From: Sulfurovum sp.
GTDB taxonomy: Bacteria; Campylobacterota; Campylobacteria; Campylobacterales; Sulfurovaceae
Assembly (NCBI GenBank): GCA_027012955.1
Contig: JALUYL010000082.1
Location: forward strand, 1 to 34,560
Length of the DNA: 34,560 bases
Direction of reading: 5' to 3'
Positions 1 through 34,560 of this stretch are shown piece by piece; position 1 is the stretch's first letter; every line of letters starts with the position of its first letter. The position numbers and the translations under genes were made by a program. A model generated the notes under the pieces. The model had not been told where the DNA came from. It did not search any database and saw nothing but the letters and a program-made list of their open reading frames with translations.

Positions 1-1
1 A

Positions 2-199
<198 letters not shown>

Positions 200-223
200 T
201 TTCGTATTACTAGCAAAACAAAG

Positions 224-255
224 AAAAAGAGTAGGTCTATTTGACTACTCTTTTT
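224..255 (+). terminator. Rho-independent terminator after the Pro-Ala protein gene
   Basis: A perfect 11-bp stem (224-234 with 245-255, reading AAAAAGAGTAG / CTACTCTTTTT) closes a 10-nt loop and ends in a T-run, 25 bp after the TAA at 197-199. The A-run on the opposite side would let it work in both directions. Confidence 0.85.
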
Positions 256-366
256 AAAATGTAAATTTTCAACTTCCCTCACTACATATCACTTTTAAAT
301 TATATATTTCATTTACCCTTCATTAAGTATCTTAAGTTACAATTAAGCATAGATAGTGAATTTATC

Positions 367-386
367 TATACTTTAATATTAAAGGA
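367..386 (+). promoter_or_regulatory. Likely -10 box and ribosome-binding site of hpf
   Basis: TATACT at 367-372 is a good -10 candidate, and AAAGGA at 381-386 lies 6 nt before the ATG at 393. No convincing -35 box is seen, and the leader would be very short. The rest of 256-366 is AT-rich with no gene. Confidence 0.5.
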
Positions 387-392
387 TTTATA

Positions 393-929
393 ATGAACAA
401 AAGTATCACGGGAAGACATTTTGAACTTACAGAGACTATCAAAGCGTATGCAGATGCAGCCGTCGAGGGTCTTAAAAAATATAATCTAGACATTATTTCA
501 GCCAATACCATCATCTCCGCCAATGAGAAAAATGGTAAAAAAGGCTTTGCCACTGAGTTCATCGTTAACTTAAAAGACAAAAACACTATCGTCATCACCC
601 AAAATGATAAAGATGTCTATGCCGCTATAGACTTAGCGATAGAAAGAGTCAAAAAATCACTCAGACGCCATGCCGATAAAATAAAAGGGCATCGCATTAC
701 TTCATTTAAAGACTTAGGTGCCGATGCGGAAGCAGTCAGTGAGTACAACACAACTGAAGAACTAGAGATCGTACCGATGGACTTGGAACTACATAAACCA
801 CTTGACTTTGATGAAGCACTTGATGCGCTCAAAGCAGAGAAAAAAAGACAATTTATCGTCTTTAACGACCATGACGGCATTATGAGAGTCATGTACAAAA
901 GAGCCGATGGGAAATTCGGATTGTATTAA
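393..929 (+). CDS. hpf: Ribosome hibernation promoting factor, long form
   Basis: The 178-residue protein has the two-part layout of long HPF. Residues 1 to about 100 are the ribosome-binding domain (starts MNKSITGRHFELTE, ends in a basic helix with KKSLRRHADKIKGHR). After an acidic linker, residues about 125-178 form the dimerisation domain (IVPMDLELHKPLDFDEALDAL, then FNDHDGIMRVMYKRADGKFGLY). In this family the N-terminal domain blocks the decoding site, and the C-terminal domain pairs two 70S ribosomes into inactive 100S dimers in stationary phase or starvation. The ATG at 393 has an AAAGGA site 6 nt upstream. The gene stands alone, convergent with recG. Confidence 0.93.
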   Translation: MNKSITGRHFELTETIKAYADAAVEGLKKYNLDIISANTIISANEKNGKKGFATEFIVNLKDKNTIVITQNDKDVYAAIDLAIERVKKSLRRHADKIKGHRITSFKDLGADAEAVSEYNTTEELEIVPMDLELHKPLDFDEALDALKAEKKRQFIVFNDHDGIMRVMYKRADGKFGLY

Positions 930-943
930 TAGACCATCTACAC

Positions 944-970
944 TTATTCCCACGCTCAGCATGGGAATAA
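944..970. repeat. 27-bp palindrome between convergent hpf and recG (TTCCCAYGC family)
   Basis: TTATTCCCA at 944-952 pairs with TGGGAATAA at 962-970, and the inner GCT/AGC also pairs, leaving one C-A mismatch and a 1-nt centre. It lies between the hpf stop (927-929) and the recG stop (978-980), so it could end transcription from both sides, though it has no T-run. The TTCCCACGC...GCATGG core recurs in the larger element at 2957-3025. Confidence 0.7.
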
Positions 971-977
971 AACTACA

Positions 978-2939
978 TTAACTTCCCACACTCCCCAATC
1001 TATTTTTAGCCCTAGCGACTACCTCTTCATCTTCCCCCATATCTAACCACTTAAACTTCTGACCACTTTGTATGGTACCATCTAGGATGTCTCCACTGTC
1101 TCTAAATTTTAAGTCTAACTTTGCAATGTCAAATCCATTGGTCGTTTGACAGAACTGAGTCAGGCGTTCTGAGGGTTTGAAGTTAGAGTAGAGGTAACAC
1201 CAACTCTTTAAGCCATTGCGCCCTACACGTCCTCTTAGTTGATGCAGTGTAGCCAACCCTAAGCGTTCTGCACCTACGATAACAATGAGGGTAAGTTTAG
1301 GGAGTGAAATACCTACTTCTACTACAGTTGTAGCAAGTAAGATGTTTCCTTTTTCTCTAAACTCTAAAAGTACCTCTTCTTTTTTCTTATCTTTGCCATG
1401 CGTGACATAGACATCATCAAACTTACTCTCCCAAAACTCTCTACTCTCTTCAAGTGATTGGTAGGGTACTTCTGTGCTCTCTTCAACTAAAGGGTAGATA
1501 ATGAGGACTTGATGCTCTTGCGCTAGCTCCTCTTTTATATGTGTAAGTAAGTTAGGAAAGTCTTGCTTGGTGATGGTCTGTGTAAGTACTTCTCTTTCAA
1601 AGGGTGTGGTAGTGATGAGAGAGACATCCAGTAACTCTGACTCCATCATAGCTTGGGTACGTGGGATAGGTGTGGCTGAAAACTGAATAAAGTGTGGTTT
1701 TTTAGCAGTAGCAGTAGAGGTGTCAGGTGACAATGATTTGTCTACCTTAGTAGATGAATCGTTGTCACCTGACTCCCTCAGCGATGACTTTGACGAAACC
1801 AATGCCTCTAAACTTGCCCGTTGTTTTGTCCCAAAACGATGCTGTTCATCTACCATCACTAAAGAAGCTTCAGGTAAATCATCTTTATAGAGTAAAGCAT
1901 GTGTTCCTATGACGAAGTCTGCTTCTTGGTACGTACCTCTATCTTTTCCCTGCATGACCAACGCGATATTTACAGAGGGTACAGAGGGGTCTGGTGACAA
2001 TGATTTGTCTGCCTTAGCAGATGAATCGTTGTCACCTGACTCCCTCGGTGAAGATAAGTATTTACATGCTTCTTCATAGAGTTGCAAGGCAAGCAGTGAT
2101 GTGGGTGCCATGAGTATGCTTTTATAAGGCAATGCCATCATTACAGAAGCTAAGATAACCATGGTCTTACCCGAACCTACATCACCCACAACCATGCGCT
2201 TCGCTGCTTTTTCATCACATGCTAAGTCTTTTTGAATATCGGCGATGACAGCTTGTTGTTCTTCAGTTAGTGTAAAAGGTAGATTATCCACAAAAGGTTT
2301 GATATCTCCATCTAACGCATGAAGTGCAGGAAAGTCTGCACGTTTACCTCGAAGCTTTTTAAGATGATTGTAGGCTTCTACAAATTTTAACACCGTAACA
2401 AACTCTGCTTTAAAACTTCCATTGTCATAAACTTCTTCCATGCTTTTAGGAAAATGTATATGCATCAGCGTCGCCACTTCTTTAGAGTCCAACCCTTCGT
2501 TATAAAGGTTTTGTTCTGAGATATAGAGTTCTATAAGCGCACTTATCTCACTCTCTTTCAGTACAGTTTTATACTTAGGCGTTATCTTGCCTATCTGCTT
2601 AATGGACTTGGGTTGAGACATCTGCAAGTAGCCCTTGTACTCCTCAAGTTTGCCTTGTATCACATGGCTAGTACCTACCTCAAAAAGTTTATGGTGGTAG
2701 GGTGTCACTCTAAAAAAGGTAGAAGAGAGCCTACGATCTGACTGCGTAAGCATAAATGTCACACGCAACTTCCCTGCATACACAGAACTATCAACCACTT
2801 TCGCTTCTAGTGTATTTATCTTCCCTAATTCTGGTTTGAGTGTGAGTGTAGTATCGTTGTAAGATGTGGGGATGATAAGTGCAAGGTCAAGCAGTGTATG
2901 GATTTTGAGTTTTTTAAAAAGTTGTTTTGCTTCTTCCAC
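978..2939 (-). CDS. recG: ATP-dependent DNA helicase RecG, with two in-frame palindromic insertions
   Basis: The 653-residue protein reverses stalled replication forks and branch-migrates Holliday junctions. Superfamily-2 motifs in order: motif I GDVGSGKT (about 252), Ia APTSLLALQ, motif II DEQH (about 361), motif III SATPIPRT (about 420), and the C-terminal VEVGISLP and QLRGRVGRNG. The N-terminal third, with an OB-like wedge segment, is short, as in other Campylobacterota. The start is a GTG with GGGAG 6 nt upstream. Two similar insertions, at about residues 300-317 and 389-406 (core SGDNDSS-K-DKSLSPD), lie between motifs Ia and II and between II and III, probably in surface loops. They are encoded by the palindromes listed separately. 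All catalytic motifs and the frame are kept, so the gene is likely functional. Confidence 0.95.
   Translation of the reverse strand: MEEAKQLFKKLKIHTLLDLALIIPTSYNDTTLTLKPELGKINTLEAKVVDSSVYAGKLRVTFMLTQSDRRLSSTFFRVTPYHHKLFEVGTSHVIQGKLEEYKGYLQMSQPKSIKQIGKITPKYKTVLKESEISALIELYISEQNLYNEGLDSKEVATLMHIHFPKSMEEVYDNGSFKAEFVTVLKFVEAYNHLKKLRGKRADFPALHALDGDIKPFVDNLPFTLTEEQQAVIADIQKDLACDEKAAKRMVVGDVGSGKTMVILASVMMALPYKSILMAPTSLLALQLYEEACKYLSSPRESGDNDSSAKADKSLSPDPSVPSVNIALVMQGKDRGTYQEADFVIGTHALLYKDDLPEASLVMVDEQHRFGTKQRASLEALVSSKSSLRESGDNDSSTKVDKSLSPDTSTATAKKPHFIQFSATPIPRTQAMMESELLDVSLITTTPFEREVLTQTITKQDFPNLLTHIKEELAQEHQVLIIYPLVEESTEVPYQSLEESREFWESKFDDVYVTHGKDKKKEEVLLEFREKGNILLATTVVEVGISLPKLTLIVIVGAERLGLATLHQLRGRVGRNGLKSWCYLYSNFKPSERLTQFCQTTNGFDIAKLDLKFRDSGDILDGTIQSGQKFKWLDMGEDEEVVARAKNRLGSVGS
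1722..1773. repeat. 52-bp palindromic element inside recG, copy 1
   Basis: The first 12 bases (GTCAGGTGACAA) pair with the last 12, and 21 of 26 positions across the axis are Watson-Crick complementary; three more would be G-U in RNA. In recG it encodes SGDNDSSTKVDKSLSPD. It differs from the copy at 1989-2040 at only three positions (4, 23 and 30 of the element). Positions 23 and 30 face each other in the stem and change together (A-T here, G-C there). Confidence 0.9.
1989..2040. repeat. 52-bp palindromic element inside recG, copy 2
   Basis: Second copy of the element at 1722-1773, in the same orientation, 49 of 52 bases identical. It encodes SGDNDSSAKADKSLSPD. Flanks also match for a few bases (TCCCTC follows both), suggesting the mobile or duplicated unit is slightly longer than the palindrome. 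Confidence 0.9.
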
Positions 2940-2956
2940 TGTGAACTCCCATGAGT

Positions 2957-3025
2957 CTCGTTCCCAACGTCCCGTTGGGAATGCATAAATGAAGTATGCA
3001 TTCCCACGCAGAGCATGGAAACGAG
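2957..3025. repeat. 69-bp three-hairpin (cloverleaf-like) repeat upstream of recG
   Basis: Outer arms CTCGTT (2957-2962) and AACGAG (3020-3025) are complementary. Inside are three hairpins: a perfect 9-bp stem TTCCCAACG/CGTTGGGAA (2961-2969 with 2973-2981), ATGCATA/TATGCAT (2981-2987 with 2995-3001) and an imperfect TTCCCACGC/GCATGGAA (3001-3018). The outer arm and first hairpin share two bases, so they are partly alternative. The element sits just upstream of the recG GTG and would lie in its leader RNA. Its third hairpin resembles the palindrome at 944-970. Confidence 0.75.
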
Positions 3026-3107
3026 CTTTATTTTGTATTTATTAGGTAAATTATAACGAAGCTTTTTGAAGATAGTGAAAAATATGTCAAATTGTCATAT
3101 TTTTGCC

Positions 3108-3137
3108 GTAGGGTGTTGTACCCTTACAGCACCCTAC
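3108..3137. repeat. GTAGGGTGTTGT-type inverted repeat, copy 1
   Basis: GTAGGGTGTTGT at 3108-3119 pairs with ACAGCACCCTAC at 3126-3137 (one G-T pair), with a 6-nt loop. It lies 6 bp past the stop of the M16-like gene. The same arm sequence recurs at 5719-5792 and 6679-6729. Confidence 0.75.
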
Positions 3138-3143
3138 CAAATA

Positions 3144-4439
3144 TTATTTTTCCTCTTTTTCCTTCGTCACAATAGAAAAACTAATATCTGAAAGCTCTTT
3201 ATGCGCTTTAATAAAACTATTCATCTCTTCAAGTGTTACAGATTCTATCTTCTTTAACTGTTGCTTGGAAAAGTCCAGTGGACGGTCATAGTAGTAGTCG
3301 TTATAGGCACGGTTGAGTCTTTGAGAGAGTGTCTCTGTACGCAATGGCTCTGAACCAAGGAGAAATTTCTTAGTGTCATCTAACTCTTTTTGAGTGATGC
3401 CATTTTTTACAAAGTCATCTACGACTGACTGTATAAGGTCTTTGGCTTCATCCTGGGTAGAGAGTTTTGTTTGTAGATAACCACTCATATACGATACAGG
3501 TTTTGTACGGCGTAAAGAGGCATACACACCATAGGTAAGCCCACGTTTAACACGTATCTCTTCCATCATACGGCTACCAAAACCCGCTCCTCCGAGAAGA
3601 TACTCTGCGATTTTTGCTTTGTATTGTTCTTTGGCATTATAGGAAAAGTTAAAAGGTGCACCAAAAAAGATGTAGGCTTGTTGCGTGTCTTCTTCTATGT
3701 ATTCAACCTCTTTTTTATCTGAAGCAGTGAGTCTTTCCAACCCTTTTGTCTCCACCTTTGGAAACAATGGCAATACCTCTTTAAGATACTTCGATACTTC
3801 ATCAAAAGTGATATCTCCACCTACTACTGTGATAAGATTATTGACCCCAAGATGAGAAGTGAGAAATGTTTTTATGTCAGCCAAAGAGAGACTTTGTATG
3901 CTCTCTACTGTGCCATCGTACGGGCGTGCAAGTGCAGTACCTTTAAAGAGTTTCGCACGCAGAGCATTAGACGCTACATGATTAAAGTCACTCTCTTTTT
4001 GTTTGAGCCACCCTATCTTTTGGTACTTTATCTGTGCCAATGCTTCTTCTGTGTAGTTCGGGTCTTTGAGTAACTCAACGAGTCTGTCTATAGCATAAGG
4101 AAACTCCGATTTTAGTGCTGAGACTTCTATCACAAAACTCTCACGCCCTACTCCTGCACTTAAGTCTACAGCATGCGCATCTAGCTTTGTAGCAAAACCA
4201 ATGCTTCCTTCTTTTGCTGTACCTTCGTTAAGTAGCTTCGCAGACATATCTGCCAAACCATCTATAGTGTTAGATAAATGCCCTGCATTTGTAAATACCA
4301 GTTGCATTGACACGATAGGAATATACTTCCCCTCCTCAAAAACAACAGGTACCTTAGTATCGTTGATAGTCACTTCATTCAGGCTTGTTGCCATTGCGAA
4401 TCCTTGTAATAGTAGTAGTAAAATAAATATTTTTTTCAT
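3144..4439 (-). CDS. Exported M16-family peptidase-like protein lacking the zinc site
   Basis: The 431 residues start with a signal peptide (MKKIFILLLLLQGFAMATS), then two M16 half-domains. The position of the HxxEH zinc motif reads GLADMSAKLLNEGT, so both histidines and the glutamate are replaced. The substrate-binding Arg/Tyr region typical of the second domain is kept (RVKRGLTYGVYASL, about residues 290-303). M16 proteins often work as pairs in which one subunit is catalytic and the other, like this one, supplies the R/Y region. The expected partner is an HxxEH-bearing M16 protein, not present in this window. The ATG has AGGAAG about 6 nt upstream. The gene is downstream of mqnC but separated by about 200 bp of repeats. 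Confidence 0.8.
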   Translation of the reverse strand: MKKIFILLLLLQGFAMATSLNEVTINDTKVPVVFEEGKYIPIVSMQLVFTNAGHLSNTIDGLADMSAKLLNEGTAKEGSIGFATKLDAHAVDLSAGVGRESFVIEVSALKSEFPYAIDRLVELLKDPNYTEEALAQIKYQKIGWLKQKESDFNHVASNALRAKLFKGTALARPYDGTVESIQSLSLADIKTFLTSHLGVNNLITVVGGDITFDEVSKYLKEVLPLFPKVETKGLERLTASDKKEVEYIEEDTQQAYIFFGAPFNFSYNAKEQYKAKIAEYLLGGAGFGSRMMEEIRVKRGLTYGVYASLRRTKPVSYMSGYLQTKLSTQDEAKDLIQSVVDDFVKNGITQKELDDTKKFLLGSEPLRTETLSQRLNRAYNDYYYDRPLDFSKQQLKKIESVTLEEMNSFIKAHKELSDISFSIVTKEKEEK

Positions 4440-4641
4440 ACGCTCTTCCTAATTAATCACACGCTAGTGTGTCTTGTCGTTGTGAACACCCTTGAAAACG
4501 GAGTGATTTGAGAACAACGACGCTTTTTTGCTTCGTTTTTTCTAAAAAAAATGCCCTGAGCAAAGCGATGAAATGCCCTTGGGGTAGAAGAGAAAAACAA
4601 CACCACAATCAAGATAAGAGGAAATGCAAACAAACAATAAG
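4440..4641. repeat. Repeat-rich spacer between mqnC and the M16-like gene
   Basis: No gene is seen. Structures present: CACAC/GTGTG (4458-4462 with 4467-4471); GTCGTTGT/ACAACGAC (4476-4483 with 4514-4521) enclosing a 30-nt interval; T- and A-runs at 4523-4550; and the direct repeat AAATGCCCT / AAATGCCCTT at about 4548-4580. The 17 bases at 4570-4586 are the reverse complement of TACCCCAAGGGCATTTC at 6688-6704, so this is a dispersed repeat. Read on the minus strand after mqnC it ends in a T-run and may weaken or stop transcription. Confidence 0.55.
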
Positions 4642-5703
4642 TTAAAATCTTTCCAATATATCATAGGCAGTATTACGCTTAGCAGGATGTTCTCCAACAT
4701 CACGAATAAGCGCTATCATCTCTTCTTGATTCATAGAGTTAGCCGCTCCTGCAGCCGAGACCACATTTTCTTCCATCATAGTTGAACCTAAGTCATTGGC
4801 ACCAAAAAGCAGTGCCATCTGACCGATGTATGAGCCTTGCGTTACCCATGAACTCTGAATGTTAGGCACATTGTCTAAAAACAGACGCGCCACTGCCAAG
4901 TAACGCAAGTACTGATTCGGTGTGGTTTTTGTAATGGTCGGTAACTCACGTTTAAGCTGTGTATGGTCACTTTGGTAGCTCCACATAATAAATGCTCTAA
5001 AGCCACCTGTCTCATCTTGAAGCTGGCGTACATAGTCCCAATGCTCCACTATCTCACGTACCGTTTCTACCGTTCCATACATCATGGTAGCTGTTGATTT
5101 CACACCCAATTTATGTGCCTGACGGTGCACTTCAAGCCATTCGTCTTTATCGTGTTTTTTAGGTGCGATGATGTCTCGTACTCTATCACTTAGTATCTCT
5201 GCCCCTGCTCCAGGTATGGAGGAGAGCCCTTTATCTCTAAGTCGTCTAATGACTTCAGAGATGCTTATCTTGGAACGATTTGCGATATAAGCAACTTCAA
5301 TAGAAGAAAAACCATGAATAGTTACTTGAGGGTACTTCTTAGAAATGTGTTCTACCAAATCTTCATACCACTCTATCTCAAGTTTAGGATGTACCCCACC
5401 TTGAAATAAAATTTGTGTCCCCCCAATGGCAAGAAGTTCGTCTATCTTCTGGTCTATCTCATCGAAAGTAAGGATGTAGGCATCTTCTTTTTTTTCATGC
5501 GTATAAAAAGCACAAAATTTACAGTCTACCCAGCAAATGTTGGTGTAGTTAATGTTTCTGTCTACAACAAAGGTAGTCACACCCTTGGGATGCATCTCTT
5601 TTTTACGTGCGAGTGCCATCTTTCCCAAAGTTTTGAGGTCAGCCTTCTCTATGAGCTCAATGGCTTCATCTATGGTCATACGTTTTGTCATGGTTGCAGT
5701 CAT
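4642..5703 (-). CDS. mqnC: Cyclic dehypoxanthine futalosine synthase (menaquinone biosynthesis)
   Basis: A 353-residue radical-SAM enzyme. The cluster motif is C57-x3-C61-x2-C64 (NICWVDCKFCAFY), followed by the family pattern GGTQILFQGGVHP, HGFSSIEV, GLSSIPGAGAEILSD and TATMMYGTVET. It cyclises dehypoxanthine futalosine in the futalosine route to menaquinone, which Campylobacterota use in place of the classic Men pathway. The ATG at 5701-5703 is preceded by a run of nine G (coding strand) 6 nt upstream, which takes the place of a normal Shine-Dalgarno site. It follows nusB in the same direction across an 85-bp repeat-bearing gap. Confidence 0.93.
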   Translation of the reverse strand: MTATMTKRMTIDEAIELIEKADLKTLGKMALARKKEMHPKGVTTFVVDRNINYTNICWVDCKFCAFYTHEKKEDAYILTFDEIDQKIDELLAIGGTQILFQGGVHPKLEIEWYEDLVEHISKKYPQVTIHGFSSIEVAYIANRSKISISEVIRRLRDKGLSSIPGAGAEILSDRVRDIIAPKKHDKDEWLEVHRQAHKLGVKSTATMMYGTVETVREIVEHWDYVRQLQDETGGFRAFIMWSYQSDHTQLKRELPTITKTTPNQYLRYLAVARLFLDNVPNIQSSWVTQGSYIGQMALLFGANDLGSTMMEENVVSAAGAANSMNQEEMIALIRDVGEHPAKRNTAYDILERF

Positions 5704-5709
5704 TTTTTA

Positions 5710-5718
5710 CCCCCCCCC
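5710..5718 (-). promoter_or_regulatory. G9 homopolymer acting as the mqnC ribosome-binding site
   Basis: Nine C on the plus strand (5710-5718) read as GGGGGGGGG, then TAAAAA, then ATG on the mqnC strand. No other Shine-Dalgarno candidate is visible. G-tracts of about this length are known slippage-prone contingency loci in Campylobacter and Helicobacter, so the length may vary and alter translation. Confidence 0.5.
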
Positions 5719-5792
5719 GTAGGGTGTTGTGCCATCACAACACCAAATAGTTTTAATTGCCAACAGCGTGTTGTAAGGATACAACACCCTAC
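5719..5792. repeat. 74-bp double-hairpin GTAGGGTGTTGT element, copy 2; contains the nusB stop
   Basis: Outer arms GTAGGGTGTTGT (5719-5730) and ACAACACCCTAC (5781-5792) are perfectly complementary. Each also has a local partner: GGTGTTGT/ACAACACC (5723-5730 with 5737-5744) and GTGTTGT/ACAACAC (5768-5774 with 5781-5787). The unit could therefore switch between one long hairpin and two short ones. The nusB stop TAG (5789-5791) lies inside the right arm. Confidence 0.75.
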
Positions 5793-6193
5793 GACTCTTT
5801 CTTTTCACCTAAAGCATCCAATACACCATTAATAAACTTAGGAGACTTCTCATCTGCTAATGTTTTAGCAAGTTCAACAGCCTCATTAATGATGATAGCT
5901 TTATCTGTTTTAGCCACAAGTATCTCGTAAGCACCCAGTCTCATAATAGCTTTTTCAACTTTACCAATATCGTTAAAATCCCACTCTGTAAGGTGTTCTT
6001 CTATCTCTTTATCTAACATCTCAAGATTTTCAACAGTACCTGTAAAGAGTGTATTTGAGAACTCTTTTTGTTTGTTACGTATCTTATCTTCTTCAAGTAT
6101 TTCATCTGAGAATTTAGAGATGTTTTCATTACCCAAATCATAGGCATATAAAAGTCCTACTACTGCTGTTCGTGCTTGATGTCTTGTCGCCAT
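5789..6193 (-). CDS. nusB: Transcription antitermination factor NusB
   Basis: A 134-residue all-helical protein with the NusB pattern: basic N-terminus ([19 protein letters not shown]), and C-terminal LGAYEILVAKTDKAIIINEAVELAK followed by SPKFINGVLDAL. NusB binds boxA RNA with NusE (S10) and promotes antitermination on rRNA operons. Its ATG (6191-6193) shares a base with the ribH stop (TAATG), so the two are translationally coupled; ribH-nusB adjacency is common in bacteria. The stop codon comes from the arm of the repeat at 5719-5792, so the last residues may have been changed by its insertion. Confidence 0.93.
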   Translation of the reverse strand: MATRHQARTAVVGLLYAYDLGNENISKFSDEILEEDKIRNKQKEFSNTLFTGTVENLEMLDKEIEEHLTEWDFNDIGKVEKAIMRLGAYEILVAKTDKAIIINEAVELAKTLADEKSPKFINGVLDALGEKKES

Positions 6194-6660
6194 TAGTTAA
6201 TCTCACTATATAAATTTATAAGTTCTATAAGCCCAACCATTGCTTCGCCACCTTTGTTTCCTGCTTTCGTACCTGCACGCTCTATCGCTTGCTCTATACT
6301 ATCCACAGTAAGGACACCGAAGGTTACTGGTTTACCATACTTGAGTGCCATATTTGCCACACCTTTTGTTGCCTCTGCTGAGACATAGTCAAAATGTGGT
6401 GTTGCACCACGAATGACAGCACCGACACAACAGATGGCATCGTATTTACCTGATGCCAGTGCTTTGTCTAGTGCAAATGGGATTTCAAATGCACCTGGTA
6501 CTAGAATAAGATCTAAATCATCTGCATTTCCACCATGTCTTGCATAGGCATCTTGCGCACCTTCTACAAGTCTGTCTGTAATGAAGTGATTAAATCTTGC
6601 ATTAATAATCGCTACTTTTTTGCTTTTGTCTACTTGTAGGTTACCTTCTATTATTTTCAT
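6193..6660 (-). CDS. ribH: 6,7-dimethyl-8-ribityllumazine synthase
   Basis: The 155-residue protein shows the lumazine synthase hallmarks: [16 protein letters not shown] near the N-terminus, [16 protein letters not shown] in the middle, the active-site stretch [14 protein letters not shown] with its histidine, and [16 protein letters not shown] near the end. It joins the ribityl-aminouracil and dihydroxybutanone phosphate precursors in the penultimate step of riboflavin synthesis, usually as an icosahedral 60-mer or a pentamer. It lies between kdsA and nusB and overlaps nusB by one base. Confidence 0.96.
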
Positions 6661-6678
6661 GTTTATCCTTTATTAATT

Positions 6679-6729
6679 GGTGTTGTGTACCCCAAGGGCA
6701 TTTCCGATGGGCAGGGCACAACACCCTAC
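6679..6729. repeat. GTAGGGTGTTGT-type inverted repeat, copy 3, with a second repeat in its loop
   Basis: GGTGTTGT (6679-6686) pairs with ACAACACC (6718-6725), which continues as the family arm CCTAC to 6729; the left arm lacks its outer GTAG. The loop carries TACCCCAAGGGCATTTC (6688-6704), identical in reverse complement to 4570-4586, so two repeat families are nested. It occupies the gap between kdsA and ribH. Confidence 0.65.
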
Positions 6730-6738
6730 ACAATCTTG

Positions 6739-7539
6739 TTACTCTACGATGCTTTGAATCGCTTCTATCTGTTTAATGAGCGCATCTAACTTGGTTAATT
6801 CTATCATATTTGGTCCATCACTCAAAGCAATGCTAGGGTCAAAGTGTGTCTCAAAAAAGAAACCGTCCACTCCTACCGCTGCTGCTGCACGAGAAAGGTA
6901 GGGTACAAGTTCAGAGTCTCCTCCTGATGTTGCACCACCAGATGCTGGTTGTTGCACCGAGTGTGTGGCATCGAAGATTACAGGCGCAAACTCTCTCATT
7001 TGCTTGAGTCCTCGCATGTCTACAACTAGATTTCCGTAACCAAAGGTAGAACCTCTTTCTGTAAGCCAGACATTATACTTTTCTGCATTTTCATACGTAG
7101 CATCTCCGTCAAAACCACGTGTTTTGAGTACTTTCTTTACTGAGTGTTCCATCGCCTGAGGTGCTAAAAACTGCCCTTTTTTGATGTTCACTACCGCCGA
7201 AGTCTTTGCAGCTGCTACCAGTAAATCTGTCTGACGACATAAAAAAGCGGGAATTTGAAGCACGTCTGCTACCTCAGCAACGGCTGCTGGTTGCGTATAG
7301 TCATGTACATCGGTCAAGATTTTATAACCAAATTGATCTTTGACCTCTTGAAGCATTTTAAGCCCTTCATCAAGTCCTGGACCTCTAAAAGAGTCTAAAG
7401 ACGTACGATTTGCTTTGTCAAAACTTGCCTTAAAATAGAACTCTTTGGTACAGTCATCATGGTATTTCCCCAATGATTCTGCAATACGCATGACATTGTC
7501 ACGACTTTCAAGTACACAAGGGCCTGCTATTAAAATCAT
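6739..7539 (-). CDS. kdsA: 2-dehydro-3-deoxyphosphooctonate aldolase (KDO-8-P synthase)
   Basis: The 266-residue TIM-barrel enzyme condenses phosphoenolpyruvate with arabinose 5-phosphate to KDO-8-phosphate for the LPS inner core. Signatures: [12 protein letters not shown] at the N-terminus, [50 protein letters not shown] and FFETHFDP. Cys8 in the IAGPC stretch is the metal-ligand residue of the metal-dependent class (the E. coli enzyme has Asn there), so metal dependence is inferred. It sits 7 bp after the EamA gene and upstream of ribH. Confidence 0.95.
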
Positions 7540-7546
7540 CTTGTCA

Positions 7547-8461
7547 TTATCCTTTTGCTTTAGGTAGCGCTACGAGTAGCCCTGACACAATTACTAAGAT
7601 TATACCCAAAACTGTCCAAAAATCAGGTATAGGGTCTCCTAACATCACACCTATAAGCACAGCAAAGACGATGTTACTGTAACTTATCGTTCCAACGATA
7701 CCTGCTTTGGTTAGTTCATAAGCCTTGGTCATAAGCAGTTGTGACATGGTAGCAAAGACTCCAACTGCTGTCACGTAGCCCCATTCTACGCCCACGGGCA
7801 AGACAAACTGGGCAAACATCCAGTCAAAAGATTTGGGTACATCAATATAGGGTGTCATAAGCATCAGTATCAAGGGAGCTACAGTTCCAACTCCCATAAA
7901 AGACATAACTATGGCACGGGTATCATAGTATTTTCTAAGTTCACGTATAGAGGTGTAGGCAAGTGCTGCTCCGATACCTGAAAAGATACCAAGTAAATCA
8001 TATTTGTCAAAATGCATACCGTCTGGCTGTGCTACAAGCACGATACCCACAAAACCTAAGATGATGGCAAACAAGGCACTAGGGTGTAACTTTTCATTTA
8101 AAAAAATATATGCAAAAATAGCTACGAAGATAGGAGAAGTTTTGTTATACGTTACCGCTTCACCTAATGGAATGTGTGCCATGATGTAAAAATATGCCAA
8201 TAACGCTGCAAAGCCCATAGAACCACGAAAGAGTAGAAGTAAGAACTTTCCACCTGTCTGCTTTAATGGCACTTTCACAATAGACAGACCTACCAAAACG
8301 ACACCAAAAATATTTCTAAAAAAAGTAACTTCTACAGGGGGGAGAGACTGACTCACTACCTTGGCAAAACCACCCATAAAGGCAAAAGAGAGAGAAGCCA
8401 GAAGCATGAAAAGGATACCTCTGTCCATATTTTTGATAATTTTTTTCAAAATGTGCCTCAT
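7547..8461 (-). CDS. EamA/DMT-superfamily transporter
   Basis: The 304-residue protein has about ten hydrophobic segments arranged as two EamA repeats, each starting with the typical small helix ([35 protein letters not shown]). The first repeat ends [11 protein letters not shown] and the second [15 protein letters not shown], the usual family endings. It is an inner-membrane permease of the drug/metabolite superfamily; the substrate cannot be told from sequence. The start could be the ATG at 8461 or the ATG at 8428 (MDRGILF), and neither has a good Shine-Dalgarno site. It is 27 bp after the DUF3108 gene and 7 bp before kdsA, so it is probably co-transcribed. Confidence 0.88.
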
Positions 8462-8488
8462 TTTTTGTGGAAGTGTAACAAAAAAATC

Positions 8489-9235
8489 CTATTTAGTTCG
8501 TACGGCACGTATGTCACCAAAAAATATCACGTCTTTTAGCACTGCCTTATTGGTAATACCATCTTTTCCTATGGCTAACATCAATCTACCCTCTTTACTT
8601 GAAAATATCTTCTGATGTATAATCGCCGTGGCATACCAAGTAGCATCGCTACCTAACTCTTTTTTATAACTTTCCAAAACATTCGTCTTGGGGACAATAA
8701 CAGTCACTTTCCCTTTTTGACGTTCTGCACCAACCGCTTTGTAGACATAGGTTTTGGCTTTTGTTTTCTCTTTTATGGCACTATCGAGATTAAAGTAAAG
8801 GGTTAATAAATCATCTTTAGCATAAAAATCAAGTCGCGTTTCTTCTTTTGTAACCAGTTTTCCTTTTTCATACTTTTTATACACTTCACGTACATACTTT
8901 TTCTGATGGTTTATCCAATATACGTTGTTTACCATCACATCACCATGGGACTTAATGACCTGATACAAGTCACTCACCATCAACCCATGCTCCATATGTC
9001 CTTTGGAAATGTGATGCTCTTTTCGCCCACCACTTAGTACCTTTGCCAAACCTGTCGCTGCTAGGTGTACATCTATTGTGTAATGTTTACTATCTTTACT
9101 TAACACTGCATTTGTCACACCTATCTTTCCAAATATCCCATAGCTTACATCAAAGTTTGCTGTTATTTTTTCTGCTACCGCACCTGTATAGGCAAATAAC
9201 AAGACAAAACCTATAAATACACTTTTTTTAAACAT
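8489..9235 (-). CDS. DUF3108-type exported protein
   Basis: 248 residues with a signal peptide (MFKKSVFIGFVLLFAYTGAVA) followed by a beta-rich sequence that resembles the DUF3108 family: an opening strand describing a 'YGIFGKIGV' pattern, TIDVHLAATGLAKVLSGGRKE, a middle DLLTLYFNLDSAI and a C-terminal FFGDIRAVRTK. The family is periplasmic and has no settled function. The gene heads the minus-strand run leading into EamA-kdsA, with AAAGGA upstream of its ATG, and is divergent from the mscS-family gene with only 91 bp between start codons. Confidence 0.7.
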   Translation of the reverse strand: MFKKSVFIGFVLLFAYTGAVAEKITANFDVSYGIFGKIGVTNAVLSKDSKHYTIDVHLAATGLAKVLSGGRKEHHISKGHMEHGLMVSDLYQVIKSHGDVMVNNVYWINHQKKYVREVYKKYEKGKLVTKEETRLDFYAKDDLLTLYFNLDSAIKEKTKAKTYVYKAVGAERQKGKVTVIVPKTNVLESYKKELGSDATWYATAIIHQKIFSSKEGRLMLAIGKDGITNKAVLKDVIFFGDIRAVRTK

Positions 9236-9263
9236 AAAAATCCTTTATTGAGTCAAATTTTAC

Positions 9264-9320
9264 TATAATTAAGTGAATAAAAGGGCATCTCTAATAATAG
9301 GTGCCCCAAATCGTGAGGGA
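9264..9320 (+). promoter_or_regulatory. Leader of the mscS-family gene: -10 box, hairpin repeat and RBS
   Basis: TATAAT at 9264-9269 is a strong -10 box. Next is a hairpin, GGGCATC (9283-9289) with GGTGCCC (9300-9306). The 22 bases 9282-9303 match the terminal repeat of the element at 25749-26016 at 20 positions, so this is a solo copy of that repeat. GAGGGA at 9315-9320 is the ribosome-binding site for the ATG at 9327. Confidence 0.6.
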
Positions 9321-9326
9321 AAAATT

Positions 9327-10508
9327 ATGCCAACTACCGAAGTCAATGCCACTACATCTCTGGACGTCATAGACGGACTCGATATGAACATTCATACCAT
9401 CACACAAGATGCGCTCACCCCACTCTATAACTCTAGCTATGGAGGTTTTTTCTCTCATATTGTTTTTGGGATCCCTTTGGCACAACTGATTGCAGCGAGT
9501 GTTGTGTTTGTCTTATTTCTTTTGTTTCGTAAGTTTTTTACACTCATTGTCATCGCTACATTACAAAACCTTGCGAAATACACTACGAACTACTATGATG
9601 ACCGTGTCATTTCCGCACTAAAAGCGCCTACACGGTTTGCCTTTATCGTCATAGGGGCACATCTATTTTTTCTCATTATCTTTAAAGAGACAGAGTTCAT
9701 CAAAAATATTTTAAGTACCCTTGTTGTGTATGATATTTTCTGGGCTATTTTGGCAGTGACAGAAGCCCTACGTGGTTTGGCACATACATTTGCAGGACGT
9801 TTTTCCTCAGACCTGTCCAAAGAGGTAGGAAACTTCATACTTACCATTTTAAAGATACTCATTTCAGGTGTAGGTCTAGGTGCTATGCTACAAGTATGGG
9901 GCATCAACGTCACTGCACTTGTGGCCTCACTAGGTATAGGAGGTCTCGCCTTTGCACTTGCCGCCAAGGATGCTGCATCTAACCTTTTTGGCTCTTTTTC
10001 CTTGCTTGCAGACAAGTCCATACGCATAGGAGAATGGATAAAGGTCAACGGCGTAGAAGGCACCGTAGAAGACATAGGCATGCGTACCACCAAGATACGT
10101 TCTTTTGGTAAGTCACTCATCACCGTACCTAACCAAATCGTGGCCAACAACCCCATAGAAAACTTTTCGCGCCGTGGGGTACGTCGTATCAAAATGCGTA
10201 TTGGTTTGACGTATGGCACTTCAAGCACACAAATGACAAACATCGTAGAAGAGATAAAATATATGCTTCACAACCATGAGGGCATTTCCCAAAAAGAAAC
10301 CCTGCTTGTAAACTTTGAATCTTTTGGAGATTCTGCACTCAACATCTTCATCTACACTTTCACTGCAACATCCAACTGGGCAAAATACCTCAACACCAGA
10401 GAAGACGTTCATTTACAAATCATGAAAATAGTAGAATCCAACCACTCAAGCTTTGCCTTCCCTTCACAAAGTATTTACGTAGAATCCTTGCCTAGTAGCG
10501 ACTCTTAG
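9327..10508 (+). CDS. MscS-family mechanosensitive channel
   Basis: A 393-residue membrane protein. About four hydrophobic segments lead to the pore helix and beta domain that define MscS channels: GIGGLAFALAAKDAASNLFGSF, then ADKSIRIGEWIKVNGVEGTVEDIGMRTTKIRSFG and TVPNQIVANNPIENFSRR. It is expected to open under membrane tension and release solutes on osmotic downshift; some family members have other specificities. The ATG at 9327 is chosen because GAGGGA lies 6 nt upstream. A GTG at 9273 in the same frame would put a palindromic repeat in the coding region and is less likely. The 3' end overlaps convergent rtcB by 17 bp. Confidence 0.9.
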   Translation: MPTTEVNATTSLDVIDGLDMNIHTITQDALTPLYNSSYGGFFSHIVFGIPLAQLIAASVVFVLFLLFRKFFTLIVIATLQNLAKYTTNYYDDRVISALKAPTRFAFIVIGAHLFFLIIFKETEFIKNILSTLVVYDIFWAILAVTEALRGLAHTFAGRFSSDLSKEVGNFILTILKILISGVGLGAMLQVWGINVTALVASLGIGGLAFALAAKDAASNLFGSFSLLADKSIRIGEWIKVNGVEGTVEDIGMRTTKIRSFGKSLITVPNQIVANNPIENFSRRGVRRIKMRIGLTYGTSSTQMTNIVEEIKYMLHNHEGISQKETLLVNFESFGDSALNIFIYTFTATSNWAKYLNTREDVHLQIMKIVESNHSSFAFPSQSIYVESLPSSDS

Positions 10509-11829
10509 TATTGTCTTTGACATTGATGAGCACTTTGATGTGCTCCTCTACCTCTACCAAGTCATCTTGTAACCTCATCACCTCAAAGATATCTTTGTAG
10601 GCAAAAGGTGACTCATCTAAAGTATTGACATCAACCGTTCCTCTAATACCTTGCATAGATGTTTCAAAATCTTCTAGCGAAACATTCTCTCTAGCCTTTT
10701 TACGACTCATCACTCGTCCTGCTCCATGAGAAGAAGAAGCCAAGGAATCTTCATTGCCTTTTCCGATGACCACAAACGAACCATCTCTCATATTGCCAGG
10801 GATGACTCCTCTCATCCCTTTTTCAGCATGCGTTGCTCCTTTTCGGTGAATCCACTCACCTCGTTTTTCATCAAACTCTGCATGGTTATGGTTACGGTTG
10901 ATAAATCGCACTTCATCATGCTCTTGAAACGCAAATGAACCACCAAAAGCCTCATTCATAATCTCATGAATGGTCGCAATCATTCTTTTTCGGTTCTCTA
11001 AGGCAAACTCCAACGCAAAGTTTTGGTCTTTAATGTATTCTTTTCCAAGTTTAGAGTGAACATCCAGAGGTAAAATCTCTTTAATATTATCGAGTTTGGC
11101 TTTTTTAAGAAGTGCTAACTCCTGTTTGGTCGTAAACTTCTTCACGGCTTTCTCAAACCCCTCTGGATTTTTCTCTTTAAAGATTTTGTTTCGCTCTTTA
11201 AAGTCAGTAACCAAAGCTTCCAACTTATCCTTATTTGGGTTTTTAAGTTCATACGCTTTACTCATATAGTGAGAAGCTATCTTATGTCCAAACCCACGGC
11301 TACCTGAATGAATGACAATCCACGCTTTTTCATCTGCTCCATACCCTACCTCAATAAAATGATTACCTCCACCAAGTGTTCCTACTTGTTTGAGTCCTGT
11401 GGTATTTAAAACATGCTCTGCAAACTCAGTTTTAGGCAAATCTATAGAGAGTGACTGATGATTTTGATGTGTCTTAAACCCCAATGGAATGCGCTCTACA
11501 ATCTGCTCATAGATAAACTCTGCCTTCCCCTCAACTTCCTCTTTGGTGTAGTCGGTCTTATAAGCACACATTCCACACCCAATGTCAAACCCCACAAACT
11601 GAGGGACTACCATATCTTTAGTAGCACACACTGCACCGATGGGCATGGTATACCCTGCATGCGCATCTGGCATTAACGCCCCATAAGTCACATAAGGCTC
11701 TGCCAATACATCATAAAACTGCTCTTGCGCTGTTTCATCTAAAAGCTCCGCATATATTTTGTAGGGTGTTTTTGTTTTTTCTAATACAGCATTGTCTATC
11801 TCAGTAAATCCATACTCTTCTAAGTTCAT
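10492..11829 (-). CDS. rtcB: RtcB-family RNA ligase / RNA repair protein
   Basis: 445 residues with the RtcB metal and guanylate-binding motifs in order: ALMPDAHAGYTMPIGAV, FVGFDIGCGMCAY (metal-binding Asp and Cys), LGGGNHFIEV, IHSGSRGFGH, NRNHNHAEF, HRKGATHAEKGMRGVIPGNM and SSSHGAGRVMSRKKA with the guanylylated His. RtcB joins 2',3'-cyclic phosphate or 3'-phosphate ends to 5'-OH ends in tRNA or damaged RNA. No RtcA or archease partner is seen nearby. AAAGGAG lies upstream of the ATG and can pair with a downstream-facing AGGAGT arm (see the hairpin entry). It is convergent with and overlaps the mscS-family gene. Confidence 0.92.
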   Translation of the reverse strand: MNLEEYGFTEIDNAVLEKTKTPYKIYAELLDETAQEQFYDVLAEPYVTYGALMPDAHAGYTMPIGAVCATKDMVVPQFVGFDIGCGMCAYKTDYTKEEVEGKAEFIYEQIVERIPLGFKTHQNHQSLSIDLPKTEFAEHVLNTTGLKQVGTLGGGNHFIEVGYGADEKAWIVIHSGSRGFGHKIASHYMSKAYELKNPNKDKLEALVTDFKERNKIFKEKNPEGFEKAVKKFTTKQELALLKKAKLDNIKEILPLDVHSKLGKEYIKDQNFALEFALENRKRMIATIHEIMNEAFGGSFAFQEHDEVRFINRNHNHAEFDEKRGEWIHRKGATHAEKGMRGVIPGNMRDGSFVVIGKGNEDSLASSSHGAGRVMSRKKARENVSLEDFETSMQGIRGTVDVNTLDESPFAYKDIFEVMRLQDDLVEVEEHIKVLINVKDNTKSRY

Positions 11830-11834
11830 TTTTG

Positions 11835-11857
11835 ACTCCTTTTTGTTTTGTAGGAGT
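11835..11857 (-). promoter_or_regulatory. Hairpin that would cover the rtcB ribosome-binding site
   Basis: ACTCCT (11835-11840) pairs with AGGAGT (11852-11857) across an 11-nt T-rich loop. On the rtcB mRNA the AGGAGT nearest the start codon is the Shine-Dalgarno sequence itself, so this hairpin would hide it. A 6-bp stem is modest. Confidence 0.4.
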
Positions 11858-12020
11858 ATTATATTTGTATTTTTGGTCGTATTTTGTCCGTTACTATTTT
11901 ATTTATAGATTCAATTTCATGTCGCTATGGATAGTTATGAAAAAAGTATTAATATTGTTAACTTGTTTGCCTATTCATACTGAATTAATGGGCTAAAGGA
12001 GGACAGTAAGGTTTAAAAAG

Positions 12021-12026
12021 TATAAT
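12021..12026 (+). promoter_or_regulatory. Possible -10 box upstream of the TPR lipoprotein gene
   Basis: TATAAT at 12021-12026, 38 bp before the TTG start; no clear -35. The remaining part of 11858-12020 is AT-rich, with a purine-rich AAAGGAGGA at about 11995 that has no start codon at a usable distance. Confidence 0.4.
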
Positions 12027-12063
12027 TGTTGATATAAATATACATTAAAATTGAAGGTTATCC

Positions 12064-12999
12064 TTGAAAAAACTATTACTATTTTTACTACCTGCTTCTC
12101 TATTTTCTTGCATATGGATTCACGGTACAACACTTGACGGAAAGCATAAATATCAAGGTTATGGTTATGTTAGTGCGCTTATACTTACAGAGACTATTGA
12201 AAGAGCATCACCTCAAAAAACACTAAAAAATATACTAGAAGAGAGAAAATATAAAACAGTGTCATCCGATGAATTGGAAGAAGAAAATGCTGTTATTTTA
12301 ATGCTTCAAGGAAAATATGATGATTCAATTAAAAAGCTTTTAACGTTAAATAAACTCCACCCAAAGAAATACTCTATAGCTTCAAACCTTGGTACAGCAT
12401 ATGAGCTAAATGGAGAAAATGAAAAAGCACTAACATGGATAACAGAAGGAATTAACAGAGACTCTAGTTCTCACTATGGGACAGAGTGGCTACACCAACT
12501 TATTTTAAAATTAAAAATCAAAGAGAGCAAAAATAAAAATTTTTTACAAACAAAAAGAGCTATTTCTCTTCCTTTAAAGTTTATTTTAGATGACAATATT
12601 AGCATAAACAACCAAACACACACAATCTCAGATATACGAAAAGCAATAAATTACCAATTAAAAGAGCGTCTTGTCTTTGTTAAACCAAAAGATAAAATAG
12701 TTTCTGACCTATTCTATACAGCATCGAGAATAGAAGCACAAGCTACAACTGCTGAAGAAGGTTTAGCATATTTAGAATTAGCCGAACTTTATGGTTTTGC
12801 AAACCCTAAGCTTCTGAAAGATAAAAAAGCTCATTATCAAAATATTATTGAGCATCCCCCATTATCGTACTATTTTGATTTGCTATTTGACTCTTTTGAT
12901 GATATTGTATCCTTTGCTTTAATTGTTGTTATTGGTATATTTTTGTCTATGCTATTTATTAATCTAAAGAACTCTATCTTTAAGAGAAAGAATAACTAG
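12064..12999 (+). CDS. Predicted TPR lipoprotein with a C-terminal membrane segment
   Basis: 311 residues; I do not recognise a specific family. The N-terminus (MKKLLLFLLPASLFSC) looks like a lipoprotein signal with Cys16 as the lipidation site. Residues about 75-135 read as TPR-like helical hairpins (ILMLQGKYDDSIKKLLTLN; ASNLGTAYELNGENEKALTW), a protein-interaction fold. A second helical region (about 205-275) is followed by a strong hydrophobic segment (about 282-302) and a basic tail, giving an unusual lipid-plus-transmembrane anchoring. The start is TTG with AAGG upstream. The gene is AT-richer than the housekeeping genes around it and has no obvious operon partner, which hints at later acquisition. 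Confidence 0.65.
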   Translation: MKKLLLFLLPASLFSCIWIHGTTLDGKHKYQGYGYVSALILTETIERASPQKTLKNILEERKYKTVSSDELEEENAVILMLQGKYDDSIKKLLTLNKLHPKKYSIASNLGTAYELNGENEKALTWITEGINRDSSSHYGTEWLHQLILKLKIKESKNKNFLQTKRAISLPLKFILDDNISINNQTHTISDIRKAINYQLKERLVFVKPKDKIVSDLFYTASRIEAQATTAEEGLAYLELAELYGFANPKLLKDKKAHYQNIIEHPPLSYYFDLLFDSFDDIVSFALIVVIGIFLSMLFINLKNSIFKRKNN

Positions 13000-13375
13000 T
13001 TTTACATATAAGGTTTATCTGCTTCAGTCACGTATTTTATCGGCTAAGAAACTTGGAGTAAATCTTGTAAGGTTAGTGCAGTTGGAATTAAAAACTATTT
13101 TTGTGAAAGATTAGTAGACCAAAAACTACTAGATTTTACGGCTGTTTGCCAATGCTTTACCGAAGTAATCGCTAGCTTAACGTCCAAAACGAACTCCGAT
13201 GGTTTTACACAGAGAAACTCTGTACACTTTAATGTTACACTAAAAGATAAAAAATGTCAAAATAGCGTTTTTTCAGAATTGTAGATTACACTTTGGTTAT
13301 TTGGATTTTTGTATAGAAAGTATGGTACAATATTTCAATGACGTATTTTGTCCGTTTAAAAATTTGGAGTATATT
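13000..13375. other. AT-rich spacer without a recognisable gene
   Basis: No credible start and ribosome-binding site pair was found here. A frame open from 13301 (TTG) leads into the next gene, but the better start is downstream. The only local structure noted is a 6-bp hairpin ACAGAG/CTCTGT (13209-13214 with 13218-13223). The stretch may be a decayed remnant or the promoter of the following cassette. Confidence 0.5.
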
Positions 13376-13903
13376 TTGAAAATTAAATTTTATCCATTAC
13401 ATTACAAGTTAAATAAGAAGAATAGATATATGATTTTTCAAATGGGTACAGATAGTGAAGATTTGTACTATGTTGATAAAGAAACAAAAAAGATACCTGT
13501 TTTCTCAAAATTAAAATATTTAAAACAATATGCTAAAAAACAAAATATAAAAATTGTTAATAAATTTAAACCCATACCACATGATTTAGGTATAGTGTTC
13601 AAATGGGTGAATACAAATAAAAAAAGCCTTGTATGTAATGAGATTTTAACTGCATGGAATTTTTTCATAGATTTAGCAAATACTTTTTCTTTTGATAATG
13701 ATAATCTACAAGCATATAGGAAAAAAGCTCCACAAGCATATAAAATTTATGAAAAAGCATTTATAGGAACAAATCTACCAAGTGTAACTAAAAATAATCC
13801 TCCCTATCATCCTGAATTTAGTAAAAAAGAATTAAAACTTATTAGAAATGTACTTATATATGGATTTAAAAAATTTAAAAAGTATCGAATAAAAATAAAA
13901 TGA
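13376..13903 (+). CDS. Uncharacterised basic protein, first gene of a coupled cassette
   Basis: 175 residues from the TTG at 13376, chosen because GGAG (13366-13369) lies 6 nt upstream; an in-frame TTG at 13301 and ATG at 13322 have no such site. I do not recognise the family. The protein is rich in Lys, Tyr and Asn, with no signal peptide or membrane segment. It has a mostly beta-like N-terminal half (KFYPLHYKLNKKNRYMIFQ, VFKWVNTNKK) and a helical C-terminal half with the striking stretch YEKAFIGTNLPSVT followed by YHPEFSKKELKLIRNVLIYG. Its stop overlaps the next start as ATGA, so it is translated together with the PTP-like gene. It is strongly AT-rich. Confidence 0.65.
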   Translation: MKIKFYPLHYKLNKKNRYMIFQMGTDSEDLYYVDKETKKIPVFSKLKYLKQYAKKQNIKIVNKFKPIPHDLGIVFKWVNTNKKSLVCNEILTAWNFFIDLANTFSFDNDNLQAYRKKAPQAYKIYEKAFIGTNLPSVTKNNPPYHPEFSKKELKLIRNVLIYGFKKFKKYRIKIK

Positions 13904-14217
13904 AAAACATCCTTTTCATATGCAGTCGAAACCAATGGCGTAGTCCTACAGCAGAGAAAGTCTACAGTAAAGACCCTCGTGTCAATGTACGCTCTACTGG
14001 TACTAGCCAAAAGGCTAGACATACGGTTAATGCAAAAGACATTACATGGGCAGATCTCATCTTTGTAATGGAACACAAAGACCGACTCAAAGCACAATAC
14101 AGCAAACTTTTACAGCATAAAAAAGTGATTGTGCTAGATATACCTGATGAGTATCAGTATATGGATGAAGAGTTGATGAAGCTAGTGAAAGAATCTACGG
14201 AGGAGTACCTAGTATGA
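13900..14217 (+). CDS. Small low-molecular-weight protein tyrosine phosphatase-like protein
   Basis: 105 residues that begin with the P-loop of LMW-PTP enzymes: KNILFICSRNQWRSPTAE, i.e. C8-x5-R14-S15. The general-acid aspartate is probably in LDIPDEYQYMD near residue 80. At 105 residues it is shorter than standard LMW-PTPs (about 150) and resembles the compact 'predicted protein tyrosine phosphatase' group (COG4551). Related folds also include arsenate reductases, but the extra reducing cysteines are absent. Activity and substrate are unknown. It is locked to both neighbours by ATGA overlaps (13900-13903 and 14214-14217). Confidence 0.8.
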   Translation: MKNILFICSRNQWRSPTAEKVYSKDPRVNVRSTGTSQKARHTVNAKDITWADLIFVMEHKDRLKAQYSKLLQHKKVIVLDIPDEYQYMDEELMKLVKESTEEYLV

Positions 14218-14552
14218 TTTTTCATATAAATAAATGCCCATGCTGTCAAGCAAAACCTTTAAATTTTTGGAAGAAATCAACAACAGGTATTTTTAGAAGA
14301 AATTATTGCCAACATTGTAACTGTCAATTGAAACTTAATAAATTAATCGCTATACCAATGATTTTTCTACAATGGATAAGTTTACCTCTTGGGGGCTTTT
14401 TTGCCTTAGATATCTTTGGATTTATTTTAGATATGTTTCCCAATGCTTCTATTCTGTCTTTTATAGCTATACAGACTTTAGGAATAATACTTTTTGGATT
14501 TATTACAACTATACTGTATTATATATTGGTTCCTTGGAATAAAGTCCAATGA
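14214..14552 (+). CDS. Zinc-ribbon membrane protein (C-x2-C-x20-C-x2-C)
   Basis: 112 residues. The N-terminal part holds two cysteine pairs, C8/C11 and C32/C35, spaced exactly CxxC-20-CxxC, a pattern used for a family of putative zinc-finger proteins with membrane tails. Two hydrophobic segments follow (about residues 45-70 and 82-106), and the protein ends with NKVQ. It probably sits in the inner membrane with the zinc ribbon in the cytoplasm. Function is unknown. Start and stop each overlap a neighbour as ATGA, so its synthesis is tied to the PTP-like protein before it and the WYL regulator after it. Confidence 0.7.
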   Translation: MIFHINKCPCCQAKPLNFWKKSTTGIFRRNYCQHCNCQLKLNKLIAIPMIFLQWISLPLGGFFALDIFGFILDMFPNASILSFIAIQTLGIILFGFITTILYYILVPWNKVQ

Positions 14553-15463
14553 GCCAAAAATCAAGCCTATACCGAACCATAAAAATACTTAAAGACCTAA
14601 ATGCAGGTAAAAAACTCTGCGTTACAAGACTATCACAGGAGTATGCGGTAAGTGACCGCACCATACGTCGTGACTTTGAGCTGATACGTGAACTCTTTGG
14701 GGACTTTATGAGCAAAGAGGGAGAGTGTTACCAAGCCTATAAAAAGGTACTACTTGACGAGGTGCTTCATGCTACCGACCTCATGACACTGGCTAACATA
14801 GTCAACCTCTTTGGGGTGACACAAAAGCAGAGCCTTATTTCAGACAAAACCAAAGCTCTCATAGACAAGTCCATGTCTGTCTATAACTTTAAGTCTCGTC
14901 CTTTTGAGAACATGCAAAACCATGAAGTCATAAAAAAGTTGGAACACGCCATCAAGTTTAACAAGGAAGTGAAGATACACTACAAAAGTGAAAGAGCCAT
15001 CACGGTAACAAACTTTAACCCTTACAAAATACTTTTTCTCAATGAAAACTTTTACATGGTCGGAGAAAACAGTTCCAAAAACCAATTTGAATTTAGACGC
15101 ATAGCTATGATAGAAGAGGTGGAGTATAAGAATAGAACATTTAGTAGCCACAAAGACATCATAGAATTTATAAAAACTATACAAACCCCATGGGCAGTAT
15201 TTGGGAAAGAGGAGATACTAGTGCGTCTACAAGTTTCAAAAAAAGTACGTAGATTTTTCCTCTTTAAAAAGTACCTACCTAGCCAAAAAGTAGTGCATAC
15301 CTTTGACAACGGAGACATAGAAGTACACTATAAAGTCTCTAGCCTACACGAACTAGAAGAACTCGTCATTAAGTGGCTACCACAGATAAGTATTATCTCT
15401 CCGCAAGGTTTTAAAAAGATGCTAAAACGTACCCTTAAAGAGAAACTCACATCACTAGTCTAA
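14549..15463 (+). CDS. HTH-WYL domain transcriptional regulator
   Basis: 304 residues. Residues 1-60 are a winged helix-turn-helix of the DeoR/HTH_11 kind (RLSQEYAVSDRTIRRDFELIRELFG). The middle and C-terminal parts match a WYL domain (HEVIKKLEHAIKFNKEVKIHYKS, then NPYKILFLNENFYMVGEN and FEFRRIAMIEEVE), with a C-terminal extension (VKKVRRFF...ELVIKWLPQISIISPQ). WYL proteins sense ligands such as nucleotides or nucleic-acid fragments and often control stress-response and defence loci. Being the last gene of the overlapping cassette, it may regulate the cassette itself. The 3' end overlaps the convergent Uma2 gene by 9 bp. Confidence 0.85.
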   Translation: MSQKSSLYRTIKILKDLNAGKKLCVTRLSQEYAVSDRTIRRDFELIRELFGDFMSKEGECYQAYKKVLLDEVLHATDLMTLANIVNLFGVTQKQSLISDKTKALIDKSMSVYNFKSRPFENMQNHEVIKKLEHAIKFNKEVKIHYKSERAITVTNFNPYKILFLNENFYMVGENSSKNQFEFRRIAMIEEVEYKNRTFSSHKDIIEFIKTIQTPWAVFGKEEILVRLQVSKKVRRFFLFKKYLPSQKVVHTFDNGDIEVHYKVSSLHELEELVIKWLPQISIISPQGFKKMLKRTLKEKLTSLV

Positions 15464-16003
15464 ATCAAAAACCTCTTCAAAAGAGATAGAGAAGCTACAC
15501 GCTTCTGTGTCAAAGGTATAACTTTCATTTTTATATTCACCCTCTAAACGGTAAATAGTGCCATCTAATTTATATACTTCAGCAAACATACCAGCAGGGT
15601 CTACCATGATGTAGTACTTAACGCCTTCAGAAGCATATAAGTGATATTTTAAGTTTCTATCTTTTTTCTTTGTACTTGGAGAGAGCACCTCGAAGATGAT
15701 TTCAGGTGTCTGAGAAAGGTACGCACCACGCTCTTTTAGATTACATACGACAAGCGTGTCTGGTTGGACTACGGTATCGTTGTCGATTTTCCAGTCTACT
15801 TCAGGTAGAGCTTTGCAATGCTTACACCCTTTTAATGCTCTTTTAATAAGGCTGCCGATATTTAGATTTATTTCTTGATGTGTTACTGTAGGTGCAGGTG
15901 ACATAGCATAGGCAATCCCGTCAATAAGTTCCCACTCACCTTCCCAAAGTTTATACTCTTCATAAGTATAGTTAGGTAAAAATTCCTCTTTTAATGCCAA
16001 CAT
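15455..16003 (-). CDS. Uma2-family (DUF820) restriction-endonuclease-fold protein
   Basis: 182 residues from the ATG at 16001-16003, chosen because GAGGAG lies 6 nt upstream and Uma2 proteins usually begin just before YTYEEYKLWEGEWELIDG. The same frame is open up to 16102, but that would run across the der promoter. Signatures: IDGIAYAMSPAPTVTHQ, the PD-(D/E)xK-like pieces VVQPDTLVV and IIFEVLSPSTKKKD, and YYIMVDP. The family has a nuclease fold but mostly unknown roles; it is abundant in cyanobacteria and sporadic elsewhere, consistent with accessory origin. It is divergent from der and convergent with the WYL gene. Confidence 0.85.
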   Translation of the reverse strand: MLALKEEFLPNYTYEEYKLWEGEWELIDGIAYAMSPAPTVTHQEINLNIGSLIKRALKGCKHCKALPEVDWKIDNDTVVQPDTLVVCNLKERGAYLSQTPEIIFEVLSPSTKKKDRNLKYHLYASEGVKYYIMVDPAGMFAEVYKLDGTIYRLEGEYKNESYTFDTEACSFSISFEEVFDLD

Positions 16004-16037
16004 GCCATGCTCCTCTTGCTTTTCTATTGTTTTCATT

Positions 16038-16066
16038 TTAACATAACTTTTTAAATATGCTATAAT
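16038..16066 (+). promoter_or_regulatory. Sigma-70 promoter of der
   Basis: TTAACA at 16038-16043, a 17-bp spacer, then TATAAT at 16061-16066 with a TGC extension at 16058-16060. Transcription would start near 16073, about 57 bp before the ATG of der. Confidence 0.75.
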
Positions 16067-16129
16067 GCCAACCATTAAATACCCTCTATTCTCAGTAGAC
16101 AAGAGAATACATCATAGAAAGAAAACTAA

Positions 16130-17545
16130 ATGCAAGAACAACCTTTAAAAAAAGTAGCCATTGTAGGACGCCCTAACGTAGGGAAGTCTTCACTCTTTAA
16201 CCGTTTGGCTAGACAGCGTGATGCCATTACTTCAGATATGTCTGGAACGACACGTGACATTAAAAAGCGTATCGTGACTATCTCGGAAAACCGTGAGTTT
16301 GAAGTGCTTGACACTGGCGGGATAGACTACTCTTCAGAGCTTTTTACTAAAGTTGCTGAGTTTTCACTAAAAGCCGCTGAAGCAGCAGACATTATCATCT
16401 ATATGGTCAATGGAAAAACCATCCCCGATGCAGAAGATAAAGAACTCTTTTACAAACTCCAAGAGATGAAAAAACCTCTCGCACTCGTGGTTAACAAGAT
16501 AGACAACGACAAAGAAGAAGAGCGTTACTGGGAGTTTTTAGAGTTTGGTGCGGATGCTACTTTTCCTATGTCTGTGAGTCATAACCGTTACTTTAACGAC
16601 TTTTATGCCTGGATGGAAGAGCACATCCCTGCACCTGAAGTGGAAGTTGAACTGGTTTTAGAAGAAGATACAGAAGTAGACCCTTTTGCACAAATAGTCG
16701 AACAAGTACATGCTAGCTATGAAAAAGAGGTAGACAACAAAATAAAAGTTGCCATCATAGGACGTGTCAATACAGGGAAATCTTCTTTACTTAATGCCTT
16801 ACTAGGTGAAGAGCGCTCTGTTGTCTCAGATGTGGCAGGTACTACCATAGACCCTATCGATGAGATGATAGAGCATGATGGACATGAAGTGACCTTTATA
16901 GACACAGCAGGTATCCGTAAGCGCTCCAAGATAGTAGGGATTGAAAAATACGCACTCTCTCGTACAACGGAGCTACTCAAACAAGCAAACCTTGTTATAC
17001 TCATGCTTGACTCTACTACGCAAATCTCAGAACTAGATGAAAGAGTTGCAGGACTCATAGAAGAACATAAACTTGCTTGTCTTATCGTGTTAAACAAATG
17101 GGACATCAAAGATGAAAGAAGTTATGAAGAGGTAGTAGATGATGTACGTGATGAACTAAGATTTTTACACTATGCGCCGTTTATCACCATCTCTGCAAAA
17201 ACAGGACTACGTGTCAATAAGATACTTGACCAGATTGTCACTATCTATAAACGTTATACCTATCGTATCCCTACTTCTGACCTTAATGATGCCTTGCGTA
17301 TGGCTATCCGACGTCACCATGTACCCTCACATAATGGTGCCGTGGTTAACATCAAATTTGCTACACAATATGAGACGAAACCACCCAAAATCGCACTTAT
17401 TACCAATAGACCTGAGTACTTACACTTCTCCTATATTCGTTATTTGTCAAACTTTTTTAGAGAAAGGTTTGATTTTGAAGGGGTACCACTCGATATGGTT
17501 GCACGAAAACGTGGACAAAGAATGGATGAAGAAGAGGGTTGGTAG
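16130..17545 (+). CDS. der: Ribosome-associated GTPase Der (EngA)
   Basis: The 471-residue protein has two GTPase domains in tandem, the hallmark of Der. Domain 1: P-loop GRPNVGKSS (from residue 13), TSDMSGTTRD, DTGG and NKID. Domain 2 (from about 210): GRVNTGKSS, VAGTTIDP, DTAG and NKWD. A C-terminal KH-like domain follows (about 390-471, with NIKFATQYETKPPKIALITN and YLSNFFRERFDFEGVPL). Der is essential for 50S subunit assembly. It is expressed from a well-formed promoter just upstream. Confidence 0.97.
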   Translation: MQEQPLKKVAIVGRPNVGKSSLFNRLARQRDAITSDMSGTTRDIKKRIVTISENREFEVLDTGGIDYSSELFTKVAEFSLKAAEAADIIIYMVNGKTIPDAEDKELFYKLQEMKKPLALVVNKIDNDKEEERYWEFLEFGADATFPMSVSHNRYFNDFYAWMEEHIPAPEVEVELVLEEDTEVDPFAQIVEQVHASYEKEVDNKIKVAIIGRVNTGKSSLLNALLGEERSVVSDVAGTTIDPIDEMIEHDGHEVTFIDTAGIRKRSKIVGIEKYALSRTTELLKQANLVILMLDSTTQISELDERVAGLIEEHKLACLIVLNKWDIKDERSYEEVVDDVRDELRFLHYAPFITISAKTGLRVNKILDQIVTIYKRYTYRIPTSDLNDALRMAIRRHHVPSHNGAVVNIKFATQYETKPPKIALITNRPEYLHFSYIRYLSNFFRERFDFEGVPLDMVARKRGQRMDEEEGW

Positions 17546-17593
17546 AAGTACCCACTAGGTACCTCTACCAATAGGCGTCCTTTACTTACTCTT

Positions 17594-17602
17594 TGCTATA
17601 AT
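17594..17602 (+). promoter_or_regulatory. Extended -10 promoter of trpS
   Basis: TGCTATAAT at 17594-17602, the same extended -10 as in front of der; no good -35. AGGA at 17618-17621 is the ribosome-binding site, 7 nt before the ATG at 17629. Confidence 0.6.
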
Positions 17603-17628
17603 CTCCTAAAATTATTTAGGATGTGACC

Positions 17629-18588
17629 ATGCGTGTACTTACAGGAATCCAAGCTTCAGGGAAACTCCATATAGGAAACTATTTTGGTGCTATGAAGCCT
17701 ATGGTAGAACTCCAAGAAGAGAATGAACTCTTTACTTTTATAGCCAACTACCACTCACTTACCACGTCTAAAGATGCCAAGACACTTAAACAATATACCA
17801 TTGATGCAGCTGTTGACTACCTTTCAGTTGGTATCGACCCAAATAAAACAACCTTTTGGGTACAAAGCCATGTACCTGAAGTGCTTGAACTCTACTGGAT
17901 ACTCTCTAAGTTTACACCTATGGGATTACTAGAACGTGCACACTCTTACAAAGATAAGGTAGCCAAAGGCATTTCTGCCAACCACGCACTCTTTTCGTAC
18001 CCTGTACTTATGGCTGCAGATATTCTCATGCTTGACACAGAAATAGTCCCTGTAGGTAAAGACCAAATACAACATGTTGAGATGACACGTGACATTGCTA
18101 CCAAGTTTAACAATGAATATGGTGAAATCTTTGTACTCCCAGAGCATAAAGTAGCAGAAGAAGTGGCTACTATCCCTGGTATTGATGGACAGAAGATGTC
18201 AAAGTCTTACGACAATGCCATCGACCTCTTTATGGACGAAAAACCTTTACAAAAAAGATGTAATAAGATTATCTCATCATCTACACCTTTAGGCGAGCCC
18301 TTGGAATGGGAAGATGACAACATTTATGCATTAGCATCACTTTTCTTAAATGATACACAAAAACTTGAACTGCAGGCACGTTATAAAAGTGGTAAAGAGG
18401 GGTATGGGCATTTCAAAAAGTATTTGAAAGAGTTAATGTGGGAAGATTTAGGTGAAGCGCGTGAAAAACGTGCGTACTATCTCTCACATATGGATGAGGT
18501 AAATGATATCTTGACGATGGGTGCTAAAAAAGCAAAGACCATTGCACAAGATAAGATGTCTAAGGTGAGAGAAGCTATCGGGCTATAG
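17629..18588 (+). CDS. trpS: Tryptophan--tRNA ligase
   Basis: 319 residues from the ATG at 17629, the start that gives the standard opening MRVLTGIQASGKLHIGN with AGGA 7 nt upstream; an in-frame GTG at 17623 is too close to that site. Class I signatures are the HIGN motif (residues 14-17) and KMSKS at about residue 190 (GQKMSKSYDNAI). FWVQSHVPE and PVGKDQIQH are further family-specific stretches. It charges tRNA-Trp. The stop codon TAG lies inside a perfect palindrome shared with the convergent gene. Confidence 0.97.
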   Translation: MRVLTGIQASGKLHIGNYFGAMKPMVELQEENELFTFIANYHSLTTSKDAKTLKQYTIDAAVDYLSVGIDPNKTTFWVQSHVPEVLELYWILSKFTPMGLLERAHSYKDKVAKGISANHALFSYPVLMAADILMLDTEIVPVGKDQIQHVEMTRDIATKFNNEYGEIFVLPEHKVAEEVATIPGIDGQKMSKSYDNAIDLFMDEKPLQKRCNKIISSSTPLGEPLEWEDDNIYALASLFLNDTQKLELQARYKSGKEGYGHFKKYLKELMWEDLGEAREKRAYYLSHMDEVNDILTMGAKKAKTIAQDKMSKVREAIGL

Positions 18589-18616
18589 AGAAACTACTTA
18601 AGTAGTTTCTCTATAG
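18583..18616. terminator. 34-bp perfect palindrome holding the stop codons of two convergent genes
   Basis: CTATAGAGAAACTACTT (18583-18599) is followed at once by its exact reverse complement (18600-18616). The left half contains the trpS stop (TAG, 18586-18588) and the right half, read on the minus strand, the stop of the 189-residue protein (18611-18613). The RNA from either side would form the same 15-bp stem with a TTAA loop. It probably ends transcription both ways, although there is no T-run. Confidence 0.6.
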
Positions 18617-19180
18617 GTCTTCCAAGGCAGCATCAATTGCCATGCGGATTTCATCATCTACATTGCCATCTTCTTTATTAGAAGTTACTGGAGTTGCTAC
18701 TTCTTCCTCATCGTCTACAATACTGTCTAAAGCATTACGGAATTCATCCATCCCTGGATTGTCATCTGGTTTTACAACAGAATCTTTTTCTATTTTTTCA
18801 ACCTTCTCAACTTTTTTCTTTTTTGGCACTGTTTTTGTTTCTACTTTTTCTGTATAGTTATCCAAATTTTTCATATAAGTTGATTTAGATGTATCAGAAA
18901 CCGTATCATGCAATCTATCTTTTGCCAATTCTGACTTTACATGTACACTGTTTGTTGTATCATCTTTTGTCGGGTCAACTTTTACATCAACATCTGAATA
19001 TTTTTCCATATCATCTAAGTATGATTTGGTCGTTTCTTTTTTCTTAACTGGTGCAACATAGGCAAGGTCTTCAATAAAGTTATCATCTTCAATCATATTG
19101 TATTGGACAATAAGGTATATAATCAAAGCCGATAGAATACCTACCAGTAAGACTGCAAAACTTTCTATTAAATTTTTCAT
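18611..19180 (-). CDS. Membrane-anchored, highly charged protein of unknown function
   Basis: 189 residues; not recognised. An N-terminal transmembrane helix (about residues 8-27, AVLLVGILSALIIYLIVQY) is followed by a long, probably disordered, acidic and lysine-rich region with a PKKKKVEKVEKIEK stretch (about 120-133). Near the end are two similar acidic helices, MDEFRNALDSIVDDEEE and VDDEIRMAIDAALEDL, which could be a binding motif. It is the last gene of an operon with two rhodanese-like proteins (13 bp gap), so it is probably a partner of theirs at the inner membrane. Confidence 0.65.
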   Translation of the reverse strand: MKNLIESFAVLLVGILSALIIYLIVQYNMIEDDNFIEDLAYVAPVKKKETTKSYLDDMEKYSDVDVKVDPTKDDTTNSVHVKSELAKDRLHDTVSDTSKSTYMKNLDNYTEKVETKTVPKKKKVEKVEKIEKDSVVKPDDNPGMDEFRNALDSIVDDEEEVATPVTSNKEDGNVDDEIRMAIDAALEDL

Positions 19181-19193
19181 GTCTAAACCTTAT

Positions 19194-19811
19194 TTAGTTG
19201 TTTTGCACCGTTGTAAATCCTAAGATTTTCCACATTTGGAAACCACCACGATAATATAATATGTGTTCAGCAGGATATCCAGCATCTAGCAATGCTTTAA
19301 TAAACGCAGCTGACTTACCACACCAAAGACCATTACAATATACAGCAATATCTAGAACATTACTTGTTTCAAGAGATCCATCTGACTGACGTTTAGCGCC
19401 AAAAATATGAAGAATTTTGTCAAATTTTACTTTATTGTCTTTCACTCTTAGAGGAATATTTACCGCTGAAGGGATTGACTCTGCTCTATAGCTTGATTTA
19501 GGACGAACGTCTATTAAAATACCTCGTTTTTTATTCACTTTATTACGCATAAAATGAAGTAATTCAACTTCACCAATACTACGAACATTCTCATCCAACT
19601 TTATAGGTTGTATATCTTTACCTGGACGATACTGCTTTGCATATTCTCCAGTCAATTTATGCTTCGTATCTTGAATTCTATGCACCTTTACTGCTTTACC
19701 TTTATGATAGACATAAATATATGCAATATCTGGGGTGATTTTCACCTTGTCATAAGAACCTGCAAAAAGCATCGTTAACGATAACGCTGCCAATAGTGTT
19801 AATCTTTTCAT
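19194..19811 (-). CDS. Exported rhodanese-domain protein, second of a pair
   Basis: 205 residues with a signal peptide (MKRLTLLAALSLTMLFAGS). After an N-terminal beta-rich segment, residues about 80-200 form a rhodanese domain: GILIDVRPKSSYRAESIPSAVNIPL and the active-site loop YCNGLWCGKS with Cys159 and Cys164, then YYRGGFQMWKILGF. The catalytic cysteine is present, plus a second cysteine in the loop, which suggests sulfur transfer or a redox role in the periplasm. Its start overlaps the stop of the preceding paralogue (ATGA at 19808-19811). The two proteins share overall layout and probably arose by duplication. Confidence 0.85.
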   Translation of the reverse strand: MKRLTLLAALSLTMLFAGSYDKVKITPDIAYIYVYHKGKAVKVHRIQDTKHKLTGEYAKQYRPGKDIQPIKLDENVRSIGEVELLHFMRNKVNKKRGILIDVRPKSSYRAESIPSAVNIPLRVKDNKVKFDKILHIFGAKRQSDGSLETSNVLDIAVYCNGLWCGKSAAFIKALLDAGYPAEHILYYRGGFQMWKILGFTTVQNN

Positions 19812-20422
19812 TTTTTCTCCTTAGGTACATATGTTGTTAATCCCAATAGTTGCCATGACTGCATACCACCACGGTAGTATTTCATTTTATCTTTTGGATA
19901 CCCTAGTTTAGCAAGTGCATGTATCGCTGTAGGTGACTGCCCACACCATGCACCGTTACAATAAAGTAAAATGGTTTTAGCATTTGAAAAATCCCATGCT
20001 CCATTTTTCTTTACACCACCTAGTGATTTTAAGACTTTATTCAATTCTGCAGAAGGAGAGAGGAACAGCTTAAATGGAATATTTCTCGCACCTGGTATAG
20101 CTGATTTGAAATACCAATTTGGTAATCTTGCATCAATGAATACCCCTCTCTTTTTTGAGATAAAATCAAGTAACTCAAGTTCCCCGTAAGTCTCAACACC
20201 CTCTGTCACAATAAAAGGTTGGACAAAGAAAGGAGGTGAAGGTCTTGAGGTTAAAGCATAGGTATTGTTCAAGTACGTATTTGGTGTATTGACACGTTCT
20301 ATTTTATAGGTCTTCCCATCTGCTTTTACATTTACATAAGACAATCCTGCTGTAATATCAGCATGATTTGCACTGGCTAAGGCCGTGCTTATTGCAAATG
20401 CGGCAAAATATGATAATTTCAT
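19808..20422 (-). CDS. Exported rhodanese-domain protein, first of a pair
   Basis: 204 residues from the ATG at 20420-20422, chosen because AGGAG lies 7 nt upstream and it gives a proper signal peptide (MKLSYFAAFAISTALASA); an in-frame start at 20452 lacks both. The rhodanese domain (about 80-195) has GVFIDARLPNWYFKSAIPGARNIPF and the loop YCNGAWCGQS with Cys155 and Cys160, then YYRGGMQSWQLLGL. The same C-x4-C loop occurs in its downstream paralogue. It heads the operon and follows a leader resembling a c-di-GMP-I riboswitch, so its expression is probably tuned by a cyclic dinucleotide. The substrate is unknown; periplasmic sulfur handling fits the domain and the likely organism. Confidence 0.85.
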   Translation of the reverse strand: MKLSYFAAFAISTALASANHADITAGLSYVNVKADGKTYKIERVNTPNTYLNNTYALTSRPSPPFFVQPFIVTEGVETYGELELLDFISKKRGVFIDARLPNWYFKSAIPGARNIPFKLFLSPSAELNKVLKSLGGVKKNGAWDFSNAKTILLYCNGAWCGQSPTAIHALAKLGYPKDKMKYYRGGMQSWQLLGLTTYVPKEKK

Positions 20423-20493
20423 TTTATAACTCCTTTTGTCATACAATATCATTTTATAATCTTCAATTCATTCCAAGAAAATGAACACTTATA

Positions 20494-20566
20494 CCGAGGT
20501 AACCTAGCTTTCTTGCAATCAAGAAACTTAGACTTTCCGTAACTCACCTCACGATGAATTTGGCTT
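20494..20566 (-). ncRNA. Probable c-di-GMP-I (GEMM) riboswitch in the rhodanese operon leader
   Basis: Read on the minus strand, the first hairpin has stem TTCATC/GGTGAG (20553-20558 with 20543-20548) capped by the GNRA tetraloop GTGA (20549-20552). CAAA precedes it and TTACGGAAAGTC follows, compared with the GEMM pattern GCAAACC...GNRA...GGACGCAAAGCC. The second hairpin (TTTCTTG/CAAGAAA, 20520-20526 with 20509-20515) leads into GCTAGGTTACC (20498-20508), matching the GEMM 3' signature GC-GGGUUACC. All landmark elements are in order and spacing. Between the aptamer and the ATG at 20422 lies a small hairpin (TTCATT/AATGAA, 20467-20485) without a T-run, so control may act on translation. The match is by eye. 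Confidence 0.7.
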
Positions 20567-20670
20567 TTTCAATACAGTATAACCGTATGAGAATATTCTA
20601 GCATAGATAACATTATAGTTAATGACAATTCAATAACAATTGATAAAAAAAAGATAAGAAAAGAGGATTT

Positions 20671-21465
20671 TTAACTATTAGAAATAGATATAGGTATGAT
20701 ATTTATTGTTTTTCCGAGGATAGTTCTCACACTTTCTTCGTTAATATCGCCAGTAACTTCTATATGGAGATGATTATTTCCAACATTTTGATGGTTTTTT
20801 TTAAGACTACAGGCTAAAAGATGCTTGGCAATGGCTAGTCCCGTATCTATCAGCACCACATCACGGCACAAAATACTTGAAATTAAATCTCCTACTAAAG
20901 GGTAATGAGTGCATCCCAATACAATAGTATCTACCCCATTTTCTTTCATAGGTAAAAGCCATGGAGTAAGTAATACTTTTGTACTTTCTGAATCTACTTC
21001 CCCTTTTTCTATCTGCTCTACCAAACCAGCGCAAGCCTGTTCAAATAGAGTTACTTTCTTTTCCTTAGGGAGACGTTGTACTAAATCTTGATATTTATCG
21101 CCTTGCAAGGTTGCAGGGGTAGCAAGTACACCTATCTTTCCTGTTTTGGTTTGCTCTATCGCTGGCTTTACCCCTGGTTCTGTACCTATGATGATGAGAT
21201 GTGGATACTGTTCTCGAAGTTCTGTTATGGCAAAAGCCGTTGCTGTGTTACAGGCAAGGACTAAGGCATCTACTTTATAGGTTTCTACAAGGTAGTGAGC
21301 AATGTCTAGTGAATAATTTTGTATTTGTTGGGGTGTTTTTTCTCCGTAGGGAGCATGTCTGGTGTCAGCAACATAAAAAACTTTAGAATTTTGGATGACT
21401 TGATTCAATGCCTTGACAACAGTTAAGCCACCAATGCCCGAATCGAATACACCAATTTTCAGCAT
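20671..21465 (-). CDS. murI: Glutamate racemase
   Basis: The 264-residue enzyme makes D-glutamate for peptidoglycan. Catalytic residues are visible: Asp8 and Ser9 in GVFDSGIGGLTV, Cys72 in LACNTAT and Cys185 with the following THYP in LGCTHYPLV. APYGEK and the C-terminal DTGLAIAKHL are also typical. It starts 6 bp after the rho stop and is probably the second gene of a rho-murI transcript. Downstream lies the 218-bp leader region of the rhodanese operon; no terminator with a T-run is obvious. Confidence 0.96.
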   Translation of the reverse strand: MLKIGVFDSGIGGLTVVKALNQVIQNSKVFYVADTRHAPYGEKTPQQIQNYSLDIAHYLVETYKVDALVLACNTATAFAITELREQYPHLIIIGTEPGVKPAIEQTKTGKIGVLATPATLQGDKYQDLVQRLPKEKKVTLFEQACAGLVEQIEKGEVDSESTKVLLTPWLLPMKENGVDTIVLGCTHYPLVGDLISSILCRDVVLIDTGLAIAKHLLACSLKKNHQNVGNNHLHIEVTGDINEESVRTILGKTINIIPISISNS

Positions 21466-21471
21466 AGTCTT

Positions 21472-22800
21472 TTACGCACCTTCATTCATAATAGAAAGGA
21501 ATTCTTCATTTGATTTGGTTTTCATCATTTTAGAGAAAAGGAATTTCAGACCTTCCACCTCTTCCATATTTTGCATCGCATTACGTAATGCCCACACTTT
21601 TTGTAAAGTCAAGGTGTCTACCATAAGCTCTTCTTTACGTGTACCAGACTTTGTTACATCTATCGCAGGGTAGATACGACGTTCTGAGACATGACGGCTT
21701 AGAATGACTTCAGAGTTACCTGTACCTTTAAACTCTTCAAAGATAACCTCATCCATACGAGAACCTGTGTCTATCAATGCAGTGGCAATGATAGTTAAGC
21801 TTCCACCCTCTTCTATGTTTCTAGCCGCTCCAAAGAAACGTTTTGGCTTATGTAAGGCATTGGCATCTACCCCACCAGAAAGTACTTTTCCAGAACTTGG
21901 TGTTACCGTGTTGTACGCACGTGCAAGTCTAGTGATGGAGTCAAGTAAGATGACAACATCTTTTCCCATCTCTACACGTCTTTTGGCTTTTTCTATCACC
22001 ATTTCGGCAGTTCTTACATGATTTTGTGCAGGAAGGTCAAACGTAGAAGCATACACTTCACCTTTGACCGAACGTTGCATATCTGTGACTTCTTCTGGTC
22101 TTTCATCTACAAGCAGTACCATAAGTGAAGCATCTGGGTTGTTATGTGTCACACCATGTGCAAGCTCTTTAAGAAGCTCTGTTTTACCTGTTCTTGGAGG
22201 CGCTACAACAAGTGCTCTTTGCCCTTTTCCAATAGGTGTAAACAAATCAAGCACACGTCCCGTCATTTTCATCGGGTTGTACTCCATTTTGAGCTGTTCC
22301 ATCGCATAAAGTGGGGTAAGATTCTCAAATAGTGGACGCAATTTTGACTTATCTGGTGCTAAGTAGTTGATAGCTTCTATTTTTAAAAGCGCATAGTACT
22401 TCTCTTGGTCTTTAGGTGCACGTACTTGACCTGTAACGATGTCTCCGTTTCTCAGAGCAAAACGTTTGACTTGTGTACCAGATACATAGGTATCATTACT
22501 TGAGTTGGCAAAGTTCCCATCTATAGAACGTAAGAAACCATAGCCATCATTCATTATTTCCAGAATACCCGTATAGAGGATAAATCCTCCTGCTGATACT
22601 TGGGACTTTAAGATTTCAAAAATAAGGTCTTTTCTTTGAAATTCATTAGGGTTTTCAACTTTAACTTCTTTGGCTATCTCGACAAGTTTTGTAAGGGGAA
22701 GATTTTGAAGGTCTTCGATTTTGTGACCATTGACTGGTACGTGTGTTCTATTTTTTCTGTTGGCATTGTTACCAGTAGAAGATTTTTTGTTATCGCTCAT
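21472..22800 (-). CDS. rho: Transcription termination factor Rho
   Basis: 442 residues. After an Asn/Lys-rich start, the N-terminal Rho helical domain ([21 protein letters not shown]) leads to the RNA-binding cold-shock-like domain ([15 protein letters not shown]) and the RecA-like ATPase: Walker [12 protein letters not shown] at about residue 200, [28 protein letters not shown] (Walker B), and the secondary-site loop [23 protein letters not shown]. As a hexameric helicase it ends transcription of untranslated RNA. It has a near-consensus promoter at 22869-22897 and is followed closely by murI. Confidence 0.97.
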
Positions 22801-22868
22801 ATGTCCTCTTGTTTGGGTATAAATTATGAAGGTATTTACATTAGTTATCTAAATGTGTAAGTTCTGCC

Positions 22869-22897
22869 ATTATAATGCATTTTGGCTGAAAAGTCAA
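22869..22897 (-). promoter_or_regulatory. Sigma-70 promoter of rho
   Basis: On the minus strand: TTGACT (-35, 22892-22897), exactly 17 bp, then TATAAT (-10, 22869-22874). The leader to the ATG at 22800 would be about 60 nt. Confidence 0.8.
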
Positions 22898-22915
22898 CTT
22901 TAGGACATTTTTGTC

Positions 22916-23305
22916 TTATGTCAAAGCATAAAACAACATCAGTGGGTACATCATCACACCCATTAAAAAGAAATAATTTGGCATCTGCCACTCTAACATT
23001 TGTCCAACCTCTGCAGAAACTTCTTTCTCTATAAACACTCTTTTAATGAGTTCTATTTTGTAAAATATATCAAACACTTTGAGTGCCAAAAGAAAAATCA
23101 TACTTGCATTGAGTATGCCTGTCAGTAGCACGATGAGCAGTAAAATGTAAAATCCAGGTTGCACAAGAAAAAACAAGAAGATACTTTTTGTATAGTAATA
23201 ATAAAGGTTCTGCAGTACACCAAAAAGTGTTTGTGCTCTTTGCATATAGGCTTCAAAAAGTTCTGCAAAGACTAAAAGTATCGTGAGTGTCAATATATTT
23301 TCCAT
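22916..23305 (-). CDS. Small integral membrane protein of unknown function
   Basis: 129 residues; not recognised. Three or four hydrophobic segments are visible (about residues 4-18, 38-78 as one or two helices, and 108-128), with aromatic-rich turns (QNLYYYYTKS) and one charged segment (KIELIKRVFIEKEVSAEVGQ) between them. It lacks a signal peptide and is probably an inner-membrane protein. It is divergent from ccoI with 63 bp between starts, and its 3' end sits beside the rho promoter. The neighbourhood suggests, but does not show, a link to cytochrome oxidase assembly. Confidence 0.6.
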   Translation of the reverse strand: MENILTLTILLVFAELFEAYMQRAQTLFGVLQNLYYYYTKSIFLFFLVQPGFYILLLIVLLTGILNASMIFLLALKVFDIFYKIELIKRVFIEKEVSAEVGQMLEWQMPNYFFLMGVMMYPLMLFYALT

Positions 23306-23368
23306 AAGTGAATTTTACTCAAATTTAGATAAAATAATCCAAACAAATAATCTATATAAGGCAATCTA

Positions 23369-25771
23369 TTGGCTGAAGTCGCATGTACCCATTGTAATCT
23401 TACCTTTTCAGAAGATGTGATGATAGTAGAAAACAACCACTACTTCTGCTGCAAAGGCTGTCAAGGAGTGTACCATTTACTAAATAGCCAAGGCTTAGAT
23501 ACCTTTTATGACAAGTTGGGAGACACCACACTTCAACCTGCCAACCAAGAAACCGATGATTTAGAAAAATTTGACCTTGAGGGGTTCAAGAACAAATACA
23601 TTAAAATAGATGAAGATGGACTTTACAAAATACACCTTATCATAGAGGGTATCCACTGTTCAGCCTGTGTGTGGCTCAACGAAAAAGTACTTCACAAGAC
23701 AGAAGGTGTTTTAGAAGCTAGTATCAACTACACAAATAATAAAGCCAAAATAGTCTGGGACAATGATACAGTAAAACTTTCTAAGCTCATAGAAACCATC
23801 CGCTCCATAGGCTACAATGCCTACCCCTATGACCCTAAACTTCAAGAAGAACGTGCCGTGGCTACGCGAAAAACCTACTATACACGCATTTTAGTCGCAG
23901 TGTTTGGCGCGATGAACATTATGTGGCTTGCTATTGCACACTATGCAGGGTATTTTTCTGGCATACAGCAGTCGTTTAAAGACATTTTAAATGTTGCAGA
24001 GTTTGTCCTTGCTACTCCTGTACTTTTTTACTCTGGTTGGATATTTTTCAGGGGTGCTTACTATGGTTATAAAAATCATATCGTCAACATGGACACACTT
24101 GTTGCTTCAGGTGCAATGTCAGCCTACCTTTACTCTATTTATGCGATGCTTACTTCACGAGGAGAGGTTTATTTTGACTCTGTGGTGATGATTATCACTT
24201 TTGTGCTTGTGGGTAAATACCTTGAAGTGCTGAGTAAAAAATCTGCTGTAGATACCCTAGACAGTATGATGGGGAGTACCCCAACTGAAGTCACAGTGAT
24301 TAAAGAAGGTATCAAATCTTTAGTGTCCATAGAAAATATCCTCATAGGAGATATTATAGAGCTGAAACCTGGCGAAAAAGTAGTGATAGATGGAGAAGTA
24401 ACATGGGGACAAGGCTCTTTTGATGTCTCTTCTCTCACAGGGGAAAATGAGCCCATCTATAAAAAAGCGTCTGACACCATACTCTCTGGTTCGCTTTGCT
24501 TAGACTCAGTTGTACATTATAAAGCAACAAAAGATGCTTCAGGTTCTATGCTGACTTCTATCATCGCTTTACTTGAAGAGTCTATGACTAAAAAACCTCG
24601 CATTGAACAGTTGGCAAATACTGTCTCAGGGTATTTTTCTACTACTATTTTGGTTATCGCGCTACTTACCTTTGTCGGTTGGTATTTTGTGGAAGGTAGC
24701 TTTGAGACAGCACTGATAGTAGGTATCTCTGTGATTGTCATCGCCTGCCCTTGTGCGCTTGGTTTGGCGACACCTATGGCAACCCTCGTAGGCATCTCCA
24801 TCGCAGCCAAGCGGGGCATACTTTTTAAAGAAGCCAGTTTTTTAGAAACCATGGCAAAGGCAGACATCTTAGCGCTTGACAAAACAGGCACCATCACAGA
24901 GGGCAAACCCTCTGTGGTCTCGGCACAACTCTTGGATGGCTTTAACCCTGCGTACCTTTATGCTTTAGTCTCTACATCCAACCATCCTATCGCACAAGGG
25001 TTACAACGATATCTGCAAGCACAAGATGAAACACTCACCCCTTTAACGCTTGAAAACATAGAAAGCATCGAAGCAAAAGGCTTACAGGCAACCTTTGAGG
25101 GGCATACTTTGCTTGGAGGCAATGCAGATTTGCTAAAGTCCACGTCTATGGAGCTTGATACTAGCTCTGACAATGCCCTTTTCTTCTTTAGTATCGACCA
25201 AACTTTAGTCGCACGCTTTGAGCTCACAGATACTATACGTGAAGGAGCAAAAGAAGCCATAAGTAAGATACAGGCACTCGGTGTAGACGTCATAATGCTC
25301 ACAGGTGACCACCTACAAAGTGCGCAAAAGGTAGCAAAGGAAGTAGGCATCTCAAAGGTACATGCCAAACTCCTCCCTCAAGACAAAGCACAGATGATTG
25401 ATAAACTACACGATGAAAATCATATCGTGGTCATGGTAGGTGACGGGATTAATGATGCCATCGCTTTGGCATCCTCTGACATCGCTATAGCCATGGGCAA
25501 CGGTGCTGATGTCGCTATAAACATAAGCGATATTGTTCTTTTAGATGAAAAGCCTCAGAGCCTGTATGCCTCATTTGGACTCTCTCGCAGAACCTTTCGT
25601 GCAGTCAAAGAAAACCTACTCTTTTCACTGCTTTACAATGTCATAGCCGTGCCCCTTGCCATCTTAGGATTCGTCAATCCACTGGTTGCTGCACTTTCCA
25701 TGAGTCTGAGTTCGCTTATCGTAGTAGGGAACTCACTTCGCATTAAACAGGGCACCTTTAATAATAGGTGA
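23369..25771 (+). CDS. ccoI: Cu+-type P1B ATPase of the CcoI/FixI kind (cbb3 oxidase copper supply)
   Basis: 800 residues in the order typical of CcoI: an N-terminal cysteine-rich domain (CTHC...CCKGC), one HMA domain with GIHCSACVW (about residue 95), eight predicted membrane segments, the ion-site motif IACPCALGLATP (about 459), phosphorylation site DKTGT (about 505), TGD and hinge GDGIND (about 690). It exports copper across the inner membrane for the CuB centre of cbb3 oxidase. The start is TTG with AAGG upstream. ccoS follows, which favours CcoI over a detoxifying CopA. The last codons (QGTFNNR and TGA) are made from the terminal repeat of the element at 25749-26016, so the native C-terminus may have been replaced. 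Confidence 0.92.
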   Translation: MAEVACTHCNLTFSEDVMIVENNHYFCCKGCQGVYHLLNSQGLDTFYDKLGDTTLQPANQETDDLEKFDLEGFKNKYIKIDEDGLYKIHLIIEGIHCSACVWLNEKVLHKTEGVLEASINYTNNKAKIVWDNDTVKLSKLIETIRSIGYNAYPYDPKLQEERAVATRKTYYTRILVAVFGAMNIMWLAIAHYAGYFSGIQQSFKDILNVAEFVLATPVLFYSGWIFFRGAYYGYKNHIVNMDTLVASGAMSAYLYSIYAMLTSRGEVYFDSVVMIITFVLVGKYLEVLSKKSAVDTLDSMMGSTPTEVTVIKEGIKSLVSIENILIGDIIELKPGEKVVIDGEVTWGQGSFDVSSLTGENEPIYKKASDTILSGSLCLDSVVHYKATKDASGSMLTSIIALLEESMTKKPRIEQLANTVSGYFSTTILVIALLTFVGWYFVEGSFETALIVGISVIVIACPCALGLATPMATLVGISIAAKRGILFKEASFLETMAKADILALDKTGTITEGKPSVVSAQLLDGFNPAYLYALVSTSNHPIAQGLQRYLQAQDETLTPLTLENIESIEAKGLQATFEGHTLLGGNADLLKSTSMELDTSSDNALFFFSIDQTLVARFELTDTIREGAKEAISKIQALGVDVIMLTGDHLQSAQKVAKEVGISKVHAKLLPQDKAQMIDKLHDENHIVVMVGDGINDAIALASSDIAIAMGNGADVAINISDIVLLDEKPQSLYASFGLSRRTFRAVKENLLFSLLYNVIAVPLAILGFVNPLVAALSMSLSSLIVVGNSLRIKQGTFNNR

Positions 25772-26016
25772 TACCCACAATGGGTTTTGCAAATGTAAGA
25801 TTGTGCAAGAGATTTATGAGTCCTAGCCATAGCTAAGACGAAGTAAATATCTTGTGCAAGATTGCGTTTGCAAAGCCCACCCTTCGGGCATCACTAGCTT
25901 TCGCCTATGCGTTGTTACTCTTTTTTGACTTAGCTAAGGCTAGGACTGCAAAAGAGTGCCTAGCCTAGACAAAAGCTAGAGATGTTGTGGGTAACACCTA
26001 TTATTAAAGGTGCCCT
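25749..26016. mobile_element. 268-bp element with 32-bp inverted terminal repeats (MITE-like)
   Basis: Bases 25749-25780 and 25985-26016 are inverted repeats with 31 of 32 matching (starting AGGGCACCTTTAATAATAGG). Further nested inverted repeats lie inside: 25820-25837 with 25929-25946 (17 of 18), an imperfect pair at 25781-25809 and 25850-25878, and CTAGCTTT/AAAGCTAG (25894-25901 with 25972-25979). The whole unit could fold into one branched hairpin. It has no open frame of note, so it would depend on a transposase elsewhere. No clear target duplication is seen. It separates ccoI from ccoS. A solo copy of the terminal sequence is at 9282-9303. Confidence 0.7.
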
Positions 26017-26034
26017 AAATTTAAAGGAGTCAAA

Positions 26035-26286
26035 ATGAGTGAAAATATCGTCATCATGCTTATAGGTGTGTCTACATTCTTAGGTGCCATCGGATTAACT
26101 GCTCTTATCTGGGCTGTACGTACAGGACAGTTCGATGACCATTCTAAGTTCATCGATGCTGTACGTAACGACAACATAGAAGACCTTCAAGATGCCGTAA
26201 ATATGGCTAAAAAACGTAAAGCACACAAAGAGAAGATAAAAAAAGAACGTCTTCAAAAAGAAAAGAACTATAGACCTGCAGATTAA
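26035..26286 (+). CDS. ccoS: cbb3-type cytochrome oxidase assembly protein CcoS
   Basis: 83 residues: one N-terminal transmembrane helix (about 5-27, IVIMLIGVSTFLGAIGLTALIWAV) directly followed by the CcoS signature RTGQFDD, then a charged tail (KKRKAHKEKIKKERLQKEK). CcoS is required for maturation of the cbb3 oxidase and acts beside the copper ATPase CcoI, the gene just upstream. AAAGGAG ends 6 nt before the ATG and lies outside the right repeat of the inserted element. The tail is longer than in many CcoS proteins. Confidence 0.9.
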   Translation: MSENIVIMLIGVSTFLGAIGLTALIWAVRTGQFDDHSKFIDAVRNDNIEDLQDAVNMAKKRKAHKEKIKKERLQKEKNYRPAD

Positions 26287-26339
26287 GTTTATATAAGAAA
26301 AATATGTTATTATATGAATAAATATTAAAAAGGCTTCTC

Positions 26340-26897
26340 ATGTATTCTAAAAAATTCTTATTTGGCATCCTCTTTTCATTTGCTATACTTCATGCTGAAA
26401 ATAGCGCAAGTCTCAACATTAACAATAACGATTTAGAACTTCAAGCTTCTGTCGATATGTTTTCTGCCTACGAAGGAAGTACCACCTATATCTTAGATGG
26501 CTCATACCTACATACAAAGACCAACAATATGTTTCGTGTTGCCTTTAGAGGAGAAAATACCTTTCAAAGTTTAGAAGGACTTTCTTTAGGTTTTGGTGCT
26601 AAAGCTGTTTTTGCTGACAAATTTATGTCCGTGCCTCTTCTAGCAAAAGCCAATCTTATTTTACCCTTTGGTGATACGGTACCCACCACATCCATCAACA
26701 CAAGTTTTGCCTATGCACCTTCCATTTTGAGTTTTGTAGATGCACAAAGCTATACAGAGTTTAAACTCGAAGCAGACATGGAAGTCATCTCAAATATTCA
26801 CCTCTTTACCGGCTATAGAAACATAGATACAAAATATAACACCCATGATAAAACATTTAACGATAGCTTCTATGGTGGGATGAAACTTAGCTTTTAG
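26340..26897 (+). CDS. Outer-membrane beta-barrel protein, YfaZ-like
   Basis: 185 residues with a signal peptide (MYSKKFLFGILFSFAILHA) and a mature part of alternating short strands (LNINNNDLELQASVDMF, YILDGSYLHTKTNN, LSLGFGAKAVFADKF, HLFTGYRNIDTKYN) ending in the aromatic GGMKLSF expected for BAM-inserted barrels. Size and the opening pattern resemble the YfaZ family, but that assignment is by eye and only moderate. The function is unknown. It stands between ccoS and the phosphomannomutase gene with its own AAGG ribosome-binding site. Confidence 0.65.
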   Translation: MYSKKFLFGILFSFAILHAENSASLNINNNDLELQASVDMFSAYEGSTTYILDGSYLHTKTNNMFRVAFRGENTFQSLEGLSLGFGAKAVFADKFMSVPLLAKANLILPFGDTVPTTSINTSFAYAPSILSFVDAQSYTEFKLEADMEVISNIHLFTGYRNIDTKYNTHDKTFNDSFYGGMKLSF

Positions 26898-26906
26898 TGC
26901 TATAAT
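26898..26906 (+). promoter_or_regulatory. Extended -10 promoter of the sugar-phosphate operon
   Basis: TGCTATAAT at 26898-26906 begins right after the stop of the barrel gene, 26 bp before the ATG at 26932. It is the same extended -10 as for der and trpS. Confidence 0.6.
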
Positions 26907-26931
26907 CGTACATTAAAATTAAGGCTTAACT

Positions 26932-28308
26932 ATGTCCATCGTCTCTTCTATTTTTCGTGAATATGACATCCGAGGTATTTACGAAAAAGAACTCAATGCT
27001 ACTTCTGTGAAACTTTTAGGCTATTTTCTTGGGGAAAAGGTCTCAGGAGACAAAATTGTCTCCATAGGCTATGATGCACGTTCTCATTCTCCTATACTTA
27101 AAGATTATCTCACTTCAGGACTCAATGCAGCAGGATGTAAAGTACTTGACATGGGCATGGTTGCCACTCCAGTAAACTACTATAGTAACTACATTGACAT
27201 CAATGGCTTAAAAACCAATGCTTCCGTGATGATTACCGGTTCACATAACCCCAGTGAGTACAATGGTTTTAAAATGACCCTTGATAGAAGTCCTTTTTTT
27301 GGAGAAGCTATCTATGCGTTAGGTGAAGAAATCATCGCGAATCAAACCATGCAAATAGAAGACAATACCAAAAGTCAAAAAGTGGACATAAAAACACCTT
27401 ACATCAACTTCATGGTCAAAGAGTTTGCACATCTTAAAAACCTATCTACAAAACTCGTACTTGATGGTGGAAATGGTGTAGCAGACACTGTCATCAGTGA
27501 TATTTTTGATGCATTAGAACTCAACTATGAAGGACTTTACCTTGAACCAGATGGTACCTTTCCTAACCACCATCCTGATCCATCTGTTGAGGAAAACCTT
27601 GTAGATGTAAAAGCAGCCTTAGCAAAAAATGGTGATATCGCTTTTGCTTACGATGGAGATGCTGACCGTATCGCTGTGCTTACACATAAGTACAACATCA
27701 AAGGTGACCAAATGGCACTTCTGTATGCCTTGAAGATGGATAAACCCACAGTCATTGGCGAAGTGAAGTGTTCTCAAGTGATGTATGATGAGCTGGAACG
27801 TCGTGGGGCAAAAGCTATCATGTATAAAACTGGGCACTCCAACTTAAAGGTAAAAATGAAAGAAACAGGTGCAGACTTAGCCTGTGAAGTCTCTGGACAC
27901 ATTTTCTTCAAACACCGCTATTTTGGCTATGATGATGCCATTTATGCTACCTTAAGGATGTTAGAACTCATCGCAGATGGCATAGACTTAGATGCAGAAA
28001 TAGACGCACTGCCTACAGTCTTTTCCACAGAGGAGATAAAGGTAGAAACCACCGAGGAAGAGAAATTTCTCATCATCGATAAAGTTAAAGAACTTCTCAA
28101 AAATCCTCCTGCACATTTTCCTAATATACGCAATATCATTGATGTGGATGGAGTACGCATAAACTTTGACAAAGGTTGGGGACTCGTGCGTGCTAGCAAC
28201 ACCACACCTGTACTTGTCACACGTTTTGAGTCAACGGACAAAATATTGGCAAAAGAGTATGAAGAGAAAGTCAATGCACTTATTTTAGAGGCTAAAGAGT
28301 CCCTATGA
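26932..28308 (+). CDS. manB: Phosphomannomutase/phosphoglucomutase
   Basis: 458 residues of the alpha-D-phosphohexomutase family. The four functional sites are visible: IFREYDIRGIYEKEL at the N-terminus, the phosphoserine loop TGSHNPSEYNGFKM (about residues 102-115), the metal loop DGDADRI (about 242) and the sugar loop GEVKCS and EVSGHIFF, with a C-terminal phosphate-binding RASNTTP. It interconverts mannose or glucose 1- and 6-phosphates for polysaccharide synthesis. The symbol is a best guess; algC-type dual activity is equally possible. It overlaps pgi by ATGA (28305-28308). Confidence 0.9.
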   Translation: MSIVSSIFREYDIRGIYEKELNATSVKLLGYFLGEKVSGDKIVSIGYDARSHSPILKDYLTSGLNAAGCKVLDMGMVATPVNYYSNYIDINGLKTNASVMITGSHNPSEYNGFKMTLDRSPFFGEAIYALGEEIIANQTMQIEDNTKSQKVDIKTPYINFMVKEFAHLKNLSTKLVLDGGNGVADTVISDIFDALELNYEGLYLEPDGTFPNHHPDPSVEENLVDVKAALAKNGDIAFAYDGDADRIAVLTHKYNIKGDQMALLYALKMDKPTVIGEVKCSQVMYDELERRGAKAIMYKTGHSNLKVKMKETGADLACEVSGHIFFKHRYFGYDDAIYATLRMLELIADGIDLDAEIDALPTVFSTEEIKVETTEEEKFLIIDKVKELLKNPPAHFPNIRNIIDVDGVRINFDKGWGLVRASNTTPVLVTRFESTDKILAKEYEEKVNALILEAKESL

Positions 28309-29531
28309 CCAATAAACTATACTTCCAATGCCCACTCAACAGAGATAAAGATGCAGCTTTTTCTGCCATCGTGAAAGAATCTAAACAGGTGGGGTATTAT
28401 GCCTTGCCAGAACAAGATATCTCTTCACTTCTAGCTTATGAGAATTCTATAGATGATGACGTTGAAGCCATAGCAGTTATAGGCATAGGTGGTAGTTCAC
28501 TAGGAGCTAAAGCCATTTATGAGTTTTTAAAACCTGTAACAAAAATGAAGAGAAAACTCTACTTTTTTGAAAGTACAGACCCCATCAATATTAATGCTCT
28601 TTTACAAAAGCTCACTTTACAAAAGACTCACTTTCTTGTGATTTCCAAATCAGGCACTACCGTAGAGACATTTTCTATTTATAAATATATTTACTCTTTA
28701 CAAAGTGATCCTTTAGCCTATACATTCATCACAGACCCTAACTCACCACTAGAAAAATATGCCCAAACCATCCAAGCAAAAGTACTACACCTTCCAGACA
28801 ATGTAGGGGGGCGTTTTTCTGTACTCTCAGTCGTTGGGCTTACCCCTTTACTACTTGGTGGTGTAAACATTCAAGCACTTTTAAATGGTGCACTTTCTAC
28901 TAAAAAAAGCTTTTTTGAGGCGGGCTATATGCAAGAGACTCTACTCAAAAAAGCAGCTTATTATGCTAAAAATCATGCCCGGTACCCCATTAATTGTCTT
29001 TTTGCATACTGTGAATCACTCAAATACTTTTGTGAATGGTATGTACAACTGTGGGGAGAAAGTTTAGGAAAACACCAAAAACATTCTGCTTTTCATGTAG
29101 GTCTCACCCCCATCGGACTCATCGGACCTAAAGACCAACACTCATTTTTACAACTTATTATGCAAGGCACGAGAGATAAATCTGTCACGTTCATAAAAGT
29201 AGAAGATTTTCAAGATGATTTACGTATCCCCGATATTACACTGCCTCATCTTGAGTCACTTGACACACTCAATGCCCTCAGTTTTTCCGAACTTATTAAC
29301 ATGCAATGTGATTCAGTGATGGAAGCTTTGCTTGAACAAAAAGATATCCCACTTGACAGCATTAGCATACCTAAAGTCGATGCCTATCATATAGGGGCAT
29401 TGATGTACTACTATGAGTTACTGACTTCGTTGGTAGGAGAACTTATTGACATTGACACCTATGACCAACCAGGCGTTGAAGCAGGTAAAATTATCTTAAA
29501 GACAAAATTAACACAAAAAGAACAAAAATGA
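28305..29531 (+). CDS. pgi: Glucose-6-phosphate isomerase
   Basis: 408 residues, shorter than the 540-550 of E. coli-type enzymes but like the compact forms of Campylobacterota. Two SIS domains are seen: IGIGGSSLGAKAIYEFL, then the catalytic ISKSGTTVET, and LPDNVGGRFSVLSVVGL. The conserved glutamate/histidine region follows (WGESLGKHQKHSAFHVG) and a C-terminal YDQPGVEAGK with the conserved lysine. It interconverts glucose 6-phosphate and fructose 6-phosphate. It is joined by ATGA overlaps to the mutase upstream and to galU downstream. Confidence 0.95.
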   Translation: MTNKLYFQCPLNRDKDAAFSAIVKESKQVGYYALPEQDISSLLAYENSIDDDVEAIAVIGIGGSSLGAKAIYEFLKPVTKMKRKLYFFESTDPININALLQKLTLQKTHFLVISKSGTTVETFSIYKYIYSLQSDPLAYTFITDPNSPLEKYAQTIQAKVLHLPDNVGGRFSVLSVVGLTPLLLGGVNIQALLNGALSTKKSFFEAGYMQETLLKKAAYYAKNHARYPINCLFAYCESLKYFCEWYVQLWGESLGKHQKHSAFHVGLTPIGLIGPKDQHSFLQLIMQGTRDKSVTFIKVEDFQDDLRIPDITLPHLESLDTLNALSFSELINMQCDSVMEALLEQKDIPLDSISIPKVDAYHIGALMYYYELLTSLVGELIDIDTYDQPGVEAGKIILKTKLTQKEQK

Positions 29532-30355
29532 TACGAAAATGTTTATTTCCTGCGGCAGGCTATGGTACACGATTTTTACCTGCAACAAAAGCAACCCCAA
29601 AAGAGATGCTCCCTATCTTAACAAAACCCCTTATACAGTATGGGGTAGAAGAAGCATTGGAAGCTGGCTTACATACGATGGCGATTATCACAGGGCGTGG
29701 TAAACGTGCCATTGAAGACCATTTTGACATCTCTTATGAACTAGAACATCAAATCAAGGGAGGCTCAAAAGAGAGTCTCCTGCGCGAGATACGCACACTC
29801 ATCACAAAATGTACCTTTTCATATACTCGACAAATAGAGATGAAAGGGCTAGGACATGCCATACTTACGGGAGAAACCCTCATCGGAAATGAACCTTTTG
29901 CTGTCGTACTAGCAGATGATCTTTGTACTCATGAAAAAGAGGGAGTACTTTCCCAAATGATTGAGATATACGAAAAATACCAATGTTCAGTCGTAGCCAT
30001 AGAAGAAGTTCCTATGGATCAAACCGATAAATATGGTGTCATAGCAGGACATTTGGTCGATGGAACAACAGACACGTACCGTGTCACAGATATGGTAGAA
30101 AAACCAGACCCTAAAGATGCCCCTACCAATATGGCTATCATTGGGCGTTACATTTTAACCCCTGACATCTTTGACATCTTACGTGACACAAAAGCAGGAA
30201 AAGGTGGAGAGATACAAATAACCGATGCTCTCTTGGAACAAGCCAAACAAGGGAAGGTCATCGCCTACAAATTTAAAGGTACACGTTTTGACTGTGGTTC
30301 AGTCGATGGATTTGTAAAAGCAACAAACCACTTTTATGATGCTAGTTTAAACTAA
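29528..30355 (+). CDS. galU: UTP--glucose-1-phosphate uridylyltransferase
   Basis: 275 residues. The nucleotide-binding start CLFPAAGYGTRFLPATKATPKEMLP, the middle VVLADDLC and the MVEKPDPKDAPTNMAIIGRYIL stretch are typical of GalU, as is the end GTRFDCGSVDGFVKA. It makes UDP-glucose, the donor for glycan and LPS outer-core synthesis. Together with the mutase and Pgi it connects fructose 6-phosphate to UDP-glucose in three adjacent, translationally coupled genes. Its stop codon lies in the palindrome at 30333-30364. Confidence 0.96.
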   Translation: MIRKCLFPAAGYGTRFLPATKATPKEMLPILTKPLIQYGVEEALEAGLHTMAIITGRGKRAIEDHFDISYELEHQIKGGSKESLLREIRTLITKCTFSYTRQIEMKGLGHAILTGETLIGNEPFAVVLADDLCTHEKEGVLSQMIEIYEKYQCSVVAIEEVPMDQTDKYGVIAGHLVDGTTDTYRVTDMVEKPDPKDAPTNMAIIGRYILTPDIFDILRDTKAGKGGEIQITDALLEQAKQGKVIAYKFKGTRFDCGSVDGFVKATNHFYDASLN

Positions 30356-30364
30356 CATCATAAA
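30333..30364. terminator. 32-bp palindrome spanning the galU stop codon
   Basis: TTTATGATG-C-TAGTTT (30333-30348) is followed by its reverse complement up to 30364 with a single C-A mismatch. The galU stop TAA is at 30353-30355. It has no T-run, so a terminator role is inferred from position and symmetry, as at 18583-18616. Confidence 0.5.
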
Positions 30365-30423
30365 GTCCAAGTAAGGTTGCAAAAACATTGGCTTGTATTT
30401 CCTAAGTTTAAAGATGACATCAT

Positions 30424-30460
30424 AACATTTCAGCCTAATGTTTTACAAGTAAGTGTAAAA
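30424..30460 (+). promoter_or_regulatory. Two overlapping hairpins upstream of gmhB
   Basis: AACATT/AATGTT (30424-30429 with 30438-30443) and TTTTACA/TGTAAAA (30441-30447 with 30454-30460) share bases 30441-30443, so they cannot form fully together. They lie 28 bp before the gmhB ATG. No riboswitch family is recognised. Confidence 0.35.
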
Positions 30461-30488
30461 TTAAAGTAATAAAAGATATAGGCAACCC

Positions 30489-31019
30489 ATGAAAAAAGCA
30501 CTTTTTTTAGACAGAGACGGCATTATCAACATAGACCACGGCTATGTCTCACGCATCGATGACTTTGAATTCTCTCAAGATATAATTAGACTTTTGCATC
30601 TCTTTCAAAAAGAGGGGTATCTCTTTTTTATTGTCACAAACCAATCAGGTATTGGTAGGGGGTACTATAGTGAAGAAGATTTCCAAACGCTTACTGATTG
30701 GATGCTAAAAACATTTGAAACACAAGGTATCACTATCACAGAGGTGTATCATTGTCCTCATGCTCCTGATACTAAGTGTAACTGTCGGAAACCTGCAATA
30801 GGTATGATAAAAGACACATCTGAAAACTATGGTGTATCATTGGCAAATTCATGGATGATAGGAGATAAACAAAGTGATATCGACTTTTCCAAAAATGCAG
30901 GTATTGAACAAAGTATTTCCATAGGCAATAGAGATATCACACAGAGTGACTATCATTTTGATTCTATCACTACATGTGCAGCTTTTTTAGAAGAAAATCC
31001 CGATATAATAAAATCATGA
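30489..31019 (+). CDS. gmhB: D-glycero-beta-D-manno-heptose 1,7-bisphosphate 7-phosphatase
   Basis: 176 residues of the HAD superfamily: catalytic Asp8 and Asp10 in LFLDRDGIIN, TNQSGIGRGYYSEEDF, the family's zinc site CPHAPDTKCNCRKP (from about residue 92) and the closing GDKQSDIDFSKNAG. It removes the C7 phosphate in the ADP-heptose pathway between the HldE kinase and adenylyltransferase steps. It is the first of four clustered pathway genes and overlaps hldD by ATGA (31016-31019). Confidence 0.95.
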   Translation: MKKALFLDRDGIINIDHGYVSRIDDFEFSQDIIRLLHLFQKEGYLFFIVTNQSGIGRGYYSEEDFQTLTDWMLKTFETQGITITEVYHCPHAPDTKCNCRKPAIGMIKDTSENYGVSLANSWMIGDKQSDIDFSKNAGIEQSISIGNRDITQSDYHFDSITTCAAFLEENPDIIKS

Positions 31020-32020
31020 AATACAACGACATAAACTTTAACAACAAAACCATACTCATCACAGGTGGTGCTGGCTTTATCGGGTCAAATCTGGCATTTT
31101 ATTTCCAAGAGCACTTTCCAGATGCGCACATCGTCATTTTTGACTGCTTCAGATCAGAAAATACCTTTTCAAATGGGAATCTTCAAAGTTTTGGACACTA
31201 CAAAAACCTTATAGGCTTTCATGGGGACATCCTTTGTGGAAATCTTAATTCAGACGAAGATATGGCACTTTTAAAGGCATATGAATTTGACTACATCTTT
31301 CATGAAGCAGCCATCTCAGATACCAGAGTCTATGACCAAGAGATAGTCATGCAAACCAATGTCAACAGCTTTTATACACTGATAGATATGGCAAAAGAAA
31401 CAAAATCCACACTCATCTATGCCTCTTCTGCAGCAACCTATGGCTCACAACCTTCTCCTCAAACTGTTGGCATAGAAGGGCCAGAAAACCCTTATGGTTT
31501 TTCCAAATATGCCATGGATCAGATAGCCTACAGATATATGAAAGAAAATCCAGAGATGACCATCGTAGGACTGAAGTATTTTAATGTCTACGGAGAAAGA
31601 GAATTTTTCAAAGACAAAACTGCCTCTACTGTCATACAGTTTGGACATCAGATATTGGCAGGAAAGACGCCTAGACTCTTTGAGGGAAGTGATAACATCG
31701 TGCGCGATTTTGTCTACATTAAAGATGTCATTCAGGCCAACATCAAAGCCTGTGCTGCGAAACAATCTGGCGTGTACAACGTAGGTACCTCTAAACCAAG
31801 GTCTTTTCAGGATATTGCAGACATTTTACAAAAAGAACTTGGCACTGACTATGGCACAGAATATTTCCCAAATCCATTTACAGGCTATCAAATGCACACG
31901 CAAGCAGATATCTCTACCTCTCAAGAATTCTTAGGGTATGCTCCTCAGTGGGAACTTGAAGAGGGGATAAAAGACTATATTGATGCCATTAAATTCACCT
32001 ATGAAACAGAAGTCAAGTAA
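31016..32020 (+). CDS. hldD: ADP-L-glycero-D-manno-heptose 6-epimerase
   Basis: 334 residues from the ATG at 31016, chosen for the ATGA overlap with gmhB and the normal family start; an in-frame ATG at 30974 would add 14 unrelated residues. It is a short-chain dehydrogenase-like epimerase with the NADP-binding LITGGAGFIGSNLAFYFQ, the HEAAISDT stretch, the catalytic YGFSKYAMD (Tyr and Lys) and RDFVYIKDVIQANI. It converts ADP-D,D-heptose to ADP-L,D-heptose for the LPS inner core. hldE starts 3 bp downstream. Confidence 0.95.
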   Translation: MKYNDINFNNKTILITGGAGFIGSNLAFYFQEHFPDAHIVIFDCFRSENTFSNGNLQSFGHYKNLIGFHGDILCGNLNSDEDMALLKAYEFDYIFHEAAISDTRVYDQEIVMQTNVNSFYTLIDMAKETKSTLIYASSAATYGSQPSPQTVGIEGPENPYGFSKYAMDQIAYRYMKENPEMTIVGLKYFNVYGEREFFKDKTASTVIQFGHQILAGKTPRLFEGSDNIVRDFVYIKDVIQANIKACAAKQSGVYNVGTSKPRSFQDIADILQKELGTDYGTEYFPNPFTGYQMHTQADISTSQEFLGYAPQWELEEGIKDYIDAIKFTYETEVK

Positions 32021-32023
32021 GCC

Positions 32024-33466
32024 ATGTTAGCACTAAAAGACCAAGCACCAAACATTTTAGTCATCGGTGACTTGATGATAGACCATTATCTTTGGGGGAA
32101 ATGTGAACGTATCTCTCCTGAAGCACCAGTACAGGTCGTTGCTGTAGAAAAAGAGACGTCTGTTTTAGGTGGGGCTGGCAATGTCGTACATAATCTTCGT
32201 GCCTTAGGTGCCAAGATAGATGTCATCTCTGTCATTGGAGACGATACCAATGCCAAAGAGTTACGTGATTTACTACAAGATATAGAGGTGTCCGATGCTT
32301 TTTTATTGACACAAAAAGGACGTAATACTTCTAAAAAAAGTCGTATCATTGCCTCTCAACAACAAGTGGTACGTTATGACAAAGAGAGTACAGAAGACAT
32401 CTCGCAAGAGATGCAAGATAGACTCATGGAAGTTCTAAAAAAACATATTTCTCACTATGACATCGTTTTACTTTCTGACTATGGTAAAGGGGTACTCACA
32501 CCTTCTTTAACTAAAGCCATCATCACCCTTGCCAACACATCAGGTAAAAAAGTACTTGTAGACCCCAAAGGTGCTGACTACACTAAGTACAGTGGTGCCT
32601 ACCTTCTCACTCCTAACAAAAAAGAAGCAAACCTCGCATCTCAAATAGAAATAAAAGACGAGCCAAGCCTTACACGTGCTATAGTCAAACTCAAAGAGAC
32701 GTGTGACCTTACTGTTTCACTCATCACACTCAGTGAAGATGGTATTGCTATCTATGATGATACGCTTCGTGTTCATCCGACCGTAGCAAGAGAGGTGTAT
32801 GACGTTACTGGTGCAGGAGACACTGTATTGGCATCTTTAGGCTTTTCTTTAGCCATAGGGTACGACATAGACAAAGCCGTCAAATTTTCCAACCTCGCAG
32901 CAGGGGTGGTCGTAGGAAAAATCGGTTCTGCCACAGCCACGCTCAATGAGATTATAGAATACGAATCAAGCCTTAACAAATCTACTTCGGATTCACATAT
33001 TAAAACTATTGATGAGATTGCCCTACTCAGTAGCGAACTTAAAAAAAGAGGCAAAAAAATTATCTTTACTAACGGGTGTTTTGACATTTTACATGTGGGG
33101 CATGTGAAGTATTTGGAAGAAGCTAAGAGTTATGGTGATATTCTCATCTTAGGGTTAAACTCAGATGAGAGTGTCCGTAGACTCAAAGGACCAACACGTC
33201 CAGTTAACACCGAAGAAGACCGAGCCTATATTTTGGCTTCATTGGAGGCTGTTGATTATGTGGTAAAATTTTATGAAGATACCCCTTATGAACTTATCAA
33301 AGCTGTGCAACCTCATATTTTAGTTAAAGGTGGAGACTATGAGGGTAAAGAAGTAGTCGGTCAAGATATTGCTGATGAACTTCGTTTGGTAAATTTTGTT
33401 GAGGGTAAAAGTACCACAAAGACCATTGAAAGGATTAAAGATGGACATGAAAACAACTATTGTTAG
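32024..33466 (+). CDS. hldE: Bifunctional heptose-7-phosphate kinase / heptose-1-phosphate adenylyltransferase
   Basis: 480 residues with two enzymes fused. The N-terminal PfkB-type kinase (about 1-315) has [46 protein letters not shown] and the catalytic [13 protein letters not shown]. The C-terminal nucleotidyltransferase (about 340-475) has [20 protein letters not shown] with the HxGH motif and [16 protein letters not shown]. It carries out the two steps on either side of GmhB. The fused form is the E. coli arrangement. The 3' end overlaps the gmhA start region (gmhA ATG at 33441). Confidence 0.96.
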
Positions 33467-34013
33467 AGAATTTAGATTACATTTAGAGACCATAGAAGCT
33501 GTTATTAACAATATGGAAGAGGAGTTGGTTCAAGCCTCAACCTTAGCCGTAGAGGTTCTAAAAAGGGGAAATAAAATTTTACTCTGTGGAAATGGTGGTT
33601 CAGCTGCCGATGCACAACATATCGCGGCTGAGTTAACAGGTCGTTATAAGACAGAGCGAAGAGGTTTAGCAGGGATTGCATTGACTACCGATACCTCTGC
33701 TTTAACTGCCATAGGAAATGACTATGGATATGATAGAGTTTTTGACAGACAAACAGAAGCATTAGCAAATGAGGGAGATTTGCTCATAGGAATTTCTACC
33801 TCTGGAAACTCTGCCAATATTATCTCTGCTTTAAAATTAGCAAAAGAGATGGGCTGTTCTACACTTGGTTTTTCAGGTCGTGATGGTGGAGCTATGAATG
33901 AAGTTTGTGATGTAAACTTGGTGGTTCCCTCAGATAACACCCCTCGTATTCAAGAGATGCATATACTCTTTGGGCATACAATTTGTCAGATTATTGATAA
34001 TGAACTCTCTTAA
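33441..34013 (+). CDS. gmhA: Sedoheptulose-7-phosphate isomerase
   Basis: 190 residues from the ATG at 33441, chosen because AGGA (33431-33434) lies 6 nt upstream; the longer frame to 33396 would only add codons inside hldE. A SIS-domain protein with [63 protein letters not shown] and [17 protein letters not shown]. It starts the pathway by turning sedoheptulose 7-phosphate into heptose 7-phosphate. The coding region overlaps hldE by 26 bp and the convergent glycosyltransferase gene by 23 bp. Confidence 0.95.
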
Positions 34014-34560
34014 GATGTTCATCTATTTCTAATGCAATAATTTTAATATTTTTATCTCCCATCTCCAACGATAAATCTCTTGCACCCAAAGTCCCATAAA
34101 GACTAGGAGATGTAGTCTTAAAAAGAGCAATAGTGGGGGTCAGTGAAGCACTCGCAAGGTGCATAGGGCCTGTGTCTCCACAGATAAATGCGTCTAACTT
34201 GGCAATGTGGACAGCTAGCATCCGTAAATTTTTCTCTGAAAGTGTCTCAATATCTTCGTCTAGAGGAGTTCGATTGTTAGGATCCAGAATATCAATAAAT
34301 TGAAGCTCTGGGTTAAGTTTGTTGAGTTCACTAAGTAACTCTCTCCACCACTTATCTTCAATCTTTTTCTCATTTCGTGCATCACGGAAAATTCCAATGG
34401 TTATTTTACTGGAGTCTGTACTTACTGTTTCTTTCTCTTGTTGGGTAATCTGTAAATTCATAAAGTTATCAAACTCTTGTGGTGTTTTTCCAAATGCAGA
34501 CATTAATGCCAACGGTTTTAATGCTTCATGGGCAATATCAGTAGGGAAAGAGATGGCATG
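33991..34560 (-). CDS. Glycosyltransferase family 9 (heptosyltransferase-like), 5' truncated by the window edge
   Basis: 190 residues are visible; the frame stays open to 34560, so the N-terminal half is missing. The part seen is the nucleotide-sugar-binding domain of GT9 enzymes: [44 protein letters not shown] (the GDTGPMHLA motif that binds the ADP-heptose donor) and [17 protein letters not shown]. Next to four ADP-heptose genes it is most likely a heptosyltransferase of the LPS inner core (WaaC, WaaF or a third type). It is convergent with gmhA, overlapping by 23 bp. Confidence 0.88.

Follow-up and report, generated by a model that had tools for sequence, protein, structure and literature searches.

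From its sequence, the 34,560-nucleotide stretch of DNA analysed here (the window) belongs to a sulfur-oxidising Sulfurovum in which a divergent RNA of a c-di-GMP-sensing class stands ahead of an exported pair of sulfur-transfer proteins. Very probably the leader 5′ of the rhdA-rhdB-anchor operon contains a c-di-GMP riboswitch of class I, the explanation that best fits the arrangement. Its assignment to a known riboswitch class is well supported by sequence comparison, and the rhodanese operon is a target for which no report was found in the open-access literature; this search, with most subscription papers outside its reach, showed among the papers listed no c-di-GMP riboswitch on rhodanese genes in Sulfurovum or in the Campylobacterota/Epsilonproteobacteria at large. 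The genes named for c-di-GMP-I leaders are those of environment, membranes and motility (PMC7266159), and a sulfur-transfer operon under c-di-GMP would link surface life with sulfur energy metabolism in a vent chemolithoautotroph.

The aptamer occupies positions 20495-20574 of the minus strand, where RF01051 matches from 20574 to 20495 over model positions 1-87 of 87 with an E-value of 0.0011 for the window and 36.1 bits, a marginal score given its narrow distance from the gathering value of 35, and the single match over gathering when all 4227 Rfam families were scanned. The original prediction had placed a GEMM-like (c-di-GMP-I) aptamer in this leader and had called for a search with RF01051 and for covariation in orthologous leaders; the search bore the assignment out, and a genus covariance model built with the window left out (R1, described below) recovers the site at 47.1 bits with an E-value of 5.7e-11. 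Read along the minus strand, the parts that had been named also follow one another as predicted, from CAAA through a GTGA-capped hairpin and ACGGAAAG to a second hairpin and GCTAGGTTACC. The first hairpin (20543-20558), drawn from the sequence and the RF01051 match, bears its GTGA at 20549-20552, a GNRA loop as in c-di-GMP-I, and among the orthologues all six of its pairs are changed on both sides. The second hairpin (20501-20534), placed by both the RF01051 and genus-model alignments, carries the bulged G at 20508 of an interhelical pair whose partner is the C at 20539, presumably C44-G83 in Vc2 numbering. If Vc2 numbers are placed on the alignment columns as we assume, the equivalent of A47 is the A at 20536, with G20 and C92 at 20564 and 20499, respectively. 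These three nucleotides are named as ligand contacts of c-di-GMP-I in PMC4744006. Nineteen of the 20 aptamer pairs in the window are standard in the genus-model alignment, the exception being an A.A pair in the second hairpin, where Rfam's alignment flags two non-standard pairs. A loose regular expression for the aptamer core, composed after the site was known, matched once in the window and in none of 30 mononucleotide-shuffled windows. On these comparisons, the window RNA is taken as a real but divergent c-di-GMP-I aptamer.

At least one RF01051 match is present in 72 of the 78 genomes of the genus, the window's own counted, while across an even sample of the phylum matches occur in 42 of 397 genomes and 12 of 68 genera. 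The window's own assembly (1.72 Mb in 110 contigs, 76% complete) holds five matches over the cut-off, and the Sulfurovum genome yields 10 GGDEF and 6 EAL match rows, some of the GGDEF rows being partial or pieces of one gene. Model R1 was built from 34 aligned genus aptamers, none of them a recognised rhodanese leader, with the downstream gene unreadable for three (L011, L014 and L031). The RF01051-type structure pairs 97.9% of cells in this alignment, with both-side changes in 13 of 20 pairs and values equalled by 0 to 2 of 500 shuffles, depending on the measure; the interhelical C-G pair is present in all 34.

Close matches to RhdA (E-value 8.2e-55 or better, 56-100% identity) were found in at least 26 genomes among the matches listed, two of them partial; RhdA proteins of 80-96% identity occur in the closer relatives P0002-P0005. 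R1 detects the aptamer in 15 of the 26 orthologous leaders, that of the window among them, with scores of 34.7-69.6 bits, each time on the gene's strand directly upstream of RhdA; Rfam alone at an E-value of 0.5 detects 14, missing L046. None of five comparison loci, comprising four rhodanese paralogues and a Marinobacterium relative, gives an R1 match. Across the 15 aptamer-bearing leaders the covariation sought beforehand is strong, with both-side changes in 16 of 20 pairs, 92.3% of cells paired (75.5% in shuffles) and 58 cells showing both-side changes (19.5 in shuffles), although this alignment was fitted to the structure and so leans towards covariation. None of 500 shuffles reaches any of the five measures, and controls with slid partners, in which the signal is destroyed, show at most 15 cells changed on both sides, a large gap. 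The bases corresponding to G20, A47 and C92, along with the interhelical C and G, are kept in all 15 leaders, and a GNRA loop is found in 14 (11 GTGA and one each of GCGA, GTAA and GGAA), the loop of L046 being enlarged.

The other 11 leaders are without an aptamer, giving nothing above 9.2 bits with filters off, and by eye six of them retain pieces, namely the 5′ element described below, AAAAAAGCC, or part of the first hairpin. In a tree of 24 RhdA proteins and one outgroup, from which two partial sequences were left out, the aptamer occurs on both main branches (with moderate supports) and its distribution needs five changes. The simplest reading is of an old switch that has disappeared on several occasions, with the operon retained; the rhodanese operon indeed persists where the aptamer is lost, and control by it is thus dispensable. 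These losses, together with the remnants seen by eye, also lend something to the notion that the window aptamer is itself a decaying relic, with little or no ligand response now, as in its relatives that lost it. Among the 121 match rows from 95 sources its R1 score ranks last, and the window RhdA sits on a long branch (0.39). Such a relic is nonetheless quite unlikely, as the key contact and interhelical bases of the window are intact, all but one of its pairs are standard in the genus-model alignment, and its 47.1 bits stand far from the ceiling of 9.2 bits in leaders without an aptamer. Some contact mutations of Vc1 are described in PMC4744006 as having little effect, so that intact contacts are no proof of function.

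An aptamer leads into a rhodanese at none of four other rhodanese paralogues and in none of 20 paralogue neighbourhoods. Three of these neighbourhoods do contain a strong c-di-GMP-I aptamer pointing away from the rhodanese paralogue (L148, 793-875, plus strand; L150, 524-613, minus strand; L157, 410-489, minus strand), each leading into a divergent membrane-protein frame that, as we take it, resembles an NIT-domain sensor.

The expected ligand, from the bases at the contact positions, is c-di-GMP. By E-value, RF03167 (c-di-GMP-I-GGC) ranks ahead of RF01051 in 13 of the 14 Rfam-detected orthologous leaders, the window's among them, which might suggest that the aptamer senses another cyclic dinucleotide, either the ligand of this GGC variant or 3′,3′-cGAMP. 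The two families share a clan and a fold and their scores are close, but RF03167 falls below its gathering score of 59 in all 13 leaders where it ranks first, reaching 35.3 in the window, and its consensus GACGCGAA places G at the site of A47, which is A in every one of the 15 rhodanese leaders, the window's included; membership in RF03167 was rejected on these grounds. The cGAMP (GEMM-Ib) riboswitches of Geobacter likewise share the scaffold, but cGAMP aptamers carry A20, whereas G occupies position 20 in all 15 leaders, and the cGAMP reading was also set aside. A ligand other than c-di-GMP is accordingly regarded as very improbable.

The operon encodes what had been predicted of it, that is, two exported rhodanese-like proteins and a membrane-anchored acidic protein. 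RhdA (19808-20422, minus strand) and RhdB (19194-19811, minus strand) each match the Pfam Rhodanese family PF00581, with 56.8 and 49.2 bits against a cut-off of 22.2, and each has an N-terminus resembling a signal peptide by eye; there is a 4-base overlap between the RhdB frame and the stop of RhdA. Translation of the single-domain RhdA probably starts at the ATG at 20422, 7 nt behind an AAGGAG Shine-Dalgarno sequence (20430-20435, minus strand), and not at the upstream ATG at 20452 given in the open reading frame list. The loops CNGAWCGQS of RhdA and CNGLWCGKS of RhdB contain two cysteines that are invariant in 15 aligned proteins (A, B and outgroup), and the active-site residue C154 is invariant in these as well as in 40 RhdA rows. 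An AlphaFold model of RhdA, of moderate confidence overall (mean pLDDT 68.7, pTM 0.68), is confident mainly in residues 76-190, the rhodanese part, and no PDB sequence match was found at an E-value of 0.01. RhdA falls far short of the NCBIfam model for the PspE thiosulfate sulfurtransferase, at 20.8 against a cut-off of 102. The third gene (18611-19180, minus strand) encodes a protein of 189 amino acids with an N-terminal hydrophobic segment that would anchor it in the membrane and an acidic tail, Asp and Glu making up 23% of its residues; it matches no Pfam family over cut-off and no NCBIfam model at an E-value of 1 or better, and none of the 84 relatives listed bears a functional name.

Among the matches listed, RhdA has another rhodanese match as its immediate neighbour in at least 23 of the 26 genomes. 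Under strict motif rules RhdB is recognised at 15 of the 26 loci and the third gene at 11, and 22 loci have a murI-like frame upstream, several of the loci being short. No functional partner was found beside the operon; in the window, L036 and L038 its neighbour on the upstream side is murI and that on the downstream side trpS, both names being our assignments from the gene sequences.

Upstream of the aptamer, a consensus scan identified a promoter-like site (20595-20622, minus strand; TTAACT-16-TAGAAT with TG before the -10) that would place the transcription start near 20588. The stretch has 23 such sites, this one included, compared with 11.4 in shuffles, and several related leaders have a TATGCTAGAAT-like -10 at the matching position. 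Immediately 5′ of the aptamer lies a 17-nt near-palindrome, ATACGGTTATACTGTAT (20572-20588, minus strand), which aligns in all 15 aptamer-bearing leaders with a mean column identity of 89%, too conserved for a covariation test. It could fold as a 5′ hairpin (P0; -2.6 to -5.1 kcal/mol) or pair behind the aptamer to form an extended closing helix (-5.5 to -13.6 kcal/mol), two mutually exclusive structures. The extended helix is predicted to be stable, with a mean of -10.8 kcal/mol compared to -5.5 kcal/mol for shuffled 3′ strands. Covariation of the closing helix was discarded, as pairs swapped between leaders perform no worse (mean of -10.0 kcal/mol across clades; 178 of 1000 permutations match the native value). 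So was a role of the element as a genome-wide operator, its own genome holding 1 exact match and 17 sites within 3 mismatches against 41 for a reversed control, which shows no enrichment. The near-palindrome is still seen by eye in leaders without an aptamer, for example L053 and L057, and this persistence suggests that it may play a separate role.

In the mechanism proposed, transcription would start just before the aptamer, which would then bind c-di-GMP made by the cell's GGDEF enzymes. Binding would close the P1 helix, formed between the 5′ element (20575-20588) and CGGUAUAA directly behind the aptamer, and this closure would alter ribosome access to, or decay of, the stretch of about 70 nt leading to the start codon and would not act through termination. 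No terminator-like site is found between aptamer and ATG in the window leader, nor is there an unusual anti-Shine-Dalgarno pairing (z 0.0 for pairing of the Shine-Dalgarno sequence with upstream sequence). An expression platform based on an anti-Shine-Dalgarno or an alternative partner was abandoned, with none consistent across the 15 leaders and none in the window.

Activation at high c-di-GMP is slightly preferred as the sign of control. This lean is by analogy with Vc1 of Vibrio cholerae, described in PMC4744006 as an activating c-di-GMP-I leader with no apparent terminator or anti-Shine-Dalgarno. The opposite sign, which shares the first steps of the mechanism, is the less probable but a real contender; here c-di-GMP binding would hide the start region and the RNA would be an OFF switch, as known for Cd1 of C. 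difficile (PMC4744006). Whole-leader folding with the aptamer forced lowers predicted Shine-Dalgarno access by at least 0.1 in L045, L046, L059 and L061 and raises it by at least 0.05 in L051 and L056, and L051 (z -3.9) and L046 (z -2.2) show unusual pairing of the Shine-Dalgarno sequence with upstream sequence; across the 15 leaders these modelled shifts favour OFF, if anything. The signal is, however, absent in most of the 15 leaders and in the window, where forcing the aptamer moves predicted access from 0.62 to 0.61. Sulfurovum is also reported to be without flagellar genes (PMC10045233), and a motile phase with need of rhodaneses is thus less likely.

Beyond the rhodanese leaders, the genes downstream of 118 genus aptamers (the 121 rows after removal of the window and of two duplicate listings) were gathered by a simple downstream-gene rule; eight had no readable gene owing to a contig or stretch end, and the others form 40 clusters. 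Representatives of 30 clusters, scanned with Pfam, contained no rhodanese; the targets with a hit include SdrD_B, Ig-like surface proteins, CAP, NlpC/P60-LysM, PAS, HD and CZB, as well as outer-membrane and response-regulator proteins, and many targets appear lipoprotein-like by eye. The sampled genus targets are mainly surface, envelope and signalling proteins, and no rhodanese was seen by eye in the first frames of 20 riboswitch loci from other genera. Loci with two or more c-di-GMP-I aptamers on the same strand, within some 300 bases, are L015, L016, L022, L025, L072, L076, L077, L083, L089, L099, L107, L108, L112 and L113, in many cases as tandems ahead of one gene. At L004 (G000 contig C6, 9627-11039) an aptamer starts about 100 bases behind an EAL domain, on the same strand as the GGDEF-EAL frame, and is preceded by an ATAC-N9-GTAT element, as in the rhodanese leader.

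As several relatives keep the switch, a signal to settle on a surface probably sets the amount of sulfur-transfer machinery made. Under the preferred sign, settling on solid sulfur would be accompanied by production of these exported two-cysteine-loop rhodaneses, which would carry sulfane sulfur in the periplasm. Two observations on S. indicum ST-419 touch on this proposal: the adjacent rhodanese-like genes IMZ28_RS02435 and RS02440 are up 2.77-2.82-fold on S0 compared to thiosulfate, and S0 particles carry biofilm, with biofilm genes up too (PMC10045233). Genome G001 has one adjacent rhodanese pair among the four matches listed, at 473.9-475.1 kb. Locus-tag index and position in G001 run parallel at about 1 kb per tag, with the rhodaneses (index 487) at 474 kb, hdrB (index 1150) against a frame with a CCG domain at 1,140 kb (another of the kind lies at 350 kb), soxH1 (index 1718) against a SoxY at 1,752 kb and soxH2 (index 2112) against a SoxY at 2,130 kb. 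From these coordinates, G001 is very probably S. indicum ST-419 and the induced pair very probably the RhdA-RhdB orthologues. The S. indicum data offer indirect support for a surface or biofilm link, but the leader of this pair in G001 (L053) has no aptamer by R1, with filters off too, so that induction on S0 there would have a cause other than the switch. The fuller proposition, in which c-di-GMP couples settling on solid sulfur to periplasmic sulfur transfer through a riboswitch that raises a tandem-rhodanese relay in films on S0 grains, is a tentative one and on balance somewhat unlikely. If true, a second messenger would govern energy metabolism on a mineral surface, beyond adhesion, and RhdA and RhdB are two proteins to test for the use of solid sulfur by Sulfurovum cells.

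Exported single-domain rhodaneses are known, for example PspE and Sud of Wolinella. RhdA and RhdB have the PF00581 domain and export in common with these proteins and differ from them in the CNGxWC two-cysteine loop, in the approximately 80 residues before the rhodanese domain and in their arrangement as a tandem pair. With the c-di-GMP-I family typified by Vc1 and Vc2 of V. cholerae (RF01051) the window aptamer shares a fold of two hairpins, a GNRA loop, the contacts G20, A47 and C92 and the interhelical C-G pair; it differs in its divergent sequence, its GTGA loop and its rhodanese operon as target; where the consensus has G-C and C-G pairs, the window carries C-G and C-G. A parallel in theme is offered by the cGAMP riboswitches of Geobacter, which control extracellular electron-transfer genes (PMC8835794, PMC6456294). 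The closest functional analogue is Vc1, the rhodanese leader being likewise one in which neither a terminator nor an anti-Shine-Dalgarno is visible.
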